Part shown: piece after piece, positions 1 through 64,000 of the stretch | Position numbering within the stretch: the stretch's first letter is position 1 | Layout of the letters: every line of letters starts with the position of its first letter | Assembly (NCBI RefSeq): GCF_900100385.1 | Contig: NZ_FNFC01000004.1 | Location: 1 to 64,000, forward strand | Direction: 5' to 3' | Length of the DNA stretch: 64,000 nucleotides | From: Halovenus aranensis | GTDB taxonomy: Archaea > Halobacteriota > Halobacteria > Halobacteriales > Haloarculaceae | Program-made: the position numbers and the translations under genes | The notes under the pieces: model-generated | What the model was told of the DNA's origin: nothing | Database searches by the model: none | Seen by the model: only the letters and a program-made list of their open reading frames with translations

Positions 1-1
1 C

Positions 2-562
2 GCTCAGGCGGGCGACCACACCGAGACCCTCGCACAGGACGCTACCACGCTGCGGGCACTGATACCGACCACAGACGACCGGCTACTCTGTTTCGAAACC
101 GACGACGAGACGGTGACGACAGCGCTCGATACGGACCTCACAGCGCGGTGGGAGGCTGCCCTTCCGTACTCGGTAGACGTGCCGCCATACTCGCAGTTGC
201 TTACGCTGACCGGGCAGTGTGTCGGCGAGTCTGTCGAGGCCGACTTCGAGGCGGTCATCGAACAGATGGCGGCGTTGCCTGCCGACGAGCAACCGCGACC
301 GGTCCCGGTCGCTGTCCTTCTCGGTGCGAAGCACAACCTGTTGTTAGCGGACGTCTTCGAGTGGATGGAGACGACGACGCTTGCAACCCAGGGCACAGTC
401 TCGAAGTTCAAACTGCAACTCGAAGAGGAGGGCTACATCCAGACCGAGGCCGAATCCAACGGTGTTGGCCGCCCACCACAGCGACTCAGACTCGGTGATT
501 CGGACGGCTCTGCGCTGACACCTGCGGACGTGATTTCCATGGCGATGGTCTCGTCCACCTGA
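2..562 (+). CDS. TbsP-like (DUF5821) transcriptional regulator, C-terminal part
   Basis: The frame is open from the window edge, so the N-terminus is missing; 186 residues remain before the TGA at 560-562. The last 80 or so residues look like a winged helix: a helix with AVLLGAKHNLLLADVFEW, a recognition-type segment VSKFKLQLEEEGYIQTE and a C-terminal GRPPQRLRLGD wing. From memory this matches the C-terminal half of haloarchaeal DUF5821/TbsP proteins, known as regulators that work with TrmB in sugar metabolism. Family membership is fairly sure from these motifs, but the specific regulon cannot be read here. The following gene (nth) is 135 bp away on the same strand; a 10-bp palindrome GACACGTGTC lies at 633-642 in that gap. 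Confidence 0.7.
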   Translation, partial: AQAGDHTETLAQDATTLRALIPTTDDRLLCFETDDETVTTALDTDLTARWEAALPYSVDVPPYSQLLTLTGQCVGESVEADFEAVIEQMAALPADEQPRPVPVAVLLGAKHNLLLADVFEWMETTTLATQGTVSKFKLQLEEEGYIQTEAESNGVGRPPQRLRLGDSDGSALTPADVISMAMVSST

Positions 563-697
563 GGTGTCATCGCTGGCTGGGTCGTGTTCGGGACGGTGAC
601 ACGATGGACAGCGGTCGCAGGCAATAGAACCGGACACGTGTCACGGTGTTGTTCTCGCTCTCGTCGGGTTGAAACGGCTCCAGTCCTCACCCCCGAT

Positions 698-1393
698 ATG
701 AAGCAGGAATGGACAAAACAGCGTGTCCGCCAGCTACACGACGACCTCGTCTCGCTGTACGAGCCAGTCGACCGCGAGGAAGCACACGGAGCCGACCCCG
801 AGGCAGAACCCGGCGCAGGGGTCCGCCAGCTCTTGACAACAATTCTTTCACAGAATGTGGCCGACGAGAACACCCGGCGAGCCGCAGAGAGTCTGTTCGA
901 GACCTACGAAACGTACGCCGACATCGAGGCCACAGACCAGGACGAACTTGCCGAGACGATTCGCGTTGCCGGCTTACCCGACCAGAAATCTGCGCGCATC
1001 CAGCGCTCGCTCGAAGCGATTCGCGAAGAGACAGGCGGGGCGTACTCGCTTGCCTTCCTCGATGCGATGGCGACAGACGAGGCCAAACGCTGGCTCACCG
1101 ACATCAAAGGCGTCGGACCGAAGACGGCAAGCGTCGTGTTGAACTTCCATTTCGGGAAGCCGACGATGGCAGTCGACACCCACGTCGAGCGTGTCTCGAA
1201 ACGGTTCGGGCTCGTTCCCGACAGCGCCACCAACCAGCGTGCACACGACGTGCTCGGGGAGCAGATTCCCGACGAACTGACCTATCCGCTGCACGTTCTC
1301 CTCATCCGTCACGGTCGAACGTACTGCACGGCCCGAAACCCGGACTGTGAGAATCCGGTGTGCGAGCGGTACTGTAGCTGCGAGACCTGTTGA
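698..1393 (+). CDS. nth: Endonuclease III (DNA glycosylase/AP lyase)
   Basis: This 231-residue protein is a helix-hairpin-helix base-excision repair enzyme that removes oxidised pyrimidines and nicks the abasic site. The HhH motif IKGVGPKTA lies at about residues 136-144, with the catalytic Lys near 142 and the catalytic Asp in AVDTHVERV near 160. The C-terminus has the Cys-rich iron-sulfur loop, but the spacing is C-x6-C-x4-C-x3-C followed by two more Cys, whereas bacterial enzymes use C-x6-C-x2-C-x5-C. I believe this is usual for haloarchaea. The frame extends further upstream, but the ATG at 698 (MKQEWTKQRV) fits the family N-terminus; the preceding residues are low-complexity read-through. 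Confidence 0.93.
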   Translation: MKQEWTKQRVRQLHDDLVSLYEPVDREEAHGADPEAEPGAGVRQLLTTILSQNVADENTRRAAESLFETYETYADIEATDQDELAETIRVAGLPDQKSARIQRSLEAIREETGGAYSLAFLDAMATDEAKRWLTDIKGVGPKTASVVLNFHFGKPTMAVDTHVERVSKRFGLVPDSATNQRAHDVLGEQIPDELTYPLHVLLIRHGRTYCTARNPDCENPVCERYCSCETC

Positions 1394-1440
1394 ACACGGC
1401 AGTCACGAACCATTTTGAGAGAGGGGCCCAACAGAGAGGT

Positions 1441-2496
1441 ATGCGCGCAGCAATCTACGGCGGACCCGGCGACATCGCCATCGAAGAGGTGCCGAAACCG
1501 ACCTTGGAGACGCCTACCGGCGCGATTATCCGAGTCACACACACCGCAGTCTGTGGCTCTGACCTCTGGTTTTATCGCGGAGATAGCGACCGAGAGACGG
1601 GGTCGAGAGTCGGCCACGAGCCGATGGGTATCGTCGAGGAGACCGGCGAACAAGTCACCAGTGTCGAGCCAGGCGACCGCGTGTTCGCGCCGTTCGTGAT
1701 TAGCTGTGGCAGGTGTGAGTTCTGCCGGCGAGGCCTCCATACCTCGTGTGCCAACGGCGATTCCTGGGGTGGCGACAACGGCGGCGCACAGGGCGAGCAC
1801 GTCCGCGTCCCCGAGGCAGACGGCACGCTTGTCCGCGTTCCCGACCGGTACGCCGACGACGAGGACACCCTTCGGTCTATCCTCCCACTGACCGACGTGA
1901 TGGGAACAGGCCATCACGCGGCTGTCAGCGCCGGCGTCGGCCCGGGTGACTCCTGTGTCGTAATCGGTGACGGTGCGGTCGGTCTCTGTGGGGTTCTCGC
2001 GGCGCGGCGACTGGGGGCCAGACGAATCGTCGCGGTCGGCCATCACGACGACCGGCTCGCTATCGCCACAGAGTTCGGCGCGACTGCGACGGTCAGCGAG
2101 CGCGGGGACGCGGCTCTCGACCGGGTGCGAGAGCTGACAGACGGGGGTGTCGACCACGTTATGGAATGTGTCGGCGCCGCGTCGGCGATGGAGATGGCAA
2201 TCGAACTCTGCCGACCCGGCGGCACCGTCGGCTACGTCGGCGTCCCACACGGTGTCGACGAGGCGGGACTCGACGTGTTCTCGCTGTTCAGCGACAACAT
2301 CACGCTTCAGGGAGGGGTTGCACCCGTCCGTGCATACGCAGAGGAGCTACTCGCAGACGTTCTGGGTGGCACACTCGACCCCTCGCCGATATTCACGAAG
2401 ACAGTCGACCTAGCCGGTGTCCCAGAGGGGTATCGTGCGATGGACGAGCGAGAGGCCATCAAAGTGCTCGTCAGAATCGACGGCCACTCGGAGTAA
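1441..2496 (+). CDS. Zinc-dependent alcohol dehydrogenase (MDR family)
   Basis: A 351-residue medium-chain dehydrogenase. The N-terminal GroES-like domain carries the catalytic zinc ligands (CGSDLW, GHEPMG) and the structural zinc lobe CGRCEFCRRGLHTSC. The Rossmann domain has the GDGAVGLCG dinucleotide motif near residues 176-184. These features establish an NAD(P)-dependent oxidoreductase acting on an alcohol or polyol; the substrate is not determinable, and threonine- or glucose-dehydrogenase-like activity is equally possible. The ATG at 1441 gives the standard MRAAIYGGPGD start; an in-frame extension to 1390 overlaps the nth stop and is unlikely. It stands alone between nth and tRNA-Lys. 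Confidence 0.88.
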   Translation: MRAAIYGGPGDIAIEEVPKPTLETPTGAIIRVTHTAVCGSDLWFYRGDSDRETGSRVGHEPMGIVEETGEQVTSVEPGDRVFAPFVISCGRCEFCRRGLHTSCANGDSWGGDNGGAQGEHVRVPEADGTLVRVPDRYADDEDTLRSILPLTDVMGTGHHAAVSAGVGPGDSCVVIGDGAVGLCGVLAARRLGARRIVAVGHHDDRLAIATEFGATATVSERGDAALDRVRELTDGGVDHVMECVGAASAMEMAIELCRPGGTVGYVGVPHGVDEAGLDVFSLFSDNITLQGGVAPVRAYAEELLADVLGGTLDPSPIFTKTVDLAGVPEGYRAMDEREAIKVLVRIDGHSE

Positions 2497-2540
2497 CGTA
2501 GCCGATAAAGTTAGCGCGTCGCTTTTGTGGATATTCGAGT

Positions 2541-2546
2541 GAAAAA
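2541..2546 (-). terminator. Oligo-T terminator of tRNA-Lys
   Basis: On the minus strand the tRNA 3' end is followed at once by TTTTTC, an oligo-T tract of the kind that stops archaeal RNA polymerase. There is no stem, as expected for factor-independent archaeal termination. Confidence 0.5.
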
Positions 2547-2620
2547 CGGGCCGGGCGCGATTTGAACACGCGGCCATCTGGTTAAAAGCCAGACGCTCTG
2601 CCAAACTGAGCTACCGGCCC
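2547..2620 (-). tRNA. tRNA-Lys (anticodon UUU)
   Basis: The reverse complement folds into a complete 74-nt cloverleaf: acceptor GGGCCGG paired with CCGGCCC, D-arm GCTC/GAGC, anticodon stem TCTGG/CCAGA with loop CTTTTAA, five-base variable loop and T-arm GCGTG-TTCAAAT-CGCGC. The anticodon is TTT, so it decodes AAA/AAG lysine codons. The discriminator is G, CCA is not encoded and there is no intron. Its TATA-like box overlaps the end of the next gene upstream (2655-3305). Confidence 0.96.
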
Positions 2621-2644
2621 TCACCCTTTCGTCAGGGGGTCAGC

Positions 2645-2652
2645 GATTAAGA
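2645..2652 (-). promoter_or_regulatory. TATA-like box of tRNA-Lys
   Basis: TCTTAATC on the minus strand is centred about 28 bp before the tRNA 5' end (2620), the spacing expected for TBP/TFB initiation. It lies directly after the stop codon of the DUF7119-like gene. Confidence 0.55.
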
Positions 2653-2654
2653 CC

Positions 2655-3305
2655 TTACGATTTCCGGAACAACTCGGCGATTGTGTCACCGGGCGTCTGT
2701 CCGTTCCGTGAGGCCTCCTGTCGCAACAGACAGTACGTTCTGTTTGGCAGTGTGACCGTCATCTCGCCGAGCGTGTACCCCCGCTGTTCAAGCGCCGCAT
2801 CGAGCGAGTTGCCGTCGTGTACGTCGCCGACCACATCCCGCACCTCCCGGACCGACAGGTCGTGGTCTATCACCGCCCAGGCGAGGTGTAATCGGGGCGT
2901 ACCCTGCAACCTGGCGATGTGTTTCGCCGTCGATGGAGCAATATCACCAGTGGCGACGTGTCGTCGCACAGCCTGTGGGAGGTCGTGCACCCGCGCCCAC
3001 GTCCTGATGAAGGAAACAGTCACGTCCTCCCCTGCGCGCTCTGCCGCCGCCCTGTACGAGCCCATTCCACGCACCAGAACGGCACAGGCGGCCGCGCCAC
3101 GCAGCATCGAGAGATGCGTCGCATCGTCGGGGTCCGTGTCGGCGAAGGAGCCGACGAGTTCGGCGGCGGCGTCGAGACTCTCCTGGTCGTCCGGGTCGAA
3201 CTGGACCGGCTGTTCCCCGTCGGTCACCTCGCCCCGGACAACGGGGTCGCCGACCGGCGAGTTTCGGTCGGTCGGAACCTCCCCGCTGCGTTGCTCGTCG
3301 GACAT
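2655..3305 (-). CDS. DUF7119-like conserved haloarchaeal protein
   Basis: This 216-residue acidic protein is recognised from memory as the haloarchaeal DUF7119 family. Residues 50-120 carry a helical segment with RGAAACAVLVRG, followed by AAERAGEDVTVSFIRTWARV, which looks like a helix-turn-helix. Next comes DLPQAVRRHVATGDIAPSTA, resembling the ParB/KorB-type helical motif that recognises DNA. A DNA-binding role is therefore plausible but unproven. The ATG at 3305 (MSDEQRSGEV) is chosen because upstream in-frame sequence is not haloarchaeal-acidic, and a TTTT-containing box lies about 27 bp upstream. It is monocistronic and divergent from the glmU-like gene. Confidence 0.65.
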   Translation of the reverse strand: MSDEQRSGEVPTDRNSPVGDPVVRGEVTDGEQPVQFDPDDQESLDAAAELVGSFADTDPDDATHLSMLRGAAACAVLVRGMGSYRAAAERAGEDVTVSFIRTWARVHDLPQAVRRHVATGDIAPSTAKHIARLQGTPRLHLAWAVIDHDLSVREVRDVVGDVHDGNSLDAALEQRGYTLGEMTVTLPNRTYCLLRQEASRNGQTPGDTIAELFRKS

Positions 3306-3481
3306 GAAACGGACTACGTAGGCCAGCCGCAAAAGCGCCGGTCCTTTCGCGAATGTTGACGGGAGTTGCGACATCACGCCATCGGAGGCCAATGACCGGT
3401 AGGTGTGCTGTATTGGACTGCTATCACGAATGACCCAGCCATGTCACCCTCGCACCGCTGTCGCCGGGTGGATGTCAGTAC

Positions 3482-3488
3482 TACTTAG
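3482..3488 (+). promoter_or_regulatory. TATA-like box of the glmU-like gene
   Basis: TACTTAG is centred 28 bp before the ATG at 3513, consistent with leaderless transcription. Apart from this and the opposing promoter, the 207-bp divergent gap 3306-3512 shows nothing I can identify. Confidence 0.4.
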
Positions 3489-3512
3489 TCGGAGGACGGT
3501 GATGGGCGTGGC

Positions 3513-4694
3513 ATGCAGACAGTAATCCTTGCGGCAGGGCAGGGCACGCGAATGCGCCCGCTCACGGAGTCGGTCGCGAAACCGATGTTACCGGTGGCTG
3601 ACTGTCCTCTGGTGGGACATACGGCAGATGCGGCCGTCGATGCTGGTGCGTCCGAACTCATCGTCGTCGTCGGTTACGAAGCCGAGGACGTACGGGAGTT
3701 CTTCGGCGCCGAGTACCGCGGCGTTCCCGTGACCTTCACGGAGCAGGAACACCAGCGCGGAACCGCCGACGCTGTCAGGGCAGCCCAGCCCAACCTTTCG
3801 GGACCGTTTGCGGTGCTTAACGGCGACAATCTCTACGAACCTGCCGACATCGAGGCGCTCTTCGAGGCCGGCCCGTCGATTGGGGCAATCCGTGTCGACG
3901 ACCCCACCAGCTACGGCGTGCTTTCGACCGAGGACGGTCGCGTCACCGACATCGTCGAAAAGCCGTCTGACCCACCGTCGAACCTCGCCAACGCGGGGGC
4001 GTACGTCTTTCCCCCCGACGCCGCGGAGTCCCTCAATGTCGAGGAGTCCGAGCGTGGTGAGTACGAACTGACCGATGTGGTCGCCCGAACCATCGAAGCG
4101 GCGTCTGTCACGCCGGTCGAACTCGGCCAGTGGCTCGACGTCGGTCGTCCCTGGGAGTTGCTCGAAGCAAACGAGTGGAAACTCGACGAACTGGACCGTT
4201 CGGTTCGGGGCGACGTTGCTGCGTCCGCCGAAATTCGCGGCCCGGTCGTCGTCGAGGAGGGCGCAACCGTCGAATCTGGTGTCGTCATCGAAGGGCCTGC
4301 ACTCCTCCGAGAGGGCGCTACCGTTGGTCCGAACGCCTACGTTCGCGGACGGACACTGCTCGGCCCGGACACCAAAGTCGGCCACGGCGTCGAGGTCAAA
4401 AACAGCGTGTTGATGACGGGAGCTCACGTTCCACACCTCTCGTATGTCGGCGACAGCGTCCTCGGCAGACATGTTAACTTCGGAGCCGGGACGAACGTCG
4501 CCAACCTCCGCCACGACGACGAACCTGTCGAGATGACCGTCAAAGGCGACCGGGTCTCGACAGAGCGCCGAAAGTTCGGTGTCGTCGCCGGTGACAACGC
4601 CAAAACGGCCATCAACACCACGCTGAATGCGGGCGTGAAACTCGCTGCTGGCGCGACAACGACACCAGGTGAGACTGTTCTGCGGGACAGATAG
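3513..4694 (+). CDS. glmU: Bifunctional sugar-1-phosphate nucleotidylyltransferase/acetyltransferase (GlmU-type)
   Basis: This 393-residue two-domain enzyme should make a UDP-activated sugar, probably UDP-GlcNAc. The N-terminal nucleotidylyltransferase domain has the signature LAAGQGTRMRPLTESVAKP (residues 6-24), GTADAVRAA and the metal-binding NGDN. From about residue 235 it becomes a left-handed beta-helix of hexapeptide repeats (IRGPVVVEEGATVESGVVIEG) with NFGAGTNVANLRHDD and NTTLNAGV, the acyltransferase half. Archaeal enzymes of this build often use glucosamine- or galactosamine-1-phosphate, so the exact sugar is uncertain. The neighbouring minus-strand flippase would fit supply of sugar precursors for glycan assembly, but the two genes are convergent and not an operon. 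Confidence 0.88.
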   Translation: MQTVILAAGQGTRMRPLTESVAKPMLPVADCPLVGHTADAAVDAGASELIVVVGYEAEDVREFFGAEYRGVPVTFTEQEHQRGTADAVRAAQPNLSGPFAVLNGDNLYEPADIEALFEAGPSIGAIRVDDPTSYGVLSTEDGRVTDIVEKPSDPPSNLANAGAYVFPPDAAESLNVEESERGEYELTDVVARTIEAASVTPVELGQWLDVGRPWELLEANEWKLDELDRSVRGDVAASAEIRGPVVVEEGATVESGVVIEGPALLREGATVGPNAYVRGRTLLGPDTKVGHGVEVKNSVLMTGAHVPHLSYVGDSVLGRHVNFGAGTNVANLRHDDEPVEMTVKGDRVSTERRKFGVVAGDNAKTAINTTLNAGVKLAAGATTTPGETVLRDR

Positions 4695-4699
4695 CTGCT

Positions 4700-6235
4700 C
4701 TATCGGCCGAACACGCCGTCCAGACGCCCCCGATACCGCTGTGAGAGTTCACCCACGATGAGACGGTCACGTTCGTCGAGACCGAGGAGACGGAAAGTCA
4801 ACAGATACCCGCCGAGACCCAGGACGGTCCCGAGTCCGAGTGCCCCCAGCCCATGCAGGAACACGCGAACCACAAGCATCACCGCGACCATCACGACGCC
4901 TGCTGCAAGGGGCTTGAGGAAGGTCCGGTCATACGGCCACAGCCCTTCGAAACGCCTGAGTAACAGTACTTGAATCCCGTTCTGGACGGCGATAGCAAGC
5001 GACGTGCCAAGCGCTGCGCCGGCCAGACCGAACGTCACGACGAACGTGTAGGTCAACACCAGATTGAGTACGGCAAGCAGCCAGTCGAGTGCCATCCGGG
5101 CGTACTGGTGGTCTGTCATCATCAGGAGCCAGCCGGTCGCACCGACAGCACTCCCCACGAACACGCCGGCGAGATAGACGACAAGCGGCAGATACCCTTG
5201 GGTGTACGTCGACCCGAAGACGGCGAGCAACGCCTCACCGTAGACCCCGAGGACCGCAATCACGGGTAGGACCGTTATGACAATCAGACGCGTAGCGGCG
5301 GTATAGACCGCGTTGAGTGTCTGCATCTCGTCTGCCGCGTACAAATTCGAAGCGATCGGCGGGAGCAACTGATTGAACGAGAGCAACGGAATCCAGGCCA
5401 CAGAGACGAGAACGAGCACGACGTTGTAGACGCCGGCCGCAACGGCTGTGAGCAGTCCACCGACCAACAGCAGGTCGAGTCGGTTCTGGAACACTTTGCC
5501 GAGACTACTCAACGCAACCGGACCAGCGTGGTTGTAGAAGCCACGAATCTCGGAGCGAACGCCACGGGCCCGTGGAACGATACCAGTCGCTCTGACCGAC
5601 AGAGGGAGCGCCACGACCACGAACAACAGGGCACAGACCAGAATCGCCCCGGCAACACCGACCACCGAGTAGCCACAGAGGAGAGCGATTCCACCACCGA
5701 CGAGTCGAACCCCCGGCCTGAGGAGTTTGTTTATGACCACCTCGCCGCGGGCCGACCCCGTGGCACGGAACACGCCTGCTGCAACCATCAAAACCCCCAG
5801 CAGGCCGATTAACCCACCGAACAACCGCATCGCGGGCAGAAAGGTCGCGCTCTCGACAGTTATATCGTTAATAGTCGGTGCAGCCACCCAGACGACGAGA
5901 CAGAGTACAAGCCCGAAACCGACGGTTGTCGCATACCCCAAGGCGACGAGCGCGGACTGACGCGTGTCGTCGTCGCCCGACTCCGGCAGAAATCGCTGTA
6001 GCGCCGGCACGCTCCCGAAGGTAACCATCCGCATCAACACCTGGGTAATCCGCCAGGCCAGTGCATAGATGCCGTAGGAAACCGGTCCGAGTCCTCTCGC
6101 GAGGACGAACTCGGCCGCTGTCGAGAGCGCCCGCTGTGTGGAGACACCGCCCGCGGTCACGACAGCCCCGTGAGCCAGTGTAACGAGTGCTTCGCGCTCG
6201 TCGTCGTCTAACTCGCTGGGAGACTCCTCGGTCAC
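4700..6235 (-). CDS. Flippase-like polysaccharide/oligosaccharide transporter (MOP superfamily)
   Basis: This 511-residue membrane protein has about 12-14 hydrophobic helices, an acidic cytosolic N-terminus and the conserved start LGPVSYGIYALAWRI typical of polysaccharide-biosynthesis flippases. It probably moves lipid-linked glycans across the membrane, similar to AglR or Wzx proteins. The start is a GTG at 6235 (codons GTG ACC GAG GAG), with a TTAAAAA-like box about 36 bp upstream. It converges with the glmU-like gene (5-bp gap) and lies 72 bp downstream of a large membrane protein of unknown function on the same strand. No glycosyltransferases are adjacent. Confidence 0.8.
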   Translation of the reverse strand: MTEESPSELDDDEREALVTLAHGAVVTAGGVSTQRALSTAAEFVLARGLGPVSYGIYALAWRITQVLMRMVTFGSVPALQRFLPESGDDDTRQSALVALGYATTVGFGLVLCLVVWVAAPTINDITVESATFLPAMRLFGGLIGLLGVLMVAAGVFRATGSARGEVVINKLLRPGVRLVGGGIALLCGYSVVGVAGAILVCALLFVVVALPLSVRATGIVPRARGVRSEIRGFYNHAGPVALSSLGKVFQNRLDLLLVGGLLTAVAAGVYNVVLVLVSVAWIPLLSFNQLLPPIASNLYAADEMQTLNAVYTAATRLIVITVLPVIAVLGVYGEALLAVFGSTYTQGYLPLVVYLAGVFVGSAVGATGWLLMMTDHQYARMALDWLLAVLNLVLTYTFVVTFGLAGAALGTSLAIAVQNGIQVLLLRRFEGLWPYDRTFLKPLAAGVVMVAVMLVVRVFLHGLGALGLGTVLGLGGYLLTFRLLGLDERDRLIVGELSQRYRGRLDGVFGR

Positions 6236-6307
6236 AACACGTAGTCGGTCCCGAACGCTGTCCCAGTCTTAAAAAGCTCGATTATACAGCAGTCCTATTC
6301 GAGTGGT

Positions 6308-7978
6308 CTAACGGCCCGACTGACTCTCGTTTCGCGCCGTGGCTTCCTCCGCCGGGACGTATTTTATCGATGGGTTGTCACCCGGCTTGATTGGTATTCG
6401 CTGAATTACTGTCCCGTCCTCGTCCTCGATGACAATGTAGTACTCGACAGTGTCGTCGTCAGGAGCTGGCTCTGTATCGATGTCTTCGCTCCCGTTTGGC
6501 TCCTCGCCGCGGAGGAACTGCTTCACCTCGGCTGTCGAAGTGAGTGATACCGCCTCTTTGTTTGCCGAGTTCACGAAGACGTGCCGTGTGATGTCGGTAC
6601 TGTCTACCGGGACTACCTTCGAGTGCCACCAGAGTTGTCCATCGACGAACACCGGGATTGGCTCGATGACGACGAAGTTGTCTCCCCACCCGGTCTGAGA
6701 GTCTTGGCTCCTGACGATTCCCATCGCTCGCTCTGGCCCGGTTAAGGTCCGATTTTTGCTCTCGAAGTACGTCGGTTTGCCGGTTCTGGAGTCGATAAAC
6801 CAGACCTCGTCCAGACCGCGGGTGTCCGCCCCGTAGGGCTCCATCGCAGTCACATACGACATCCGCTCGCCCTCGAGGTCGATGACGAACGGCTGTTCGT
6901 TGCCCGCTCCCGACGGAAGGTTTGCCACTTCGACCTCGTTCTCGTGAGAGCCAATAGTACTCATCTGATTGATAATTCCCTCGCGATAGCCGAGTGATTC
7001 CATTCTCCGTTCGGTGTTGTACAGTGGATAGAGTCGCTGTCCTTCGAGAATCTCACTGTCTCGGGCTTCCTCGGGGCTGAGTTGTTCGATTGTCCCGTCT
7101 GGATGGACCAGTGCGACACCTTCCCATGTTGGTGTCGTGTGCGGAATCGGCGTCAGATGCCACTCGTGGCCCGTCTTCGGGTAGGCCATGTAAGGCTTCC
7201 CGTCGTGGACGAACTCGATTGCATCGTCCCTGTACTGCGCCCAGAAGTCAGATTTACGCAGGTTCCACGACGACCCCCGGTGTAGCAACATACCTTCACC
7301 GATGGCGAACGGCGTCTCGTCGAAGGCCTGTATCTCTTGATCATCCATACTGGTCATATCAGACAGCAAGACCCCCTGCTGGTTCTCGAGCAGCATGTTG
7401 CGAAAGCCGTCGGGCTGTATCGGATACGACCAGGCTAGCCGACCGTCTTCGGTCCGGGCAATATCGCTTGTACCGAGCCGATACTGCCGGTAGGAGACCG
7501 AGCCACGAGTCTGCACGTCAGCGACAGGCCGAGGGACGATACGCGCGTTATCGGCGTTCATCTCGGGGAAGGTATCGACCGGTTCCCCGTCGGCCATTGT
7601 CTGTTGTGCCAACGTCCGTTCCTCAACTGCATTCGCCGGCACCGAGTACAGGCCTGCCAGGACGAGCGCAACAATCACAACCCCTCCGATAACCGAGAGC
7701 TTGACCACCACCGAAGAGTTTATCTCGCCGCTGTCTGACTCCTCGAACAGCGCGGAAACGGCCGCGGCAGCCCTCGACGTGTCCGTATCGAGCGGCGGCA
7801 TGAACCAGAGGACAGTCCCTGCAAGCAGCGTCAGTGTCCAGAATATCAGCGCGCCCGGTGAGTTGAGCATGTCATAGAAGATTGGATGAAAGAGCGGGCG
7901 CAATAGATACACGACAACGAGAACGATGACGAACCCGACGCCTCGTTTGAGCAGGTGACTGCGTAACGATGCGGCCAT
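6308..7978 (-). CDS. Large membrane protein with extracytoplasmic domain, function unknown
   Basis: This 556-residue protein has three predicted membrane helices in its first 130 residues (two before residue 60, one at about 105-125) and then some 430 soluble residues that probably face outside. The soluble part is rich in beta-type sequence with paired repeats, including YPKTGHEWHLTPIPHT and, later, FIDSRTGKPTYFES followed by PIPVFVDGQLWWHSKVVP and VDSTDITRHVFVNS. I have seen this last block in haloarchaeal and other prokaryotic membrane proteins but know no function. The acidic tail ends with YYIVIEDEDGTVIQRI. The start at 7978 is fixed by a Shine-Dalgarno sequence 8 nt upstream. The flippase follows 72 bp downstream. 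Confidence 0.75.
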   Translation of the reverse strand: MAASLRSHLLKRGVGFVIVLVVVYLLRPLFHPIFYDMLNSPGALIFWTLTLLAGTVLWFMPPLDTDTSRAAAAVSALFEESDSGEINSSVVVKLSVIGGVVIVALVLAGLYSVPANAVEERTLAQQTMADGEPVDTFPEMNADNARIVPRPVADVQTRGSVSYRQYRLGTSDIARTEDGRLAWSYPIQPDGFRNMLLENQQGVLLSDMTSMDDQEIQAFDETPFAIGEGMLLHRGSSWNLRKSDFWAQYRDDAIEFVHDGKPYMAYPKTGHEWHLTPIPHTTPTWEGVALVHPDGTIEQLSPEEARDSEILEGQRLYPLYNTERRMESLGYREGIINQMSTIGSHENEVEVANLPSGAGNEQPFVIDLEGERMSYVTAMEPYGADTRGLDEVWFIDSRTGKPTYFESKNRTLTGPERAMGIVRSQDSQTGWGDNFVVIEPIPVFVDGQLWWHSKVVPVDSTDITRHVFVNSANKEAVSLTSTAEVKQFLRGEEPNGSEDIDTEPAPDDDTVEYYIVIEDEDGTVIQRIPIKPGDNPSIKYVPAEEATARNESQSGR

Positions 7979-7986
7979 CTCAGGGA

Positions 7987-7993
7987 CACCTCC
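7987..7993 (-). promoter_or_regulatory. Shine-Dalgarno site GGAGGTG of the 6308-7978 gene
   Basis: GGAGGTG ends 8 nt before the ATG at 7978 and decides the start. A TATA-like TTAAATATA lies at 8040-8048, predicting a leader of about 40 nt. This is one of few clearly leadered transcripts in the window. Confidence 0.65.
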
Positions 7994-8114
7994 AATTGCG
8001 TGACATGATAAAGATGTTCGAGCCAAGCTTTTCTCCGGGTATATTTAACTGTAGCTACTCGATTCAAAACATCTGATTAGAAACACGTGGCCGTGACACG
8101 GCGGGTCGGACCGG

Positions 8115-8678
8115 TCAGACGAGGTCGCGAAACGCGCGTGCAGGGTCGTCGAACTCTGCGACGACATCGTCGAGGTTTGCTTCTAGATTCTCGACACGCC
8201 CCTCGAGTTCTGCAACGTCTTCGTTGTCTTCGAGTTCACCGGCAGTTTTCTCAGCTCTGAGTAACTCGAGTTTCGACGATACCTCCATGTATTCTTGGAC
8301 TTGGCTGTCGTACTCAGAGACAGAGAGCTGTTTCTCGATAGCTCCTGTGAGCGTATCCCTGTCGGCGGGTTTACAGATGTAATCGTCGAACGGCATCTCG
8401 ACGATGTCGAAGTCGGGGTCGACGGCGGTGACCATCACGACAGAACAGTCTATGCCGCGGTCCCGGATTTCTGCCAGTACCTCGTCACCGGAGAGGTCCG
8501 GCATCCGTCTGTCTAACAACACCACGTCCACATCGTCGTCGATTTTCTCGAGCGCGGCCTCGCCACCGTAAGCTGTCCGTGTCTCGTAGTCTAACTCCAA
8601 CTGGACAGCGTACGCATCGGCGACATCGCTCTCGTCGTCGACAACCATGACAGTCGTATCTTCAGGCGACGGTGGCAT
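8115..8678 (-). CDS. HalX-domain response regulator
   Basis: This 187-residue two-domain protein has a receiver domain with the acidic pair in VVDDESD, the phospho-acceptor Asp in VVLLDRRMPDLSGDEV, the switch Thr in VMVTAVDPD and the Lys in ICKPAD. From about residue 130 follows the HalX domain, a helical coiled-coil-like region (LRAEKTAGELEDNEDVAELE) found in haloarchaeal response regulators. It should receive phosphate from a histidine kinase, but no kinase is encoded nearby. The ATG at 8678 (MPPSPEDTTV) is chosen over an upstream start because the TATA box lies just upstream of it. A second HalX regulator is at 40331-40906. Confidence 0.88.
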   Translation of the reverse strand: MPPSPEDTTVMVVDDESDVADAYAVQLELDYETRTAYGGEAALEKIDDDVDVVLLDRRMPDLSGDEVLAEIRDRGIDCSVVMVTAVDPDFDIVEMPFDDYICKPADRDTLTGAIEKQLSVSEYDSQVQEYMEVSSKLELLRAEKTAGELEDNEDVAELEGRVENLEANLDDVVAEFDDPARAFRDLV

Positions 8679-8694
8679 CTCTGGAAATTCTCCC

Positions 8695-8704
8695 GTATAA
8701 TATG
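8695..8704 (-). promoter_or_regulatory. TATA box of HalX regulator 1
   Basis: CATATTATAC on the minus strand is centred about 22 bp before the ATG at 8678, supporting leaderless initiation at that ATG. Confidence 0.5.
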
Positions 8705-8840
8705 GACTTCTGGACAAAAGTTAAGCCTTGCGTACGGCCAGCATAATACGTGAACCAAATCTGCCGTTCCCGACCAGCTGTCCGTATCCGCGGTCGGCTG
8801 TGGCGGGCGCCGCGTGCCCGAATCCGTCCGCACTTAGGGC

Positions 8841-9236
8841 TCACACGGAGTCGTCACTCTCGTCAGAGTTGGTGACGTCGCCAGTCGTCTGCCCGCTTTC
8901 TCCCCCGTCCTCGGTGGGCCAGGTAACTCCTTCGAGAAAGGGAACACCGACCCGCTGTGCAGCCCGCGCAATCATGTGCGCTCCCGTCGGGACTGTTAAA
9001 AACAGAAACACGATACCGACGAGCGACGTGAGTCCGGCCCCGCCGGGCCCAAACTGCACGAAACCGGCGAGGAACATGGCGGCGGTACCGAGCGTCGTCG
9101 GCTTGCTGGTGGCGTGCATCCGGTTGTAGACGTTCGGGAGACGCAACAGACCAATCGTCCCCACGGTCAGGAAGAAACAGCCCACGACCACCAGACCGAG
9201 TATCGTCAGCTGGCGCGCGGTCTCGACGACACTCAT
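8841..9236 (-). CDS. mnhG: Na+/H+ antiporter subunit G
   Basis: This 131-residue subunit of the multisubunit cation/proton antiporter has three membrane helices. It carries the family segment GTIGLLRLPNVYNRMHATSK, and the acidic C-terminal tail is haloarchaeal. It is the last gene of the mnhABCDEFG operon and starts 31 bp after mnhF stops. MnhG is one of the small subunits needed to hold the complex together. The ATG at 9236 (MSVVETARQL) begins the recognisable homology; longer in-frame extensions run over mnhF and are false. Confidence 0.92.
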   Translation of the reverse strand: MSVVETARQLTILGLVVVGCFFLTVGTIGLLRLPNVYNRMHATSKPTTLGTAAMFLAGFVQFGPGGAGLTSLVGIVFLFLTVPTGAHMIARAAQRVGVPFLEGVTWPTEDGGESGQTTGDVTNSDESDDSV

Positions 9237-9267
9237 GGATGCCTCCCTCCGTTGGGCAGTTGTTCTG

Positions 9268-9561
9268 TCACTGTTGTCTCCGTGTGATGATATCGCCTTC
9301 GGTGATGTATTTTGCGACGGTAACCGTCGAGAGGAACCCGATAATCGCGAGGACGATGGCCGACGAGACGAACAGTCCCCTGTCTGTTTTGAGCGCGAAC
9401 AGCATCGCGATGGCGATGACGTTCGTGGCAATCGTGTCCAGCCCGACCACGCGGTCGGGGACTGTCGGGCCACGAATCACCCTGTAGCCACAGAGGAGAC
9501 ACAATCCGGCGACAAGGACGAGCGCGCCATCGACGACGAGTGTGACAGTCTGGTCAGTCAT
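9268..9561 (-). CDS. mnhF: Na+/H+ antiporter subunit F
   Basis: This 97-residue subunit has three hydrophobic helices and the conserved RGPTVPDRVVGLDTIATN loop containing the Asp typical of MnhF/MrpF. Its ATG at 9561 overlaps the mnhE stop by 8 bp, which fixes the start and implies translational coupling. It acts in the membrane with the other Mnh subunits in exchange of Na+ for H+. Confidence 0.93.
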   Translation of the reverse strand: MTDQTVTLVVDGALVLVAGLCLLCGYRVIRGPTVPDRVVGLDTIATNVIAIAMLFALKTDRGLFVSSAIVLAIIGFLSTVTVAKYITEGDIITRRQQ

Positions 9562-10195
9562 CGGTGTCCTCCCCCTGGTCGTCTCTGTCGATTTCGGTGA
9601 GGCCACCCTCCGGAACAGTCTTTGGCTCGGGCGGGTGGCCCGGCGGATGGACGGTAATCTCGGGTGCAGGCTCGGACGGCGCTGCCTCCTCGTCGAAGAT
9701 GACAAGCGCGTAGTCCTCCCACTGTCGTATCGGTTCCACGATTTCCTCCGGATGTCTGCCGTCGATTGCGTGGACGTAGAGCGCGTTTTCTTCGGGGTCG
9801 TGGTCGAGCGTTATCGTCCCAGGCGTTATAGTAATACTGTTCGAGATAGTCGTGATACCGACTTCGGTTTCGACACGCAGCGGGACCAGAATCACCTGGG
9901 GCCGTAGTGGCATATTCGGCGCAAGCACCCGGTAGGCCACGTCTATGTTCGCTATCACGACCTCTTTGAGGAAGTAGCTGATATAGAGGAGGCTGTACGG
10001 AAGCGCAATCAGGATGCCACCGACTTTGACGGTCTCGGAGTAGAGCCGACGAAACACGTACGCAAGCGGAAGGCCAACAGCGAGGCCGATAATAAACGTC
10101 GCGAGTACAGACCTGGGACGGAGAGCCGGTCCCTCGACGAAGACCCACACGCCCGCAAAGAGCAGGCCGGCCGCGAGCCACCGTCTGATTTTCAT
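9554..10195 (-). CDS. mnhE: Na+/H+ antiporter subunit E
   Basis: This 213-residue MnhE has N-terminal helices (KIRRWLAAGLLFAGVWVFVE), an amphipathic middle with YISYFLKEVVIANIDVAYRV and a soluble part with ITPGTITLDHD. The family motif for persistent surface expression is intact. Compared with bacterial MnhE it carries an extra 50-residue acidic, proline-rich C-terminal tail (EEAAPSEPAPEITVHPPG), as is common in haloarchaea. The start overlaps the mnhD stop as ATGA. Confidence 0.92.
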   Translation of the reverse strand: MKIRRWLAAGLLFAGVWVFVEGPALRPRSVLATFIIGLAVGLPLAYVFRRLYSETVKVGGILIALPYSLLYISYFLKEVVIANIDVAYRVLAPNMPLRPQVILVPLRVETEVGITTISNSITITPGTITLDHDPEENALYVHAIDGRHPEEIVEPIRQWEDYALVIFDEEAAPSEPAPEITVHPPGHPPEPKTVPEGGLTEIDRDDQGEDTDD

Positions 10196-11799
10196 TCGTC
10201 TGCACCCCCAAGGACGGCGTCGACGTAACCGTCGGTGTCCAGTGCGCTTTCGGCGGCCGCTTCCGCGAACTCATAGACCGGTTCGAATCCTACGCCGACC
10301 GCAACCACTATCACCGAGAGCGTCGCCAGTATCGCCACTTCCCCGGCGTCGACGGTGCTCGTCTGGACCGGCTCTGTCTGGTCGCCCCACACGGCACCCA
10401 TCCAGGCGCGCGTCGAGTACAGTATCGTCAATAGCGCGCCGACGAGTAGGACCGCAAGAAGACAACTGGCACCTGTGACAGCCCAGAATCCGCCCGCGGT
10501 CTGGGTGGCGAACTGCCGTCCTGCGGTGTCGAAGACGAGGAACTTCCCGAAAAAGCCCGCGAGCGGCGGAATTCCGACCAGCGAGAGACTGCCGACTAGG
10601 AACACCGATGCGAACCCGGGCGAGCGCTCCCCGAGACCGCCGAGTTCGGAGAGCTGTGTCGTGCCCGCCGTATCCCGGATAACACCGGTCGCAAGGAAGA
10701 GCAATCCCTTCGTGAGCGCGTGATGCAGCGCGAAAATCAGCCCCGCAAGCAGCCCAGTCTTGCGAAGGGTTTCCGAGGCCGTCGCCGCCGCGATTCCGAT
10801 TGGGACGGCAATAAATCCGATTTGCCCGATACTGGAGTACGCGAATAGCCCTTCGAGCGAGTCCCGCCCGAGTGCGCCGAATCCACCGACGACGATACTC
10901 GCCACTGCCATCACGAGCAAGACCGGTGCGAGGAAGGCAAGCGGCGTGTCACCGGCGACACCCGGCACATCTGTCGGGACACTCGCCGTCCCGAAGACAG
11001 TGAAATAGAGGCGGATTATCGCGTAGATGCCGACCTTTTTCGTCACGCCGACGAACATCGCGACGACCGGCAGCGGAGCCGCGCGATATGCGCCCGGGAC
11101 CCAGAACTGGAAGGGGACCAGCCCGGCTTTCAGCGCGAAGGTGACGAACACGAGCGCAGACACGCCGACCACGGGACGCATCGCTACGCCGCCGGCCGCG
11201 AGCATCCGTGCCATGTCCGCCATGTTGAGCGTGCCAGTCGTCGCATACAGACCACCGACGCCGAGTAACATCAGCGCACTGCCGACGATGTTGAGGACGA
11301 GATATCGCATCGCAGACGCGGTGTGTATTGCGTTTCCGTAGAAGGCGACGAAGACGTAGCTCGTCATCAGCATGACCTCGAACCAGACGAAGAGGTTGAA
11401 CAGGTCGCCGGTCAGGAAGGCACCGGTCGCTCCGAGCAAGAGGAACTGGAACAAGGGGTAGTAGTAGACCTGCTGGTTGTGTTCGTCGATAAAACGCACC
11501 GAGAAGACAGCGGCGTACACTGCGACCACCGCCGTCATGGCGAGCATGAACACCGAGAGGCCGTCTGCGACGAGCGTGATGCCGAATGGAGCGCGCCAGC
11601 CGCCGACCTGGTAGACAATTCGTGCCCCGTCGCTTGCGAACACGACATCCCAGCTAAGCGCGCCAACCACCCCGGCATAGCCGAGGGTGCCGGCGACGAC
11701 GACCACTCGCTGTAGGCGTGGCCAGCTTCTGGCAAGCAGTGTGAAAATGCCCGTACTCAGGGCAACGAGCACCGGCGCGATTGCGGGCAGTTCGGTCAT
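10192..11799 (-). CDS. mnhD: Na+/H+ antiporter subunit D
   Basis: This 535-residue protein with about 14 membrane helices is homologous to complex I NuoM/NuoN and is one of the two proton-translocating core subunits. The conserved Glu in NLFVWFEVMLMTSYVFVA and the Lys-bearing segment FALKAGLVPFQFWVPGAYR are present, with a second Lys in HHALTKGLLFLATG. The ATG at 11799 (MTELPA) forms an ATGA overlap with the mnhC stop and is preferred over one three codons upstream. The neighbouring mnhA makes clear this is an antiporter and not a NADH dehydrogenase. Confidence 0.93.
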   Translation of the reverse strand: MTELPAIAPVLVALSTGIFTLLARSWPRLQRVVVVAGTLGYAGVVGALSWDVVFASDGARIVYQVGGWRAPFGITLVADGLSVFMLAMTAVVAVYAAVFSVRFIDEHNQQVYYYPLFQFLLLGATGAFLTGDLFNLFVWFEVMLMTSYVFVAFYGNAIHTASAMRYLVLNIVGSALMLLGVGGLYATTGTLNMADMARMLAAGGVAMRPVVGVSALVFVTFALKAGLVPFQFWVPGAYRAAPLPVVAMFVGVTKKVGIYAIIRLYFTVFGTASVPTDVPGVAGDTPLAFLAPVLLVMAVASIVVGGFGALGRDSLEGLFAYSSIGQIGFIAVPIGIAAATASETLRKTGLLAGLIFALHHALTKGLLFLATGVIRDTAGTTQLSELGGLGERSPGFASVFLVGSLSLVGIPPLAGFFGKFLVFDTAGRQFATQTAGGFWAVTGASCLLAVLLVGALLTILYSTRAWMGAVWGDQTEPVQTSTVDAGEVAILATLSVIVVAVGVGFEPVYEFAEAAAESALDTDGYVDAVLGGADE

Positions 11800-12140
11800 C
11801 GGTCCCACTCCGTGACGTTCATCGTCTCGTTTTCCTCGTAGGCGCGATACGACAGCGCGAGCGCGAAGGCTGTCATCCCGAAGCTGATGACGATTGCCGT
11901 CAACACCAGCGCCTGAACCACCGGGTCAGTCGTCGCCGGGAACGGCTCGTGATGGTCGGCGAGTACCGGCACAGAGTCGGTTGTCCCCTCGACGACGCCG
12001 CCCATCGTGACGAGATAGACGTTCGCGGCCTGCGAGAAAATCGCCAGCCCCCAGACGACTTTCACCAGGTCGTCCCGGAGCAACAGAAAGGTCCCGAAGG
12101 CAAACAGCGCGCCAATCGTCACCGCGAGTGCAAGCGTCAC
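11796..12140 (-). CDS. mnhC: Na+/H+ antiporter subunit C
   Basis: This 114-residue protein is homologous to NuoK, with three helices (ALFAFGTFLLLRDDLVKVVW; ALVLTAIVISFGMTAFALAL). The start is a GTG at 12140 that overlaps the mnhB stop as GTGA; no suitable ATG exists, so gene callers could miss or extend it. It supplies part of the membrane arm of the antiporter. Confidence 0.9.
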   Translation of the reverse strand: MTLALAVTIGALFAFGTFLLLRDDLVKVVWGLAIFSQAANVYLVTMGGVVEGTTDSVPVLADHHEPFPATTDPVVQALVLTAIVISFGMTAFALALSYRAYEENETMNVTEWDR

Positions 12141-12598
12141 TCTGCACTCACCACCGAGAACACGGTCAGGAGGCCGCCGACGACGACACAGAAGATGCCG
12201 ATGTCGAACACGAGCGCACTCGCAAGCTCTATATCCCCGAACAAGGGCAGATGGAGGTGGACGAACGACTGTGAGAGCACCGGCTGGCCGAAGACAACAC
12301 CGGCGAACGCACTTAGTAGGATGACGACCAACCCGAGCATGAACAGCCGCCTGTAAGCGGCCACGCTCCGGTGTTGGCCGATACTCGCCTCTCGTTCGAC
12401 CTCCCGACCGAGGACACCGGATTCGAGATAATCCAGGTTGTACGCCACATACACCAGCGCGAACGCGGCGACGGTCAAGACGCCACCGATGAAGCCACCG
12501 CCAGGCAGGTTGTGTCCCTGCAAGAACAGCGAGAACGCGACGACGAGGACAATCGGGACGACAATCCTGGCCGTCGTCCGCATGATGACCGTCGTCAT
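12137..12598 (-). CDS. mnhB: Na+/H+ antiporter subunit B
   Basis: This 153-residue MnhB has four membrane helices and the conserved LQGHNLPGGGFIGGVLTVAA signature. It includes the acidic DIELASALVFDIGIFCVVVG segment near the C-terminus. Its ATG overlaps the mnhA stop by 4 bp. Haloarchaeal operons keep this separate MnhB even though MnhA already carries an MrpB-like C-terminal domain. Confidence 0.93.
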   Translation of the reverse strand: MTTVIMRTTARIVVPIVLVVAFSLFLQGHNLPGGGFIGGVLTVAAFALVYVAYNLDYLESGVLGREVEREASIGQHRSVAAYRRLFMLGLVVILLSAFAGVVFGQPVLSQSFVHLHLPLFGDIELASALVFDIGIFCVVVGGLLTVFSVVSAE

Positions 12599-14943
12599 CC
12601 CGTCTCACCCCAGTCACGCATCGTCAACAGGACCAGCACAGACAGCGCGGCAATAACGATAACGATGGACTCGCCGAGTGTGTCGAACGCCCGGAAGTCG
12701 GTAAGAATGACGTTGACGACGTTCGTGCCGCCGCCGCCCTCGACAGCATGGTCGATGTAGTACTGGGCAGTCTCGGTGAGTCCGTCGCTCTCGTCTCGTG
12801 CAGTGTAAAGGACCGACAGCGTCGCCGTCGCCCCGACAACTGCCGCCAACACCCCGTCCCGGGCAACGCGTCCCCAATCTGTGTCGCTGTAGAACGCAGG
12901 CATCTTTTCGAGGACGAGCAGGAAAATCAACAACAGGAGCGTCTCGACGACGAGCTGTGTGAGCGCCAGGTCGGCCCCACTCGACAGAATGTAGAATATC
13001 GCCACCATGAACCCCAGAATGCCAAGTGTCAGCACGCCGGTCACGTGGCTCTCTGTGGTCGTCACGGCGACTGCTGCGACTATCGCTACGCCGAGAACGA
13101 GCAGTATCGACAGCGGCGTGCTTGCCCCCGAAAGCGACGGCAGTCCGCCGACCGCCACAGCGTAACCGGCAACCGTGAGCGAACAGGCCGACAGCAACAC
13201 CCACCAGACGTAGGTCCGAATCAGGCCGTTGTGGACGGTCCTGTCTAGACCGTTACTCAGTCGCCCGGCCAGCGCCAACACGTTGTCGTAGACGACGTTC
13301 GGATGCACTCGATGACTCAGCGTGTAGATGGTATCGAGGCGACGTCGGATATCGTCATAGAACGGGAACGATGCGAGACCGAGCGCGATTGTCACGCCGC
13401 TCATCGCGACCGGCGGAGAAAGCTCAGTCGGCAGGCCAGCGTGAACGTCGACGCTCTCGACGGCCGCGGCGGTTGCCGCATCTTCGACGACGAAATCGAG
13501 TGCGTACGCCGGTGCGACACTGACTACCGCGACTCCCACACCCAGAACGAGGGCAGGAACAGCCATCGATGCCGGCGCGCGCGTCACCGGGTCGAGGTCG
13601 TCGGGCCTGTCTCCGAGAAAGAGCCACAGGAAACGCAGCGAGTACAGCACGGTAAAGACACTCGCGAGCACCGCAGTCACTGGGTACAGCCACGCGAGCC
13701 CGCCGCTCGTCTCTCCTGCGTGCCAGGCGGCCTCGAACATGATTTCCTTGGAGTAAAAGCCCGCAAACGGCGGCAGACCTGCCATACTCAATGAGGCGAC
13801 CACGGCAACAACAGCAGTCACGGGCAGTTCTCGCCACAGCCCGCCCAGTTCGTCAACGTGCCGAGTGCCGGCCTGATGTGCGAGGATGCCGGCGACGAGA
13901 AACAGCCCCGCTTTGAACAGGGCGTGATTGAACAGATGGAAGGCGCCGCCTTCCGCGCCGTAATGTGACTGAAACCCGAAGGCCGCGACCATCAGTCCGA
14001 GATGGCTCGCCGTCGAGTACGCGAGTAGTTCCTTGATATCCCGCGAGATGACAGCCAGGAGGGCACCGACGAGCATCGTCACCACGCCGAGGGTTGCGAC
14101 GACGAGCGTCCACTCTGGGCCGTGATAGAGCGGGCGGAGCCGACCCAGGGCGTAGACGCCGACCTTGACCATCGTTGCAGAGTGGAGAAACGCCGACACC
14201 GGCGTCGGCGCGACCATCGCACGCGGCAGCCAAAACGAGAGTGGTACCTGTGCCGACTTCGCCGCCGCAGCGACGGTCACGAGTACGAGTGACGGGACGA
14301 AGAGCCCGTTCGCTCGGAGTTCCTCGGCGACTGTCTCACTGTTTGTAAGCACCTGCGCCAGGTCGAACGACTCCTGACCTGCCAGCCCGGCCCCCAGGGA
14401 AATCAACACAGCACCAAGCAACAGACAGAGTCCCCCACCGACAGTAATCACCATCGCCATCCTTGCCGAGTACCGCGAGGCGGCCTCGTCCGTGTGGTAC
14501 CCGATGAGAACGAACGAGCAAACGCTCGTTAGCTCCCAGAACAGAAAGAGAACGACCAGGTCGGCCGCGAACGCGACCCCGAGAATCGAGCCCATGAACG
14601 CGAGCAGAGCCATATAGAACCGTCCCAGGTCGGGCTTGTCGTGCATGTACCCGCTGGCGTAGACGAAAATCAGGACGCCGATGCCGCTCGCCAGAAGCGA
14701 AAACAGGAGCGCGAGCCCGTCGACTCGGAGGCGGAGCACAATATCCAGCGACGGTATCCACGAGACCGAAACGGTGCCGTGTGTCCCCGCCTGCGTGAGA
14801 ATGAGCCCGAACGAGGTGGCTGCGACGGCTACGCCGACGTAGCTGACCCGCTCGCCGACGAGTCGGTATATCCCCGGCGTCACACCTGCGGCGAGAAAGG
14901 GAAATGCGATGGCAGCGAGCAACACCCAGATGTCCGGGGCCAT
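12595..14943 (-). CDS. mnhA: Na+/H+ antiporter subunit A (with MrpB-like C-terminal domain)
   Basis: This 782-residue subunit is the first gene of the operon. Residues 1-480 are the NuoL-like core with the key Glu in LFLFWELTSVCSFVLIGYH, the Lys in AAAAKSAQVPLSFWLPRAM and the Lys in FNHALFKAGLFLVAGI. The last 250 residues form the MrpB-like/DUF4040 part (SSGADLALTQLVVETLLLLI). It likely carries one ion path of the antiporter, which in a halophile would expel Na+ using the proton gradient. Translation starts at the first ATG after a TATA-like box, so the transcript is probably leaderless. Confidence 0.94.
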   Translation of the reverse strand: MAPDIWVLLAAIAFPFLAAGVTPGIYRLVGERVSYVGVAVAATSFGLILTQAGTHGTVSVSWIPSLDIVLRLRVDGLALLFSLLASGIGVLIFVYASGYMHDKPDLGRFYMALLAFMGSILGVAFAADLVVLFLFWELTSVCSFVLIGYHTDEAASRYSARMAMVITVGGGLCLLLGAVLISLGAGLAGQESFDLAQVLTNSETVAEELRANGLFVPSLVLVTVAAAAKSAQVPLSFWLPRAMVAPTPVSAFLHSATMVKVGVYALGRLRPLYHGPEWTLVVATLGVVTMLVGALLAVISRDIKELLAYSTASHLGLMVAAFGFQSHYGAEGGAFHLFNHALFKAGLFLVAGILAHQAGTRHVDELGGLWRELPVTAVVAVVASLSMAGLPPFAGFYSKEIMFEAAWHAGETSGGLAWLYPVTAVLASVFTVLYSLRFLWLFLGDRPDDLDPVTRAPASMAVPALVLGVGVAVVSVAPAYALDFVVEDAATAAAVESVDVHAGLPTELSPPVAMSGVTIALGLASFPFYDDIRRRLDTIYTLSHRVHPNVVYDNVLALAGRLSNGLDRTVHNGLIRTYVWWVLLSACSLTVAGYAVAVGGLPSLSGASTPLSILLVLGVAIVAAVAVTTTESHVTGVLTLGILGFMVAIFYILSSGADLALTQLVVETLLLLIFLLVLEKMPAFYSDTDWGRVARDGVLAAVVGATATLSVLYTARDESDGLTETAQYYIDHAVEGGGGTNVVNVILTDFRAFDTLGESIVIVIAALSVLVLLTMRDWGETG

Positions 14944-14968
14944 TACATAGACTCAGACAGAGACTTCC

Positions 14969-14974
14969 CTTAAG
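14969..14974 (-). promoter_or_regulatory. TATA-like box of the mnh operon
   Basis: CTTAAG on the minus strand is centred 28 bp before the mnhA ATG at 14943. The rest of the 151-bp gap 14944-15094 shows nothing distinctive. Confidence 0.45.
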
Positions 14975-15094
14975 CGGTCCGGAGACTGGCTAGCTGTCTC
15001 CTCTCAAATCGGTGTCTGGCCGTCACGAACGACTCTGGCGGTCAGTCTCGGCGTTTCCGGCCGTCACAGCGCCTGCATCCTCGCCTCGGCACGG

Positions 15095-16255
15095 TCAGGC
15101 GACGTTCTGTTCTGTGAGCGCGTCGCCGCGCTCGAACCGGTCGTCATCGAGCATCGACACGTCAACCAGAGACGGCTCGCCGTCGACGACGAGTTCTGCG
15201 ACTACCTGCCCGGTGGCGGGAGCGTGCTGGAAGCCGTGGCCCGAGAAGCCGGCCGCGGTGACGAGACCGGGGGCGCTCTGCTCGATAATCGGGTGGTGGT
15301 CCGGTGTCACCGCGTAAAGCCCCGCCCAGCCGCGTCTGATACGCGTCTCCGGGCCGAAGTACTCGGTGTAGGCTGCCGCCCGCTCGACGGCCTCGGCCGC
15401 CCAGTCGATGTCCACGTCCTCGTCGAAGCGGTCTGGGTCCTGTGGTGGGTCTGGTCCGTCGAAGTGGCCGCCGACGAGCGCGATACCGTCTCGTTCGGGC
15501 CGGAAGTACGACCCAGTTTCGAGGTCGATAGTCAGCGGGACCGACTCCCCGACAGCCTGCGAGGGGTCGACTACTGCGATCTGTCGCCGACGGGGCGAAA
15601 TCGGGAGGTCGACGCCCGCCATCGCGCCGACCCGCCCGGCCCAGACGCCCGCCGCGTTGACGACGAACTCGCTGTCGTGGCGCTCAGTGTCTCCGTCGTC
15701 CTCGACGCAGACGCCGGTGACCTGCTCGCCGTCGCATTGCAGGTCGGTGACCGCTGTGCCGGTCCGAATATCGACGCCTGCCTCCCGCGCAGCACCGGCG
15801 TACCCCTGTACGGCGAGGTTCGGGTCGGCGATGCCGTCGTCGGCGTTGTAGGTGGCTCCGACGAACGGGTCGGGGTCGAGCCCCGGGCAGTACTCGGTGG
15901 CTGCATCCGGTGTGAGGAACTCGCTGTCGGCGCCACAGCGCTGTTGCATCCGAACGTTCTCCTCGAAGCGCTCGGCAATCGCCTCACTCCGTGCGAGAAA
16001 GAGATAGCCGGTCTTCCTGAGTCCGATATCGACGCCAAAGTCGGCCTCGAAGCTGTTCCAGACGGATTTGCTCGCCAGCGAGAGTTCGACGTTGACAGGC
16101 GTCGAGAACTGCGCGCGGATGCCGCCCGCGGCTCTGGCGGTACTCCCTGCGCCGAGAGAGCCCTTCTCGAAGAGAGTCACATCCGCACCTCGCGTCGCGA
16201 GATTGTACGCAGCCGAGAGGCCGACGATGCCGCCACCGATGACGCTGACGTCCAT
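15095..16255 (-). CDS. FAD-dependent oxidoreductase (DAO family)
   Basis: This 386-residue flavoenzyme of the D-amino-acid oxidase/sarcosine oxidase/proline dehydrogenase group has the dinucleotide motif VIGGGIVGLSAAYNLATRG at residues 4-22 and ARAAGGIRAQFSTPVN after it. VVNAAGVWAG lies in the middle, and the C-terminal FAD-binding signature is GWAGLYAVTPDHHPII with GFSGHGFQHAPATG. The substrate is probably an amino acid or N-methyl amine. Its divergent neighbour resembles ornithine cyclodeaminase, an imino/amino-acid enzyme. The ATG at 16255 is supported by a TATA box 27 bp upstream. Confidence 0.88.
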   Translation of the reverse strand: MDVSVIGGGIVGLSAAYNLATRGADVTLFEKGSLGAGSTARAAGGIRAQFSTPVNVELSLASKSVWNSFEADFGVDIGLRKTGYLFLARSEAIAERFEENVRMQQRCGADSEFLTPDAATEYCPGLDPDPFVGATYNADDGIADPNLAVQGYAGAAREAGVDIRTGTAVTDLQCDGEQVTGVCVEDDGDTERHDSEFVVNAAGVWAGRVGAMAGVDLPISPRRRQIAVVDPSQAVGESVPLTIDLETGSYFRPERDGIALVGGHFDGPDPPQDPDRFDEDVDIDWAAEAVERAAAYTEYFGPETRIRRGWAGLYAVTPDHHPIIEQSAPGLVTAAGFSGHGFQHAPATGQVVAELVVDGEPSLVDVSMLDDDRFERGDALTEQNVA

Positions 16256-16278
16256 GACGGCGTATTTCTCCGGAACGG

Positions 16279-16285
16279 TATAAAA
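16279..16285 (-). promoter_or_regulatory. TATA box of the FAD oxidoreductase
   Basis: TTTTATA on the minus strand is centred 27 bp before the ATG at 16255, ideal for a leaderless transcript. The 82-bp divergent region is shared with the ornithine-cyclodeaminase-like gene, so the two may be co-regulated. Confidence 0.6.
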
Positions 16286-16337
16286 CCTCGACCCCGTCTG
16301 GTAAACAACTAAGACCGAGCCACCCGGGGCAATCCGT

Positions 16338-17297
16338 ATGGTGTTGTTACTGACCGAGGCCGAGGTGGAGGCGACGCTCGACGTAGGGTCACTCGTCGAC
16401 GTCGTCGACGACGCACTGGTGAAACAGGAACACGGCGGCGTCGAACGGCCCGAGCGACCACACTTCGAGGTGGGTGCCGGCCTCGACTCCGAGCCGGGAA
16501 CCGGTATTGCGATGCCGGCGTACATCCACGGTGACGAACAGTACGCGACGAAACTCGTCGGCGTCCACGAGGCAAACGCCGACCGCGGCATGCCGACTAT
16601 CCACGCCCAGATTGTTCTGACGAGTGCACGAACTGGCGTCCCAGTCGCGTTCATGGGCGGCACGACAATCACAAACGCTCGGACCGGCTGTATCGGCGCG
16701 CTGTCTGTTCGCGAACTCGCGCCGGAGACAGCTACACTGGGCGTCATCGGAGCAGGTGCTCAGGCGCGCTGGCAGTCACGGGCTATCGCAACAGTCGCGC
16801 CTCTCGGTTCGGTCCGTATCTATTCCCCGAGTGACTCCCGTAAAGCGTGTGCCGCTGACCTGCGCGAGGAGGGTCTCCCGGCCGAGGCTGTCGACACACC
16901 GGCGGCGGCCGTTGAGGGGGCCGATACGGTCGTGACCGCGACGACTGCGACAGAGCCAGTCTTCCCGGCGTCGTCGCTGGGACAGGACGCGTTGGTCGTC
17001 GCCGTCGGCGCGTTCACGCCGGAGATGCAGGAACTCGACCCGGCAGTACTCGACCGCGCTACCGAGATAGCTGCCGACGTGCCCGAGGAGGTGGCAGAGA
17101 CCGGCGACATGCTGGCTGCCGGCGTCACTGCCTCGGAACTGGTCCCGCTGGGCGAACTCGTCGCCGAGGGACGAGAGGACCACAGCGGCGTCACTGTCGT
17201 CGCAAGCGTCGGCTCCGCGACGCTCGATGCCGCTGCCAGCACGACTGTCTACGAGGATGCCCGGGACGCCGGACGCGGGACAGAACTGTCGTTATAA
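16338..17297 (+). CDS. Ornithine cyclodeaminase / alanine dehydrogenase-like (mu-crystallin family)
   Basis: This 319-residue NAD(P)-dependent enzyme has an N-terminal substrate lobe with the conserved YATKLVGVHEAN lysine region and MGGTTITNARTGCIGALSV. A Rossmann motif LGVIGAGAQARWQSRAIA follows at about residues 135-152. The family includes ornithine cyclodeaminase, alanine dehydrogenase, ketimine reductase and lysine/ectoine-related enzymes; sequence alone does not choose among them. Divergence from an FAD amino-acid oxidase suggests joint handling of an amino or imino acid. Its stop codon shares TTATAA with the stop of the convergent TIM-barrel gene. Confidence 0.85.
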   Translation: MVLLLTEAEVEATLDVGSLVDVVDDALVKQEHGGVERPERPHFEVGAGLDSEPGTGIAMPAYIHGDEQYATKLVGVHEANADRGMPTIHAQIVLTSARTGVPVAFMGGTTITNARTGCIGALSVRELAPETATLGVIGAGAQARWQSRAIATVAPLGSVRIYSPSDSRKACAADLREEGLPAEAVDTPAAAVEGADTVVTATTATEPVFPASSLGQDALVVAVGAFTPEMQELDPAVLDRATEIAADVPEEVAETGDMLAAGVTASELVPLGELVAEGREDHSGVTVVASVGSATLDAAASTTVYEDARDAGRGTELSL

Positions 17298-18032
17298 GGT
17301 CGTCTGGACCCGCCATGCGGTGTCTTCGAGCAACGGAACGTCGTCGGTGAACACTTCGATTGCGACCGTTCCGTCGAACCCACCGAGGTAATCGCCGAGC
17401 AGGTGGTAGTCGATTTCGCCCGCGCCGAGGGGCATGTGGGTGTCGCCGCGGCCGCGGGCGTCGTGGACGTGGAGGTGTGAGACGCGGTCGGCGTGATTGC
17501 CCAGGAAGCGGTCGACGGCGTCGTTGCCACCCTCCATGTAGGCGTGGCCGAGGTCGAAGCAGATTGGCGCGTCGACCTCGTGTGCGATATTGCCGACGAC
17601 AGACAGCGGCAGGCCGCGGCGCTGGTGGCCGACGTTCTCGACGACCACCTCGACGCCGGCTTCGCGACCAACCTCGACGATTGCCGAGAGCTGGTCGGCA
17701 AATGTCGGCCGCAGGTCCGTATCACTCGGGTTTCGAACAGTGGCGTGAAGCACCGCCTTGGTCGCGCCCATCTCGCCAGCCCACGAGAGCAGTCGCCGCT
17801 GGTAGTCGAGGATACCCTCGTTGAGTTCGGGGACTGCTGTCGCGACGACCTGCTTGAACGGGAGGTGGATTGCAAGCCCTACGTCGTGGCTTTCGCAGGC
17901 CTTGCGCAGGTCGGCCTCGGTTTCCTCGGGGACGCCCGTCGACTCAGCGAGGCCGAACTCGACGAAATCGAACGAGTCGCCTGTTGCCTCGATACGGTCG
18001 ACCGCGCCGCCGACGGTCACACCAAGCTCCAT
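17292..18032 (-). CDS. Sugar phosphate isomerase/epimerase (TIM barrel, AP endonuclease 2 family)
   Basis: This 246-residue TIM barrel has metal-binding-type segments AIHLPF, VVENVGHQ, CFDLGHAYMEGG, HLHVHDARGRGDTHMP and VAIEVF, in the order seen in xylose-isomerase-like proteins. It may be a sugar or hydroxypyruvate-type isomerase or an endonuclease IV relative; the short length favours the isomerase/epimerase group. The protein starts MELGVTVGG at 18032. The gene follows the 18072-19319 hydrolase by 39 bp on the same strand and could be read from the same transcript. Confidence 0.78.
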   Translation of the reverse strand: MELGVTVGGAVDRIEATGDSFDFVEFGLAESTGVPEETEADLRKACESHDVGLAIHLPFKQVVATAVPELNEGILDYQRRLLSWAGEMGATKAVLHATVRNPSDTDLRPTFADQLSAIVEVGREAGVEVVVENVGHQRRGLPLSVVGNIAHEVDAPICFDLGHAYMEGGNDAVDRFLGNHADRVSHLHVHDARGRGDTHMPLGAGEIDYHLLGDYLGGFDGTVAIEVFTDDVPLLEDTAWRVQTTL

Positions 18033-18071
18033 ACGAACGCCTTCGTGAGGTGGTGTAGAAAAGTATTCGCC

Positions 18072-19319
18072 TCACTCGTGTCTCGGCGAGGCAAGCGCTG
18101 GTGCGCTCGCGTCGAACCCCTCCTCACGGAGTTCAGACGCAAATCCCGGACAGTTGTCGCCGTGATTGACCAGTATCGACGACTCGCGGTAGTCGTCGAG
18201 GAACGCCCGGAGCCCGTCTCGGTCTGCGTGTGCCGAGAAGTCGTACTGCTCGACCTGTGCGCTGACCGGAAGCACCCGCCCGTCGAACTCGGCGCGGCCG
18301 GTTTCGAGCAGTTCCCTCCCCGGCGTTCCCTCGACTTGATAGCCGGTCATCGCCACCTTGTTGGTCGGGTTCTGTCGAATCTCCGGGATGTAGGAGACGA
18401 CCGGCCCGCCGCCCAGCATGCCGGCAGTGGTCAGAATGACCGTATTCTGCTGTGCGATGCGCTCGCGCTGGCCGTCGCGCCCGGTGACGAATCTGGCGTT
18501 CGACTTCGCGCGCCGGAGTGCGTCTGCGTCGCGGACGAAGCCGGGATACTGGCGCAGTGTTTCGGTGATATCTCTGGCCATCCCGTCGAGATAGCAGTCG
18601 ATGCCGTTTGCCGCACAGACCAAGAGCAGTTCCTGTGCTCGGCCGATTGCAAAGACTGGCACCACGACAGTCCCACCCTCCCAGAGGGTCGTCTGGACGC
18701 TCTCGACGAACGACTCCTCGACGCGGGTTCGCTCCGTGTGTTCGACATCTCCGTACGTACTCTCGGCGATGACCACGTCGGCTTCTGGCCGCGCAGTCGA
18801 GCCGTCGACCAGGCGTTGTGTCGGTTCGTTATCAGGCAGCGGTCCGATATCGGCCGTATACAGTAGCGTCGTCTCACCGTCGTCGACGTGGACGTGTGCG
18901 CTGCCGGGAATGTGGCCGGCGTTGTACAGCGTCACCTCGTGGCCGGCGGCCTCGAAGGACTCGCCGTAGCCGTGTGTCTGTGACACCTGCGTCGCCCGGC
19001 GGACGTGCGTTTCGGTGAACGGGCACTGGAGCGTGTTCCCGTGGAGTTTGAGCGTGTCTTCTGCCAGTGCGAGCGCGAGGGCACGCGTCGGCGGCGTCCA
19101 GTGAACGGGCGGACGCTCCGCTCCGGTCAGCAGTGCCGGGACGGCCCCAGCGTGGTCGAGGTGGCCGTGGCTGACGACCACTGCCTCGGGGCTCGCGTCA
19201 CCGACCGGATACTGCAGTGGTGTCGACGTTTCGAGGCCGTAATCGAGTAACAGCGAGTCGTTGACGAGAATCGCGCTTCTGCCGACTTCGCGCGCGCCGC
19301 CGAGAAATTCCAGCTTCAT
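18072..19319 (-). CDS. MBL-fold beta-CASP metallohydrolase (RNase/CPSF-like)
   Basis: This 415-residue metallo-beta-lactamase-fold protein has the metal motif VVSHGHLDHAG near residue 50, YNAGHIPGSAHVHV, YTADIGPL and the beta-CASP/RMMBL end PVSAQVEQYDFSAHADRDGL plus ILVNHGD. These mark the CPSF/RNase J clan that cleaves RNA, here without KH domains and shorter than archaeal aCPSF1. The natural substrate is unknown. The ATG at 19319 gives MKLEFLGGAREVGRSA, the family start. The gene lies 10 bp downstream of a small conserved gene and probably forms an operon with it and the upstream dehydratase. Confidence 0.85.
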   Translation of the reverse strand: MKLEFLGGAREVGRSAILVNDSLLLDYGLETSTPLQYPVGDASPEAVVVSHGHLDHAGAVPALLTGAERPPVHWTPPTRALALALAEDTLKLHGNTLQCPFTETHVRRATQVSQTHGYGESFEAAGHEVTLYNAGHIPGSAHVHVDDGETTLLYTADIGPLPDNEPTQRLVDGSTARPEADVVIAESTYGDVEHTERTRVEESFVESVQTTLWEGGTVVVPVFAIGRAQELLLVCAANGIDCYLDGMARDITETLRQYPGFVRDADALRRAKSNARFVTGRDGQRERIAQQNTVILTTAGMLGGGPVVSYIPEIRQNPTNKVAMTGYQVEGTPGRELLETGRAEFDGRVLPVSAQVEQYDFSAHADRDGLRAFLDDYRESSILVNHGDNCPGFASELREEGFDASAPALASPRHE

Positions 19320-19329
19320 CGTGCCGGCG

Positions 19330-19617
19330 TCACTCGGGTGTCTCTTCCAGGTCCGGACGGACTCGGAAGCGCTGGTAATCACCGAAGGAGAGTTCGAGCG
19401 AGCCAATCCACCAATTCCACCGCTCGACGAGTGAGTGGTCGTCGGGCGCGTCGTCGAGATGCGAGATGACCGCCTCGACCGTGAGCGTGAGGTCCATATC
19501 TGCTTCGAGTCGGCCCGAGTCGGCGAGGTCCCGCGCCTGTCGGGAGACTGCGCGGTGCGTGCGCTCGGTTCCGCCGAACTCAGCTTCCAGTTCGTCGACG
19601 AGACGGGTGCGGTCCAC
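19330..19617 (-). CDS. Small conserved haloarchaeal protein, function unknown
   Basis: This 95-residue acidic protein starts at a GTG (VDRTRLVDELEAEFGG). Content is mainly helical, with THRAVSRQARDLADSGRLEA and a Trp-rich ERWNWWIGSLELSFGDYQRF. I recall close homologues of this length and content throughout haloarchaea, but no function. The GTG start lies inside a much longer open frame and is chosen because homology begins there. It sits 10 bp before the beta-CASP hydrolase and 32 bp after the threonine-dehydratase-like gene, so co-transcription is likely. Confidence 0.68.
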   Translation of the reverse strand: MDRTRLVDELEAEFGGTERTHRAVSRQARDLADSGRLEADMDLTLTVEAVISHLDDAPDDHSLVERWNWWIGSLELSFGDYQRFRVRPDLEETPE

Positions 19618-19649
19618 GAAGGGAGGTGAGAGAGCCACCCTCTTGAATG

Positions 19650-20669
19650 TTAGTCCCGGAGGACGCCTTCGAGTTTCGCTTCGGCGATGTTTCGCCCGGT
19701 GACCGGCAACACGACTGTCTGTCCGCGGACTCGCTCGCGGTGTTCGAACGCGGCCGCGAAGACGGTCGCACACGCGCCTTCCATGATGATTCCCGACCGA
19801 ACCATCATCTGTCTGAGCGCCTCGAGTGTCGCCTCGTCGTCGACGAGCGCGAAGTCGGCGAGTTTCTCGCGCAACACCTCCATCGTCATCGCGAACGGGA
19901 CACGGGTCGCCAACCCCTCGGCGACGGTCTCCATCTTCTCGTGGGGTTCGAGGTGTCCCTGTTTCCAAGCGCGGTGTGCGGCCGGGGCCTGTGCCGACTG
20001 GACGCCGATGACATCGGCGCCGAGGATGTCGCCAATCGTCATCGCGAGTCCGGAGGCACAGGTGCCGCCGCCGACGGGAGCAAACGCCAGGTCGACGTCC
20101 GGCAGTTCGTCGATTATCTCCAGCCCTGCGGTCGCGACCCCGGCGACGAGTTCGGGCTCGTTGGCCGAGTGGACGTACCGGTACCCCTGTTCGGTCGCGA
20201 GCCTCTCGGCGTGGGCCCGTGCTTCGTCGTAGTCGGACCCGTAGTATTCGATGTCAGCACCGTAGCGTTTCATAGACCGCACTTTGGAGGGGTTGGCGTC
20301 CTCCGGAACACAGATGGTGACTGGGTGGTCGAACTGCATCCCAGCGAATGCGACCGACTGCCCGTGGTTCCCGGTGCTGGCCGCGATGAGGCCGTGTTCG
20401 TCGAACTCGTCGCCGAGTTGTGAGCCAAGCGCGACGCCGCCACGCACTTTGAACGCCCCCGTCGGGAGCGTATCCTCACGCTTGAGATAGACATCGGCGT
20501 CGAGTTCGGCAGAAAGCCAGTCAGAACGGACGAGCGGCGTCTCCGGTAGGTACGGCGAAATGCGCTCTCGGGCCGCGTAGATATCACTTCTGGACGGCGG
20601 TGTCAGGTCGTGATACGGAAACACCGTTGTCTCGTCCGGCGACTCGACCGGTTCGTACCCTTGTGCCAT
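19650..20669 (-). CDS. Threonine/serine dehydratase-like PLP enzyme
   Basis: This 339-residue fold-type II PLP enzyme has the Schiff-base lysine in PTGAFKVRGG (residues 67-76), substrate loop ASTGNHGQSVAFAG and the phosphate-binding PVGGGTCASG. It resembles catabolic threonine ammonia-lyase (threonine to 2-oxobutyrate and ammonia). There is no C-terminal ACT regulatory domain, so it would not be isoleucine-inhibited like biosynthetic IlvA; serine racemase or hydroxyaspartate dehydratase are alternatives. The ATG at 20669 (MAQGYEP) is preferred to a GTG two codons upstream. Confidence 0.85.
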   Translation of the reverse strand: MAQGYEPVESPDETTVFPYHDLTPPSRSDIYAARERISPYLPETPLVRSDWLSAELDADVYLKREDTLPTGAFKVRGGVALGSQLGDEFDEHGLIAASTGNHGQSVAFAGMQFDHPVTICVPEDANPSKVRSMKRYGADIEYYGSDYDEARAHAERLATEQGYRYVHSANEPELVAGVATAGLEIIDELPDVDLAFAPVGGGTCASGLAMTIGDILGADVIGVQSAQAPAAHRAWKQGHLEPHEKMETVAEGLATRVPFAMTMEVLREKLADFALVDDEATLEALRQMMVRSGIIMEGACATVFAAAFEHRERVRGQTVVLPVTGRNIAEAKLEGVLRD

Positions 20670-20727
20670 ATCCACGTTCTCGGCGCTCGTTCGTATAAAT
20701 CTCGGGGTGTCGTCTCGCGAGGGGAAG

Positions 20728-21507
20728 CTAACGCTGGTCGCGATGCTCGGCGAGTGCCTCTTCGATTGTCAGCTCACCGGACGCGACCCGTCGTGCGAGC
20801 GAGGTGCCGATGGCTCTGTTCTCGGCGCTGTGTTCGCGGGAGCGCTCTTGTATCCGCTTGAGTTCGCCCGGCGTCGGCTCCACGTCGCGACTCTCGATTT
20901 GCTCGCCTTCCATTCGCGCGATGTTGACCGCCGCAAGAATATCAGACATCCCGCGCTCGCTCGCCCCCGTACCGAGATAGGGCGTCGTTCCTGTCTCGTC
21001 GACGAGTTCGACGGGGACAGCGTCGAGTTCCTCGACGATGCGTGCGCCGATGAGTCTGGCACCGTCGCCGATGCGGACGACCGGGTCCGGTGTGTCGGCC
21101 GTCTCTTCTCGGACGATGTCGGCCACGTCGTCGGGCGCCACCTGATAGGTCGCGACCACCATCTCGCCCGAGAGGACGGCGATTCCGGGCATCTCCCCGG
21201 GGTCGATGCCGACGACTCGCCGGCCGTCCCCGCCGCGGATGACGCTGACAATCTCCTCGATTGCGCTCCGTGGGTCGCTGGGCCGTGCTCTGATGACGGG
21301 TAGTTCGGTGTCGGGCGCTGTCTCCTCGACACTCTGGACCAGAGCACTCGCCCCTGCCGGAAGGTCGTCGCCAGGCTCGACCGTGGTGAACGAAATATCG
21401 CGCTCGCGTAGCTCTGTCACCACCTCGTGGTACAGTTCGAAATCCTCGGTCGAGACGACAATCACGACCGGTTCTACAGGGCACGCGCACTTACCTGCCA
21501 CGGTCAC
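20728..21507 (-). CDS. Conserved haloarchaeal protein with RuvC/RNase H-like motif
   Basis: This protein of up to 259 residues has the segment RRVVGIDPGEMPGIAVLSG near the middle, the DPG pattern opening RuvC/YqgF-type nuclease folds. It is followed by VRIGDGARLIGARIVEEL and the helical C-terminus RIQERSREHSAENRAIGTSL. From memory it is a conserved haloarchaeal family without assigned function; a nuclease role would be inference from the fold motif only. The start is uncertain: a GTG at 21507 is used, but homology (VIVVSTEDFELYHEVV) begins at a GTG at 21465. It diverges from agl23 with only 32 bp between. Confidence 0.62.
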   Translation of the reverse strand: MTVAGKCACPVEPVVIVVSTEDFELYHEVVTELRERDISFTTVEPGDDLPAGASALVQSVEETAPDTELPVIRARPSDPRSAIEEIVSVIRGGDGRRVVGIDPGEMPGIAVLSGEMVVATYQVAPDDVADIVREETADTPDPVVRIGDGARLIGARIVEELDAVPVELVDETGTTPYLGTGASERGMSDILAAVNIARMEGEQIESRDVEPTPGELKRIQERSREHSAENRAIGTSLARRVASGELTIEEALAEHRDQR

Positions 21508-21539
21508 ACTGGCTCGACAAACCGTAACCGTTCTATTCG

Positions 21540-23447
21540 ATGCCCACGGGGAACGTAGATATGAGCGGAGGAGCCGCCGACCCCGCCGACGGTGCCCCCC
21601 CTGACGGCGAGGGTCCAGAGCGTGACGACGCCTCGTCCGAGCAAGACGCCGACTCGGACGAGGCGAGCGAGTCGGTGTTCGACAGGTACCAACAGCTGAC
21701 GCCCGGCCGCCTCGTCGCCGCGATAACGGTCGTTGCAGTGGTCGTCCGACTCGTCACACTCGGCGAGCGGCCTGCACACTGGGACGAAGCACGAGTGGCC
21801 TACTGGGCGCATTTTTACGAGGATACCGGCTCCCTGGCGTACTACTGGGAGGAACACGGCCCATTCGCACAGCTCGCGGCCGGAAATCTGTTCGATATGT
21901 TCGGCGCGAACGACTTCACAGCGCGCCTGCCGGTCGCGCTCGTCGGAGGTCTCCTGCCCGCCGGAGCACTCCTCTACCGCGAGCACTTAGACCGAATTGA
22001 GACGGTCGCGCTGGCGCTGTTACTCGCTGGCAACACGGTACTCATCTACTACTCGCGGTTCCTGCGAAGCGACGTGCTGGTCGCGACGTTCATGTTCGTC
22101 GCACTCGGCTGTCTGGTTCGCTTCTGGGACACGCGGCGAGCCAGATACGTCCTCGGTGCTGGCGTCTTTCTCGGACTCGGCTTCGGCTCGAAAGAGAACG
22201 CGGTCATCTACTTGCTCACCTGGGCGGGCGCGGCGGCGTTACTTGTCGACCAGTTCCTCCACAGCCCGGCCAGTGACCAGAGCGGGCTGTCGTACTTGCG
22301 GGCGAACCTGGGGGCCTACTGGGACCGAGTCAAACAGGCGGCCTATCGGGCGGATTACGCGATAGGGCTGGCGCTCACCTTCGTCGTGACGCTGGTCGTG
22401 CTGTTTGCACCCCGCGGACAGGGGTTAGACCGGCGACTGGACCCCGCGACAGACGCGGACCCCGTCACACTCGGTGACACCCTCACCGACCCGACGAACG
22501 TGATGACACTGGTCGACGAATCGCTCAACGAAGCCTACAGCGGCTATATCGACTGGTTCGCCCAGTCCGAGGAGACGACACTCGACACCTACGTCTCGTT
22601 TCTCGGCGATTACGTCACGCTGTTGGTCAAGTACGCGCCGCTGCTGACAGTGTTTACACTCGTCGGCATCGCCGTCGAACGGTACGCTCGTGGCCGGTCG
22701 CGGCCGCTGGTCATGTTCATGGCCTACTGCGGCATCGCCTCGCTGGTGGGCTATCCGCTTGGCTCGCACATCGAGGGCGACTCTGCCTGGCTGTCGGTCC
22801 ACGTTATCATTCCGCTACTCGTGCCCGCGGCCGTCGGCCTGGCTTGGGCCTGGCGACAGGGGAGAGACACAGTGCGAAAGAGCTCTGTCAGTCCCGCAGC
22901 CGTCGTCGTCGTCCTCATCCTACTCGTCGGCCTCTGGGCGTGGTTTATCCCGGTTCAGTCGGTCTACGTCGACGACACGGCCCCGGAGAACGACCTGGTC
23001 CAGTTCGCACAGCCGTACTCCGACCTCGACCCGCTCGTCGAGAAGATGGACGGCGTCTCTGATGACCACTCCGGGACCGATGTTCTCATCTACTACGGGG
23101 AACGCGGCGAGAGCTTCGACTCCTATGGGTCACTCTTGCCGTCGACACTCCCCGCCGACACGACCGGGATGTGGCAGGTGGCTCCCGTCTGTTCGTCCTG
23201 GGGGAGCACACAGCCGCTAAACTGGTATTTCGCGACGACCGGAACCGACGCGGACTGTGAGCGGTCGCCAGACGGCCTCGTCGAGTCGGCGTCGACCGAT
23301 GCGGTACCGATAATCGTCACTATCCCCGGCGACGAGACAGTTCCCGAGGCGACTCTCGACGAATCCTACGAGAAACAGACCTACTACCTCCGGAGTCTGG
23401 GCAGAGAGACGACAGTGTACGTCCACGACTCCTATGCCGACACCTAG
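21540..23447 (+). CDS. Flippase activity-associated protein Agl23 (TIGR03663-type)
   Basis: This 635-residue protein has an acidic 50-residue N-terminus, then about 10 membrane helices and a C-terminal extracytoplasmic domain with several Cys (TGTDADC). The signature GERPAHWDEARVAYWAHFY resembles the catalytic Asp/Glu loop of GT39-type glycosyltransferases, and GSKENAVIYL follows. I recognise the family as TIGR03663, named for its link to flippases in archaeal N-glycosylation. ATG starts at 21540 and 21561 are both possible. It ends in a shared CTAG with the convergent DUF1611 gene. No other agl genes are adjacent. Confidence 0.78.
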   Translation: MPTGNVDMSGGAADPADGAPPDGEGPERDDASSEQDADSDEASESVFDRYQQLTPGRLVAAITVVAVVVRLVTLGERPAHWDEARVAYWAHFYEDTGSLAYYWEEHGPFAQLAAGNLFDMFGANDFTARLPVALVGGLLPAGALLYREHLDRIETVALALLLAGNTVLIYYSRFLRSDVLVATFMFVALGCLVRFWDTRRARYVLGAGVFLGLGFGSKENAVIYLLTWAGAAALLVDQFLHSPASDQSGLSYLRANLGAYWDRVKQAAYRADYAIGLALTFVVTLVVLFAPRGQGLDRRLDPATDADPVTLGDTLTDPTNVMTLVDESLNEAYSGYIDWFAQSEETTLDTYVSFLGDYVTLLVKYAPLLTVFTLVGIAVERYARGRSRPLVMFMAYCGIASLVGYPLGSHIEGDSAWLSVHVIIPLLVPAAVGLAWAWRQGRDTVRKSSVSPAAVVVVLILLVGLWAWFIPVQSVYVDDTAPENDLVQFAQPYSDLDPLVEKMDGVSDDHSGTDVLIYYGERGESFDSYGSLLPSTLPADTTGMWQVAPVCSSWGSTQPLNWYFATTGTDADCERSPDGLVESASTDAVPIIVTIPGDETVPEATLDESYEKQTYYLRSLGRETTVYVHDSYADT

Positions 23448-24451
23448 AGAATCGCGTCCAGTATCTCGTCGCACCCGTGACGGACAGGGTCGGTGGCTGG
23501 ACTGTCTATGGCAGCCCTAAAGTCACGAATCGCCTCGTTTGCCGCCTCGTCGCCCATCCCCTGCGTGTTGAGCGAGCCAGCGTCGACGGTCGCACCGCCA
23601 AGCGGTGCGGCCATCTGCTCGTATAGTTCGACGTATTCCGGGAGCGGGGGAATCTCGAACGAGGGATAACCGCCGAACTGCTCGTTGCCTGCGACGTGAC
23701 AGAACACCAGTGAGTCCGGCTGTGCACCGTGAAGAATCGCAGTCGTCACGCCCGAATACGCCGGATGTGCGAGCGCGCCCTGCCCCTCGACAAAGACGAC
23801 ATCGTGGTCGCCAGCCTGTGTGACGATTCGTTCGATTGCGCCGGCGGCGAAGTCAGAGATGACGCGGTCGATTGCAATTCCCCACCCCGAAATCAGAATG
23901 CCGGTCTGGCCAGTCGGCACGACGGCGGCGTCCAGCCCTCGCTTGCGGGCGGCCGTTCGTAACTCGTAGGACGTGGTCATCTTTCCCGACGAGCAGTCTG
24001 AACCAACTGTGAGAACCACCTGTGCGTCGACTTCGTCCGCGTCGCCATCGGCGACAGTCAGGTCATCGGGTGGATTCCTGACATCTCGAAGTTCGACTCC
24101 GTACTCGTCTGCCAGCTGGGAGAACTCGTCGTCGTCAGCGAGGAAGTAGTGGAGGCCGGCGATAACGTCACAACCCCGCTCGATTGCGGTTCGCACGTCG
24201 TCGCGCCAAGAGTCCTCGAAGCCGCCGCCGATTGGGGCAACGCCGATGACGAGAGCGTCACACGCAGGCACGTCTGCCATCGAATCGACAATCGGTGCGT
24301 CCTGTACGTCGGGGACGATGTCGGTAACCCGCTGGCCTGCCCGCTCGCGGTCGAGCAGGCCGACTACCTCGTGGTCGCCGTACCGGAGGATGCCCAGCGC
24401 GGTCTTCGCTCTGTCGGGAAACTTCCCGTGGGTGAGGATTGCCACGCGCAT
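23444..24451 (-). CDS. DUF1611 family protein (DgcN-like, P-loop type)
   Basis: This 335-residue protein has an N-terminal Rossmann-like part (MRVAILTHGKF, DALVIGVAPIGGG) and a C-terminal P-loop domain with VGSDCSSGKMTTSYELRTAA, PTGQTGILISGWG and FVEGQGALAHP. The family includes DgcN, reported to act in D-glutamate degradation by acetyl transfer. Its usual partner is a dipeptide/muconate-type epimerase, which is absent here; the divergent neighbour is an aldo/keto reductase. The exact substrate is therefore open. The N-terminus fits the family length well. Confidence 0.75.
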   Translation of the reverse strand: MRVAILTHGKFPDRAKTALGILRYGDHEVVGLLDRERAGQRVTDIVPDVQDAPIVDSMADVPACDALVIGVAPIGGGFEDSWRDDVRTAIERGCDVIAGLHYFLADDDEFSQLADEYGVELRDVRNPPDDLTVADGDADEVDAQVVLTVGSDCSSGKMTTSYELRTAARKRGLDAAVVPTGQTGILISGWGIAIDRVISDFAAGAIERIVTQAGDHDVVFVEGQGALAHPAYSGVTTAILHGAQPDSLVFCHVAGNEQFGGYPSFEIPPLPEYVELYEQMAAPLGGATVDAGSLNTQGMGDEAANEAIRDFRAAIDSPATDPVRHGCDEILDAIL

Positions 24452-24569
24452 ACTGTGAACGGGCGACCCCGCCGGGCAAAAGCGTACCGTTCACAGGAAC
24501 ATGTCTCCGGAAGAACACGCGTTTGACGCTTTCCGAACGCATTTTGGGCTGCTGTTCCGAGTAGTTCGT

Positions 24570-25400
24570 ATGGCACCAACACCAGCAGATGTTCCGACGA
24601 CAGACGGGATGCCGATGCTCGGACTCGGTACCTGGGAGAACGACGACCACGAGGCGTGTGTCCAGAGTGTCGAGACGGCCCTGGAGATGGGCTATCGCCA
24701 CATCGACACGGCACAGATATACGGCAACGAGGAGGCCGTCGGCGAAGGCATCGAGACGGCAGATGTCCCGCGGGAGGATATCTTCCTCGCGACCAAGGTC
24801 TGGATTAGCAACCTCTCGTACGACGAGGTGCTGGCCACGACAGAGGAGAGCCTGGAGAAACTCGGCACCGACTACGTCGACCTGCTCTACGTCCATTGGC
24901 CGGCACGGGAGTACGCGCCTGCGGAGACGCTCAGCGCGTTCGACGAACTGTACGACGACGGCGTGATTCGGCGCGTCGGCGTTTCGAACTTCGAACCACA
25001 CCACGTCGACGAGGCGCGCGAGCACCTCGACGCGCCGGTGTTTGCGAACCAGGTGGAGTGTCACCCGTTCCTCCAGCAGGACGAACTCAGGGAGTACGCC
25101 GACGAGGAGTCGCTCGAACTTGTCGCGTACTCGCCGCTGGCCCGCAGTGACGTTATCGGTGCGGAGCCGCTCACCGAAATCGCGGACAGACACGGGGCAA
25201 GCGAGCCACAGGTCGCACTCGCCTGGCTCCGCGAGAAAGGCGTCACGGCAATCCCGAAAGCGACCAGCGAGGCACACATCCGGGACAACTGGGAGAGCCT
25301 GACCCTAGAGTTGAGCGACGACGAGATAGCAACCATCGACGACATCGCGCGCAGAGACCGGAAGGTCGACCCCGACTTCGGTCCGGACGCTTGGGAGTAA
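24570..25400 (+). CDS. Aldo/keto reductase
   Basis: This 276-residue TIM barrel has the full AKR catalytic set: Asp in YRHIDTAQIYGNE, Lys in LATKVWISN, Tyr of the preceding YGNE and His in LLYVHWPAREY. The NADPH-binding end AIPKATSEAHIRDN is also present. It reduces aldehydes or ketones such as 2,5-diketogluconate or methylglyoxal; the natural substrate cannot be read. The ATG at 24570 gives MAPTPADVPTTDGMPMLGLG, the family start; an upstream extension to 24501 is rejected. Confidence 0.88.
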   Translation: MAPTPADVPTTDGMPMLGLGTWENDDHEACVQSVETALEMGYRHIDTAQIYGNEEAVGEGIETADVPREDIFLATKVWISNLSYDEVLATTEESLEKLGTDYVDLLYVHWPAREYAPAETLSAFDELYDDGVIRRVGVSNFEPHHVDEAREHLDAPVFANQVECHPFLQQDELREYADEESLELVAYSPLARSDVIGAEPLTEIADRHGASEPQVALAWLREKGVTAIPKATSEAHIRDNWESLTLELSDDEIATIDDIARRDRKVDPDFGPDAWE

Positions 25401-25458
25401 CGGAACGACACACCGCGGTCAGGAAAGCATATACAGAGGGGTGGCCAACTACGCTCAC

Positions 25459-26205
25459 ATGGCTGCCGGGAACGAACAGGGGTTAACCGACGCAATCAGG
25501 TACGACATCCGGGTCATGCACGAGACCTGGATGGAGATGCTGTTTCCCAGACAGCGCGGGGCAGCGGGAACCGTCTTGGGCAAATGGACGCCCGAAGAGA
25601 CACGCGAAGTAATCTCCTACAGACTCTGGCACGCGCTTGGGGTGCCGGTGATAGCTATTTTCTATCCGCTCGTGTTGCTCGGCTACATCATCCGATTTCA
25701 GGCACGAAAACTCAACGTCACGGCCACCCGACTCGGCTTTTTCGGGGTCGTTCTGGTCTTTACCCTTCTCTGGGGTGGGCTGACTGGGGCGGTCTATCTG
25801 GAGTTACAGACCGCCCTCGAAGAGGGTGCAGTAACCGGTATCGGGGCTGCCAGTGGCGTCGCCGTTCTCGCTGCGGCGCTTGCGTACACGTTCTGGCGGC
25901 TCGGCGGTCGGTTCGTGACAATACTGCTCGCCTATCCGTTCGCGGTGACGGCGCTTTTCCTGCCACCCGTCGTGGCTGCGCTGTTCTGGGAACCACTCGG
26001 AGACATCATCATCGACCAGGGCGACGACCTATTTAGCTGGGCGTTCGAGACCGGACCGGACTCGATAACGGACCCGCTCGGCGAGCGCTACGACCGCGAC
26101 GAGGAGGACCACGCGATTATCTGGTTCGCCATCTCCTATCCCGTCGGCTGGCTACTTGGGATTCTCGTCTCGCTGGCGAACCTCATCCGGCCCTCGGGTG
26201 ACTGA
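25459..26205 (+). CDS. Conserved haloarchaeal membrane protein, function unknown
   Basis: This 248-residue protein has about five membrane helices after a 50-residue cytosolic start with HETWMEMLFPRQRG and VLGKWTPEETREVISYRLW. Helices include VPVIAIFYPLVLLGYIIRF, LGFFGVVLVFTLLWGGLTG and AYPFAVTALFLPPVVAALFW. I know close homologues in many haloarchaea, all annotated only as membrane proteins. The ATG at 25459 is preferred to a GTG at 25441. It lies on its own promoter 58 bp after the aldo/keto reductase and is followed by a 65-residue membrane protein with a strong TATA box. Confidence 0.7.
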   Translation: MAAGNEQGLTDAIRYDIRVMHETWMEMLFPRQRGAAGTVLGKWTPEETREVISYRLWHALGVPVIAIFYPLVLLGYIIRFQARKLNVTATRLGFFGVVLVFTLLWGGLTGAVYLELQTALEEGAVTGIGAASGVAVLAAALAYTFWRLGGRFVTILLAYPFAVTALFLPPVVAALFWEPLGDIIIDQGDDLFSWAFETGPDSITDPLGERYDRDEEDHAIIWFAISYPVGWLLGILVSLANLIRPSGD

Positions 26206-26225
26206 GCGGCCCTTTCATGAAATCT

Positions 26226-26233
26226 TTTATATA
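26226..26233 (+). promoter_or_regulatory. TATA box of the 65-residue membrane protein
   Basis: TTTATATA is centred about 24 bp before the ATG at 26253 and is among the best TATA boxes in the window, predicting strong leaderless expression. Confidence 0.65.
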
Positions 26234-26252
26234 CTGAGTCCTCATCCCCGAT

Positions 26253-26450
26253 ATGGTTGAGTTCAACCTGCCTGTATCCGTCGGTATAATCGTCGGTATC
26301 ATCGCTGTCGGCATCACCGGAATGTGGCAAGCCGACATGATGACCGAGAGCACCCTCTTCATGATGGTGTTGCCCTCGATGGTCGTCTTCGCGTTCGTGA
26401 TGTTTGCAGTCGGCGTTATGCACGGCCAGTACCGCGCATCGACCGTGTGA
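26253..26450 (+). CDS. Small membrane protein (DUF7333-like)
   Basis: This 65-residue protein consists of two hydrophobic helices (VGIIVGIIAVGITGMW and SMVVFAFVMFAVGVMHG) joined by a short Met/Asp loop. I recall it as the haloarchaeal DUF7333 family. Its last 35 bp overlap the end of the convergent gene 26416-27237. No function is known; the strong promoter suggests real expression. Confidence 0.68.
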   Translation: MVEFNLPVSVGIIVGIIAVGITGMWQADMMTESTLFMMVLPSMVVFAFVMFAVGVMHGQYRASTV

Positions 26451-27237
26451 CTTCCTGGGTGACCAGCCTGTTTTCAGCCGTCGTATCGTCCGTGACGATG
26501 CAGTCGTCGTCTGACAGCTCGTCCCACTCCTGTGGCGCGCCTTCGGGGACGACAATCGGTGTTCCGGCCGCAAGGGGCGTCAACAACCCTGCGACGAAAC
26601 CGCCGGGTGTTGTTACGTCGGCATCAAGAACCACATGCGCTGCCTCGTCGATGCCGTATTCGTCGACGAGGTTGCTCACGACAGCGAGGAGTTCCTCGTG
26701 TGTCCAGGTGTCACCGTCGAATCTGACCGCATCGTCTGTCGGCGTCACAGGTTCGGGCGGCTCGATTGGGTTCTCACTCCAGACCAGGCGCTCGAAGTGT
26801 GAGACAGACGGCTCTGACGGCGGGCCGCCGTAGGCCAGTCGCGTACAGCCCGCGGTCGCCTCGATATCCCAGTGGGCGGGTGCGACCAGCGCAGGGGCGT
26901 CGACGGGTTCGGCCGGCGTCATATCCGCGACACCGCCGATTATCGCTCCACCGAGAATGGCCAGCAACGGCTCTGCCGCGTCGATAGTCCCCCGCATCCC
27001 CACATCGTCTGCGTTCTCGCTTTCATCGTCGGTCCGCTTCGGGCCGACCTCGACCGCTAGCTCGCCGACCGAGTGGACGCCGTAATGCCCGAGCAGATTG
27101 CCCGCCTTCCAGACGTTCGTACAAAGTTTGTGATAGCTGTAGGGCGCGGGTCGCCGAACCACATCGAGGGCGGTCGATTCCCGGTTACGTCCTGCGGCGA
27201 CGATATCTTTCAGCGTCTCGAAGTCAGATACGTCCAT
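26416..27237 (-). CDS. Adenylate-forming-enzyme-like protein lacking the P-loop, coupled to dnaJ
   Basis: This 273-residue conserved haloarchaeal protein reads like a shortened N-terminal part of an AMP-dependent synthetase. It has YSYHKLCTNVWKAGNLLGHY (compare the YSYREL-type start), LLAILGGAIIGGVADMTP, and THEELLAVVSNLVDEYGI leading to GFVAGLLTPLAAGTPIVVPE. The TSGTTGxPK nucleotide loop and the C-terminal domain are absent, so catalysis is unlikely; a binding or regulatory role is inferred. The ATG at 27237 follows the dnaJ stop by a single base, implying translational coupling with the chaperone. It overlaps the convergent small membrane gene by 35 bp. Confidence 0.7.
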   Translation of the reverse strand: MDVSDFETLKDIVAAGRNRESTALDVVRRPAPYSYHKLCTNVWKAGNLLGHYGVHSVGELAVEVGPKRTDDESENADDVGMRGTIDAAEPLLAILGGAIIGGVADMTPAEPVDAPALVAPAHWDIEATAGCTRLAYGGPPSEPSVSHFERLVWSENPIEPPEPVTPTDDAVRFDGDTWTHEELLAVVSNLVDEYGIDEAAHVVLDADVTTPGGFVAGLLTPLAAGTPIVVPEGAPQEWDELSDDDCIVTDDTTAENRLVTQEVTRSMRGTGRA

Positions 27238-27238
27238 C

Positions 27239-28381
27239 TCAGAAGCTATTTTTGAGCCGGTCGAAAAAGCCTCTGTCGACCTCGACGTCTTCGCCGCCGG
27301 CCTCGGCGAACTCTTCGAGGGCCTCGCGTTGCTCCTCGTTGAGGCTGTCGGGTGTGACGACTTGGACTTGGACGTAGAGGTCGCCCTGGCCCCGCCGCCG
27401 AAGCCGCGGCATCCCCTTGCCTTTGAGTCGGAACGTCTCGCCGCTCTGTGTCCCTGCTTCGAGGTCAAACTCGACTGGGCCATCGAGCGTCTCTACCTCG
27501 ATGGTATCGCCAAAGACCGCCTGTGGGAACGAGATTGGCTGGCGGGTCTTGAGGTCGTCGCCGTTGCGTTCGAAGTCGGGGTGGTCTGTGACCGAGATTT
27601 CGACGAGGAGGTCACCGTTGCGCGCCCCTCTGTCTCCGGGCGCGCCCTCACCGTCCATCCGAAGTGTCTGTCCGTCGCGGATACCGGGCGGAATCTCGAC
27701 CTGGAGCGAGGCCTCGTTGCGGACGACGCCGTCGCCGCGACAGGTCGAACACGTCTCCTCGTACAGCGTCCCTTCACCGCCACAGCGTCGACACGTCGAG
27801 CGCTGTTGCATCCGACCGAATGCCGTCTGCTGGACCTGTGTCACCTGTCCTTGACCGTCACACCGCGGACAGGCCCGCGAGTCCGTCCCGGGCGGATGGC
27901 CGCGGCCGTCACACTCGTCACACGCCTCTGGTCGGTTGACTGTTAGTTCCTTGTCGGCCCCGTGATAGGCGGTTTCGAGGTCGATTTCGAGCGTCGTTTT
28001 CAGGTCCTGGCCGCTCTGTGGGCGATTGCGGGACCGACCGCCGCCACCACCACCGAAGAACTGGTCGAAAATGTCTTGGACGTCGTTGAATCCGCCGCCA
28101 CCACCGAACGGGTCGCCGCCCTGCCGGCTGCCGCCGCCGACGCCGCCGCGCTTTTCGGCCTCGGAGAACCGCTCGTGGCCCATCTGGTCGTACTGGCGGC
28201 GTTTCTCCTCGTCAGTTAGCACTTCCTTTGCCTTCTTTGCTTTCTTGAACTTCTCCTCTGCGTCCGGGTCGTCGCTCACGTCCGGGTGGTACTTCCGAAC
28301 TGCCTCCCGGTATGCCTCCTCTATCTCGTCTTCGGAGGCGTCCCTCGATACACCGAGAATATCGTAAAAGTCTTCGCTCAT
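27239..28381 (-). CDS. dnaJ: Molecular chaperone DnaJ
   Basis: This 380-residue class-A DnaJ has a J-domain with HPD at residues 32-34 and a Gly/Phe-rich linker unusually rich in GGG runs. It has four CxxCxGxG zinc motifs (CDECDGRG, CPRCDGQG, CRRCGGEG, CSTCRGDG) and the C-terminal substrate-binding domains. It stimulates the DnaK ATPase and delivers unfolded proteins. The ATG at 28381 is preceded by GGAG about 9 nt upstream and a TTTTGTATG promoter element about 33 bp upstream. dnaK and grpE are about 26-29 kb away at 54872-57741. Confidence 0.96.
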   Translation of the reverse strand: MSEDFYDILGVSRDASEDEIEEAYREAVRKYHPDVSDDPDAEEKFKKAKKAKEVLTDEEKRRQYDQMGHERFSEAEKRGGVGGGSRQGGDPFGGGGGFNDVQDIFDQFFGGGGGGRSRNRPQSGQDLKTTLEIDLETAYHGADKELTVNRPEACDECDGRGHPPGTDSRACPRCDGQGQVTQVQQTAFGRMQQRSTCRRCGGEGTLYEETCSTCRGDGVVRNEASLQVEIPPGIRDGQTLRMDGEGAPGDRGARNGDLLVEISVTDHPDFERNGDDLKTRQPISFPQAVFGDTIEVETLDGPVEFDLEAGTQSGETFRLKGKGMPRLRRRGQGDLYVQVQVVTPDSLNEEQREALEEFAEAGGEDVEVDRGFFDRLKNSF

Positions 28382-28462
28382 TCGTTGTCTCCAATTACTT
28401 CGTTCTCATACAAAAGCCACTCCCTTCGATTTCGAGCGACTGAGGGTGTCGTCTGGAGCCGT

Positions 28463-28888
28463 TCAGAACGTGAGGTGTGAGGTCGAACTCGGCCCCGAAT
28501 CGTCGTCGTCGGAACTGTCGCCGCCCTTCCAGAGGAAGTCGACGGCGTCGTCGGTCAGGTACACTGACCCGTCGTCGACTGTCACGTCGACGCTGAGGAG
28601 CGTGGTATCGGCCGCCGGTCCGTTCTCGCAGCCGCCGGAACAGGAGTCGAAAATCGACCCGTGTTTAGGGCAGACGATGCCGCCATCTCGTGTTACCACG
28701 CCGATTTCGTCGCGATAGAGACGTTGGTCTTCGTGTGTACAGTTGTTCACCCAGGCGGTCACGCCGGTTTCCTCACAGGGGACGAGCATGACCTCTTGAT
28801 TCGTGTCGTGGGCGTCTCGGACGGTGAACAGCCAGGCACCCTCGTCTTCGACCGTCTCGACGCTCGTCAGGCGGTGTCGATTGGTCAT
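28463..28888 (-). CDS. Rieske [2Fe-2S] protein
   Basis: This 141-residue single-domain Rieske-type ferredoxin has cluster ligands Cys50 and His52 in CTHEDQRL and Cys73 and His76 in CPKHGSIFD. The extra DSCSGGCENG motif also matches the family. There is no membrane helix, so it is a soluble electron carrier or the ferredoxin part of a dioxygenase or nitrite-reductase-type system. The acidic Ser/Asp tail is haloarchaeal. It diverges from a rhodanese-persulfide-dioxygenase fusion gene with 98 bp between. Confidence 0.85.
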   Translation of the reverse strand: MTNRHRLTSVETVEDEGAWLFTVRDAHDTNQEVMLVPCEETGVTAWVNNCTHEDQRLYRDEIGVVTRDGGIVCPKHGSIFDSCSGGCENGPAADTTLLSVDVTVDDGSVYLTDDAVDFLWKGGDSSDDDDSGPSSTSHLTF

Positions 28889-28986
28889 GGTCGTAGTTTG
28901 CAATTGTCGGGTATAACGCTCCCGAATTGACCTGTCGCCGCCGGTGTGACACCAACACTCATGCAGCCCACGCCCGTACAACCGAT

Positions 28987-30147
28987 ATGGAGCGACAGTT
29001 CCCAACACTCGGGGAATCCGTGCAGTCGATTACGGCGGCTACTCTCAAGCGACGACTCGACGACGGCGAGCAGTGGACACTCCTCGATACACGGCCCGAG
29101 AGCGCTTTCGAGGAGTGGCGGATTACCCACCCGAACCTGACCGCAGTCAACGTTCCCTTTACTGCGTTTCTCGACGACAACGACGAGCCAGCAGCAACCG
29201 TCCCCGAGGGCGTGCCTGATGGCCCGCTCGTCACCTGTTGTGCGAAGGGGATTTCGAGTCGGTACGTCGCCGGGTTTCTCGCACGCGAGGGGTGGGATGT
29301 TCTCGCCGTCGACGACGGGATGGAAGGGTGGGCGCGCCTCGACGAACTGCGACACGTTGTGACTGGCTCGGAACTCGACGTGGTCCAGTTCCATCGCCCG
29401 TCGAGTGGCTGTCTGGCGTACCTGCTGGTGTCCGGTGACGAGGCGGCTGTCGTCGACCCGTTGCGTGCGTTCGCCGGGGAGTACGTCGAACAGGCACGCA
29501 AGCGCGGTGCTGACCTCCGTTACGCGCTGGATACACACGTCCACGCCGACCACGTCAGTGGCGTCCGGGCGGCCGCTGCCGAGAGCGACGCCGAAGTCGT
29601 CGTTCCGACGCGGGCCAGAGAGCGCGGCCTCGATTTCGACGCACGGCTGGTCGCTGACGGCGAGACGCTTGCACTCGGCGAGACCGATATCGACGTGGTT
29701 TGGTTGCCGGGACACACGACCGAGATGACCGGCTATCGCGTCGACGACCTGTTGTTGACCGGGGATTCGCTGTTTCTCGACAGCGTCGCCCGCCCGGACC
29801 TCGAAGACGAAGACGCCGCGGTGGAGGCGGCAAAACAGCTCTGGAAGACCCGCCAGCGGTTCGCGACACTGCCCGACAAGACCGTGATTGCGCCCGGACA
29901 CGTCGGCCCCACGACCACGCCCGGAAGCGACGGGACCTACACCACGCAACTCGCCACATTGCGCCAGGGTCTGGCTGTGTTCGACGACGACAAGAGCGCG
30001 TTCGTCGAGCGCGTGACTGCGAACCTGCCCCCACGGCCGAACAACTACGAGGAAATTATCGCGCTCAATCTGGGTCAGGAATCGGCGACCGACGACGAGA
30101 TGTTCGAACTCGAACTCGGACCGAATAACTGCGCTGTCGACGGGTAG
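28987..30147 (+). CDS. Rhodanese-MBL fusion (persulfide-dioxygenase-like hydrolase)
   Basis: This 386-residue two-domain protein has a rhodanese domain at residues 10-120 with a double Cys in the active-site loop LVTCCAKGISSRYVAG. The metallo-beta-lactamase domain at 125-386 has DTHVHADHVSG, LPGHTTEMTGYRVD, TGDSLFLDSVARPD and APGHVGP. The MBL part resembles ETHE1/persulfide dioxygenases, so the fusion could take a persulfide formed on the rhodanese Cys and oxidise it to sulfite. The order, rhodanese first, is opposite to most known ETHE1-rhodanese fusions. The ATG at 28987 starts the homologous region. Confidence 0.83.
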   Translation: MERQFPTLGESVQSITAATLKRRLDDGEQWTLLDTRPESAFEEWRITHPNLTAVNVPFTAFLDDNDEPAATVPEGVPDGPLVTCCAKGISSRYVAGFLAREGWDVLAVDDGMEGWARLDELRHVVTGSELDVVQFHRPSSGCLAYLLVSGDEAAVVDPLRAFAGEYVEQARKRGADLRYALDTHVHADHVSGVRAAAAESDAEVVVPTRARERGLDFDARLVADGETLALGETDIDVVWLPGHTTEMTGYRVDDLLLTGDSLFLDSVARPDLEDEDAAVEAAKQLWKTRQRFATLPDKTVIAPGHVGPTTTPGSDGTYTTQLATLRQGLAVFDDDKSAFVERVTANLPPRPNNYEEIIALNLGQESATDDEMFELELGPNNCAVDG

Positions 30148-31389
30148 TTACTCACGACGCAGCGCCTGTATCGGGTCGACTCGCGCGGCTCGCCAGGCCG
30201 GGTACAGCCCGGAGAAGACCCCGACGAAGCCGCCGACGGCCACGGCAACGAGAATCCAGTCTATCGGATAGACCATCGGCCAGCCGGTAATCGAGACGCC
30301 GATGTAGCCGACTCCGAGACCCGCCATCACACCCAGGACTGCGCCGATTGAGCCGAGGATGACTGCCTCGACCAAGAACAGCTGGATGATGTCACGCTTG
30401 CGCGCACCGACAGCTTTCATGATGCCGATTTCACGCGTCCGCTCGGTGACACTCACAATCATGATGTTCGCGATGCCGATAGAGCCGACAATCAGCGAGA
30501 TGCCCGCGATGCCGCCCAGTAACACCGCAATCTGGTTGACGATGCTCTGGAACTGGTCGACTGCGTCTTCGACTGTCTGCACGTCGATATTTTGCTCGTC
30601 ACCCTTTAGCTGGCCGGCGTCAGACTCGGTATCGAAGAACTCCTGTACTCTGTCACGGGTCTCTTCGAGGTTGTCGATGTTCTCTGCGTTCAACAGCAAA
30701 AACGAGTACGCCCGCTCACGGGAGCCGTCTGGCGTCTCGATTTTGGTCTGGTAGTACTCTGTGTCGACGTGGACCCTGGGCGGAATACCGTTTCCGGTGT
30801 CGTCGTTGACGATACCCGTCACAGACACCGTCTCGGTGGTCCCGTTTTGGAAGACGAGGTCGATTTCGTCCCCGACCTCGACCGCACCGTCGTAGAGCTC
30901 GACTAGCTTCTCGTTGACGACTGCCTGACCGCGCTGCCCGTCCTCGAACGGCTCGCCCTCGACCATCTCGAAGAGGTCGTTGTCGAACCGCTCGGGTGCC
31001 GTTGCACTCACGCTGAACGAGCCGAGGCCACCCCCGCCAGTTACCGTCTCTCCGCCGTGACGTAGCTGGACGACGGACAGGTCACCGTCCGGGGCCACCC
31101 AGTCTACGCCCTCGATATCCTGTGCTGCGTCGATATCGGACTGGGTGTAGATATTGGACTGAACGGTTCCCTGGCCGATGTTACTGTCTGTCGTTGTCAA
31201 CACCTGCATCGACGTGCTCTCGTCTTGCTCGAATTCACCGACGATATTCTGCTCGAAGGCACCGCCCAGCACCATGAACACGATGACGGCACCGATACCC
31301 AGCACGATACCGAGCGTCGTCAGCGTAGAGCGGAGTTTGTGGCCGGTGATAGCCCGCCAGGAGATGCGCAGGCTCTCGGTCAGTTTCAT
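30148..31389 (-). CDS. ABC transporter permease (MacB/FtsX-like)
   Basis: This 413-residue permease has an N-terminal helix ([20 protein letters not shown]), a large extracytoplasmic MacB-type domain (residues 50-280) and three C-terminal helices. These include [20 protein letters not shown] and the coupling-type [16 protein letters not shown], the FtsX signature. Such systems export lipoproteins, peptides or drugs, or act as mechanotransmitters. The start ATG overlaps the stop of the ATPase gene by 4 bp. It directly abuts the stop codon of the convergent rhodanese-MBL gene. Confidence 0.9.
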
Positions 31390-32114
31390 GCCGACTCACC
31401 TCCCAGTTCTTCGATTTCTTCTATCTGGCCGTCGACTAAGTGGACGATACGCTCGGCGTGTTCGGCGATGTGGCGCTCGTGAGTGACCATCAGGATAGTG
31501 CGGCCTTCCTCGTGGAGTTCTTCGAAGAGGTCCATGATTGTACTGCCCGTCTCCGTGTCGAGGTTACCGGTTGGCTCGTCGGCGAGCAAGACGGAGGGTT
31601 CGTTGACGAGTGCGCGGGCGATAGCGACGCGCTGGCGCTGGCCGCCGGACAGTTCTGGCGGCGTGTGGTCCAAGCGGTCGCCCAGCCCGACGCGGGTCAA
31701 CAGCGTTTCGGCCCGCTCGCGCCGCCCCTCGTCGACGACAGTCTGGAACACCATCGGCAGCGTCACGTTCTCTGCAGCAGTCAGCCGCGGCAGGAGATTG
31801 AACTGCTGGAAGATAAATCCCAACTCCGCACCGCGCAAGCGAGCCCGTTTCCCATCCGGCAGGGCACCAACGTCCTGGCCGTCGACCGTCACCGTCCCCT
31901 CGTCGGGCGTATCCAGACAGCCAATCATGTTCATCAACGTCGACTTCCCGGAGCCGCTGGGCCCCATCACTGCAGTGAACGACCCCTCTGGCAGTGAAAG
32001 CGACACGCCATCTAACGCATCCACTGGCTCACCCAGGTAATACGTCCGTCGCACCGACTCCAGCGATACCACCGCCTCATCGCGTGCCCGTTGCTGTGAT
32101 TGTGCTGGTGCCAT
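31386..32114 (-). CDS. ABC transporter ATP-binding protein (MacB/LolD-like)
   Basis: This 242-residue ATPase has Walker [11 protein letters not shown]-loop [16 protein letters not shown], signature [15 protein letters not shown], Walker [13 protein letters not shown] and H-loop MVTHE. These are the hallmarks of the LolD/MacB subfamily, which pairs with the FtsX-like permease encoded next. The start ATG at 32114 shares its A with the TGA of a 36-codon upstream frame. Substrate unknown; no substrate-binding or adaptor protein is adjacent. Confidence 0.92.
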
Positions 32115-32224
32115 CAGTTCGTCCCTCCCGAACTGTGCTGTCCCGTTGTTGAGCTGTGCTGTCGCGTCGATAAACGGCTGTCCCCAAGAGACTGTCCCTG
32201 ATTCATTGCCCTATCTCTATTCAT
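32114..32224 (-). CDS. Possible 36-residue leader ORF of the ABC exporter
   Basis: An ATG at 32224 opens a 36-codon frame that ends in TGATG overlapping the ATPase start, suggesting translational coupling. A TATA-like CCTATACGG lies about 24 bp upstream. The peptide is Ser/Gln/His-rich with a near-repeat (RQHSSTTG then GQHSSGG), unlike a typical haloarchaeal protein. It may be a genuine leader or chance. The upstream 77 bp (32225-32301) also hold CTATC-GA-GATAG inverted repeats and a second TATA-like site near 32287. Confidence 0.3.
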
Positions 32225-32301
32225 CAGGTGTATAGTGCTATCCGTATAGGCTAGCTATCGAGATAGTTGGACAGATTACATGCTAGTAATAAAGACACGG
32301 A

Positions 32302-33522
32302 TTAGCGGAGGAGTGTATCGAGGCTTTCTGGTACGACGAGTACGTTGCTGTCCGGTTCGATAGCGTCGGCGATGCCAGGCGCGCTCGACATGAGACAGTC
32401 TTCGACGACCGCCGGATTCTGTGAGTTCGTCACCCAGAGGTCGTGGTCACGGAGGCTACGCGCGACGACGAAGGCCCGCTGTGCGCCGGGCTCGTACCCC
32501 TTCTGCATCTGTTTGTACAGCGAGTGCGGGTCTGTCGCAGCCGAGAGGCGCTCGTAGAAGCGCTGTTCGCCGGTCCCTTCGCCGGCTCCTTCACCGAGTG
32601 TCGCCGGGACGACGACGCGTCCCCCGGACCGGAGCGGGTTGGTCGCACCGAGGACGACGTAGGTGGCCGCTCGCGTTGTCTGGTAGAGATTGGCATCTTT
32701 CGGTGCGCCGACGCCGGCGACGACGGCGTCGTACCGGTCGTCGACTTCGACGGCGAGCGCATCGAGTGCAACTGCTGCGAGTTCGGAGACGACTGCCCGC
32801 GGGTCGCCGGCGTGAACGGCCATGATACCGTCTGGGCTCTTGGTGACGTTCAGGCAGAACTCGACACCTGCGGCGTCGCCGGCACGGTCTAAAAACGACC
32901 GGAACGGGTTGTCCGCGATACGGCCGAGACGAACGCCGTCTCGGCTCAGCAGCTCTGGACCGTGCGTGTACCGTATCTGCGACTCGCCCCCGGCGCCGAT
33001 GACTGCTGTTTTCGCGCCTCCAGAGAAGCCGGCGTACTGGTGTGGCTCGACCATCCCGGTCGAAAGCAGATGGTCGGCCTCCGTGGCGGGCTCGAACAAC
33101 TCGATTGGACAGCCGTCGACCGTTCCGACTTCGACGGTCTGTTCGGGGTCGTGATTCACCGCGAGGTCGGCGTACTCCCCGAGCAGTTCAGTCATCTCGG
33201 CATCGGTGAGCGGCCGGTGCAGACCGAGCCCGACGACGACAGCGATTGCGTCTCGGTCGATACCGACGGCCGTCAGCTCGTCGACGAGAACGTCGAGCAA
33301 GACTTTTTCGGGAGTCGAGCGGGTGATGTCAGTGACGACGATACAGACATCGTCTCCAGAGTCCACGCGCTCGTCGAGAGGCGGGCCGCTCGGGTTGGCA
33401 ACCGCATCTCGGGCCGCAGAGGCAACATCGATTGCGTCGCGGCCCTCGGGTGTCGCGACTGTGACCGAACACGCTGGCAGTGACACGTCGATATGACCGC
33501 TTCCGAGCGGGACCTCGACCAT
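32302..33522 (-). CDS. LarA-like nickel-dependent racemase (DUF2088)
   Basis: This 406-residue protein of the lactate racemase LarA family has DITRSTPEKVLLDVL, the His-bearing GLGLHRPLTDAEM, AVNHDPE, the conserved MVEPHQYAGFSGGAKTAVIG with the pincer-cofactor lysine position, and IRYTHGPELL. LarA racemises lactate or other 2-hydroxy acids with a nickel pincer nucleotide. No larB, larC or larE cofactor genes are nearby, so the true substrate and cofactor source remain open. The ATG at 33522 begins MVEVPLGSG; the gene is 37 bp after a membrane-protein gene and probably co-transcribed. Confidence 0.82.
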   Translation of the reverse strand: MVEVPLGSGHIDVSLPACSVTVATPEGRDAIDVASAARDAVANPSGPPLDERVDSGDDVCIVVTDITRSTPEKVLLDVLVDELTAVGIDRDAIAVVVGLGLHRPLTDAEMTELLGEYADLAVNHDPEQTVEVGTVDGCPIELFEPATEADHLLSTGMVEPHQYAGFSGGAKTAVIGAGGESQIRYTHGPELLSRDGVRLGRIADNPFRSFLDRAGDAAGVEFCLNVTKSPDGIMAVHAGDPRAVVSELAAVALDALAVEVDDRYDAVVAGVGAPKDANLYQTTRAATYVVLGATNPLRSGGRVVVPATLGEGAGEGTGEQRFYERLSAATDPHSLYKQMQKGYEPGAQRAFVVARSLRDHDLWVTNSQNPAVVEDCLMSSAPGIADAIEPDSNVLVVPESLDTLLR

Positions 33523-33559
33523 GCCCCGGCTTTGACCGCCTGGCGAAAAGAGCTTCTGG

Positions 33560-34423
33560 TCAGGCGGTCGTGCGCTCGTCGCCGAGACACGGGAGATGGT
33601 CGTCCACGGCGTCGACGACAGCATCGAGGTCGTCGATTCGGCCGACATCGTGGCGGTGGTCGAGTCGCCATGGGTGGACCAGTCTGAGTTCGTCTTCGTT
33701 GACACGGTAGCCGTCGAAGCGCTGCCAGGGGATGAACCGCTTGGCGGCCGGATGCTCGATTTCGACGCCGCCCTCGTGGACGCGAAAGCGGTCAGTTCGG
33801 ACGCTCATTCCGAGCAGCGAGCCACCGACGCCGCCGAGAGCAGGGGCCACAATGTGATAGCTCACCGAGAGCACAACGCCGACAACGAGGAGCAGGCCGG
33901 TACCCGCAAGGACGAATACGCCGAGAGCCATCCGTCGTCGCTTGGCGATAGTTGACGGCGCCGCCTCCCAGCCGACGACAGCGTCGACGGACGGATAGCG
34001 CGCCCTGACGTATCGCGTTCTGGCCATCATTATCACGAGAAAGCCTGGAGAGACCGTCAGTAATGTCGCAAAGACACCAGTGGCGACAGTCGACGAGTCC
34101 CAGCCCAGTAGCCACGCGAGCGCCGTGCCTGCACCGAGAACGAGACTCGGCGCGACCACCACGTACCGAGAGCGGGCCCGGCCAAGTCGCTCGGGAGCTT
34201 CCCGGATTTGTGTGATACTCACTGCCCCGAGAACTGCGCCGACGACGAACGCCGCGGCTCCGGAAGCCCCGATTATAACGGTGTCGGTGGTACCGGCGAC
34301 CAGCAGGACAAAGACCAGAATACCTGTCAGTGCTGTACCCGTATATCCGCCAGCGACGAGGAGAAACGCCGAGTCAGTGCCGGAATCTGCACTTTGTACT
34401 GCTTCCGTCGACGTATTTGACAT
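33560..34423 (-). CDS. Membrane protein with C-terminal PH-like domain, upstream of larA-like gene
   Basis: This 287-residue protein has five or six hydrophobic helices in residues 20-200, for example GTALTGILVFVLLVAG and ALGVFVLAGTGLLLVVGVVL. It then has a 75-residue soluble end that reads like a bacterial PH/DUF304-type domain (FRVHEGGVEIEHPAAKRFIPW). No family name is certain. Its stop is 37 bp before the larA-like start, so it may be needed for that function (sensing or transport), but this is inference from position. The start at 34423 is supported by a TATA box. Confidence 0.65.
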   Translation of the reverse strand: MSNTSTEAVQSADSGTDSAFLLVAGGYTGTALTGILVFVLLVAGTTDTVIIGASGAAAFVVGAVLGAVSITQIREAPERLGRARSRYVVVAPSLVLGAGTALAWLLGWDSSTVATGVFATLLTVSPGFLVIMMARTRYVRARYPSVDAVVGWEAAPSTIAKRRRMALGVFVLAGTGLLLVVGVVLSVSYHIVAPALGGVGGSLLGMSVRTDRFRVHEGGVEIEHPAAKRFIPWQRFDGYRVNEDELRLVHPWRLDHRHDVGRIDDLDAVVDAVDDHLPCLGDERTTA

Positions 34424-34450
34424 GCATCACGATTTACTGGCCAACTGGTG

Positions 34451-34456
34451 TAAAAT
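34451..34456 (-). promoter_or_regulatory. TATA-like box of the membrane-larA pair
   Basis: ATTTTA on the minus strand is centred 30 bp before the ATG at 34423. Confidence 0.5.
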
Positions 34457-34482
34457 CTCGTGATTTGTCGCCGTGCGGGCCG

Positions 34483-37221
34483 TCACTCGGCCCACTCGAC
34501 CATCCGTCGGTAGCGGTCGTCCTGAGACAGCGAGTCCGCGTCACCGACCAGCACGAGTGCCTTTTTCGCCCGCGTGAGAGCCACGTTGATACGCCGGTAG
34601 TCCTCGAAAATCGGGCCATCGAGTGCGCCTGTGGTCACGAACGAAACGACGATGACCTGTTTACTCGAACCCTGGAAGCGGTCGACGGTATCGACGGTAA
34701 CCCCGTCGGTGAGTTTCTTTCGGATTTCGGCTACATGCGCCCGGAACGGCGCGATAACGCCGATATCTGCGGGGTCCACGCCGGCGTCGAGATACGTCGA
34801 GACGAGGTCGGTGACGGTCTCTGCCTCCTCGGGGTTGGTGTTGCCGACCTGTGTTCCTCCGGGGTCGATAAAGCTGACGGCGTCACGCAGACGGGCAGGG
34901 AGACTGTCGACCGCAACGCCGTCGAGGTCTGCGAGGGACTGGCCAGCCACTTCGGCGGTCGCGGGCCGAAGCTGTCCGTCGTAGAACTCGGCGGACGCAA
35001 AGGCCTGGATGCGCTGAGACATCCGATACTGGCGGTCCAGCAACACACCCGCCCTGGGATAGGTTTCGATGAGGCGCTCGAACAGCGACTCCTGCAGGTC
35101 GGCTCGCAGCTGGCCGCCGTTCGCGGACCCCAAGGCGCTCTGTGTCTCGCTACTTTCGGCTTGGACGACTGGCGGTAGCTGCTGGTGGTCACCGACCAGA
35201 ACGAACCGGTCGGCCCGCGCGATTGCCGCGAGCGTCCCTGGTTCGGTCAACTGCCCGGCCTCGTCGACAACAGCCACGTCGAATGCCTGCGTTTTCAGCG
35301 CGCGTGAGCCACAGGAGGCGGTGGTCGCTGCGACGACCGAAGCGTCCTGTAATTCTCCGGCACAGTCATCGGGTTCTCCCGACTGGTCGAGCCGGTAGGC
35401 CTGCATGTCTTCGCGGACGCCGCTCTCTGTCCCGTACCGGACGATGTCGGTGATTCCCTCGTCTTCGAGTGCTTCGAGGGCGTTGTCGACTGCGCGATTC
35501 GTGAACGCCGAGACGAGCACGCGCTGGTCGCGGTCGAGTAACTCCGCGACGATGCGAGCCAGCGTGTAGGTCTTGCCGGTGCCGGGCGGTCCGTGGACGA
35601 GCGCGAAATCCTCTGCCCCGACCGCCGTCCGGACGGCCTCGTTCTGTGCCTCGTTGTTGTCGACGAACGTCTCATCAGGTCTGTCGAATGTCGGGCCCCG
35701 CCGCTCGAACAGGGGGGCCTTCCACTCCGGTGGCTGTAAGAGCAAGGCGTCGTGTAGGGAGGTGAGCAAGCGGTCGGCCGACAATTCTGAGGGATACACG
35801 TCGAGCCGCCGGAGGTCGACCGGCTCGTCTGTCGTCACCACGATTTCGTCGTTGTCTGCCGACCCGAGACGCTCGACACGCGCGAGTTCGGCACCGCCGC
35901 CGATCGGGTCCCCGTCGCTTGCTAGGACGACATCGCCCGTTCGAATCTTCGAGACTGCACCGGTCCCGCGTGCGCGAAGCTCCCAGCGGCCGTCGTCGAG
36001 CTGTCGCCGCCCAGTGGGTTCGAGGTCGACGAGCGCCCGGTCGTCGTCTGCCCGCTCGTTCGGTGACTGCTCCCAGAGCTTGGCGTACTCCCGATGGACC
36101 GCTCGCCGTTCCTCCTCGATTGCCCTGTAAAAACGCTCGAAGTAGGCCCGTTCGTCCTCGGGGAGCGGGGTCCCGACCTGGCCGGCTTTCGACTCCTGGT
36201 CGAGTCGCCCCGAGACGGCCATACAGGTGTCCTGTTCGAAACAGTACTCGCATTTTGCGTCGGCCTCGTACCCGGTCGGGACATCTCCAGTGGCTTCCAC
36301 CGCCGCGAGGTGGTTCCGGGCACGCAAAATAAACTGGAGGAATCCCGTCGAGATTGAAAACTCCTTTGCCGGCGAGAGGTCTCCCGACTCCTCGTCGTCG
36401 TCGACCGCGGCGTTTTTCGTGTACAGGAGCGTCCCAGTGTCCGGGCTGTGTGTGACCGAACCGTCTCCCTCGTCTGCTTGCTCGCCGAGCAACAGGGCAT
36501 AACAGCCCGCCTGGACCTTGTCGTGAAAGCGGGGGTCTCGCCGCGTGTTCTTGCCAGTCTTGAGTTCGACCGGCGCGCCCCGTCTGACGGCGTCTGCCCG
36601 GCCCTTGAGTCCGTAGCGCTCGCTGACGAGCAGTTGTTCGGAGCGCCAGTTATCAGCATCAGTGAGTCGGCCCTGCTGGAGCCAGCCCTCGATGGCACTC
36701 GCGTGCTGTTTGACCGTCTCTCGCATCGAGCCGGCGTCGGCCCCGAGCAAACCGAGGTCAAGCCCCGACTCCTCGACCCGGCGGTCGACAGCCGCTTCGA
36801 GGTCAGCACCACGGAGCAGGTCACCGAACACCTCGTGGACGATTGTTCCCTTGACCAGCGGCTCGGACACGTCGGCACCGTCGAGCTTGTTGAGGTAGTA
36901 CAGCCGCGGACACTGCACCCACGACCGGATGTCGGTTACGTCGACGAGAAAGTCCGGCTCGACGACGACCATCGTCTCTTTGCCGGTCGTGTACTGTGTC
37001 TCGCCTTGGTACTCCCGTTCGGTAGCGTCGTAGACCGCAAGCTCCATCCCAGGTTCGAGGTACTCTGCTGTCTCCGTCCAGTCTTCCCACAGCGTGACGG
37101 TCGTCGCTTCGCCCGCACCCCGGTCGGGCCGGACCGTGACTTCGAGAAGCTCCGACTCGCCGTAGCTCGTCGTGACTGTTTTGGATTCCGGTACGTCGAC
37201 GACGACGCCGCGAATGTGCAC
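34483..37221 (-). CDS. Dna2/Nam7-like helicase-nuclease
   Basis: This 912-residue protein joins three parts. An N-terminal OB-like domain spans residues 1-85. A RecB/Cas4-type nuclease spans about 90-370, with one Cys in WVQCPRLYYLNKL, the catalytic GRADAVRRGAPVELKTGK and three Cys in KCEYCFEQDTC, which together fit an iron-sulfur cluster. A superfamily-1 helicase follows, with Walker A HGPPGTGKTYTLARI, DEAG box VVDEAG, GDHQQLPPV and LDRQYRM. This is the Dna2 layout for flap processing and end resection. The start is GTG at 37221 (VHIRGVVVDVPES), decided by a TATA box 26 bp upstream. Confidence 0.88.
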   Translation of the reverse strand: MHIRGVVVDVPESKTVTTSYGESELLEVTVRPDRGAGEATTVTLWEDWTETAEYLEPGMELAVYDATEREYQGETQYTTGKETMVVVEPDFLVDVTDIRSWVQCPRLYYLNKLDGADVSEPLVKGTIVHEVFGDLLRGADLEAAVDRRVEESGLDLGLLGADAGSMRETVKQHASAIEGWLQQGRLTDADNWRSEQLLVSERYGLKGRADAVRRGAPVELKTGKNTRRDPRFHDKVQAGCYALLLGEQADEGDGSVTHSPDTGTLLYTKNAAVDDDEESGDLSPAKEFSISTGFLQFILRARNHLAAVEATGDVPTGYEADAKCEYCFEQDTCMAVSGRLDQESKAGQVGTPLPEDERAYFERFYRAIEEERRAVHREYAKLWEQSPNERADDDRALVDLEPTGRRQLDDGRWELRARGTGAVSKIRTGDVVLASDGDPIGGGAELARVERLGSADNDEIVVTTDEPVDLRRLDVYPSELSADRLLTSLHDALLLQPPEWKAPLFERRGPTFDRPDETFVDNNEAQNEAVRTAVGAEDFALVHGPPGTGKTYTLARIVAELLDRDQRVLVSAFTNRAVDNALEALEDEGITDIVRYGTESGVREDMQAYRLDQSGEPDDCAGELQDASVVAATTASCGSRALKTQAFDVAVVDEAGQLTEPGTLAAIARADRFVLVGDHQQLPPVVQAESSETQSALGSANGGQLRADLQESLFERLIETYPRAGVLLDRQYRMSQRIQAFASAEFYDGQLRPATAEVAGQSLADLDGVAVDSLPARLRDAVSFIDPGGTQVGNTNPEEAETVTDLVSTYLDAGVDPADIGVIAPFRAHVAEIRKKLTDGVTVDTVDRFQGSSKQVIVVSFVTTGALDGPIFEDYRRINVALTRAKKALVLVGDADSLSQDDRYRRMVEWAE

Positions 37222-37242
37222 GAACCCACTCTGGAGCGGGAC

Positions 37243-37250
37243 TCAAAAAA
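37243..37250 (-). promoter_or_regulatory. TATA-like box of dna2
   Basis: TTTTTTGA on the minus strand is centred 25-26 bp before the GTG at 37221, supporting a leaderless GTG start. Confidence 0.5.
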
Positions 37251-37313
37251 TCCTGTCGGTCACGTCAGAAACCGATGCGTATAATCCGCTGGAGGCCCGA
37301 CTGACGGCCAGCA

Positions 37314-37865
37314 ATGCGTATCAGAGACTGGGACGACATCCTGCGTGACGTTGTCGAGAGCGACGTCGACCCGGACGGCTGGCGAGCAGTCGGCGGCGAC
37401 CGCAAGTCCGGCCTCGGCGAAGACATGTATCTCGCCCATCCGGGTGTCGGAACGTACCAGCTCAAAACGTACGCAAAGAACCCGTTTCAAGTCGAGGGAG
37501 TTGGCGCACAGGTCGCCCGCCGCGTCGACGAGGATATCGACCCACACTTCCCATCAGCGGCCGCCGAGGCGGGCCTGTTCGGCGTCCAGCAGCCTGTCGA
37601 AGACGAAGAAACTGCCACAGAGCGGGCCAAACAGCTCGAATCGGTGGTCAAGACTCACGCCGATGCACCGACGACTCCGGACGCGCTGTTCGAGGATATT
37701 ATGGACGCTCTGGAGAGCCCGGCCTACGGCCCGATGGAGTTCGACCACACAGACCGTCCTGCTGGGATGGACGACCTCACTGAGACGTTCGAAGAGGCCG
37801 AGGAACTCCTCGAACAGGAGTTCGAAGACATCATCGACGAAGATGTCGAACGCGGCTTCTACTGA
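37314..37865 (+). CDS. Conserved haloarchaeal protein, function unknown
   Basis: This 183-residue acidic protein has an N-terminal compact region (RIRDWDDILRDVVESDVDPD, GLGEDMYLAHPGVGTYQLKT, AKNPFQVEGVGAQVARRVDE) and a C-terminal helical, Glu-rich tail (TFEEAEELLEQEFEDIIDED). I recall similar unnamed proteins in other haloarchaea. The N-terminal part could be a small enzyme-like or binding domain; no catalytic motif is evident. A TATA-like GTATAATC lies at 37279-37286, about 32 bp before the ATG. It diverges from dna2. Confidence 0.65.
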   Translation: MRIRDWDDILRDVVESDVDPDGWRAVGGDRKSGLGEDMYLAHPGVGTYQLKTYAKNPFQVEGVGAQVARRVDEDIDPHFPSAAAEAGLFGVQQPVEDEETATERAKQLESVVKTHADAPTTPDALFEDIMDALESPAYGPMEFDHTDRPAGMDDLTETFEEAEELLEQEFEDIIDEDVERGFY

Positions 37866-37910
37866 CACCACGGGAAAGCCTCAATTGACAGCACGCCGTA
37901 CCTGCCGGCA

Positions 37911-38585
37911 ATGGACCGCCCTGGTGCCCCACTCCTGTTGGTCGCCTGTCTGTTCGCGCTCGTAGCTACCGGCGCGGCCGTCGGCAGCGACCAGCCGACA
38001 ATCGTCTACCCCGAACACGAACAGCGGACCGTCGCGCCCGGCGAAACCGTCGACGTGCGCGTGTTCGTCGAGAGCGACGGCGGATACGGGGATATCGGTC
38101 TCACGAACCTGACACTCGGTGTCTCCTACGAGACTGACCTCCTCACTGTGACCGATGTCGAGACCGCGTCGTATCTCGAACAGGGCACAGAGACCGACGT
38201 GTACGACGAGACCAGTATCGACGACGACAACGGGACAGCCGTTGCCCGTCAGTGGCGAGACCCGCCACGGGACGGGTCGACTGGTATCGCACAGTTCGCG
38301 ACCGTGACCGTCGACGTCGCTGACGACGCGCCCGAGACGAACACGACACTCTCGTTTGTCGACTCCCGGGCGGAGCTAGCCGGCAGCTACGAGGTGTTCG
38401 TCTACGAGCACAATGCGACGTTCGTCATCGACCACGACGCCCCTGTTGCCGACGAGTCGGCTGCTTCCGGCCCATCGACTGACGACGGGCAACAGGTGGT
38501 AGACGAGGAGATGAGGGCGCTGGGGCTTGTCGGTGTGGTCACAGTCGGCGGGCTGGCTGTACTCGTCGGCTGGCGATACCGCTAG
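37911..38585 (+). CDS. Secreted, membrane-anchored cohesin-like domain protein
   Basis: This 224-residue protein has a signal peptide (LLLVACLFALVATGAAVGS) and an all-beta domain at about 35-170 (VAPGETVDVRVFVES, LTLGVSYETDLLTVTDVE, GIAQFATVTVDV) that resembles cohesin/dockerin-type modules. A Ser/Asp linker and a C-terminal helix (LGLVGVVTVGGLAVLVGWRYR) anchor it. Several N-x-T/S sequons (NLT, NGT, NTT, NAT) suggest N-glycosylation. Function unknown: surface adhesion or assembly is inferred. Its stop shares CTAG with the convergent elp3. Confidence 0.7.
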   Translation: MDRPGAPLLLVACLFALVATGAAVGSDQPTIVYPEHEQRTVAPGETVDVRVFVESDGGYGDIGLTNLTLGVSYETDLLTVTDVETASYLEQGTETDVYDETSIDDDNGTAVARQWRDPPRDGSTGIAQFATVTVDVADDAPETNTTLSFVDSRAELAGSYEVFVYEHNATFVIDHDAPVADESAASGPSTDDGQQVVDEEMRALGLVGVVTVGGLAVLVGWRYR

Positions 38586-40252
38586 TCTAAGCGCTTGCTG
38601 ACGTAGGGACCGTCCTGTCGGAAGTCGAGTTTCTCGCGGTAGTACTCACGGACGCCGATACCGCTGAGAACGGCCAGTTTGTCGTAGCCGGCCTCGGACG
38701 CGAGCCGCTCGGCTTCTGCCAGCAGGCGGGTGCCGTACCCCTGATGCTGGTGTTGGTCGACCGGCGTCCCGTCTGTGGCCGCCTCGCCGACACCGACCTG
38801 ACTGCCGTAGACGTGGAGTTCGCGGACGATGGCCGCCTCGTCGAGTTCCCGCCGAACCGGGTCGTTGGGGAATCGGAGCCGACAGAATCCGACCAGCAGG
38901 TCATTCTCGAAGTCTTCGAAGCTAATGAAATGCTCCGTGCCGCCGGCGACTTCGTAGGTGTGGATATCGAGTTCGACGTGTTCCGGCTCCTCGTCGTTGT
39001 GTCCGACCTCGCGACACCGGATGCAGTCACAGCTCCAGCCGTGGTCTTCCATGCGCTGTCTGGCAAGCTGGCGCAGGTTCGACTTCCAGACGCCGCCCTC
39101 GATAAAGTCAGCCGGAATATCGCGCTGGACACGCTGGAGCCGCGTATAGCGCGGAATCATCGACTTGATTTCGGCGACCAGCTCTGCGGCTTCCTCGTTG
39201 TCGAGCGGGTCGAAATCGCCCGTGTGCCACCAGTCGTAGACAGCGGTTCCCTCGACGACAAGCGTCGGGTAGATTTTGAGGTAGTCCGGCCGCCACTGCG
39301 AGTTCTCGAAGATGCGCCGGAAGTCCTCCAGACACATCTCCTTCGACATACCCGGCTGGCCCGGCATCATGTGGAAGCCGACCTTGAATCCGGAATCGCG
39401 GAGCCGGCGGTTCGCGTCAATCGAGTCTTGTGTGCCGTGGCCGCGGTGCATCTCGCGGTTAATTCGCTCGTAGGTCGTCTGGACGCCGACCTCGACTTTG
39501 GTACCCCCGAGGTCGAGCATCCGGTCGATTTGCTCGGGGTCACACCAGTCTGGCTTCGTCTCGAAGGTCGTCGCTATGTTTCGGACGCTGTTGACCTCGT
39601 TTTCGGCGATTACGTCCTCCAGATACCGAAAGTCGACCGACTCCGGGTCGGGCGCAAAGCTCTCTTCTTCGGCGGGTTCGGGTCGACTGTCGACGTCGTA
39701 ATCGTTCATCGCTTCGAGGGCGCGCTTGACGAACCACTCCTGGTAATCGTGTGAGCGTGCCGTCATCGTCCCGCCCATGAGGATAAGCTCGACCTTGTCG
39801 ACGGGGTGACCGATTTCTCGGAGTTGGTTGAGCCGCAGGGTCACCTGGCCGTACGGGTCGTAGTCGTTTTGTTCGCCGCGAGCAGCCGCCGGCTCGTGAC
39901 CCGTGTAGCTCTGTGAGCTGGAGAAATCCGAGTCCGGGCCGCCGGGACAGTAGAGACATTTCCCGTGTGGACACCGCTTTGGCGATGTCATAATCGCAAC
40001 TGGTGAGACGCCCGAGGCCGTTCGAACCGGCTTCCGCTGGAGGACCGATTCGAGTTCCTCTCGCTTTTCCAGCGGCGCGAAATCGAGGAGGTCCGAGTTC
40101 TGGGGGACCTTCGGCGAGGAGTATTTACCACAAACTTCCTTTTTCGCTGACTCGACGTCGTCGCGCTCTATCTCGCCGTCGAGAATGCGCTCGACGAGCT
40201 CGGCACAGGCCTGCTCGAAGGCGTCTGTCTCCTCACCAGTGTCCGTACTCAT
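38582..40252 (-). CDS. elp3: tRNA uridine-34 carboxymethyl-modification enzyme Elp3
   Basis: This 556-residue radical SAM/GNAT fusion has the cluster motif CPHGKCLYCPGG (C-x4-C-x2-C) and the Elp3 signature YTGHEPAAARGEQNDYDPYG. ILMGGTMTARS and VEVGVQTTYERINREMHRGH also match. A second Cys-containing motif CDCIRCREVGH leads to the C-terminal acetyltransferase domain (YGTRLLAEAERLASEAGYDK). It adds a carboxymethyl-type group to U34 of tRNAs from acetyl-CoA, stabilising decoding, without the other Elongator subunits in archaea. The tRNA-Lys(UUU) in this window is a possible substrate class. Confidence 0.95.
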   Translation of the reverse strand: MSTDTGEETDAFEQACAELVERILDGEIERDDVESAKKEVCGKYSSPKVPQNSDLLDFAPLEKREELESVLQRKPVRTASGVSPVAIMTSPKRCPHGKCLYCPGGPDSDFSSSQSYTGHEPAAARGEQNDYDPYGQVTLRLNQLREIGHPVDKVELILMGGTMTARSHDYQEWFVKRALEAMNDYDVDSRPEPAEEESFAPDPESVDFRYLEDVIAENEVNSVRNIATTFETKPDWCDPEQIDRMLDLGGTKVEVGVQTTYERINREMHRGHGTQDSIDANRRLRDSGFKVGFHMMPGQPGMSKEMCLEDFRRIFENSQWRPDYLKIYPTLVVEGTAVYDWWHTGDFDPLDNEEAAELVAEIKSMIPRYTRLQRVQRDIPADFIEGGVWKSNLRQLARQRMEDHGWSCDCIRCREVGHNDEEPEHVELDIHTYEVAGGTEHFISFEDFENDLLVGFCRLRFPNDPVRRELDEAAIVRELHVYGSQVGVGEAATDGTPVDQHQHQGYGTRLLAEAERLASEAGYDKLAVLSGIGVREYYREKLDFRQDGPYVSKRLD

Positions 40253-40330
40253 CGGTTCTATGTCCCTGCTAAACTCGAATAAGCGTGTCGCTTGCCCGTT
40301 GAATTCCTTGCGGTTCCGTGGCGACGGCGG

Positions 40331-40906
40331 TTACTCTGTGTCGCCGAGTTCGCGAATCGTTGTAATAAAATCGTCCTCGTCGTCGACACCGCCGAGTGTC
40401 TCGGATAGCTCCTCCCGTCGGTGCTCGATTCGTCGCCGCAGGTCGCGGTACTCCTCACTGGTTTCAAGTTCTCGCACCGGCTTGCTGGCTTCCAGAGCGG
40501 CCCGTTTCTCGACTAGGGAATAGTACTCCTGTAACACCGAGTCGTAAGCCGAGCGTTCGAGAAGGTCTCGGACGGTCGACTGGAGTCTGTCGCTTTTGAC
40601 CGGCTTCTCGAGATACGAGTCGAACCCCATCTCGAGAATGTCGAAATCCGGCTCGACAGCGGTCACCATCGCGACGCGACAGTCAAGTTTACGCGACCGA
40701 ATCTCTTCGAGAACGTCGCCGCCAGAGAGGCCAGGCATCCGCCTGTCGAGTAACACTACATCGACGGCGTCGTCGAGCTTCTCGAGGCCCGCGTCACCGT
40801 CCTCTGCGACACGGACGGTGTAATCTCTGGTCAGCCAGAGGCGATACGTCTCCGCAACGTCTGACTCGTCTTCGACGATAAGCACAACGGGGTCACTGGG
40901 AGCCAT
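40331..40906 (-). CDS. HalX-domain response regulator (second)
   Basis: This 191-residue receiver plus HalX protein has VEDESDVAETY, phospho-Asp in VVLLDRRMPGLSGGDV, AMVTAVEPDFDI and Lys in YLEKPVKSD. It is followed by the helical HalX region (EEYRDLRRRIEHRREELSE). It is a paralogue of the one at 8115-8678, with clearly related motifs but different helices. No histidine kinase or other output gene is adjacent; it stands between elp3 and ribL on the minus strand. Output is probably protein-protein contact since no DNA-binding domain is seen. Confidence 0.88.
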   Translation of the reverse strand: MAPSDPVVLIVEDESDVAETYRLWLTRDYTVRVAEDGDAGLEKLDDAVDVVLLDRRMPGLSGGDVLEEIRSRKLDCRVAMVTAVEPDFDILEMGFDSYLEKPVKSDRLQSTVRDLLERSAYDSVLQEYYSLVEKRAALEASKPVRELETSEEYRDLRRRIEHRREELSETLGGVDDEDDFITTIRELGDTE

Positions 40907-40982
40907 CAGCTCTCGGAGTTAGTTTACTCACGGAGACATATAGGCCTGTGGGCAGGTTCCCAGACTCTCGTAGGCAGGCCGG

Positions 40983-41408
40983 TTACGACCGGCTCGACAC
41001 GATGCGGTCTGCTATCTGACGCGAAGAGAGAACCATCTCCTCGTCGGGCTCGTACGGAGAGGCCCGACAGACCCGGCAGTCGATGCCCCGCCGTCCGAGT
41101 TCCTCGGCTATCGCGTCTTCGTCGTGGTGCTGGTCGTGGCCCAGCGCGATAACGTCGGGCTCGATGTCCTCTATCGGGACGAAGATATCCTCCGGGTGAC
41201 CGAGCCGTGCGTTGTCGACGGGCTTCAGCGACGCGACCATCTCGACGCGCTGGCTGTCTCCGATGACCGGGCCCTGTTTGTGGGTCACGTTCGCCGAGCG
41301 CGCGACGATGACGTAAAGCTCATCTCCCATGGCTTTTGCCTCTGTGAGGTAGTGGACGTGACCTGGGTGAAGCAGGTCGAATGTGCCCTGTGCGACGACT
41401 CGTTTCAT
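40983..41408 (-). CDS. ribL: FAD synthase RibL
   Basis: This 141-residue archaeal FMN adenylyltransferase has the nucleotidyltransferase signature [14 protein letters not shown] (residues 8-21) and [11 protein letters not shown]. It makes FAD from FMN and ATP (archaeal RibL can use CTP as well) and depends on its conserved Cys residues, here in CRVCRASP. The ATG overlaps the JAMM gene stop by 4 bp. Glycerol-3-phosphate cytidylyltransferase is the main alternative, but the archaeal RibL length and tail fit better. Confidence 0.88.
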
Positions 41409-41896
41409 TCCTCGTCCCCCCGTAGCTCGTTGTCGATATCCTCCTGTGTGAAATCGAAGAACTCCTCTTCGGGTGGGTCGACGTCAAGTACCGGCAGGTC
41501 GATTGGCTCGCCGTCGCGGTCGAAGGCCTGCCAGTCCTCACGGCCGTACGGCGCGCCGACGATGATATGAACGTGGTTTCGCGAGAACGTCGAGCGGTCG
41601 GCTGCGCTGGGTCTGAGTACCCCGTTCGGGTGTGAGTGAATCGAGCCTGCGGCGCTCAGGTCGTTCGGCGTGTTAATCGGCTTGAACTCGGCACTGACCG
41701 GATTCGTCTTGGTCCCGGGCACGACGAGCACCTCAGAAAGCACCGTTCCGTCTTCGGCAAGCCCGAGGTTGGACGCCTCCTCTCCACGGAGCATCCCCAT
41801 ATACTCGTTTGGGTGTGCTTCTTCTGAGGCGGCCAGTGCGAACTCGAGTGCGGAATCGGCAATTCCGAGTATCTCACTCGAGCGGAATAGTCCCAT
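41405..41896 (-). CDS. JAMM/MPN+ desampylase-type metalloprotease
   Basis: This 163-residue Mov34/MPN/PAD-1 protein has the intact JAMM zinc site: Glu31 in EYMGML and [14 protein letters not shown], giving His87, His89, Ser97 and Asp100. This matches the haloarchaeal HvJAMM1 type that cleaves SAMP ubiquitin-like modifiers from target proteins and releases SAMPs for MoCo/tRNA sulfur transfer. The sequence begins [14 protein letters not shown], as in that family. The stop overlaps ribL by 4 bp, so the pair is one operon. Confidence 0.88.
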
Positions 41897-41997
41897 ACAC
41901 GCAACTCAACAGCGGCCACTTCTAAGGGTTCCGGAACCACTCGTTACCCGCATCTCGGCCAGCCACACGGTAGGAGAGAAACAGATGTATATCGAAG

Positions 41998-42005
41998 CTT
42001 AAAAA
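41998..42005 (+). promoter_or_regulatory. TATA-like box of the DHH gene
   Basis: CTTAAAAA is centred 30 bp before the ATG at 42031 and selects this start over a GTG at 42013. Confidence 0.5.
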
Positions 42006-42030
42006 CCGGCAAGTGACGTACGGAGACTAT

Positions 42031-43941
42031 ATGTCTACACCAAACGGTACCGGGGACGACGGTACCGACTTCGCTGACTCTGACGAACCGACGACCGTCT
42101 ATGACCTCGCAGCCGGCTGTACGCTCGACGATATCGACTCCGGCGAGAAGTACGTCGGGACGGTCAACGGTGTCGTCGAATACGGCGTTTTCGTCGACCT
42201 CTCAGAATCTGTGTCCGGTCTCGTACACTCCTCGAATCTCATCGGGAGTTACGATGTCGGCGACGAGGTTATCGTCGAACTCGCCGAGGTGAGGCCTGAC
42301 GGAGATGTCAGCTTCACCGAAGTCCAGCTCGCAGACTACGTTCGGGAACAGGTCGGCCCGGGACAGGAGGTCACCGGTGAGACGCTACCGGACGCGGTCG
42401 GTGACGAGGTCCATCTCGACGGCAAGGTCGTCCAGATAAAACAGACCGGCGGCCCGACTATCTTCCAGGTCCGGACTGCGTCGGCCGTCGTACCCTGTGC
42501 GGCGTTCGAGGAGGCAGGCGTCCGTGCCTATCCTGATATTGAGCTCGACGACGTGGTTCGGATTTCCGGCACCGCCGAGACTCGCGAGGGATACACACAG
42601 ATAGAGGTCGACAGCATCGCCACTCTGGATGGCGAAGCTCGCGAGACAGTTACCGAGCGGTTCGAAAAAGCAGGTCCCGCGACCCCAGCGGATGTAGAGC
42701 CACTCATCGACTGGCCTGCCTTCGAGAAGCTTCGCGGAGACCTACAGACTGTCGCCGCTCGCCTGCGTGAGACGGTGCTCGAGGGCCGCCCGATTCGGAT
42801 GCGACATCACGCTGACGGTGACGGCCTCTGTGCGAGCGTGCCGCTGCAGTACGCGCTCGAACAGTTCATCGAGGCGACCTGGGAGGACCCGGAGGCTCCG
42901 CGACACCTGCTCAAGCGCCTCCCGAGTAAGGCACCCTTCTACGAGCTCGAAGACGTGACTCGCGACCTCAATTTCGCGCTCGAAAACCGCAAGCGACACG
43001 GCCAGAAACTCCCGCTGTTCCTGATGCTTGACAACGGGAGTACCGAGGAAGATACGCCGGCCTACCGCAACCTCACACACTACGACGTGCCGATTCTCGT
43101 TGTCGACCACCACCACCCCGACCCCGAGGCAGTGGAGGGGCTGGTCGAGAAACACGTCAACCCCTACCTCTACGACGAGGATTACCGCATCACTACGGGT
43201 ATGATGTCCGTCGAGATAGCCCGGATGATTGCGCCGGACGTGACCGATGACCTCCGACACGTTCCTGCCGTGGCAGGACTCGCAGACCGTTCCGATGCTG
43301 ATGCGATGGATGAGTACCTCGCGCTGGCGAGCGAGGAAGGGTACGACAAACACCGCCTCGTCGATATCGGTGAGGCGCTCGATTACGCCACCTACTGGCT
43401 GAAATACAACGACGGCCGCGAACTCGTCAACGACCTGCTTAACGTCAACTGCGACGATACTGAGCGCCACGAGCGGCTGGTCGACCTCTTCACAGAACGC
43501 GCCGAGCGCGACGTGGAGACACAGCTCGATGCGGCCTTAGAACACGTAACTCGTGAAGAACTGGACAACGGGGCACACCTCTATCGAATCGACGTCGAGA
43601 GCCATGCCCGGCGGTTCACGTACCCCGCACCAGGCAAGACGACCGGCAAGATTCACGACAAGAAAGTCGAGGAGACTGGGGACCCGGTCATCACAATCGG
43701 CTACGGGCCAGACTTCGCTGTCCTGCGCTCTGACGGGGTACGCCTCGACATCCCTGAGATGGTCGCAGAACTGCAGGCAGAGGTGCCTGGCGGCGGTGTC
43801 TCTGGCGGTGGTCACCTCGTCGTCGGCTCAATCAAGTTCGTCAGCGGTATGCGCGAGGCGGTTGTCGACGCGCTCGTCGAGAAGATGGCAGACGCGGAAA
43901 TCGACGAAGACCTCGGCAGTTCCGCAGTCATCTCGGAGTAG
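42031..43941 (+). CDS. DHH-family phosphoesterase with S1/OB domains (RecJ-like)
   Basis: This 636-residue protein has an S1-like OB domain (GTVNGVVEYGVFVDLSES) and a second nucleic-acid OB fold (GGPTIFQVRTASAVVPCAAF). The DHH core follows with MRHHADGDGLCASVPL, LFLMLDNGSTEEDT and the DHH box VVDHHHPDP, then the DHHA1 domain with GGGVSGGGHLVVGS. This is the haloarchaeal RecJ-like layout. Such proteins degrade ssDNA or ssRNA and associate with replication factors; which of several RecJ paralogues this is cannot be said. The TATA box upstream supports the ATG at 42031. Confidence 0.88.
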   Translation: MSTPNGTGDDGTDFADSDEPTTVYDLAAGCTLDDIDSGEKYVGTVNGVVEYGVFVDLSESVSGLVHSSNLIGSYDVGDEVIVELAEVRPDGDVSFTEVQLADYVREQVGPGQEVTGETLPDAVGDEVHLDGKVVQIKQTGGPTIFQVRTASAVVPCAAFEEAGVRAYPDIELDDVVRISGTAETREGYTQIEVDSIATLDGEARETVTERFEKAGPATPADVEPLIDWPAFEKLRGDLQTVAARLRETVLEGRPIRMRHHADGDGLCASVPLQYALEQFIEATWEDPEAPRHLLKRLPSKAPFYELEDVTRDLNFALENRKRHGQKLPLFLMLDNGSTEEDTPAYRNLTHYDVPILVVDHHHPDPEAVEGLVEKHVNPYLYDEDYRITTGMMSVEIARMIAPDVTDDLRHVPAVAGLADRSDADAMDEYLALASEEGYDKHRLVDIGEALDYATYWLKYNDGRELVNDLLNVNCDDTERHERLVDLFTERAERDVETQLDAALEHVTREELDNGAHLYRIDVESHARRFTYPAPGKTTGKIHDKKVEETGDPVITIGYGPDFAVLRSDGVRLDIPEMVAELQAEVPGGGVSGGGHLVVGSIKFVSGMREAVVDALVEKMADAEIDEDLGSSAVISE

Positions 43942-45537
43942 TTAGCCCTCGAACTCGATGCGCTTGCCGACAGCGAGGGCAGTTACCGCGGCGACCAGAC
44001 AGGCGGCTACGTAGCCAACTGGTAGCTGGCTGTCCTCTCGTCGCCAGTCGCTCTCGAAGACGGTCCCGAAGTATTCGCCGACTGCCGCTCCGTCCAGTAA
44101 CAGCCCGACCTCTCGGTTGTTCCGTAGCGAGTTGTTCCCCCAGTTGACGCTGCCAACGAATGTCTGCTGGCCGTCGACGATCAGTCCCTTCGCGTGAATT
44201 TTCCCGAATCGGCCCTCAGGGGTGGCTATCCTGACCGACAGCGGAAGGTCTCCGGCCGACGCCTGCTCCTCCAGCCAGCGTTTCATCTGGCGGTTCTCCG
44301 ATTCGACGTACCACGCACCGGAGAGCAAGATTCGGACGCGGACGCCCCGTGTGGCGGCACGGAGCGTGGCCCGTAGCAACGGAACAGCCCGGTCGCTGAT
44401 ACGGACCTGTTTGATGTCGAGTGACTCTTCTGCCGCGTCGATAGCACGGACTAGTGACTGCTCGGCGTTGTCGGGTGCGACAAGCAGTCTCGTCCTGTTG
44501 ACCGGTAGCTGTGCCGCCTCGAAGTTACGTGGAAAGTCGGGTGGTGACGGCTCGTCGTCGCTGACTGTGTCTTTGTCGACGACCTCCCAGCGTTTCGTAT
44601 CGACCCATCCCGCGTCCGCGCGAAACGTCTCGACGAGCCCCGCTACGATATCCCTTTGCCTGGTGATTACCGCCCAGCCGCGGCTGTCACGTCCGCCGGT
44701 GCCCGCGGGCTTCCAGTTCTCGGTCGTCACGAGAGCGCGACCGTCGACGACGGCGTACTTCGCGTGGTGATACCGGTACCGCGCTGGCTCGCCCGCAAAG
44801 ACACGGACGGAGATGCCCGCATCGGCGAGCGCGTCGAACGCGGCCGCACCATCTTCAGTCAGTCCCCCAACCGGACTACCCTCAGCGAGCACGTCTACCT
44901 CGACGCCTCGCTTGTGTGCCGCAACGAGCGCCTCGACGACTCGCTCGGAGGTAACTGTGTACCCCGCGAGGAGGATTCGTTCGGAGGCGTTCTCGAGAAA
45001 GGCAACTGCTCTGTCGGGTTCGTCAGGAAGGACGAACGCCTCGACGGTTCCGCCGGCGTCGGAGATAACCGGCCGCTGGGTGTTCCCGAGCGGTTTCCAG
45101 CTGTCGCTGCTGGCGTCGTAGGTTTCTCCCTCGGGTGCACGGCCGTAAGTCACCGCATCCACGACGGAGCCGTTGTGGATGAGTCGAACACGCTCGCCGC
45201 CGTTTGCGAGTCGTATCCCGTCTGCAATCGCGCTGACCGGCTGGTCGACAAGCGTAGCGGTACGCTGTGGGTCAGTCGAGAACGTTACTACCGACCCCGA
45301 CTCCGCAGTGGACGGGGATTCGAGCCGGACGGACCTCTGCTCGTCGGCTAACCGGTACTCAGATAGGTTTGTGCTCGGCGGGACACTAAGCGTAACGAAC
45401 TCGCCCTCGTCGCCGTCGGCAGCTGGATTCGGGTAGAGGCCGACAATCGCTGGTTCGGCCTCCGCTGTGGTGCCCGTCGCCAGACCCGCCGATAGGCAGA
45501 CACACCCGAGCAAAACGACGGCCACTACACGGTACAC
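43942..45537 (-). CDS. Secreted phospholipase-D-like protein with lamin-tail-like domain
   Basis: This 531-residue protein has a signal peptide, an N-terminal beta domain (YPNPAADGDEGEFVTLSVPP) typical of lamin-tail domains, and two HKD motifs: HHAKYAVVDG in the first half and KIHAKGLIVDG in the second. A C-terminal helix (VGYVAACLVAAVTALAVGKR) anchors it. This combination of a lamin-tail-like domain with twin PLD domains recurs in haloarchaeal surface proteins, with presumed phosphodiesterase or nuclease activity outside the cell. Promoter TATATAAAA is 28 bp upstream. Confidence 0.83.
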   Translation of the reverse strand: MYRVVAVVLLGCVCLSAGLATGTTAEAEPAIVGLYPNPAADGDEGEFVTLSVPPSTNLSEYRLADEQRSVRLESPSTAESGSVVTFSTDPQRTATLVDQPVSAIADGIRLANGGERVRLIHNGSVVDAVTYGRAPEGETYDASSDSWKPLGNTQRPVISDAGGTVEAFVLPDEPDRAVAFLENASERILLAGYTVTSERVVEALVAAHKRGVEVDVLAEGSPVGGLTEDGAAAFDALADAGISVRVFAGEPARYRYHHAKYAVVDGRALVTTENWKPAGTGGRDSRGWAVITRQRDIVAGLVETFRADAGWVDTKRWEVVDKDTVSDDEPSPPDFPRNFEAAQLPVNRTRLLVAPDNAEQSLVRAIDAAEESLDIKQVRISDRAVPLLRATLRAATRGVRVRILLSGAWYVESENRQMKRWLEEQASAGDLPLSVRIATPEGRFGKIHAKGLIVDGQQTFVGSVNWGNNSLRNNREVGLLLDGAAVGEYFGTVFESDWRREDSQLPVGYVAACLVAAVTALAVGKRIEFEG

Positions 45538-45560
45538 GGGCCTGTTTGGTTTCGGGACGG

Positions 45561-45569
45561 TATATAAAA
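45561..45569 (-). promoter_or_regulatory. TATA box of the PLD-like gene
   Basis: TTTTATATA on the minus strand is centred 28 bp before the start at 45537: a strong leaderless promoter. Confidence 0.65.
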
Positions 45570-45915
45570 TCCCGCATCACACCGACCAGGTGGGGTCTGT
45601 ACTCGGAACCTTGATGACCACTGGTCTCGTGAGCGTGTTTGTATGGTGGCGATGACGAGACGTTACCCCCACTGAGCCCCTTCTGATGAGGACACTAACA
45701 CCGAGCCACCATCTCCATTGTACGTGACCCAACGTGCGGTCGGACAGAATCATATATCTCTCTGAATTTACGAGAATTTTAAATATGAATCCTTCTGTAA
45801 ATGACAACGAAAACTGACTTTTAGCAACGTTGTGATTTGGGGAGTGAAAATAGTTATAGAACCCCTCAAACACAGATTCAACCCACTGTCGCCGGGAAAA
45901 TAAGACATTACAACT
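45570..45915. other. AT-rich intergenic stretch without gene
   Basis: This gap between the PLD-like gene and padR is clearly richer in A+T than its surroundings (for example ATTTTAAATATGAATCC) and has no plausible reading frame. It contains an 8-bp inverted repeat ATGGTGGC/GCCACCAT (45641-45648 and near 45705) and GTCTCGT/ACGAGAC. It may be a decayed gene or element end, but no transposase fragment is recognisable. Confidence 0.4.
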
Positions 45916-45941
45916 TCTCGTTAGAATTAATACCAACGAGA
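45916..45941. promoter_or_regulatory. Palindromic operator over the padR TATA box
   Basis: TCTCGTT (45916-45922) and AACGAGA (45935-45941) form a perfect 7-bp inverted repeat. The 12 bp between them include the TATA-like AATTAATA (45925-45932), about 31 bp before the padR ATG. A dimeric winged-helix repressor bound here would block TBP, so autoregulation by PadR is likely. Confidence 0.55.
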
Positions 45942-45959
45942 TGAAAGTGTGTGATAGCG

Positions 45960-46235
45960 ATGTACGACTTGACAGGATTTCAGCGTGACTTGCTGTATAT
46001 AACCGCAGGGATGGACGAGCCACATGGACTCGCAATCAAAGAGGAACTCGAGGACTACTACGGGACGGAGATTCAGCACGGTCGACTGTATCCGAATCTG
46101 GATACGCTGGTCGAGAAAGGGCTCGTCGAGAAGGGGGAAATCGACAAGCGGACGAACTCTTATACCGTCACAAACCGGGGCCAGCGAGAACTCGAAGCAA
46201 GAGAGGAGTGGAAACGCGGCTACATCGAAGTATAG
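45960..46235 (+). CDS. PadR-family transcriptional regulator
   Basis: This 91-residue winged-helix protein has FQRDLLYITAGMDEPHGLAI, then EIQHGRLYPNLDTLVEKGLV (recognition helix) and SYTVTNRGQRELEAR (wing), the minimal PadR fold without the long C-terminal dimerisation arm. It is conserved in haloarchaea. Binding as a dimer to the palindrome 20 bp upstream is predicted. The glpAB genes follow 172 bp downstream on the same strand, where another palindrome lies, so it may control them too. The ATG at 45960 is preferred over GTG 45951 because homology starts MYDLTGFQ. Confidence 0.85.
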   Translation: MYDLTGFQRDLLYITAGMDEPHGLAIKEELEDYYGTEIQHGRLYPNLDTLVEKGLVEKGEIDKRTNSYTVTNRGQRELEAREEWKRGYIEV

Positions 46236-46336
46236 CACAGACCCGACCGCTGCTGTGGTCTGGATGGTCGGCGGAGATAGGGGGGATGTATACGCTGCTG
46301 ATGCTTTATTGTCTCGTTTTTTACCGGTCTGGGCTG

Positions 46337-46357
46337 GTGAGGTTACAGCAACCTCAC
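46337..46357. promoter_or_regulatory. Palindrome upstream of glpA
   Basis: GTGAGGTT-ACAGC-AACCTCAC is a perfect inverted repeat with 8-bp arms, ending 50 bp before the glpA ATG. A TATA-like CATTAAG lies at 46371-46377. This is operator geometry upstream of the core promoter, so an activator or a glycerol-responsive regulator could bind. A TCTCGTT half-site identical to the padR operator arm is at 46312-46318. Confidence 0.5.
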
Positions 46358-46407
46358 TCGACAACACACCCATTAAGTGCACCGGTACCACAGTCACGTG
46401 TAATCGA

Positions 46408-48153
46408 ATGGGCTACACACCGCACGTGCTGGTAATCGGTGGTGGCGTTCTCGGAACCGGAGTCGCCAGAGACCTCGCTATCCGTGGACTCGACGTGACG
46501 CTCGTCACGGAACGTGGCCTGGGAACCGGAACGACACGAGGGCTCGGCGTCATCGAGAGCGGTGCCCGACATAGCAGCGACGAGACGCTGGCCAAACGCT
46601 TGCACAGCGAGCGCCAGAAACTGGGGCAGATAGCGGGTGACTGCATCGAAAATACCGGTGGGCTGATGGTCTCCGACAGTCCCGCGCAAGGCGAGACGCT
46701 CCGGAAGGCCGCCGATTCGGCCTCGATTCCGACAGACACTATCGAGGGCGACGACCTGCGAGAGCGAGAGCCTGGGCTGTCTGACGATGTCGGCCGGGCC
46801 GTCTCGGCTCCGGACGCGGTTGTCGACCCGTTCACGTTGACACTCGCCACCGCGAGCAGCGCCCGGGAGTACGGAGCGACTATCAGACCTCACACAACTG
46901 TGACCGGTATCGGCGTCGAGGAGGGAACACTCGATACGGTATCGCTCAGACACGACCCCGCTCCTGGGGCTCACCCCGCGGCCGTACAGCCGGTCACAGA
47001 CGGGGGGAAGCCCGGTGTCCCCGGTGGTGAGCCAGACGACGCTGACCGGACGATGCCGGGTGAGGCCGCCGAGGAGGCAAAGCAGTTCACAGCGCCATCG
47101 ACGGACGAAATCGACCCGGACTACGTCGTCAACGCAGTCGGCGGCCGAGCCGACGAAGTGGCCTCACTCGCCGGTCTCGAACTGGGGCGACAGACTGTTG
47201 TCGAGAGCACGCTCCTCGTCGATGCTAACCCGCCCGACACCGTCGTTACCTATCGTTCTTCGGACGGCGAGGACACCGTAGTCATGCCACGCCGTGGCCG
47301 AACCGCCATCGGAACGATGCGAAAGACCGTCACGGACGACGACGGGGCGGCTGCTTCGATTACCGACGTACGCGAACTGGAAGACCGAGCGAGCGAGGCA
47401 GTTCCGGCTCTCCAGAATGAGGAGACACTCAGAGCGGATTCTGCTCTCAGTCTCCAGTGCTCCGGCGGGGAAGCCGGTCACGACCACGAGCTACTCGACC
47501 ACGGTGACCGAGACGGCTGTTGGGGCATGACGACGATTGTAGGCGGTTCGCTAACGACTCACCGATACGTCGCCGAACAGGTGGCCGACGATGTCTGTGC
47601 CAAGTTCGGTATCCGCCGCGAGTGCCAGACCGACGAGATACCGCTCCCGACGGTCGAGCCACTGGGGGCGGCGAGTGACATCACAGACGAGCGTCCGGTC
47701 GTCTGTGACTCGCTCCCGGTAACACAGGCGGAACTTGAAGCCGCGTTCGAGGCGTGTGAGTCACCAGCTATCGAGGAGGCGACACTCCGCCTGGGGACCG
47801 AGTTTGGTTCCTGGGGGGAGAGTCAATGTGCGTACAGGGTCGCAAGCGCGCTCTATCCCGAGTACGACGAATCGGTCGTCGCTACGGTTTTGCAGGCGTT
47901 CCTCGACGAGCACTGGGAGACACAGCGTCCGGTCCTCCGGGGCGAGACACTCGAAAGCGCAACGAGGACCTACCGGTCGTACGTCGAAACGATGGCGCTC
48001 GGCGACGAGGCGATACACGGAGAGGACAGCCAGGACGGCGAGGCGGCCGACCCGGGCATCGACCTCGATTCGTTCGCCGACGGGAGAGAGACCGCAAACA
48101 GGACGCGGCCACTTGCTTGCGAGCGACCGACCGGGGGTGAGCTATCGCGATGA
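46408..48153 (+). CDS. glpA: Divergent anaerobic-type glycerol-3-phosphate dehydrogenase subunit A
   Basis: This 581-residue flavoprotein subunit has the FAD motif VIGGGVLGTGVARDLAIRGL and GLGTGTTRGLGVIESGARHS in place of the usual GTTGRSHGLLHSGGRY. VVNAVGGRADEVASLAG lies before an otherwise GlpA-like C-terminus. It should oxidise glycerol-3-phosphate to DHAP. Two oddities stand out. An Asp/Pro/Gly-rich insert lies near residues 190-230. The C-terminal BFD-type [2Fe-2S] domain has lost two of four ligands (Cys433 and Cys474 stay; the others are Ser435 and Trp469). It overlaps glpB by 4 bp. Probably a paralogue of a standard glpABC elsewhere. Confidence 0.8.
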   Translation: MGYTPHVLVIGGGVLGTGVARDLAIRGLDVTLVTERGLGTGTTRGLGVIESGARHSSDETLAKRLHSERQKLGQIAGDCIENTGGLMVSDSPAQGETLRKAADSASIPTDTIEGDDLREREPGLSDDVGRAVSAPDAVVDPFTLTLATASSAREYGATIRPHTTVTGIGVEEGTLDTVSLRHDPAPGAHPAAVQPVTDGGKPGVPGGEPDDADRTMPGEAAEEAKQFTAPSTDEIDPDYVVNAVGGRADEVASLAGLELGRQTVVESTLLVDANPPDTVVTYRSSDGEDTVVMPRRGRTAIGTMRKTVTDDDGAAASITDVRELEDRASEAVPALQNEETLRADSALSLQCSGGEAGHDHELLDHGDRDGCWGMTTIVGGSLTTHRYVAEQVADDVCAKFGIRRECQTDEIPLPTVEPLGAASDITDERPVVCDSLPVTQAELEAAFEACESPAIEEATLRLGTEFGSWGESQCAYRVASALYPEYDESVVATVLQAFLDEHWETQRPVLRGETLESATRTYRSYVETMALGDEAIHGEDSQDGEAADPGIDLDSFADGRETANRTRPLACERPTGGELSR

Positions 48154-49409
48154 GTCGCGTGGTCATCGTCGGCGCCGGTATCGGCGGCTGTATCGCCGCG
48201 CTTGCCGCGAAAGACGCCGACCCAAGCGCCGATGTTCACGTCCTTGCGGTCTCGCCCGAGCGATACAGACACGAACCCGGTACCATCGACGTGCTCGGCT
48301 ACGTCCCCGACCAGCAAGGTCCTGTTGCCCGGCCTGCCGCCCGAATCGACTCGCTCCCGGCAGACCACCCCTACAATCTGGTCGGGGAAGACGACCTAAC
48401 TCGGGCGCTCGCGTATCTCGACGACGTGTTCGCGGATAGCGACCGGTCCACCTACCGCGGTACCGACAGGAACGCACTTGCGCCGACAGTTACTGGTGGA
48501 GTGCGTCCGACCTATCGGTATCCCGTGACCGTCGCCGCGGGGCTGGTCAGCAGCCAGCGTCCCATGCATCTCGTCGGGCTGGATTGTCTCACCCACATTG
48601 ATGCCGACCTCGTGGCTGACCGACTCGATTCGGTGGCACCGTTTGACGTGACCGCCTCGACCGTCGAGTTCCCGATCGATGCCACGGAGACGCCGCCATT
48701 CGAGGCGTTCGCCCGGGCACTCGACGAGAACAACGAGACTTCCGACGGAAGGCCCGTTCGGGAGGCACTCGCCCGGGCAGTCCGACCGGCGCTCGATATC
48801 GAGTCACGGGTCGGGTTCCCGCCAGTTCTCGGCGTAACCCAACACGACGAGATTCGCCGCGAACTGGAATCCCAGCTTCAGGCGGCGGTGTTCGAGTTAC
48901 CGGTCGGCGAGCCGAACCTACCTGGCATCCGTCTGCGAGAGCGGCTGTTCGACCGACTCGACGAGGCCGGTATCGAGTTGACGCGAGCGACGGTAACCGA
49001 GGTCTCGTCTACGGGGGGGTCGATACAGTCAGTAAACGTCGCGACGGAGACAGAACAGCGCTCTATCGAGGGAGATAACTTCGTGCTGGCGACCGGTGGC
49101 GTGGCAAGCGGTGGTCTCGTCGGCACCGAGACCGAAGTCGTCGAACCCGCCTTCGACTGCCCGGTGGAGTCCCCCGAGAAGCACAGCGAGTGGTCTATAT
49201 CCGCTCCTCTGGGAGACCACTGGTTCGCACGTGCCGGTGTCGACGTAACCTCGGAACTCAAGCCGACATCCCGAAACGGTCCGGTGTTCGAGAACCTTGT
49301 TGCGGTCGGCGGCGTTATCGGCGGCCACAATTTCGTTGAGGAACGGTCGAGAAGCGGCGTCGCGGTCGTCACCGGGTACGAGGCAGGGCGAAGCGCCGTC
49401 GACTGGTGA
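48150..49409 (+). CDS. glpB: Glycerol-3-phosphate dehydrogenase subunit B
   Basis: This 419-residue GlpB-type flavoprotein has the N-terminal motif VVIVGAGIGGCIAALAAKDA, PGTIDVLGYVPDQQ, SQRPMHLVGLDCLTHID and the C-terminal LVAVGGVIGGHNFVEERSRS. GlpB passes electrons from GlpA to the membrane subunit GlpC. No glpC follows: the next gene is on the opposite strand. ATG at 48150 overlaps the glpA stop as ATGA. Without GlpC the pair must use another electron acceptor or a GlpC from elsewhere. Confidence 0.82.
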   Translation: MSRVVIVGAGIGGCIAALAAKDADPSADVHVLAVSPERYRHEPGTIDVLGYVPDQQGPVARPAARIDSLPADHPYNLVGEDDLTRALAYLDDVFADSDRSTYRGTDRNALAPTVTGGVRPTYRYPVTVAAGLVSSQRPMHLVGLDCLTHIDADLVADRLDSVAPFDVTASTVEFPIDATETPPFEAFARALDENNETSDGRPVREALARAVRPALDIESRVGFPPVLGVTQHDEIRRELESQLQAAVFELPVGEPNLPGIRLRERLFDRLDEAGIELTRATVTEVSSTGGSIQSVNVATETEQRSIEGDNFVLATGGVASGGLVGTETEVVEPAFDCPVESPEKHSEWSISAPLGDHWFARAGVDVTSELKPTSRNGPVFENLVAVGGVIGGHNFVEERSRSGVAVVTGYEAGRSAVDW

Positions 49410-50552
49410 CTACGTCTTCGGATACCAGGCCAGCGAGTGGTCGGATTTCAGCGAGACGGCGACCGGCTGGCCGTGTTCGAATGTCTCTGCGTGGTTGTGG
49501 AGACACCTGACAGTGGTACCGCTCTCCAGGGCCACCTGATAGACGAACGTCGGTCCGTTGTACTGGCGGTGGACGATGTGTCCGTCAGCAGTCGCCTCGT
49601 TACACGGCACGGCTTCGAGGTCGTCGGGCCTGACGAGCACGTCGATTTCGGCCCCATCGTAGGCGTCGACCGGCCCGTTGAGCTTCTTCGTCGTGAGGGT
49701 CCCGAGCTCTGTCTCGACGGTCTCGCCGATGACGCGACTCGGGAGGAAGCTCGCTCGCCCGAGGAAGCTCGCGACGAACCGGGACTCCGGGTTCTCGAAG
49801 ACTACCTCTGGCTTGCCGACCTGTTCGAGTTTCCCGTCGTTCATAATCGCGACGCGGTCAGAAATCGACAGCGCCTCCTCTTGGTCGTGGGTGACCGAGA
49901 TGGCGGTCACGCCGGCCTTCTTGAGGATACGCCGGACCTCCTCGCGCATCTCGATGCGCAGTCGCACGTCGAGATTCGAGAACGGTTCATCGAGCAAGAG
50001 TACGTCCGGCTCGGGCGCGAGCGAGCGGGCCAGCGCGACCCGCTGTTGCTGGCCGCCCGAGAGCTGGTCGGGCTTTTTCTCGCGGTGGTCCAAGAGGCCG
50101 ACAAGCTCCAGCAGTTCCTCGGCGCGCTCGCGCTTTGGGTCGTCATCCCAGTCCTTGATACCGAACGTGACGTTTTCCTCGACAGTGAGATGTGGGAACA
50201 GTGCGAAGTTCTGGAAGACCAGTCCCACGTCGCGGCGCTCAGAGGGAACAAAGGCGTCGTCGTCGGCGACGGCCGAGCCGTCTATGTGAATTGTCCCCTC
50301 AGTGGGACGTTCCAGCCCCGCAATCATCCGTAGCGTTGTCGTCTTCCCACACCCGGAGGGACCGAGAAGCGTCACCAACTCCCCTTCGTCGACAGAGAGC
50401 GAGAACGCTTCGACCGCACACTCCTGCTCGTAGGTCCGCGTCAGTCCGTCGATTTCGAGAACAGTTTCCCCCGTCTCCTCGTCGTGTGACTCGACGACCG
50501 GCATCTCGGCAGCATCTGACTCAGGTTCAGTGTAGGGGTTAGTTTGACTCAT
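49410..50552 (-). CDS. FbpC-type ABC transporter ATP-binding protein (orphan)
   Basis: This 380-residue ATPase of the iron(III)/thiamine/spermidine type has Walker A GPSGCGKTTT, Q-loop FQNFALFPHLTVEENV, signature LSGGQQQRVALARSL and Walker B VLLLDEPFSNLD. H-loop VTHDQEE and a C-terminal TOBE-like domain (IDVLVRPDDLEAVPCNE) complete it. Sequence is closest in style to FbpC iron transporters. No permease or binding protein is adjacent, so partners are encoded elsewhere. The 40-residue acidic N-terminus precedes homology. Start at 50552 (MSQTNPYTEP) rather than GTG 50588. The promoter carries an iron-box-like sequence. Confidence 0.83.
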   Translation of the reverse strand: MSQTNPYTEPESDAAEMPVVESHDEETGETVLEIDGLTRTYEQECAVEAFSLSVDEGELVTLLGPSGCGKTTTLRMIAGLERPTEGTIHIDGSAVADDDAFVPSERRDVGLVFQNFALFPHLTVEENVTFGIKDWDDDPKRERAEELLELVGLLDHREKKPDQLSGGQQQRVALARSLAPEPDVLLLDEPFSNLDVRLRIEMREEVRRILKKAGVTAISVTHDQEEALSISDRVAIMNDGKLEQVGKPEVVFENPESRFVASFLGRASFLPSRVIGETVETELGTLTTKKLNGPVDAYDGAEIDVLVRPDDLEAVPCNEATADGHIVHRQYNGPTFVYQVALESGTTVRCLHNHAETFEHGQPVAVSLKSDHSLAWYPKT

Positions 50553-50556
50553 ATTC

Positions 50557-50569
50557 GGGGCAGTGCCCC
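50557..50569 (-). promoter_or_regulatory. Hairpin in the 5' leader of the FbpC-type gene
   Basis: GGGGCAGTGCCCC is a perfect 6-bp stem with a single-base centre, located 4-16 nt before the start codon in the predicted 30-nt leader. Its stability could hide the ribosome entry site. DNA-level binding is an alternative. Confidence 0.35.
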
Positions 50570-50603
50570 CCATCCCGCGGGGCGACACGTCGTCTCTCTA
50601 CAC

Positions 50604-50624
50604 TATATTTTTAGGAGTGCCAAA
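50604..50624 (-). promoter_or_regulatory. TATA box and DtxR/IdeR-like box of the FbpC-type gene
   Basis: AAAAATATAG on the minus strand (50604-50613) is the TATA box. Overlapping and just upstream, 50611-50624 reads TTAGG-AGTG-CCAAA on the plus strand, one mismatch from the TTAGG-N4-CCTAA core of DtxR/IdeR iron boxes. Binding there would cover the TFB site and repress. The other side of the 188-bp gap serves the thiolase-like gene. Confidence 0.45.
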
Positions 50625-50740
50625 AGTATCTATCGGTATTTCCCAGCGTGCAGATATCGTTCGGACCGGCGGCGTTCGGGCCTGAAAACTGCTTTGTGGA
50701 GTACCAAAACCTACACAACCGAGCGCCAGATGGGTAATGC

Positions 50741-51892
50741 ATGGACGTTGCAGTACTCAGCGCGTCGATGACACAGTTCGGCACGCGCGAGGGGTGGGTG
50801 CGAGACCTCGCGACGGAGGCGGCTCTAGACTGTCTCGACGACACGGGTGTCGGGGCCTCGGCAGTCGACCATCTCTATCTCTCGAACATGGCAAGTGGCG
50901 AGTTCGAGGGCCAGACTGGCGTGATGAACGCACTCGCCTACGATATCGGCGCGGTCCCGGCGTACACCCAGCGAGTCGGGCAGACCTCCGCGTCCGGCGG
51001 CGCAGGACTGTACGCTGCGTGGCAGTCTATCGCGTCGGGTGCCAGTGAGATGACGCTGCTCGTCGGCGCAGAGAAGATGACACACCGGACGACCGGCGAG
51101 GCGAGCGACATCATCGCCTCGCTCACCCATCCATCCGAGTACGCCCACGGGGTGACGCTCCCGTCGTTCGCCGGGCTCGCTGCCCGGCTGTATCTCGACC
51201 GCTTCGACGCGCCACGCGAGAGTCTCGCCCACGTCGCCGTCAAGAACCACGACAACGCGCGGAACAATCCCGACGCGCAGTTTCAGAAGTCGATTGACGT
51301 TGAGACAGCCCTCGAGAGCCCGATGGTCGCGGACCCGCTTCGGCTCTATGACTACTGCCCCCTCACCGACGGGAGCGCCGCATTACTCTTCTGTCCCGCC
51401 TCGGTGGCTCGTGAGTATGCCGACGAGTTCGTCGTACTCTCTGGGGTCGCCGGCGCGACAGACACCCACGTCGTCCACGAGCGCGACGACCCGACGTGGA
51501 TGGATGCCGTCGCAGCGAGCGGTGAACAGGCCTTCGAGATGGCCGGGCTCGGGCCCGACGATATCGACGTTGCGGAGTTACACGATATGGTGACGCTGCT
51601 CGAACCCCTCCAGCTTGAGGCGTTTGGCTTTGCCGAGCGCGGAGAGGGCTGGCGGTATGCGATGGACGGCACTACGACACGCGACGGGTCGCTGCCGGTG
51701 AACACCTCGGGCGGGCTAAAAGCCCGCGGCCATCCACTCGGTGCAACTGGCGTCGCACAGGCCGTCGAGATATACCGCCAGCTTCTGGGTGAAGCCGGAC
51801 AGCGACAGGTCGAGGCCGAGGCTGGTCTCACCTGTAACGTCGGCGGGTTCGGAAACTGCGTGACCAGTGCAGTGCTGGAGGTGGCACGGTGA
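50741..51892 (+). CDS. Thiolase-fold protein with Cys-to-Ser change at the nucleophile
   Basis: This 383-residue SCP-x/acetyl-CoA acetyltransferase-like protein shows the thiolase fold: DHLYLSNMASGEFEGQ, TLLVGAEKMTH, LYDYCPLTDGSAALLF, GLKARGHPLGATG with His331 and TCNVGGFGNC with Cys365. The usual nucleophile motif (C-x-S-G) reads GQTSASGGAG, so Ser83 stands where Cys is expected. I recall this in haloarchaeal relatives, so it is a family trait and not a sequencing error. Possible roles are an acyl-CoA binding or decarboxylating scaffold, or a thiolase with an altered mechanism. It overlaps the DUF35 gene as GTGA. Confidence 0.83.
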   Translation: MDVAVLSASMTQFGTREGWVRDLATEAALDCLDDTGVGASAVDHLYLSNMASGEFEGQTGVMNALAYDIGAVPAYTQRVGQTSASGGAGLYAAWQSIASGASEMTLLVGAEKMTHRTTGEASDIIASLTHPSEYAHGVTLPSFAGLAARLYLDRFDAPRESLAHVAVKNHDNARNNPDAQFQKSIDVETALESPMVADPLRLYDYCPLTDGSAALLFCPASVAREYADEFVVLSGVAGATDTHVVHERDDPTWMDAVAASGEQAFEMAGLGPDDIDVAELHDMVTLLEPLQLEAFGFAERGEGWRYAMDGTTTRDGSLPVNTSGGLKARGHPLGATGVAQAVEIYRQLLGEAGQRQVEAEAGLTCNVGGFGNCVTSAVLEVAR

Positions 51893-52263
51893 GCGACAAT
51901 ACCCCTCGGCTGTTGGCCCACTGCTGTGAGAACGGCCACGTCACGTATCCGTCACACCCGCGCTGTCCAGACTGTGGCGTCGAGCAGACCGAAACGGTCG
52001 ACCTGACAGCCGAGACGGGAATTGTCGTCTCTTGGACGACTGTCGAGTCGACGCCTCCCGGTGTCCGGGAGCCAAATACGCTTGCACTCGTCGAATTCTC
52101 CCGCGAGAGCGGGACAGTCACCGTTCTCGGCGGAACGACAGATGCGGTAGCTGTTGGTGACGAGGTAGCGCCAGTCTACGTCGAACAGCTCCGAAATCCC
52201 GAACACAGCGTCCGCGAGGGGACTGACCAAGCCTGGCACGGGTTCCGGTTCGAGCCAGCATAA
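51889..52263 (+). CDS. DUF35 Zn-ribbon OB-fold protein, thiolase partner
   Basis: This 124-residue protein has an N-terminal zinc ribbon (CCENGHVTYPSHPRCPDCG) and OB fold (VVSWTTVESTPPGV, LALVEFSRESGTVTVLGG). DUF35 proteins pair with thiolase-fold partners and, in the archaeal HMG-CoA route, bridge thiolase and HMG-CoA synthase by binding CoA. Its GTG start overlaps the thiolase stop, fixing both the start and the operon. The C-terminus WHGFRFEPA is short. Confidence 0.85.
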   Translation: MSDNTPRLLAHCCENGHVTYPSHPRCPDCGVEQTETVDLTAETGIVVSWTTVESTPPGVREPNTLALVEFSRESGTVTVLGGTTDAVAVGDEVAPVYVEQLRNPEHSVREGTDQAWHGFRFEPA

Positions 52264-52323
52264 CGTATCACACGGCGTTCAGTGACCAGTACACGTAAGT
52301 GCAGCCATATGCCAGAAACTCGC

Positions 52324-53175
52324 ATGGAAGGACGAGCAGCGGCGCCGGCAGCGGGGACCGTGTTGAACGCACTAGCGACAGGAACCGGCTCGGCGTTTGC
52401 AATCGGTCCAGAGGTGACGGCGACCGTTTCGCTGGACGGTGAGTCGGTGAGTGGTTTCGTGGCAGGCGTCGAGGACGCTGACACGCGACTCGTCGAACGG
52501 TGTGTCGAACTCGTCACCGCCGAGTATGGGGACGACCAGGGAGGGACCGTCCGTACGGACAGTGAGGTCCCGCTCGCGTCGGGGCTAAAGTCCTCCAGCG
52601 CAGCAGCGAATGCGACAGTGCTTGCGACCCTCTCGGCGCTCGATGCCGTCGACGAGGTGTCACGAACGGCGGCGGCCAAACTCGGTGTTCAGGCGGCACG
52701 GGATACAGGCGTCACCGTCACAGGAGCCTTCGACGACGCAAGCGCTAGCATGCTCGGCGGTGTAACGGTGACCGACAACGACCGCGACGAACTCCTCCAC
52801 CGCGAAACCCGAGCGTGGGACGTGCTGGTCTGGACACCGCCAGAACAGGCGTTCAGCAGCGACGCGCCCGTCGAGCGGTGTCGACAGATTGCGCCGGTGG
52901 CCGAGTTGGTTGCCGACCTCGCTCGTGACGGTGAGTTCAAGCGTGCGATGACGGTCAATGGTCTCGCGTTCTGTGGCGCGCTCGGGTTCTCTGTCGAGCC
53001 GATGCTTGAGGCCATGCCCGATGTGGCTGGCGTCTCGCTGTCGGGAACGGGACCGAGTTTCGTCGCCGTCGGCGACGGTGACGACTTGGCGGCGGTCCAA
53101 GAACGCTGGGACGACCGTCAGGGGACCACACTGCTTACTACGACGCAGAGTGAGGGTGCACGTATCCATGACTGA
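52324..53175 (+). CDS. aroK: Archaeal shikimate kinase (GHMP family)
   Basis: This 283-residue GHMP-type kinase phosphorylates shikimate in aromatic amino-acid synthesis. It is unrelated to bacterial AroK but often given that symbol. Visible are APAAGTVLNALATGTGSAFA near the start, the ATP-binding LASGLKSSSAAANATVLATL and the C-terminal GVSLSGTGPSFVAVGDG. The start ATG at 52324 (MEGRA) is preferred to ATG 52309. The next gene, chorismate mutase, overlaps by 8 bp, consistent with an aromatic pathway operon. Confidence 0.9.
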   Translation: MEGRAAAPAAGTVLNALATGTGSAFAIGPEVTATVSLDGESVSGFVAGVEDADTRLVERCVELVTAEYGDDQGGTVRTDSEVPLASGLKSSSAAANATVLATLSALDAVDEVSRTAAAKLGVQAARDTGVTVTGAFDDASASMLGGVTVTDNDRDELLHRETRAWDVLVWTPPEQAFSSDAPVERCRQIAPVAELVADLARDGEFKRAMTVNGLAFCGALGFSVEPMLEAMPDVAGVSLSGTGPSFVAVGDGDDLAAVQERWDDRQGTTLLTTTQSEGARIHD

Positions 53176-53470
53176 GACAAACAGTAACGTCGACCCGGAA
53201 GAGATGACGCTAGACGAACTCCGCGCAGAAATCCGGAGTATCGACCGCGAGCTCGTCGAGCTAATCGCCCAACGGACATACGTCGCTGACACGATTGCCG
53301 ATGTCAAAGCACAGCAGGGATTGCCAACTGTCGACGAGGAACAGGAACAGGAGGTGATGGACCGCGCGGGCGAGAACGCCGAGCGGTTCGACGTCGACGC
53401 TAACCTCGTCAAGGCAATCTTTCGCCTGCTCATCGAGTTGAACAAAGTAGAGCAACGCGAGAGCCGGTAG
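53168..53470 (+). CDS. Chorismate mutase (AroQ type)
   Basis: This 100-residue all-helical protein has LDELRAEIRSIDRELVELIA and TYVADTIADVKAQQGLPT. It continues with DEEQEQEVMDRA and ends in the third helix (LVKAIFRLLIELNKVEQRES). It converts chorismate to prephenate for Phe/Tyr. The core Arg/Lys positions of AroQ enzymes are present. The ATG overlaps the stop of shikimate kinase by 8 bp (ATGACTGA), so the two are translationally coupled. Confidence 0.9.
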   Translation: MTETNSNVDPEEMTLDELRAEIRSIDRELVELIAQRTYVADTIADVKAQQGLPTVDEEQEQEVMDRAGENAERFDVDANLVKAIFRLLIELNKVEQRESR

Positions 53471-53511
53471 CTTCCAGTAGGATTTTCTCCCGGGCCGTCC
53501 TTGCCTCGTGT

Positions 53512-54558
53512 ATGAAGGCCGTTCAGTTCACCGACCACGGCGAGCGGGATGTTATCGAGTACGGCGAGTTCTACCCTGAAGAGCCCGGACGCGGCGAGGT
53601 CCGCGTCGAGATGCGTGCCGGTGCGTTGAACCATCTGGACGTCTGGACGCGGCGCGGACTGCCGGGACTCGACCTCGACCTGCCGCACATCCCCGGGAGT
53701 GACGGCGCTGGTGTCGTCGAGGCGGTCGGCGACGGGGTCGACCGATTCGAGTCCGGCGACCGCGTCGCGGTATCGGCCGGCGTCAGCTGTGGCGACTGTG
53801 AGTTCTGCCGACGCGGCGAGCCGACGCTGTGTGTGAACTACCACATCATCGGCGAACACGTCCGTGGTGTCCACGCCGAGCAGGCGGTCGTTCCGGCGGA
53901 CAACCTCGTTCCGGTTCCTGAACACGTCGACTGGGAGACGGCAGCGGCCGCGCCGCTGGTCTTTCAGACGGCCTGGCGGATGCTGTTGACCCGCGGCGAC
54001 CTCTCTGCCGGCGAATCAGTCCTCGTCCTCGGCGCGAGTGGCGGCGTCGGTCACGCGGCAGTCCAGGTTGCCGACTACGCCGGCGCGGAGGTGTACGCTA
54101 CCGCGAGTACCGACGAGAAGCTGTCCTACGCGAGCGAGATCGGTGCCGACCACGTCATCAACTACGAGGAAGAAGACTTCGCGGCCGAAATCCGGGACCG
54201 GACCGGGAACCGCGGCGTCGACATGGTAGTCGACCACGTCGGCGCAGCGACCTGGCACGACTCCATCAAGAGCCTCGCCCGCGGCGGCCGTATCGTCACC
54301 TGTGGGGCGACGACCGGCGGCCGACCCGAAACAGATATCGACCGCATCTTCTGGAACCAGCTCGACATCATCGGGTCGACGATGGCCACACCCGGTGAGG
54401 TCGACGACGTGCTCGGCCTCGTCTGGGACGGCACCTTCGAACCCCGCATCCGCGCGACGCTGCCGATGAGCGAGACGGCCGAGGCACACCGGCTGCTCGA
54501 AGAACGTAAGGGTTTTGGCAAGGTAGTCGTAAATCCGGACAAGTTGTATGACGTATAA
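53512..54558 (+). CDS. Zinc-binding dehydrogenase/quinone-oxidoreductase-like (MDR)
   Basis: This 348-residue MDR protein has NHLDVWTRRGLPGL and GSDGAGVVEAVGDGV at the N-terminus. A structural-zinc-type Cys set CGDCEFCRRGEPTLC and Rossmann motif VLGASGGVGHAAVQVADYAG follow. It looks like an NADPH:quinone reductase or alcohol dehydrogenase of the plain type; the substrate is unknown. A TTTTCT promoter element lies 26 bp before the ATG. Its last 11 bp overlap the next small gene. Confidence 0.85.
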   Translation: MKAVQFTDHGERDVIEYGEFYPEEPGRGEVRVEMRAGALNHLDVWTRRGLPGLDLDLPHIPGSDGAGVVEAVGDGVDRFESGDRVAVSAGVSCGDCEFCRRGEPTLCVNYHIIGEHVRGVHAEQAVVPADNLVPVPEHVDWETAAAAPLVFQTAWRMLLTRGDLSAGESVLVLGASGGVGHAAVQVADYAGAEVYATASTDEKLSYASEIGADHVINYEEEDFAAEIRDRTGNRGVDMVVDHVGAATWHDSIKSLARGGRIVTCGATTGGRPETDIDRIFWNQLDIIGSTMATPGEVDDVLGLVWDGTFEPRIRATLPMSETAEAHRLLEERKGFGKVVVNPDKLYDV

Positions 54559-54862
54559 TCCACCGGAGTCGACGGACGACTCGCCGTCTGGCGGCGAGAG
54601 CGAGCACCCGTCAGAATATCCCAGCTACCGCCCACCCGACCAAGAGGAGTTCGACTGGCGCGGCTGGCTGCTGGTCGGCGTCATCGTCGTCTCGTTCCTC
54701 GTCGTGCCGGCTGCCGTGCTCTATCTGCCCTACGCACAGGATTTCATCGCTGAAATCGGCATCGGCTGGCGACAGGCCTATCTCACGCTGCCGATGATTC
54801 CGGCGCTGTTGCTCGGCGGCGTCTCAATCTGGGCTGCGGTTAGCTCGCGTCGAGAAAAGTAA
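54548..54862 (+). CDS. Small two-helix membrane protein, function unknown
   Basis: This 104-residue protein has a Pro/Ser-rich acidic cytosolic start and two helices (LLVGVIVVSFLVVPAAVLYL and YLTLPMIPALLLGGVSIWAA). The ATG at 54548 overlaps the previous gene, suggesting coupled translation. I cannot name the family with confidence. It is convergent with dnaK (9-bp gap). Confidence 0.6.
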   Translation: MTYNPPESTDDSPSGGESEHPSEYPSYRPPDQEEFDWRGWLLVGVIVVSFLVVPAAVLYLPYAQDFIAEIGIGWRQAYLTLPMIPALLLGGVSIWAAVSSRREK

Positions 54863-54871
54863 GCCGCTCAG

Positions 54872-56791
54872 TTACTCGTCGTTCTCGTCCTCGTCGTCGA
54901 CATCCTCGAAGTCTGCGTCGACGTACTCCTCGCCGGCATCTGCGCCAGCGCCAGCACCGGGTCCGCCGGCAGCGCCGCCCATGCCGCCTGGTCCGCCAGC
55001 GGCACCGCCCATGCCGCCGGGGCCGCCTGCCGCACCGGCCTCACCGGCCTGCTCTTGGTACATCTGCTTGCCGATTTCCTGAAGTTCCTCGGAAAGGTCC
55101 TCGGCGGCGTCTTCGAGTTCCTCTTTGGTCGCGTCCTCGTCGTCGACGACTTCCTGCAGGTCCTCGATTGCGGATTCGATTGTCTCGCGGAGGTCGTCGT
55201 CGACGGCCTCCTCGTTCTCGTCGAGCAGGGTCTCCGCGCGCTGGATGGTGGCCTCGGCCTCGTTGCGGGCCTCGATGCGCTCGCGGCGTTTCTCGTCTTC
55301 CTCGGCGTGTTTCTCGGCTTCTTCCTGCATCTCTTCGATTTCCTCGTCAGAGAGGCCAGCGCCACCCTCGATGGTGATTTCCTCGCTCTCGCCGGAGCCT
55401 TTGTCCTCAGCACCCACGTTGACGATACCGTTCTCGTCGATTTCGAAGGTGACCTCAATCTGTGGCGTGCCAGCAGGTGCGGGCGGAATGCCGGTCAGGC
55501 TGAACTCGCCGAGGAGTTCGTTCTCTTCGGCGATTTCACGCTCGCCCTGGAAAACGCGAATCTGGACCATCGTCTGGTTGTCTTGGGCGGTGGTGAAGAT
55601 TTTCGACTCCTCTGTCGGGATAGAGGTGTTCTTCTCGATAAGGCGCTCGAAGAGCCCGCCCTTGACCTCGACGCCGAGCGAGAGCGGCGTCACGTCGACG
55701 AGCACGATGTCGTCGACATCGCCCGCCAGCACGCCGCCCTGAATGGCCGCGCCGAGTGCCACGGCCTCGTCGGGGTTGACGTTCTTTTTGGGCTCTTTGC
55801 CGGTCATCTCGTCGACTTTCTCCTGTATCATCGGCATCCGGGTCGACCCGCCGACGAGAATGACTTCGTCGATGTCGGATTTTGTCAGCCCTGCGTCGTC
55901 GAGGGCCGTTTCCGTCGGGCCGACGGTCCGTTCGACGAGGTCGCTCGTCAGGGACTCGAATTTCGCACGGGTCAGCGAGGCTTCGAGGTCTTTCGGCCCT
56001 TCGTCGTCTGCCGCGATAAACGGAAGGTTAATCGTCGTCTCCTTCCGGGTCGAGAGCTCGATTTTCGCCTCTTCGGCGGCTTCGGTGAGGCGCTGGAGGG
56101 CCTGACGGTCCTCCCGCAGGTCGATACCGTGTTCGTCCTCGAAGTCGTCGGCCAGCCAGTCGATAATCGCCCGGTCCCAGTCGTCGCCCCCGAGGCCGTT
56201 GTCGCCGTTCGTGGCGACCACTTCGTAGACACCGCCGCCGAGTTCGAGAATAGAGACGTCGAAGGTCCCGCCACCGAGGTCGTAGACGAGCACCGTCTGG
56301 TCGGACTCGTCGTCGAGACCGTATGCCATCGCTGCGGCCGTCGGCTCGTTGACGATGCGTTCGACCTCGAAGCCAGCGATTTCGCCGGCGTCTTTAGTTG
56401 CCTGGCGCTGTCGGTCAGAGAAATACGCCGGGACGGTGATGACCGCACGCTCGATTTCCTCGCCGAGGTAGTCCTCGGCGTCGCGCTTGATTTTCTGGAG
56501 CGTCATCGCCGACACCTGTTCGGGGGTGTACTCCTCGCCGTCGAGGTCGACGGTGTAGTCGTCGTCCCCCATGTGTCGCTTTATTGACTCGATTGTGTTG
56601 TCGGGGTTCTGGACGGCCTGATTTTTCGCCGGTTTGCCCACAATCTGTTCCCCGTCAGAGAACGCGACGACGGAGGGTGTCGTCCGCTCGCCTTCGCTGT
56701 TGACGATAATCTCCGGGTCACCGCCCTCCATGACCGCGAACGCGCTGTTCGTGGTCCCGAGGTCGATACCGAGAATTTTGTTGCTTGCCAT
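54872..56791 (-). CDS. dnaK: Molecular chaperone DnaK (Hsp70)
   Basis: This 639-residue Hsp70 has ATPase motifs [37 protein letters not shown] and [12 protein letters not shown], and substrate-binding-domain signature [15 protein letters not shown]. The C-terminal lid is rich in Glu/Ala and ends in a Gly/Ala/Met tandem repeat tail. It folds proteins with DnaJ and GrpE. Start ATG at 56791 (MASNKILG) is decided by homology and a TATA box about 30 bp upstream. grpE is directly upstream on the same strand. Confidence 0.96.
54956..55027 (-). repeat. Gly-Ala-Met tandem repeat in DnaK tail
   Basis: The DnaK C-terminal tail holds two complete [10 protein letters not shown] units and part of a third (24 residues, 30-nt DNA repeat). 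Nucleotide units differ at third positions, so the protein repeat is maintained. It is a likely spot for slippage and length variation between strains. Confidence 0.8.
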
Positions 56792-56818
56792 GTTATCAGT
56801 AACTACCCGATTCCATCG

Positions 56819-56826
56819 GTTAAAAG
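56819..56826 (-). promoter_or_regulatory. TATA-like box of dnaK
   Basis: TTTTAACC on the minus strand, about 30 bp before the ATG at 56791, likely the dnaK promoter with a very short leader. It indicates that dnaK can be transcribed independently of grpE. Confidence 0.45.
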
Positions 56827-56934
56827 TTGCTAGATGCGCCGGACGTGCGTCGGCCACACAAGCCGTCATCCCGTGGATTTAGACCGGAGCAGTCCTCGCT
56901 CCCCAAAGATTATAGTCGTACCGCAAATCCACCG

Positions 56935-57741
56935 TTACTCCGACCCTGCTTGCTCGTCGAGCGAGCCGTCACTGACGGCGACCTGTGCGGGCCGAAGGAC
57001 TTTCTCGCCCATCACATAGCCCGGACGGTGGACCTGCGCGACGGTATCTTCGGGCTGGTCCGAGGCGATGGTGGCCAGCACCTCGTGCCTTCGGGGGTCG
57101 GTCTCCGCTCCGACTTCGGGTTCGATTGGTTCGACGTTCTCGCGCTCGAGTTGTTGGTCGAACTGGTCGAGCGTCGATTCGACACCGCTCCTGATGTCTG
57201 TGTCCTCGTCTTGTTCCAGGGCGCGTTCGAGGTTATCGCGTACGTCGAGCAGACGCGTGACGAAATCCTCGGTCGCGCGCTGTTTTTCTTCTTCGAGGCG
57301 CTTTTTCTGGCGTTTCTTGTAGTTCTGGAAGTCAGCTTGCTTGCGCGCAAGCCGAGACTCCAGGTCGTCTGCCTCTGCCCTCGTGTCGGCAAGCTCTGTG
57401 TCGAGTCTGTCGACTTCCGCCCGCAAGACGGCGACCGTTCGCGCCAGCTGTTCGGTCTGCATAGATTCGAGCTCTGCCACGAGGTCGTCGTCGACCACCA
57501 TCTCGGCAGGGTCAGCCGTGCTGTCGGTATCCGTATCCGTGTCGTCGGCGTCCTCGGCGACGATATCGGCGAGGACCTCGTCGACATCTTCCTCGGGTGC
57601 CTCTGCTATCTCAGAGAGGAACTCCGTCGCCGAGTCGGCTGTCGTCTCGTCGTGATGGGTTTCTTGATTGGCAGTCTCCTCTTGACCCTGTTCGGGAGTT
57701 TCCTGCTCCGTATGCTCGTCTTCTGTGTCCTGCTCGGTCAT
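56935..57741 (-). CDS. grpE: Nucleotide exchange factor GrpE
   Basis: This 268-residue GrpE has an 85-residue acidic N-terminal extension, unusually long versus about 190-200 residues in bacteria. A long coiled coil follows (LRAEVDRLDTELADTRAEAD; ARKQADFQNYKKRQKKRLEE). The beta-rich C-terminus contains PGYVMGEKVLRPAQVAVSDG. It releases ADP from DnaK. dnaK lies 143 bp downstream with its own TATA box. The acid-rich extension is a haloadaptation. Confidence 0.95.
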   Translation of the reverse strand: MTEQDTEDEHTEQETPEQGQEETANQETHHDETTADSATEFLSEIAEAPEEDVDEVLADIVAEDADDTDTDTDSTADPAEMVVDDDLVAELESMQTEQLARTVAVLRAEVDRLDTELADTRAEADDLESRLARKQADFQNYKKRQKKRLEEEKQRATEDFVTRLLDVRDNLERALEQDEDTDIRSGVESTLDQFDQQLERENVEPIEPEVGAETDPRRHEVLATIASDQPEDTVAQVHRPGYVMGEKVLRPAQVAVSDGSLDEQAGSE

Positions 57742-57764
57742 ATCTGCTAGAAATCAGTGCGTGG

Positions 57765-57773
57765 GTATAAAGA
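57765..57773 (-). promoter_or_regulatory. TATA box of grpE
   Basis: TCTTTATAC on the minus strand is centred 28 bp before the grpE ATG at 57741. The rest of the 253-bp gap up to 57994 holds a second TATA-like ACTTATAAAG at about 57929-57938 for the next gene and no plausible small gene. Confidence 0.6.
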
Positions 57774-57994
57774 GAACGACCTCCACTGTCCGGGAGTGAT
57801 ACGGCCGCTGTGGTCGGTATCGGGAGACAACGAACGGATTACACTCGCCGATATCGGACAGGAACACGACCCAAAGACGGACTACAGCGAGGGCGCCGGA
57901 TACCGATCGAGCGGTGTCCCTCGACGCTACTTATAAAGCGCACCTTACAACGCATGGCGAAATACTAACTCCCCGACAGCGCTTGAGAGAGACG

Positions 57995-58561
57995 ATGTCT
58001 GACAGAGTTCGGGACACAGAGACGGGGTATGACCCAACTGCGGAAGCGACCGGGAGATACATTATCGCGTTTATCGATGCCGCAGGAGAGGTTTCGCCAG
58101 TGTTCGCACAGAAGGTCGAACGGATTTTCGAAGCGAAGATTGGCGACGTCTCTGCCGAGGAGTACTACCGACACGACAAAGTCAAAGAAGGATTCGAGGC
58201 CGTCCTCGTCGAGGTGGGGCCGAAAACGATGACTGAGGGCGGAATAGCCACCGCAAAAGAGCTTCCGTTCCCCGACGATACCACGATACAGGAAGCACTC
58301 GAGATGCTTCGCGACGAACATTCTGTGGGGAACTCCTACAGAAACACTGACAGCGACCGTCCGGCCGGGCAGTACACGTTCGATTTGTCGGGCACTGCCG
58401 GGCATTTCGGAGCGACGAACGGATATCCTTACACCAAGCCGTACGTGAAGGGGATTTATCAGGGTATCATAGAGAAATACGGCCCAAGACGGGCACGCCC
58501 CGAGTTTACCGAAACGACCCCAAAACCGAACGAGAAGTTCGCCTGGCACGTGGAGTGGTGA
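57995..58561 (+). CDS. Conserved haloarchaeal protein, function unknown
   Basis: This 188-residue protein begins SDRVRDTETGYDPTAEATGR and contains YIIAFIDAAGEVSPVFAQKV, EVGPKTMTEGGIATAKELP and GTAGHFGATNGYPYTKPYVK. The pattern is conserved among haloarchaea from memory but no function is known; the KTMTEGG/GATNGYPY pairing may be a ligand-binding fold. The ATG at 57995 starts homology; in-frame read-through upstream is ignored. The gene is followed by a DUF6293 regulator 76 bp downstream with its own promoter. Confidence 0.65.
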   Translation: MSDRVRDTETGYDPTAEATGRYIIAFIDAAGEVSPVFAQKVERIFEAKIGDVSAEEYYRHDKVKEGFEAVLVEVGPKTMTEGGIATAKELPFPDDTTIQEALEMLRDEHSVGNSYRNTDSDRPAGQYTFDLSGTAGHFGATNGYPYTKPYVKGIYQGIIEKYGPRRARPEFTETTPKPNEKFAWHVEW

Positions 58562-58606
58562 CGGAAGTACACCGCAGTGACGAGACGGTCGTTCAGGAAG
58601 ACTGTG

Positions 58607-58615
58607 CTTTTTACA
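58607..58615 (+). promoter_or_regulatory. TATA box of the DUF6293 regulator
   Basis: CTTTTTACA is centred 27 bp before the ATG at 58638, a canonical leaderless promoter. Confidence 0.6.
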
Positions 58616-58637
58616 AACAGCACCGATATATCAGCAT

Positions 58638-59576
58638 ATGCAGACCCATATCGTCCCGGTCGGCTTCGACTACGACCGGGTCATCGCGCCGCTGGTGCGC
58701 GAGCAGTTGGATGTCGACCACGTCGTCCTGCTCAAAGGCGACGTCGGGAGTCAGGCCAACGTCGAGTACTCCCGACAGCTCGCCGAGAAGCTCGAACAGG
58801 ACTTCCGGAGCCTGCTCGGCGCGGAGACCGAGCAGTACGTCATCGGCGACGTCTACGACTACGACGGCGCCTTCGAGCAGGCCTACGACCTCATCCTCCA
58901 AGAACTCGACCGCGGCGACAGCGGCGACAGCGAGGTCTGGGTGAACATCTCAGCGATGCCCCGGACCGTCTCGTTTGCGTTTGCGACGGCGGCACACTCT
59001 ATCATGGTCGAGCGCGAGTCCGACCGCGACCGTATTCACACCTACTACACGGTACCCGAGAAGTACCTCGAAACCGAACTCGCCGAGGAGTTGCGTGCCC
59101 AGCGTGACCTGCTCGAAGACCTCAAGAACGGCGAGCAGCCCGACGGGGGAATGGCCGACCGTATCACCGACCGGCTCGACAGCGCACAGGAACTGCTCTC
59201 GGAGTTCGACGAACGCGGGACGACGATTGGAGCCAAGGAAATCGGCGGCAGCCACGTCGTCGAACTGCCGGTTGCGTTGTTCTCGAACGTCAAGCCGTTC
59301 GAAGAGGTGATTCTGTTCACGCTGGGTGAACACGGGGCGTTCGACTCGGTGTCGGAGTTAGCACAGCAACTCGCCCGAGAACTGGGCGAGGAATACACTG
59401 ACTCCTTTCGTTCCAAGGTCATCTACACCGTCGACAGGCTCGGTCCCGGCGGAAAAGGATACATCGAACAGGAGTCCGACGGCAAGTCCTATCATACGAC
59501 GCTCTCACGGATTGGCCGTCTGTGGGTCCGTGCACACTCCGGACGCGACAGAGACGGTCAGGAGCGGTCGCTGTAG
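58638..59576 (+). CDS. DUF6293/HFX_2341-like regulator with CARF-like domain
   Basis: This 312-residue protein has an N-terminal Rossmann-like domain beginning THIVPVGFDYDRVIAPLV with VWVNISAMPRTVSFAFATAA in the position of the CARF ligand loop (N-x-T/S pattern). A linker follows, then a C-terminal winged helix (EVILFTLGEHGAFDSVSELA, YTVDRLGPGGKGYIEQES). Together these match the haloarchaeal HFX_2341 family. CARF domains bind cyclic nucleotides or other nucleotides and often control CRISPR or other defence, but no cas genes are present here. It has its own TATA box and precedes the valS leader. Confidence 0.82.
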   Translation: MQTHIVPVGFDYDRVIAPLVREQLDVDHVVLLKGDVGSQANVEYSRQLAEKLEQDFRSLLGAETEQYVIGDVYDYDGAFEQAYDLILQELDRGDSGDSEVWVNISAMPRTVSFAFATAAHSIMVERESDRDRIHTYYTVPEKYLETELAEELRAQRDLLEDLKNGEQPDGGMADRITDRLDSAQELLSEFDERGTTIGAKEIGGSHVVELPVALFSNVKPFEEVILFTLGEHGAFDSVSELAQQLARELGEEYTDSFRSKVIYTVDRLGPGGKGYIEQESDGKSYHTTLSRIGRLWVRAHSGRDRDGQERSL

Positions 59577-59647
59577 AGTCGACGGGCGGGAGCGAAGCGA
59601 CCAAGCTAACAGCACAGGGACACTGCTGGGGAGCGAAACCGAAGAGG

Positions 59648-59652
59648 TTAAT
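59648..59652 (+). promoter_or_regulatory. Putative TATA-like element of the valS transcript
   Basis: TTAAT is centred 28 bp before the ATG at 59678, the start of the 22-codon leader frame. A-rich CGAAACCGAAGAGG lies directly upstream as a possible BRE. The element is weak; a start site would be near 59678. Confidence 0.4.
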
Positions 59653-59677
59653 CTGTCGGGCGTAACACAGTGGCGTA

Positions 59678-59746
59678 ATGGCGCGTCGAGTGACTGCGAC
59701 GCTGGTTTTCGTCTCTCCCGTAGTAGGGGCGTTTCTGCCCCACTAA
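59678..59746 (+). CDS. Putative 22-residue Val-rich leader peptide of valS
   Basis: This frame begins MARRV and ends with ...FLPH before TAA (59744-59746). It has five Val among 22 residues, encoded by GTG, GTT, GTC and the tandem GTA-GTA at 59720-59725. The tandem codons coincide with the base of a GC-rich hairpin (59722-59744). No family resemblance is claimed. A TATA-like element 28 bp upstream predicts leaderless translation. Valine richness alone could be chance in a hydrophobic peptide. Confidence 0.35.
   Translation: MARRVTATLVFVSPVVGAFLPH
59722..59744 (+). promoter_or_regulatory. Hairpin overlapping the end of the valS leader frame
   Basis: AGT-A-GGGGC (59722-59730), loop GTTTCT, GCCCC-ACT (59737-59744): an 8-bp stem with one bulged A. 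The next bases contain CCCCT (59752-59756), which can pair with AGGGG instead, giving two mutually exclusive folds. A ribosome stalled at the GTA-GTA codons would mask the 5' arm. Confidence 0.45.
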
Positions 59747-59838
59747 ACCACACCCCTCGGCGCTCGTACAGCTATCAACTACCGACGTTCCGTTCACAGG
59801 GACGGCTCCCTCTCGAACAGGAACAGTCACTGTCACAC

Positions 59839-62532
59839 ATGAGCGAGACAGACCACTCATCGAACGAGGAATCGCCCGCAAACAACGACCGAGACGGCCT
59901 TAGCGGTGAATACGACCCCGAGGCGGTCGAGCCAACCTGGCAACAGCGCTGGGTGGACGAGGAGACGTACGCCTACCAAGGCGACCTCGACACACAGTAC
60001 AGCATCGACACCCCGCCGCCGACGGTCTCGGGTGACCTGCACATGGGACACCTCTATGGCCTCACCCTGATGGACTTCGTTGCCCGATTCAAGCGGATGT
60101 ACGGCGACGATGTCTATTTCCCCTTCGGCTACGACGACAACGGCATCGCCTCCGAGCGACTGACAGAGCGCGAATTGGGTATCAATCACGGCGATTTCAC
60201 CCGTCGCGAATTTCAGGAGAAGTGCCGCGATGTCTGTCAGGACTACGAGGCGGAGTTCACCGACGACGTGCAGTCACTGGCTATCTCAATCGATTGGGAG
60301 AACACATACAAGACCATCTCCCCGCAGGTCCAGCGCACCTCACAGCTGTCGTTTCTCGACCTCTACGACCAGGGACGAGAGTACCGACAGCGGGCGCCGA
60401 CCATCTGGTGTCCCGACTGTGAGACCGCTATCTCGCAGGTCGAACAGGAGGACCTGACAAAGCAGACGAAGTTCAACGACATCGACTTCGAGTTGGTCGA
60501 AGCCGGCGACGGCGAGACCACACAGGAGACGTTCACCATCTCGACGACGCGGCCCGAACTGCTGCCGGCCTGTGTCTCGGTGTTCGTCCACCCCGACGAC
60601 GACGCGAACCAGCACCTCGTCGGTGGAACCGCACGCGTGCCGCTGTTCGGTCAGGAAGTCCCGATTCTCGAAGACGACCGCGTCGACCTCGAAACTGGCA
60701 GTGGGCTAGTGATGTGTTGTACGTTCGGCGACCAGACAGACATCGAGTGGTACCAGGCCCACGACCTCGATTTGCGTATCGCCATCGACGAGTCGGGGAC
60801 GATGACCGACCTCGCAGACGAGTACGAGGGACTGAGCACCGCCGACGCCCGAGCGGCAATCATCGAAGACCTCGACGAGGCCGGCTACCTGCTCGAATCC
60901 CGCGACCACGAACACACGGTGCAGGTCCACGAGCGGTGTGACGAGGAAGTCGAGTACCTGGTCACCGAACAGTGGTACGTCGAGATACTCGACAAGAAAG
61001 ACGAGTACCTCGACGCCGGCCGGGAAATCGACTGGCACCCCGAGAAGATGTTCACCCGGTACAAACACTGGATTGAAGGACTCGAATGGGACTGGTGTAT
61101 CTCCCGACAGCGCGACTCGGGTATCCCGTTCCCGGTCTGGTACTGTCAAGAGTGTGACGAGGCTATCACCGCCGACCGCGAGGCCCTTCCAGTCGACCCA
61201 ATCGAAGACGAGCCGCCTGTCGACGCCTGTCCTGACTGTGGCCACGACGAGTTCGCGCCCGACAAGGACGTGTTCGACACCTGGGCGACTTCGTCACTGA
61301 CGCCGCTCGTCAACGCCGGCTGGGACTGGGACGCCGACGTGGGCGAGCTACGGATGGAACAGCCCGAGCTGTACCCGATGAACCTTCGGCCACAGGGCCA
61401 CGATATTATCTCGTTTTGGCTGTTCCACACGGTAGTGAAATGTTACGAACACACCGGCGAGGCCCCCTTCGAAGATGTCATCATCCACGGGATGGTGCTG
61501 GACGAGAACCGCGAGGCGATGTCGAAGTCCAAGGGGAACTTCATTGCACCCAGTGAGGTCATCGACGAATACCCCATCGACGCGACCCGCTACTGGACGG
61601 CAAGCGCCTCAATTGGCGACGACTTCCCGTACCGCGAGAACGCACTGGAGGCCGGCGAGCGCCTCCTCCAGAAGCTCTGGAACGCCTCCCGGTTAGTCGA
61701 CCAGCTCACCGAGGACGTGGACCGCTCGATACTGGACGAGGAAAGACCGGAGTCCGAGCTGGCCGACATCGACCGATGGTTCCTCGCTCGGCTCGACGAG
61801 ACAATCGAATCCTTGACCGAGCGCTTCGATAACTACGAATTTGCAAAGGCACGCGACGACCTCCGGACCTTCTTCTGGTCGACGTTCTGTGACGACTACC
61901 TCGAAATCGCCAAACAGCGTCTCTCAGGAGGTGGCGACGAATCCACGGAGTACACGCTTTTGCGCGCTCACAACACGTTCCTCAAACTGTGGGCGCCGCT
62001 GTTGCCCCACGTCACCGAAGAACTCTACCAGCGCCTCTACGACCCCGAGGAGTCGCTGCACCGCCAGGCTTGGCCCGAGCCGGCCGGCTACGACGCCGAC
62101 CTCGCGGCCGGCGAGACGGCCATGGAGGTTATCGGTGCGCTGCGACGGTACAAGACAGAAGAGGGACTTCCGCTGAACGAGCGCCTCGAAGCCGTTGACA
62201 TATACGGCCACGTCGGCGGGTTTAGCGACGCTATCAGCGACGTGATGCACGTTACGCGAATCGAGACGTTCGACGACGAGCCCGAGGTGACGACCGAAAT
62301 TAGCGATATCGACCTCGATTACTCGCTCGTCGGTCCTGAGTTCGGTTCCGATGTGGGGGCAATCGACGACGCCATCGAGTCTGGCGAGTTCGAGGTGAGC
62401 GGCGACACGCTCTATCTTGCCGACGGCCAGTTCGAACTCGACGACGAGATGTTCGAGATAGAGAAGTCCCGGACGTATTCGGGCGAGGGACAGATGATAG
62501 AGACTGAGCGGGCGGTCGTCATCGTGCGATAG
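59839..62532 (+). CDS. valS: Valyl-tRNA synthetase
   Basis: This 897-residue class I synthetase of the archaeal ValRS type has HIGH-equivalent HMGH at 68-71 in SGDLHMGHLYGL and KMSKS-equivalent MSKSKGN. A CP1 editing domain carries WCPDCETAISQVE and TISTTRPELLPACV, and a zinc-type CQECDEAI/CPDCGHDE pair lies in the middle. RQRDSGIPFPVWYC and GHDIISFWLFHTVV further support Val specificity over Ile/Leu. It attaches Val to tRNA-Val. The ATG at 59839 (MSETDHSSNE) starts an acidic tail before homology. An unusual 160-nt leader with its own small ORF precedes it. Confidence 0.96.
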   Translation: MSETDHSSNEESPANNDRDGLSGEYDPEAVEPTWQQRWVDEETYAYQGDLDTQYSIDTPPPTVSGDLHMGHLYGLTLMDFVARFKRMYGDDVYFPFGYDDNGIASERLTERELGINHGDFTRREFQEKCRDVCQDYEAEFTDDVQSLAISIDWENTYKTISPQVQRTSQLSFLDLYDQGREYRQRAPTIWCPDCETAISQVEQEDLTKQTKFNDIDFELVEAGDGETTQETFTISTTRPELLPACVSVFVHPDDDANQHLVGGTARVPLFGQEVPILEDDRVDLETGSGLVMCCTFGDQTDIEWYQAHDLDLRIAIDESGTMTDLADEYEGLSTADARAAIIEDLDEAGYLLESRDHEHTVQVHERCDEEVEYLVTEQWYVEILDKKDEYLDAGREIDWHPEKMFTRYKHWIEGLEWDWCISRQRDSGIPFPVWYCQECDEAITADREALPVDPIEDEPPVDACPDCGHDEFAPDKDVFDTWATSSLTPLVNAGWDWDADVGELRMEQPELYPMNLRPQGHDIISFWLFHTVVKCYEHTGEAPFEDVIIHGMVLDENREAMSKSKGNFIAPSEVIDEYPIDATRYWTASASIGDDFPYRENALEAGERLLQKLWNASRLVDQLTEDVDRSILDEERPESELADIDRWFLARLDETIESLTERFDNYEFAKARDDLRTFFWSTFCDDYLEIAKQRLSGGGDESTEYTLLRAHNTFLKLWAPLLPHVTEELYQRLYDPEESLHRQAWPEPAGYDADLAAGETAMEVIGALRRYKTEEGLPLNERLEAVDIYGHVGGFSDAISDVMHVTRIETFDDEPEVTTEISDIDLDYSLVGPEFGSDVGAIDDAIESGEFEVSGDTLYLADGQFELDDEMFEIEKSRTYSGEGQMIETERAVVIVR

Positions 62533-62562
62533 GCTCGGCCGCAAGTTCTGTCGCCGTGGGTA

Positions 62563-62571
62563 CATTTTTTA
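62563..62571 (+). promoter_or_regulatory. TATA-like box of the GHMP gene
   Basis: CATTTTTTA within GGTACATTTTTTACC lies about 31 bp before the ATG at 62598. The flanking GGTA/TACC half-sites give weak symmetry around the TATA box. Confidence 0.45.
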
Positions 62572-62597
62572 CCTGATGTCCGGTAGTACGTATCACG

Positions 62598-63566
62598 ATG
62601 GTCACCGTCGAGACGAGTGCACGCCTGCACGTCGGCTTTCAGAATCTCTCACTGGCACACGACCGGCTCTACGGCGGCATCGGCCTCGGACTCGACGAGC
62701 CACACATCAGTATCGAGGTGTCACAGGCCGAGCACCTCGACTATGATGACGACTGCGTCCAGGGCTACGCTGAGACTGCCCTCGACGTGCTCGACGTCCC
62801 CGGCGCTCGGCTCACTGTCGACGAGCGATACGACCGACACGTCGGCCTCGGCAGCGGAACACAGCTTGCGCTGGCCTGTCTGGTCGGCATTGCGAAAGCG
62901 TATGGGAAATCTGTCGACCCGCGAGAGGCGGCCCCGGAGATGGGACGGGGCGGTCGTAGCGGCGTCGGGGTCGCAACGTTCGAGACCGGCGGCTTCGTCG
63001 TGGACGCGGGTCACCCGACAGAGCGGTTCACCACCAGCCCGCCGGCCCCCGGCAACTGGGAGGTCCCGGCCCCTATCGTCGCGACACCACTCCCAGAAGA
63101 CTGGCGGTTCGTCGTCGTGACGCCGGCGGCCGAGTCTGGACAGAGCGGGTCGAACGAGGACGCGAGCATGCAGTCGGCCGTCGACGGCGCGAACCCGACT
63201 GTTGCAGACGACATCGCGGCCGTTCTCACGCGCGAGTTGCTACCCGCCATCGCCGAAGGAAACATCGAGGCGTTCGGTGACGCGGTCGAGCGTATCGGTC
63301 GCCTCAACGGAACCTGGTACGCCGACGAGCAGGGTGGCGTCTACCGACCACCTGCCGGCGACGTCATCGAACGACTCTCACAGAGTGAGGGGGTTTTCGG
63401 GACCGGACAGTCATCTTGGGGGCCGACCGTTTACGGGGTCACCGACGTCGCCAGGGCTACGCAGGCAAGAGAGGCAGCGACGGCCGCACTCGGGGGACAA
63501 GTCCCGGACGGCACCGTCAGAGTTGTCGAACCGAGCGCTTCGGGCTACTCGCTCACTCGCGAGTAA
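62598..63566 (+). CDS. Beta-RFAP-synthase-like GHMP-family protein
   Basis: This 322-residue protein of the beta-ribofuranosylaminobenzene 5'-phosphate synthase family has SARLHVGFQNLSL, LYGGIGLGLDEPH, the GHMP ATP loop-like HVGLGSGTQLALACLVGIAK and GRGGRSGVGVATFETGGFVV. In methanogens this enzyme condenses p-hydroxybenzoate or pABA with PRPP for methanopterin. Haloarchaea use folates, so its role here may be a modified pterin or another phosphoribosyl transfer. It has its own TATA box, follows valS by 65 bp and is convergent with the DUF5820-like gene. Confidence 0.82.
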   Translation: MVTVETSARLHVGFQNLSLAHDRLYGGIGLGLDEPHISIEVSQAEHLDYDDDCVQGYAETALDVLDVPGARLTVDERYDRHVGLGSGTQLALACLVGIAKAYGKSVDPREAAPEMGRGGRSGVGVATFETGGFVVDAGHPTERFTTSPPAPGNWEVPAPIVATPLPEDWRFVVVTPAAESGQSGSNEDASMQSAVDGANPTVADDIAAVLTRELLPAIAEGNIEAFGDAVERIGRLNGTWYADEQGGVYRPPAGDVIERLSQSEGVFGTGQSSWGPTVYGVTDVARATQAREAATAALGGQVPDGTVRVVEPSASGYSLTRE

Positions 63567-63592
63567 CTACACCTACAACGCCGCCCGGAGCG

Positions 63593-63973
63593 CTACCGGC
63601 CGGTCAACTCGTCGAGGCGCTCGAAATAGGTCTGGCGAGGGACCTGATAGAGGTCGCGGTAAGACACCTCTCCCCGAGAGAACTCATCTGCGAGGTCCAT
63701 CGCACCCGCTGTGGCGGCTCCCTGGGATTCGAATGCCCGTTCGTCGAGGTTGACCTCGGGTTCCAGGTAGAGTGTGATATACCAGGGGTCCTCTGGGTCG
63801 GGAACATCGCGCCCGGGACGGCGGCCGCGCCGGCCTTTTGTCACGTAAATAGTTGGGAGACATTCGGGTGGGAACTCCTGGCTGTCGAACACGTCAGGCC
63901 GGTACGCGAGCACCGCCTTGGTCGACTCCAGACTCCAGACCTCCCAAGCATCGTCGAGTCCCTCGAATTCCAT
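63593..63973 (-). CDS. DUF5820-like conserved haloarchaeal protein
   Basis: This 126-residue protein has an N-terminal WEVWSLESTKAVLAYRPDVF, PPECLPTIYVTKGRRGRRPG, DPWYITLYLEPEVN and a helical end (GEVSYRDLYQVPRQTYFERL). I recall it as DUF5820, haloarchaea-specific and without function. The Arg/Gly loop KGRRGRRPGR could contact nucleic acid. The promoter lies at the window edge (a TATATTTC-like site at about 63993-64000), so only part is visible. Confidence 0.72.
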   Translation of the reverse strand: MEFEGLDDAWEVWSLESTKAVLAYRPDVFDSQEFPPECLPTIYVTKGRRGRRPGRDVPDPEDPWYITLYLEPEVNLDERAFESQGAATAGAMDLADEFSRGEVSYRDLYQVPRQTYFERLDELTGR

Positions 63974-64000
63974 AGCTTCAGTTTGCTGTCCAGAAATATA

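Follow-up and report, generated by a model that had tools for sequence, protein, structure and literature searches.

Leader-peptide attenuation is a textbook bacterial mechanism, and a short reading frame rich in Val codons ahead of the valyl-tRNA synthetase gene (valS) of the archaeon Halovenus aranensis raises the question of whether an archaeon also uses it. The frame lies in the window, by which we mean the whole 64,000-nucleotide stretch of DNA that was analysed, and an earlier note, made from the sequence alone, had interpreted it as an attenuator. We infer, with a probability of roughly 80%, that this leader controls valS by ribosome-mediated, codon-sensing attenuation. The observed basis of this interpretation consists of conserved leader frames, rare cognate codons and covarying helices; translation of the leader has not been shown, and the leaderless start, the stalling, the refolding and the direction of the response are inferred.

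The elements that the earlier note had described were present in the window (Table 1). The leader starts with an ATG at 59678 and contains 22 sense codons, five of which encode Val (GTG GTT GTC GTA GTA); its stop codon TAA occupies positions 59744-59746, and the ATG of valS (59839) follows 92 nt past it. The TATA-like element is centred about 28 nt upstream of the leader ATG, and folding predicted a hairpin, here called P2, that starts inside the tandem GTA-GTA and overlaps both GTA codons and the leader stop. The CCCCT motif, for which a role as an alternative partner of the hairpin had been suggested, does occur downstream, at 59753-59757, one base away from where the note had placed it. The fold of this leader was unremarkable when considered as a single sequence (z = -1.3), so the case rests on comparison and one sequence would not convince. 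The second helix, P1, was weak in the window (summed pair probability of 0.18 in free RNA), because a local hairpin at 59683-59702 competes with it. This local hairpin, GCGUCG..CGACGC, lies inside the leader and also satisfies mechanical terminator-like criteria. No Rfam family, including the T-box, matched positions 59000-60200 of the window up to an E-value of 1, and none matched ten related loci up to an E-value of 0.1.

Table 1. Positions of the valS leader features in the window, with the evidence for each.
Feature	Position	Strand	Basis or remark
TATA-like element GTTAATC; upstream of it AAACCGAAG (59636-59644), a sequence that relatives share	59647-59653	+	Loose consensus match
Leader ORF MARRVTATLVFVSPVVGAFLPH*	59678-59746	+	Frame kept in 84/98 type-1 genomes; start at or near the mRNA 5' end predicted
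Tandem rare Val codons GTA GTA, proposed stall site	59720-59725	+	Codon-usage contrast between leaders and valS
Hairpin P2: 59721-59724 and 59726-59730 (GGGGC) with 59737-59741 (GCCCC) and 59742-59745	59721-59745	+	Folding prediction and covariation
P1 5' arm GCGUCGAG, leader codons 2-5	59683-59690	+	Matched versus species-swapped pairing
P1 3' arm CUCGGCGC, 3' of P2	59756-59763	+	Matched versus species-swapped pairing
valS, valyl-tRNA synthetase, the controlled gene (PF00133)	59839-62532	+	90% identical to Halovenus salina valS

The valS gene of the window's kind is called type 1 here, and its upstream regions were collected from 98 genomes, which sample the haloarchaea unevenly. A mechanical pattern detected the leader in 82 of the 98, and two more that the pattern had missed (L100, which has GUAGGGGC..GUCCCC, and L086) brought the count to 84. 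Of the 14 genomes without a leader, 13 belong to a single family (f4), in which valS stands directly behind its own TTTAA-type box. In the remaining one (L121, genome G135), which is Natrialbaceae-like, the leader ORF and the hairpin have been lost and the downstream block has been kept; this is perhaps a decaying system. The names Natrialbaceae-like and Haloferacaceae-like are inferred family assignments. Type-1 leaders end in ..VFVSPVVGA.., ..VFVGA.*, ..VVGA.* and similar sequences, GTA directly precedes GGGGC, and in Natrialbaceae-like genomes the stop codon TAG is inside the hairpin loop. Leader starts were chosen by means of a loose TATA-like match, which in most relatives begins 28-36 nt upstream of the leader ATG. 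The valS match of one genome (G001, L010) carries one in-frame TAG. No such leader was seen by eye in the single nanohaloarchaeal valS upstream region inspected (L031), which does not amount to a survey of that group.

Some genomes have a second, distant valyl-tRNA synthetase (ValRS), type 2, which is about 39% identical to type 1. In 34 of 35 type-2 upstream regions, a mini-ORF 8-12 codons long precedes the gene (for example, MGLMSSVVR*, MSVMSSVVRR* or MRVVAVVRE*), with a TATA-like box that begins 28-31 nt before its ATG. These leaders contain GTA GTA (GCA GTA in L019); the codon that comes next is usually one for Arg, and the stop codon lies 9-18 nt past the first GTA. They lack the GGGGC hairpin, yet GTA GTA is kept, and they have little in common with type-1 leaders beyond in-frame GTA Val codons before valS. 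In genome G337, a type-2 leader (MEHPAAAVVRP*) stands ahead of a type-1 synthetase, which indicates that the type of leader is not tied to the type of enzyme. Three incomplete genomes of one genus (G010, G011 and G016; loci L006/L020, L011/L021 and L012/L019) have both ValRS types; wherever the leader could be read, it was of the kind proper to its type, and this dual set may be real or may come from mixed assemblies.

Because only start codons that share the frame of the GTA codon were sought, a spacing in multiples of three was built into the data, and the fair tests of coding are whether the frame is open and how many ATGs each frame contains. An ATG-initiated ORF that is open through GTA was found in the GTA frame in 116 of the 116 motif-bearing valS leaders, and in the other two frames in 6 and 2. 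Similarly, the 95 nt upstream of GTA contained 128 ATGs in frame versus 12 and 4 in the other frames. The distance from ATG to GTA in type-1 leaders took 17 different values between 27 and 87 nt, all of them in frame, and we conclude that the leader drifts in length while its frame is kept. Val made up 16.7% of the in-frame codons of type-1 leaders (4-5% in other frames) and 33.2% of those of type-2 leaders (10-16% in other frames). The GTA codon is rare in the synthetase genes themselves, where it accounted for 10 of 746 Val codons in type 1 (1.3%) and 8 of 1127 in type 2 (0.7%), versus 138 of 324 (43%) and 69 of 100, respectively, in the leaders. The search pattern itself requires one GTA of a type-1 leader and, in most cases, two of a type-2 leader. 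With one pattern-defining GTA removed per leader, 56 of 242 Val codons were still GTA in type 1, far above 1.3%; the type-2 enrichment is the pattern itself. Synonymous changes between Val codons were seen as well, for example, GTC and GTA at one codon in G000 (the window genome) and G004. The comparison across haloarchaea for which the earlier note had called thus found the frame and the Val codons conserved in several families, with synonymous changes and varying ORF lengths, and the lack of conservation that would have refuted its proposal did not occur.

Short C-terminal motifs near the stop codon are also conserved (VFVGA, VVR, IVGA and RFTG), as might be expected if the leaders encoded arrest peptides that, as erm leaders do, sense a signal other than tRNA charging, such as a drug or a metabolite. 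We give this explanation a very slight chance, since at most about seven residues of a type-2 leader have been made when its second GTA is decoded, the shared residues are chiefly those at gene-matched codons, and no feature is more conserved than a rare synonymous codon, for which an arrest peptide has no need.

Covariation was evaluated by comparing the pairing of each helix's own partners with that of partners swapped between species, a procedure that reduces the effect of relatedness and does not remove it. P2 is universal in type-1 leaders, with z = -6.4 overall and -4.4 within family groups, and compensatory versions (GGGCC/GGCCC) are rare (L004, L112 and L122). The type-1 P1 joins nucleotides 1-18 of the leader to RNA 5-33 nt past P2 (z = -6.6/-6.7; within families, -4.7/-4.6). 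In type 2, P1 joins leader nucleotides 4-24 to the region 5-45 nt upstream of the valS AUG; its own partners had a mean energy of -19.5 kcal/mol versus -16.2 kcal/mol for swapped partners (z = -7.2, 0 of 5000 permutations). The type-2 signal was absent at 0 to +30 (z = +1.5), and there was little of it at -70 to -36 (z = -1.9). The control codons lie at these pairing segments: the GUA codons of type-1 leaders overlap P2, and those of type-2 leaders are reached by the P1 arm. The earlier note's interpretation as an attenuator was upheld as regards the conserved frame and the gene-matched codons described below, but not as regards the alternative partner it had suggested, because the pairing of the hairpin's GGGG with CCCCT showed no covariation (-6 to +12 around GTA against +5 to +23 from the hairpin end: z = -0.9; within families, -1.0). 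A pairing between the leader sequence GUUUUCGU and the valS start codon, taken from the consensus fold, was also rejected, with no matched-versus-swapped signal (z = -0.6). Past P2, there was no sign of a U-tract terminator such as bacteria use.

A small survey of synthetase genes revealed leaders at thrS, proS and one of the two trpS genes. A strict pattern detected the thrS leader (consensus MVGVRFTGAFARF*) in 25 of 71 upstream regions and overlooked a longer form in G037; it has one invariant ACA, with a hairpin (ACAGGGGCUUUCGCCC) behind it. The thrS P1 extends from the leader AUG to just past the leader stop (z = -3.4 to -4.0), with compensatory versions GGCAGAA/UUCUGCC and GACGGUAG/CUACUGUC, and the layout of P1 and P2 is like that of valS. 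The trpS leaders come from only four genomes (MSTPIGRGWRWRLF.., MQSAPTRWRWRT.., MRSAPARCWRWH.. and MTSALERRWRLH.., the last with a GTG start); three of the four contain Trp-Arg-Trp, and the complementary segments GUCC-CUCCC and GGGAG-GGAC change jointly among the four genomes. For proS, eight leaders were found (..ARG(W/R)VP.. or similar, with one invariant CCG), and this is the weakest case among the genes with leaders. At ilvB, which does not encode a synthetase, 25 leaders end in (I/V/L)VGA and share the GUAGGGGC hairpin with valS, mostly with ATT(ATT) ahead of GTA; P1 gave no clear signal in these leaders. The window genome has leaders at all five genes, i.e., valS, ilvB, thrS, trpS and proS. 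No leaders were seen at ileS, leuS, glyS, serS, hisS, aspS, tyrS or the other trpS, which were inspected by eye in a few genomes. The leader codons match the gene that follows, Thr at thrS, Trp at trpS, Pro at proS and Ile-Val at ilvB, and from this match we infer that codons are what is sensed.

These leaders also bear on the possibility that ValRS or uncharged tRNA binds the RNA directly, as E. coli ThrRS does on its own mRNA or as in a T-box, and that the ORF is incidental. Feedback on a synthetase gene would follow the same logic, and type 1 shows strong conservation of the P1/P2 structure and of the sequence blocks that follow P2. However, direct binding leaves the conserved reading frame unaccounted for, as well as the retention of GTA GTA in type-2 leaders that have no GGGGC hairpin, the presence of the same hairpin ahead of a non-synthetase gene and the switch of the hairpin-adjacent codon to ACA at thrS. 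Furthermore, no Val anticodon was noticed by eye in the P2 loops that were seen, and the Rfam searches gave no T-box match. Consequently, we allow this possibility only a slight chance.

The leaders share one layout, in which a mini-ORF predicted to open the transcript has a cognate codon at or beside a structure and is followed by an amino-acid gene. Under codon-sensing attenuation, transcription would start at or next to the leader AUG, which would let ribosomes enter the mRNA straight at its 5' end. Initiation at the leader ATG is plausible, given that 72% of the protein-coding transcripts of Haloferax volcanii are leaderless (PMC4983044). When Val-tRNA is ample, ribosomes would cross the GUA codons, end translation at the stop and dissociate; the leader RNA would then fold into P2 and P1, and the expression of valS would be low. 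When Val-tRNA is scarce, a ribosome would wait at the rare GUA codons, cover segments of the RNA and block their pairing, and the expression of valS would rise. Because the type-2 P1 has its 3' arm 5-45 nt upstream of the valS AUG, type-2 leaders most likely act at the level of translation. In a folding model, a ribosome footprint on the GUA codons raised the unpaired fraction of the region from -35 to +12 around the type-2 valS start from 0.460 to 0.533, versus 0.477 with control masks. A ribosome at the leader stop gave 0.526 in this model, almost the same value, and fed and starved cells would therefore differ only in how long the ribosome dwells. At the type-1 start region, a stalled ribosome had only a small effect in the model (0.359 to 0.393 in Natrialbaceae-like genomes and 0.504 to 0.520 in the others), so type 1 may act at the level of transcription, or through P1 in a way that a simple footprint misses. 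Whether control is transcriptional or translational is undecided for the type-1 valS, thrS and ilvB leaders. Two further points run counter to the mechanism, beside the modest modelled effects, the missing U-tract terminator and the lack of a clear P1 at ilvB: a ribosome at GUA in type 1 leaves most of the P1 5' arm bare unless a second ribosome queues behind it, and the thrS and proS leaders hold just one invariant cognate codon.

In Natrialbaceae-like valS upstream regions (L078, L088, L101 and others), the hairpin gives way to a near-invariant block, UUUCGACGGAUGUAUUGU..CGACC, which includes an AUG that opens the frame MYCRRPAFTEQRPV..; in some genomes, this frame ends in an AUGA overlap with valS beside a conserved CGCCC..GGGCGGUGAG hairpin. 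In this block, the sequence is conserved and the frame is not, and we rejected the second small ORF as a conserved coding relay for that reason. A second AUG between leader and valS in many of these genomes, sometimes with the AUGA overlap beside a hairpin over a GGUGAG motif, is what would be expected of a constitutive upstream ORF that allows reinitiation downstream or merely keeps basal expression low, with no amino acid being sensed. The second frame varies, however (MY* in L105; 10-13 aa in L103, L112 and L122), and is absent in the window, and an arrangement of this kind would not explain the gene-matched codons at valS, thrS, trpS, proS and ilvB. We regard the chance of it as small.

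The valS leader resembles leader-peptide attenuators in its anatomy, with a short upstream ORF kept as a frame, codons for the amino acid of the gene, and control codons at segments whose pairing a stalled ribosome would change. For a pair of mutually exclusive structures, the observations are limited to a type-2 P1 that abuts the valS start and a modest modelled opening of the start region. Membership in that class is unproven, because stalling and expression are inferred. The bacterial leader-peptide attenuators (E. coli ilvGMEDA, ilvB, leu, thr, trp and pheST; C. glutamicum ilvBNC) likewise have a short ORF with cognate codons located at a switchable hairpin, control synthetase or biosynthesis genes and have a rare codon at the control site; the E. 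coli leu attenuator uses the rare CUA. An ilvB leader with both Ile and Val codons also has its counterpart there. The haloarchaeal leaders differ in being archaeal, in their predicted leaderless ORF, in the lack of any U-tract intrinsic terminator that we could find, in a long-range P1 formed from the leader's first codons, and in having, at thrS and proS, just one cognate codon. Translational attenuators such as that of ermC are similar in that the start region of the downstream gene would be released by a ribosome stalled on a short leader ORF, and the paired segment of the type-2 valS leader lies just upstream of the valS AUG; in contrast, ermC senses a drug together with the nascent peptide, whereas the haloarchaeal leaders would sense by means of cognate codons, and sequestration of a Shine-Dalgarno sequence has not been shown in type 2. 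T-box riboswitches also control synthetase and amino-acid genes according to tRNA charging, but they bind the tRNA directly without translation, and neither they nor other Rfam families match here. E. coli thrS, likewise a synthetase gene, is autoregulated by feedback that acts via its 5' region; there, ThrRS binds a tRNA-like fold, whereas the haloarchaeal leaders have conserved cognate-codon frames, also at the non-synthetase ilvB.

We found no report of an archaeal leader-peptide attenuator in the open-access full-text literature searched; subscription papers were mostly not covered, so absence is not proven. A tool paper remarks in passing that upstream ORFs attenuate in archaea too, and a search of its text showed no haloarchaeal case (PMC10219788). 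According to a study of haloarchaeal start sites, structured leaders do not typically exert translational control in these organisms (PMC4983044). We consider it probable that haloarchaea have a general codon-sensing attenuation on leaderless mini-ORFs, covering at least the two types of valS, ilvB, thrS, one trpS and proS, that it is partly translational and separate in origin from the bacterial systems, and that it is the first ribosome-mediated attenuation known in Archaea. If this is true, Archaea gauge their amino-acid supply by the speed of decoding on transcripts that mostly have no 5' UTR, and the sensing element is a mini-ORF with rare codons that can be as short as eight codons. The proposal is directly testable in those haloarchaea that have working genetics, and it provides a handle on the coupling of transcription and translation in archaea.

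A pattern search of 39 genomes found leader-type copies of the GUAGGGGC hairpin only before valS and ilvB. The sequence GTAGGGGC..GCCCC also occurs, without leader-like features, upstream of an apparent gene for ribosomal protein S13 (L344-L346, L348, L359, L360 and L362), and these copies were seen in several genomes of families f2 and f4.
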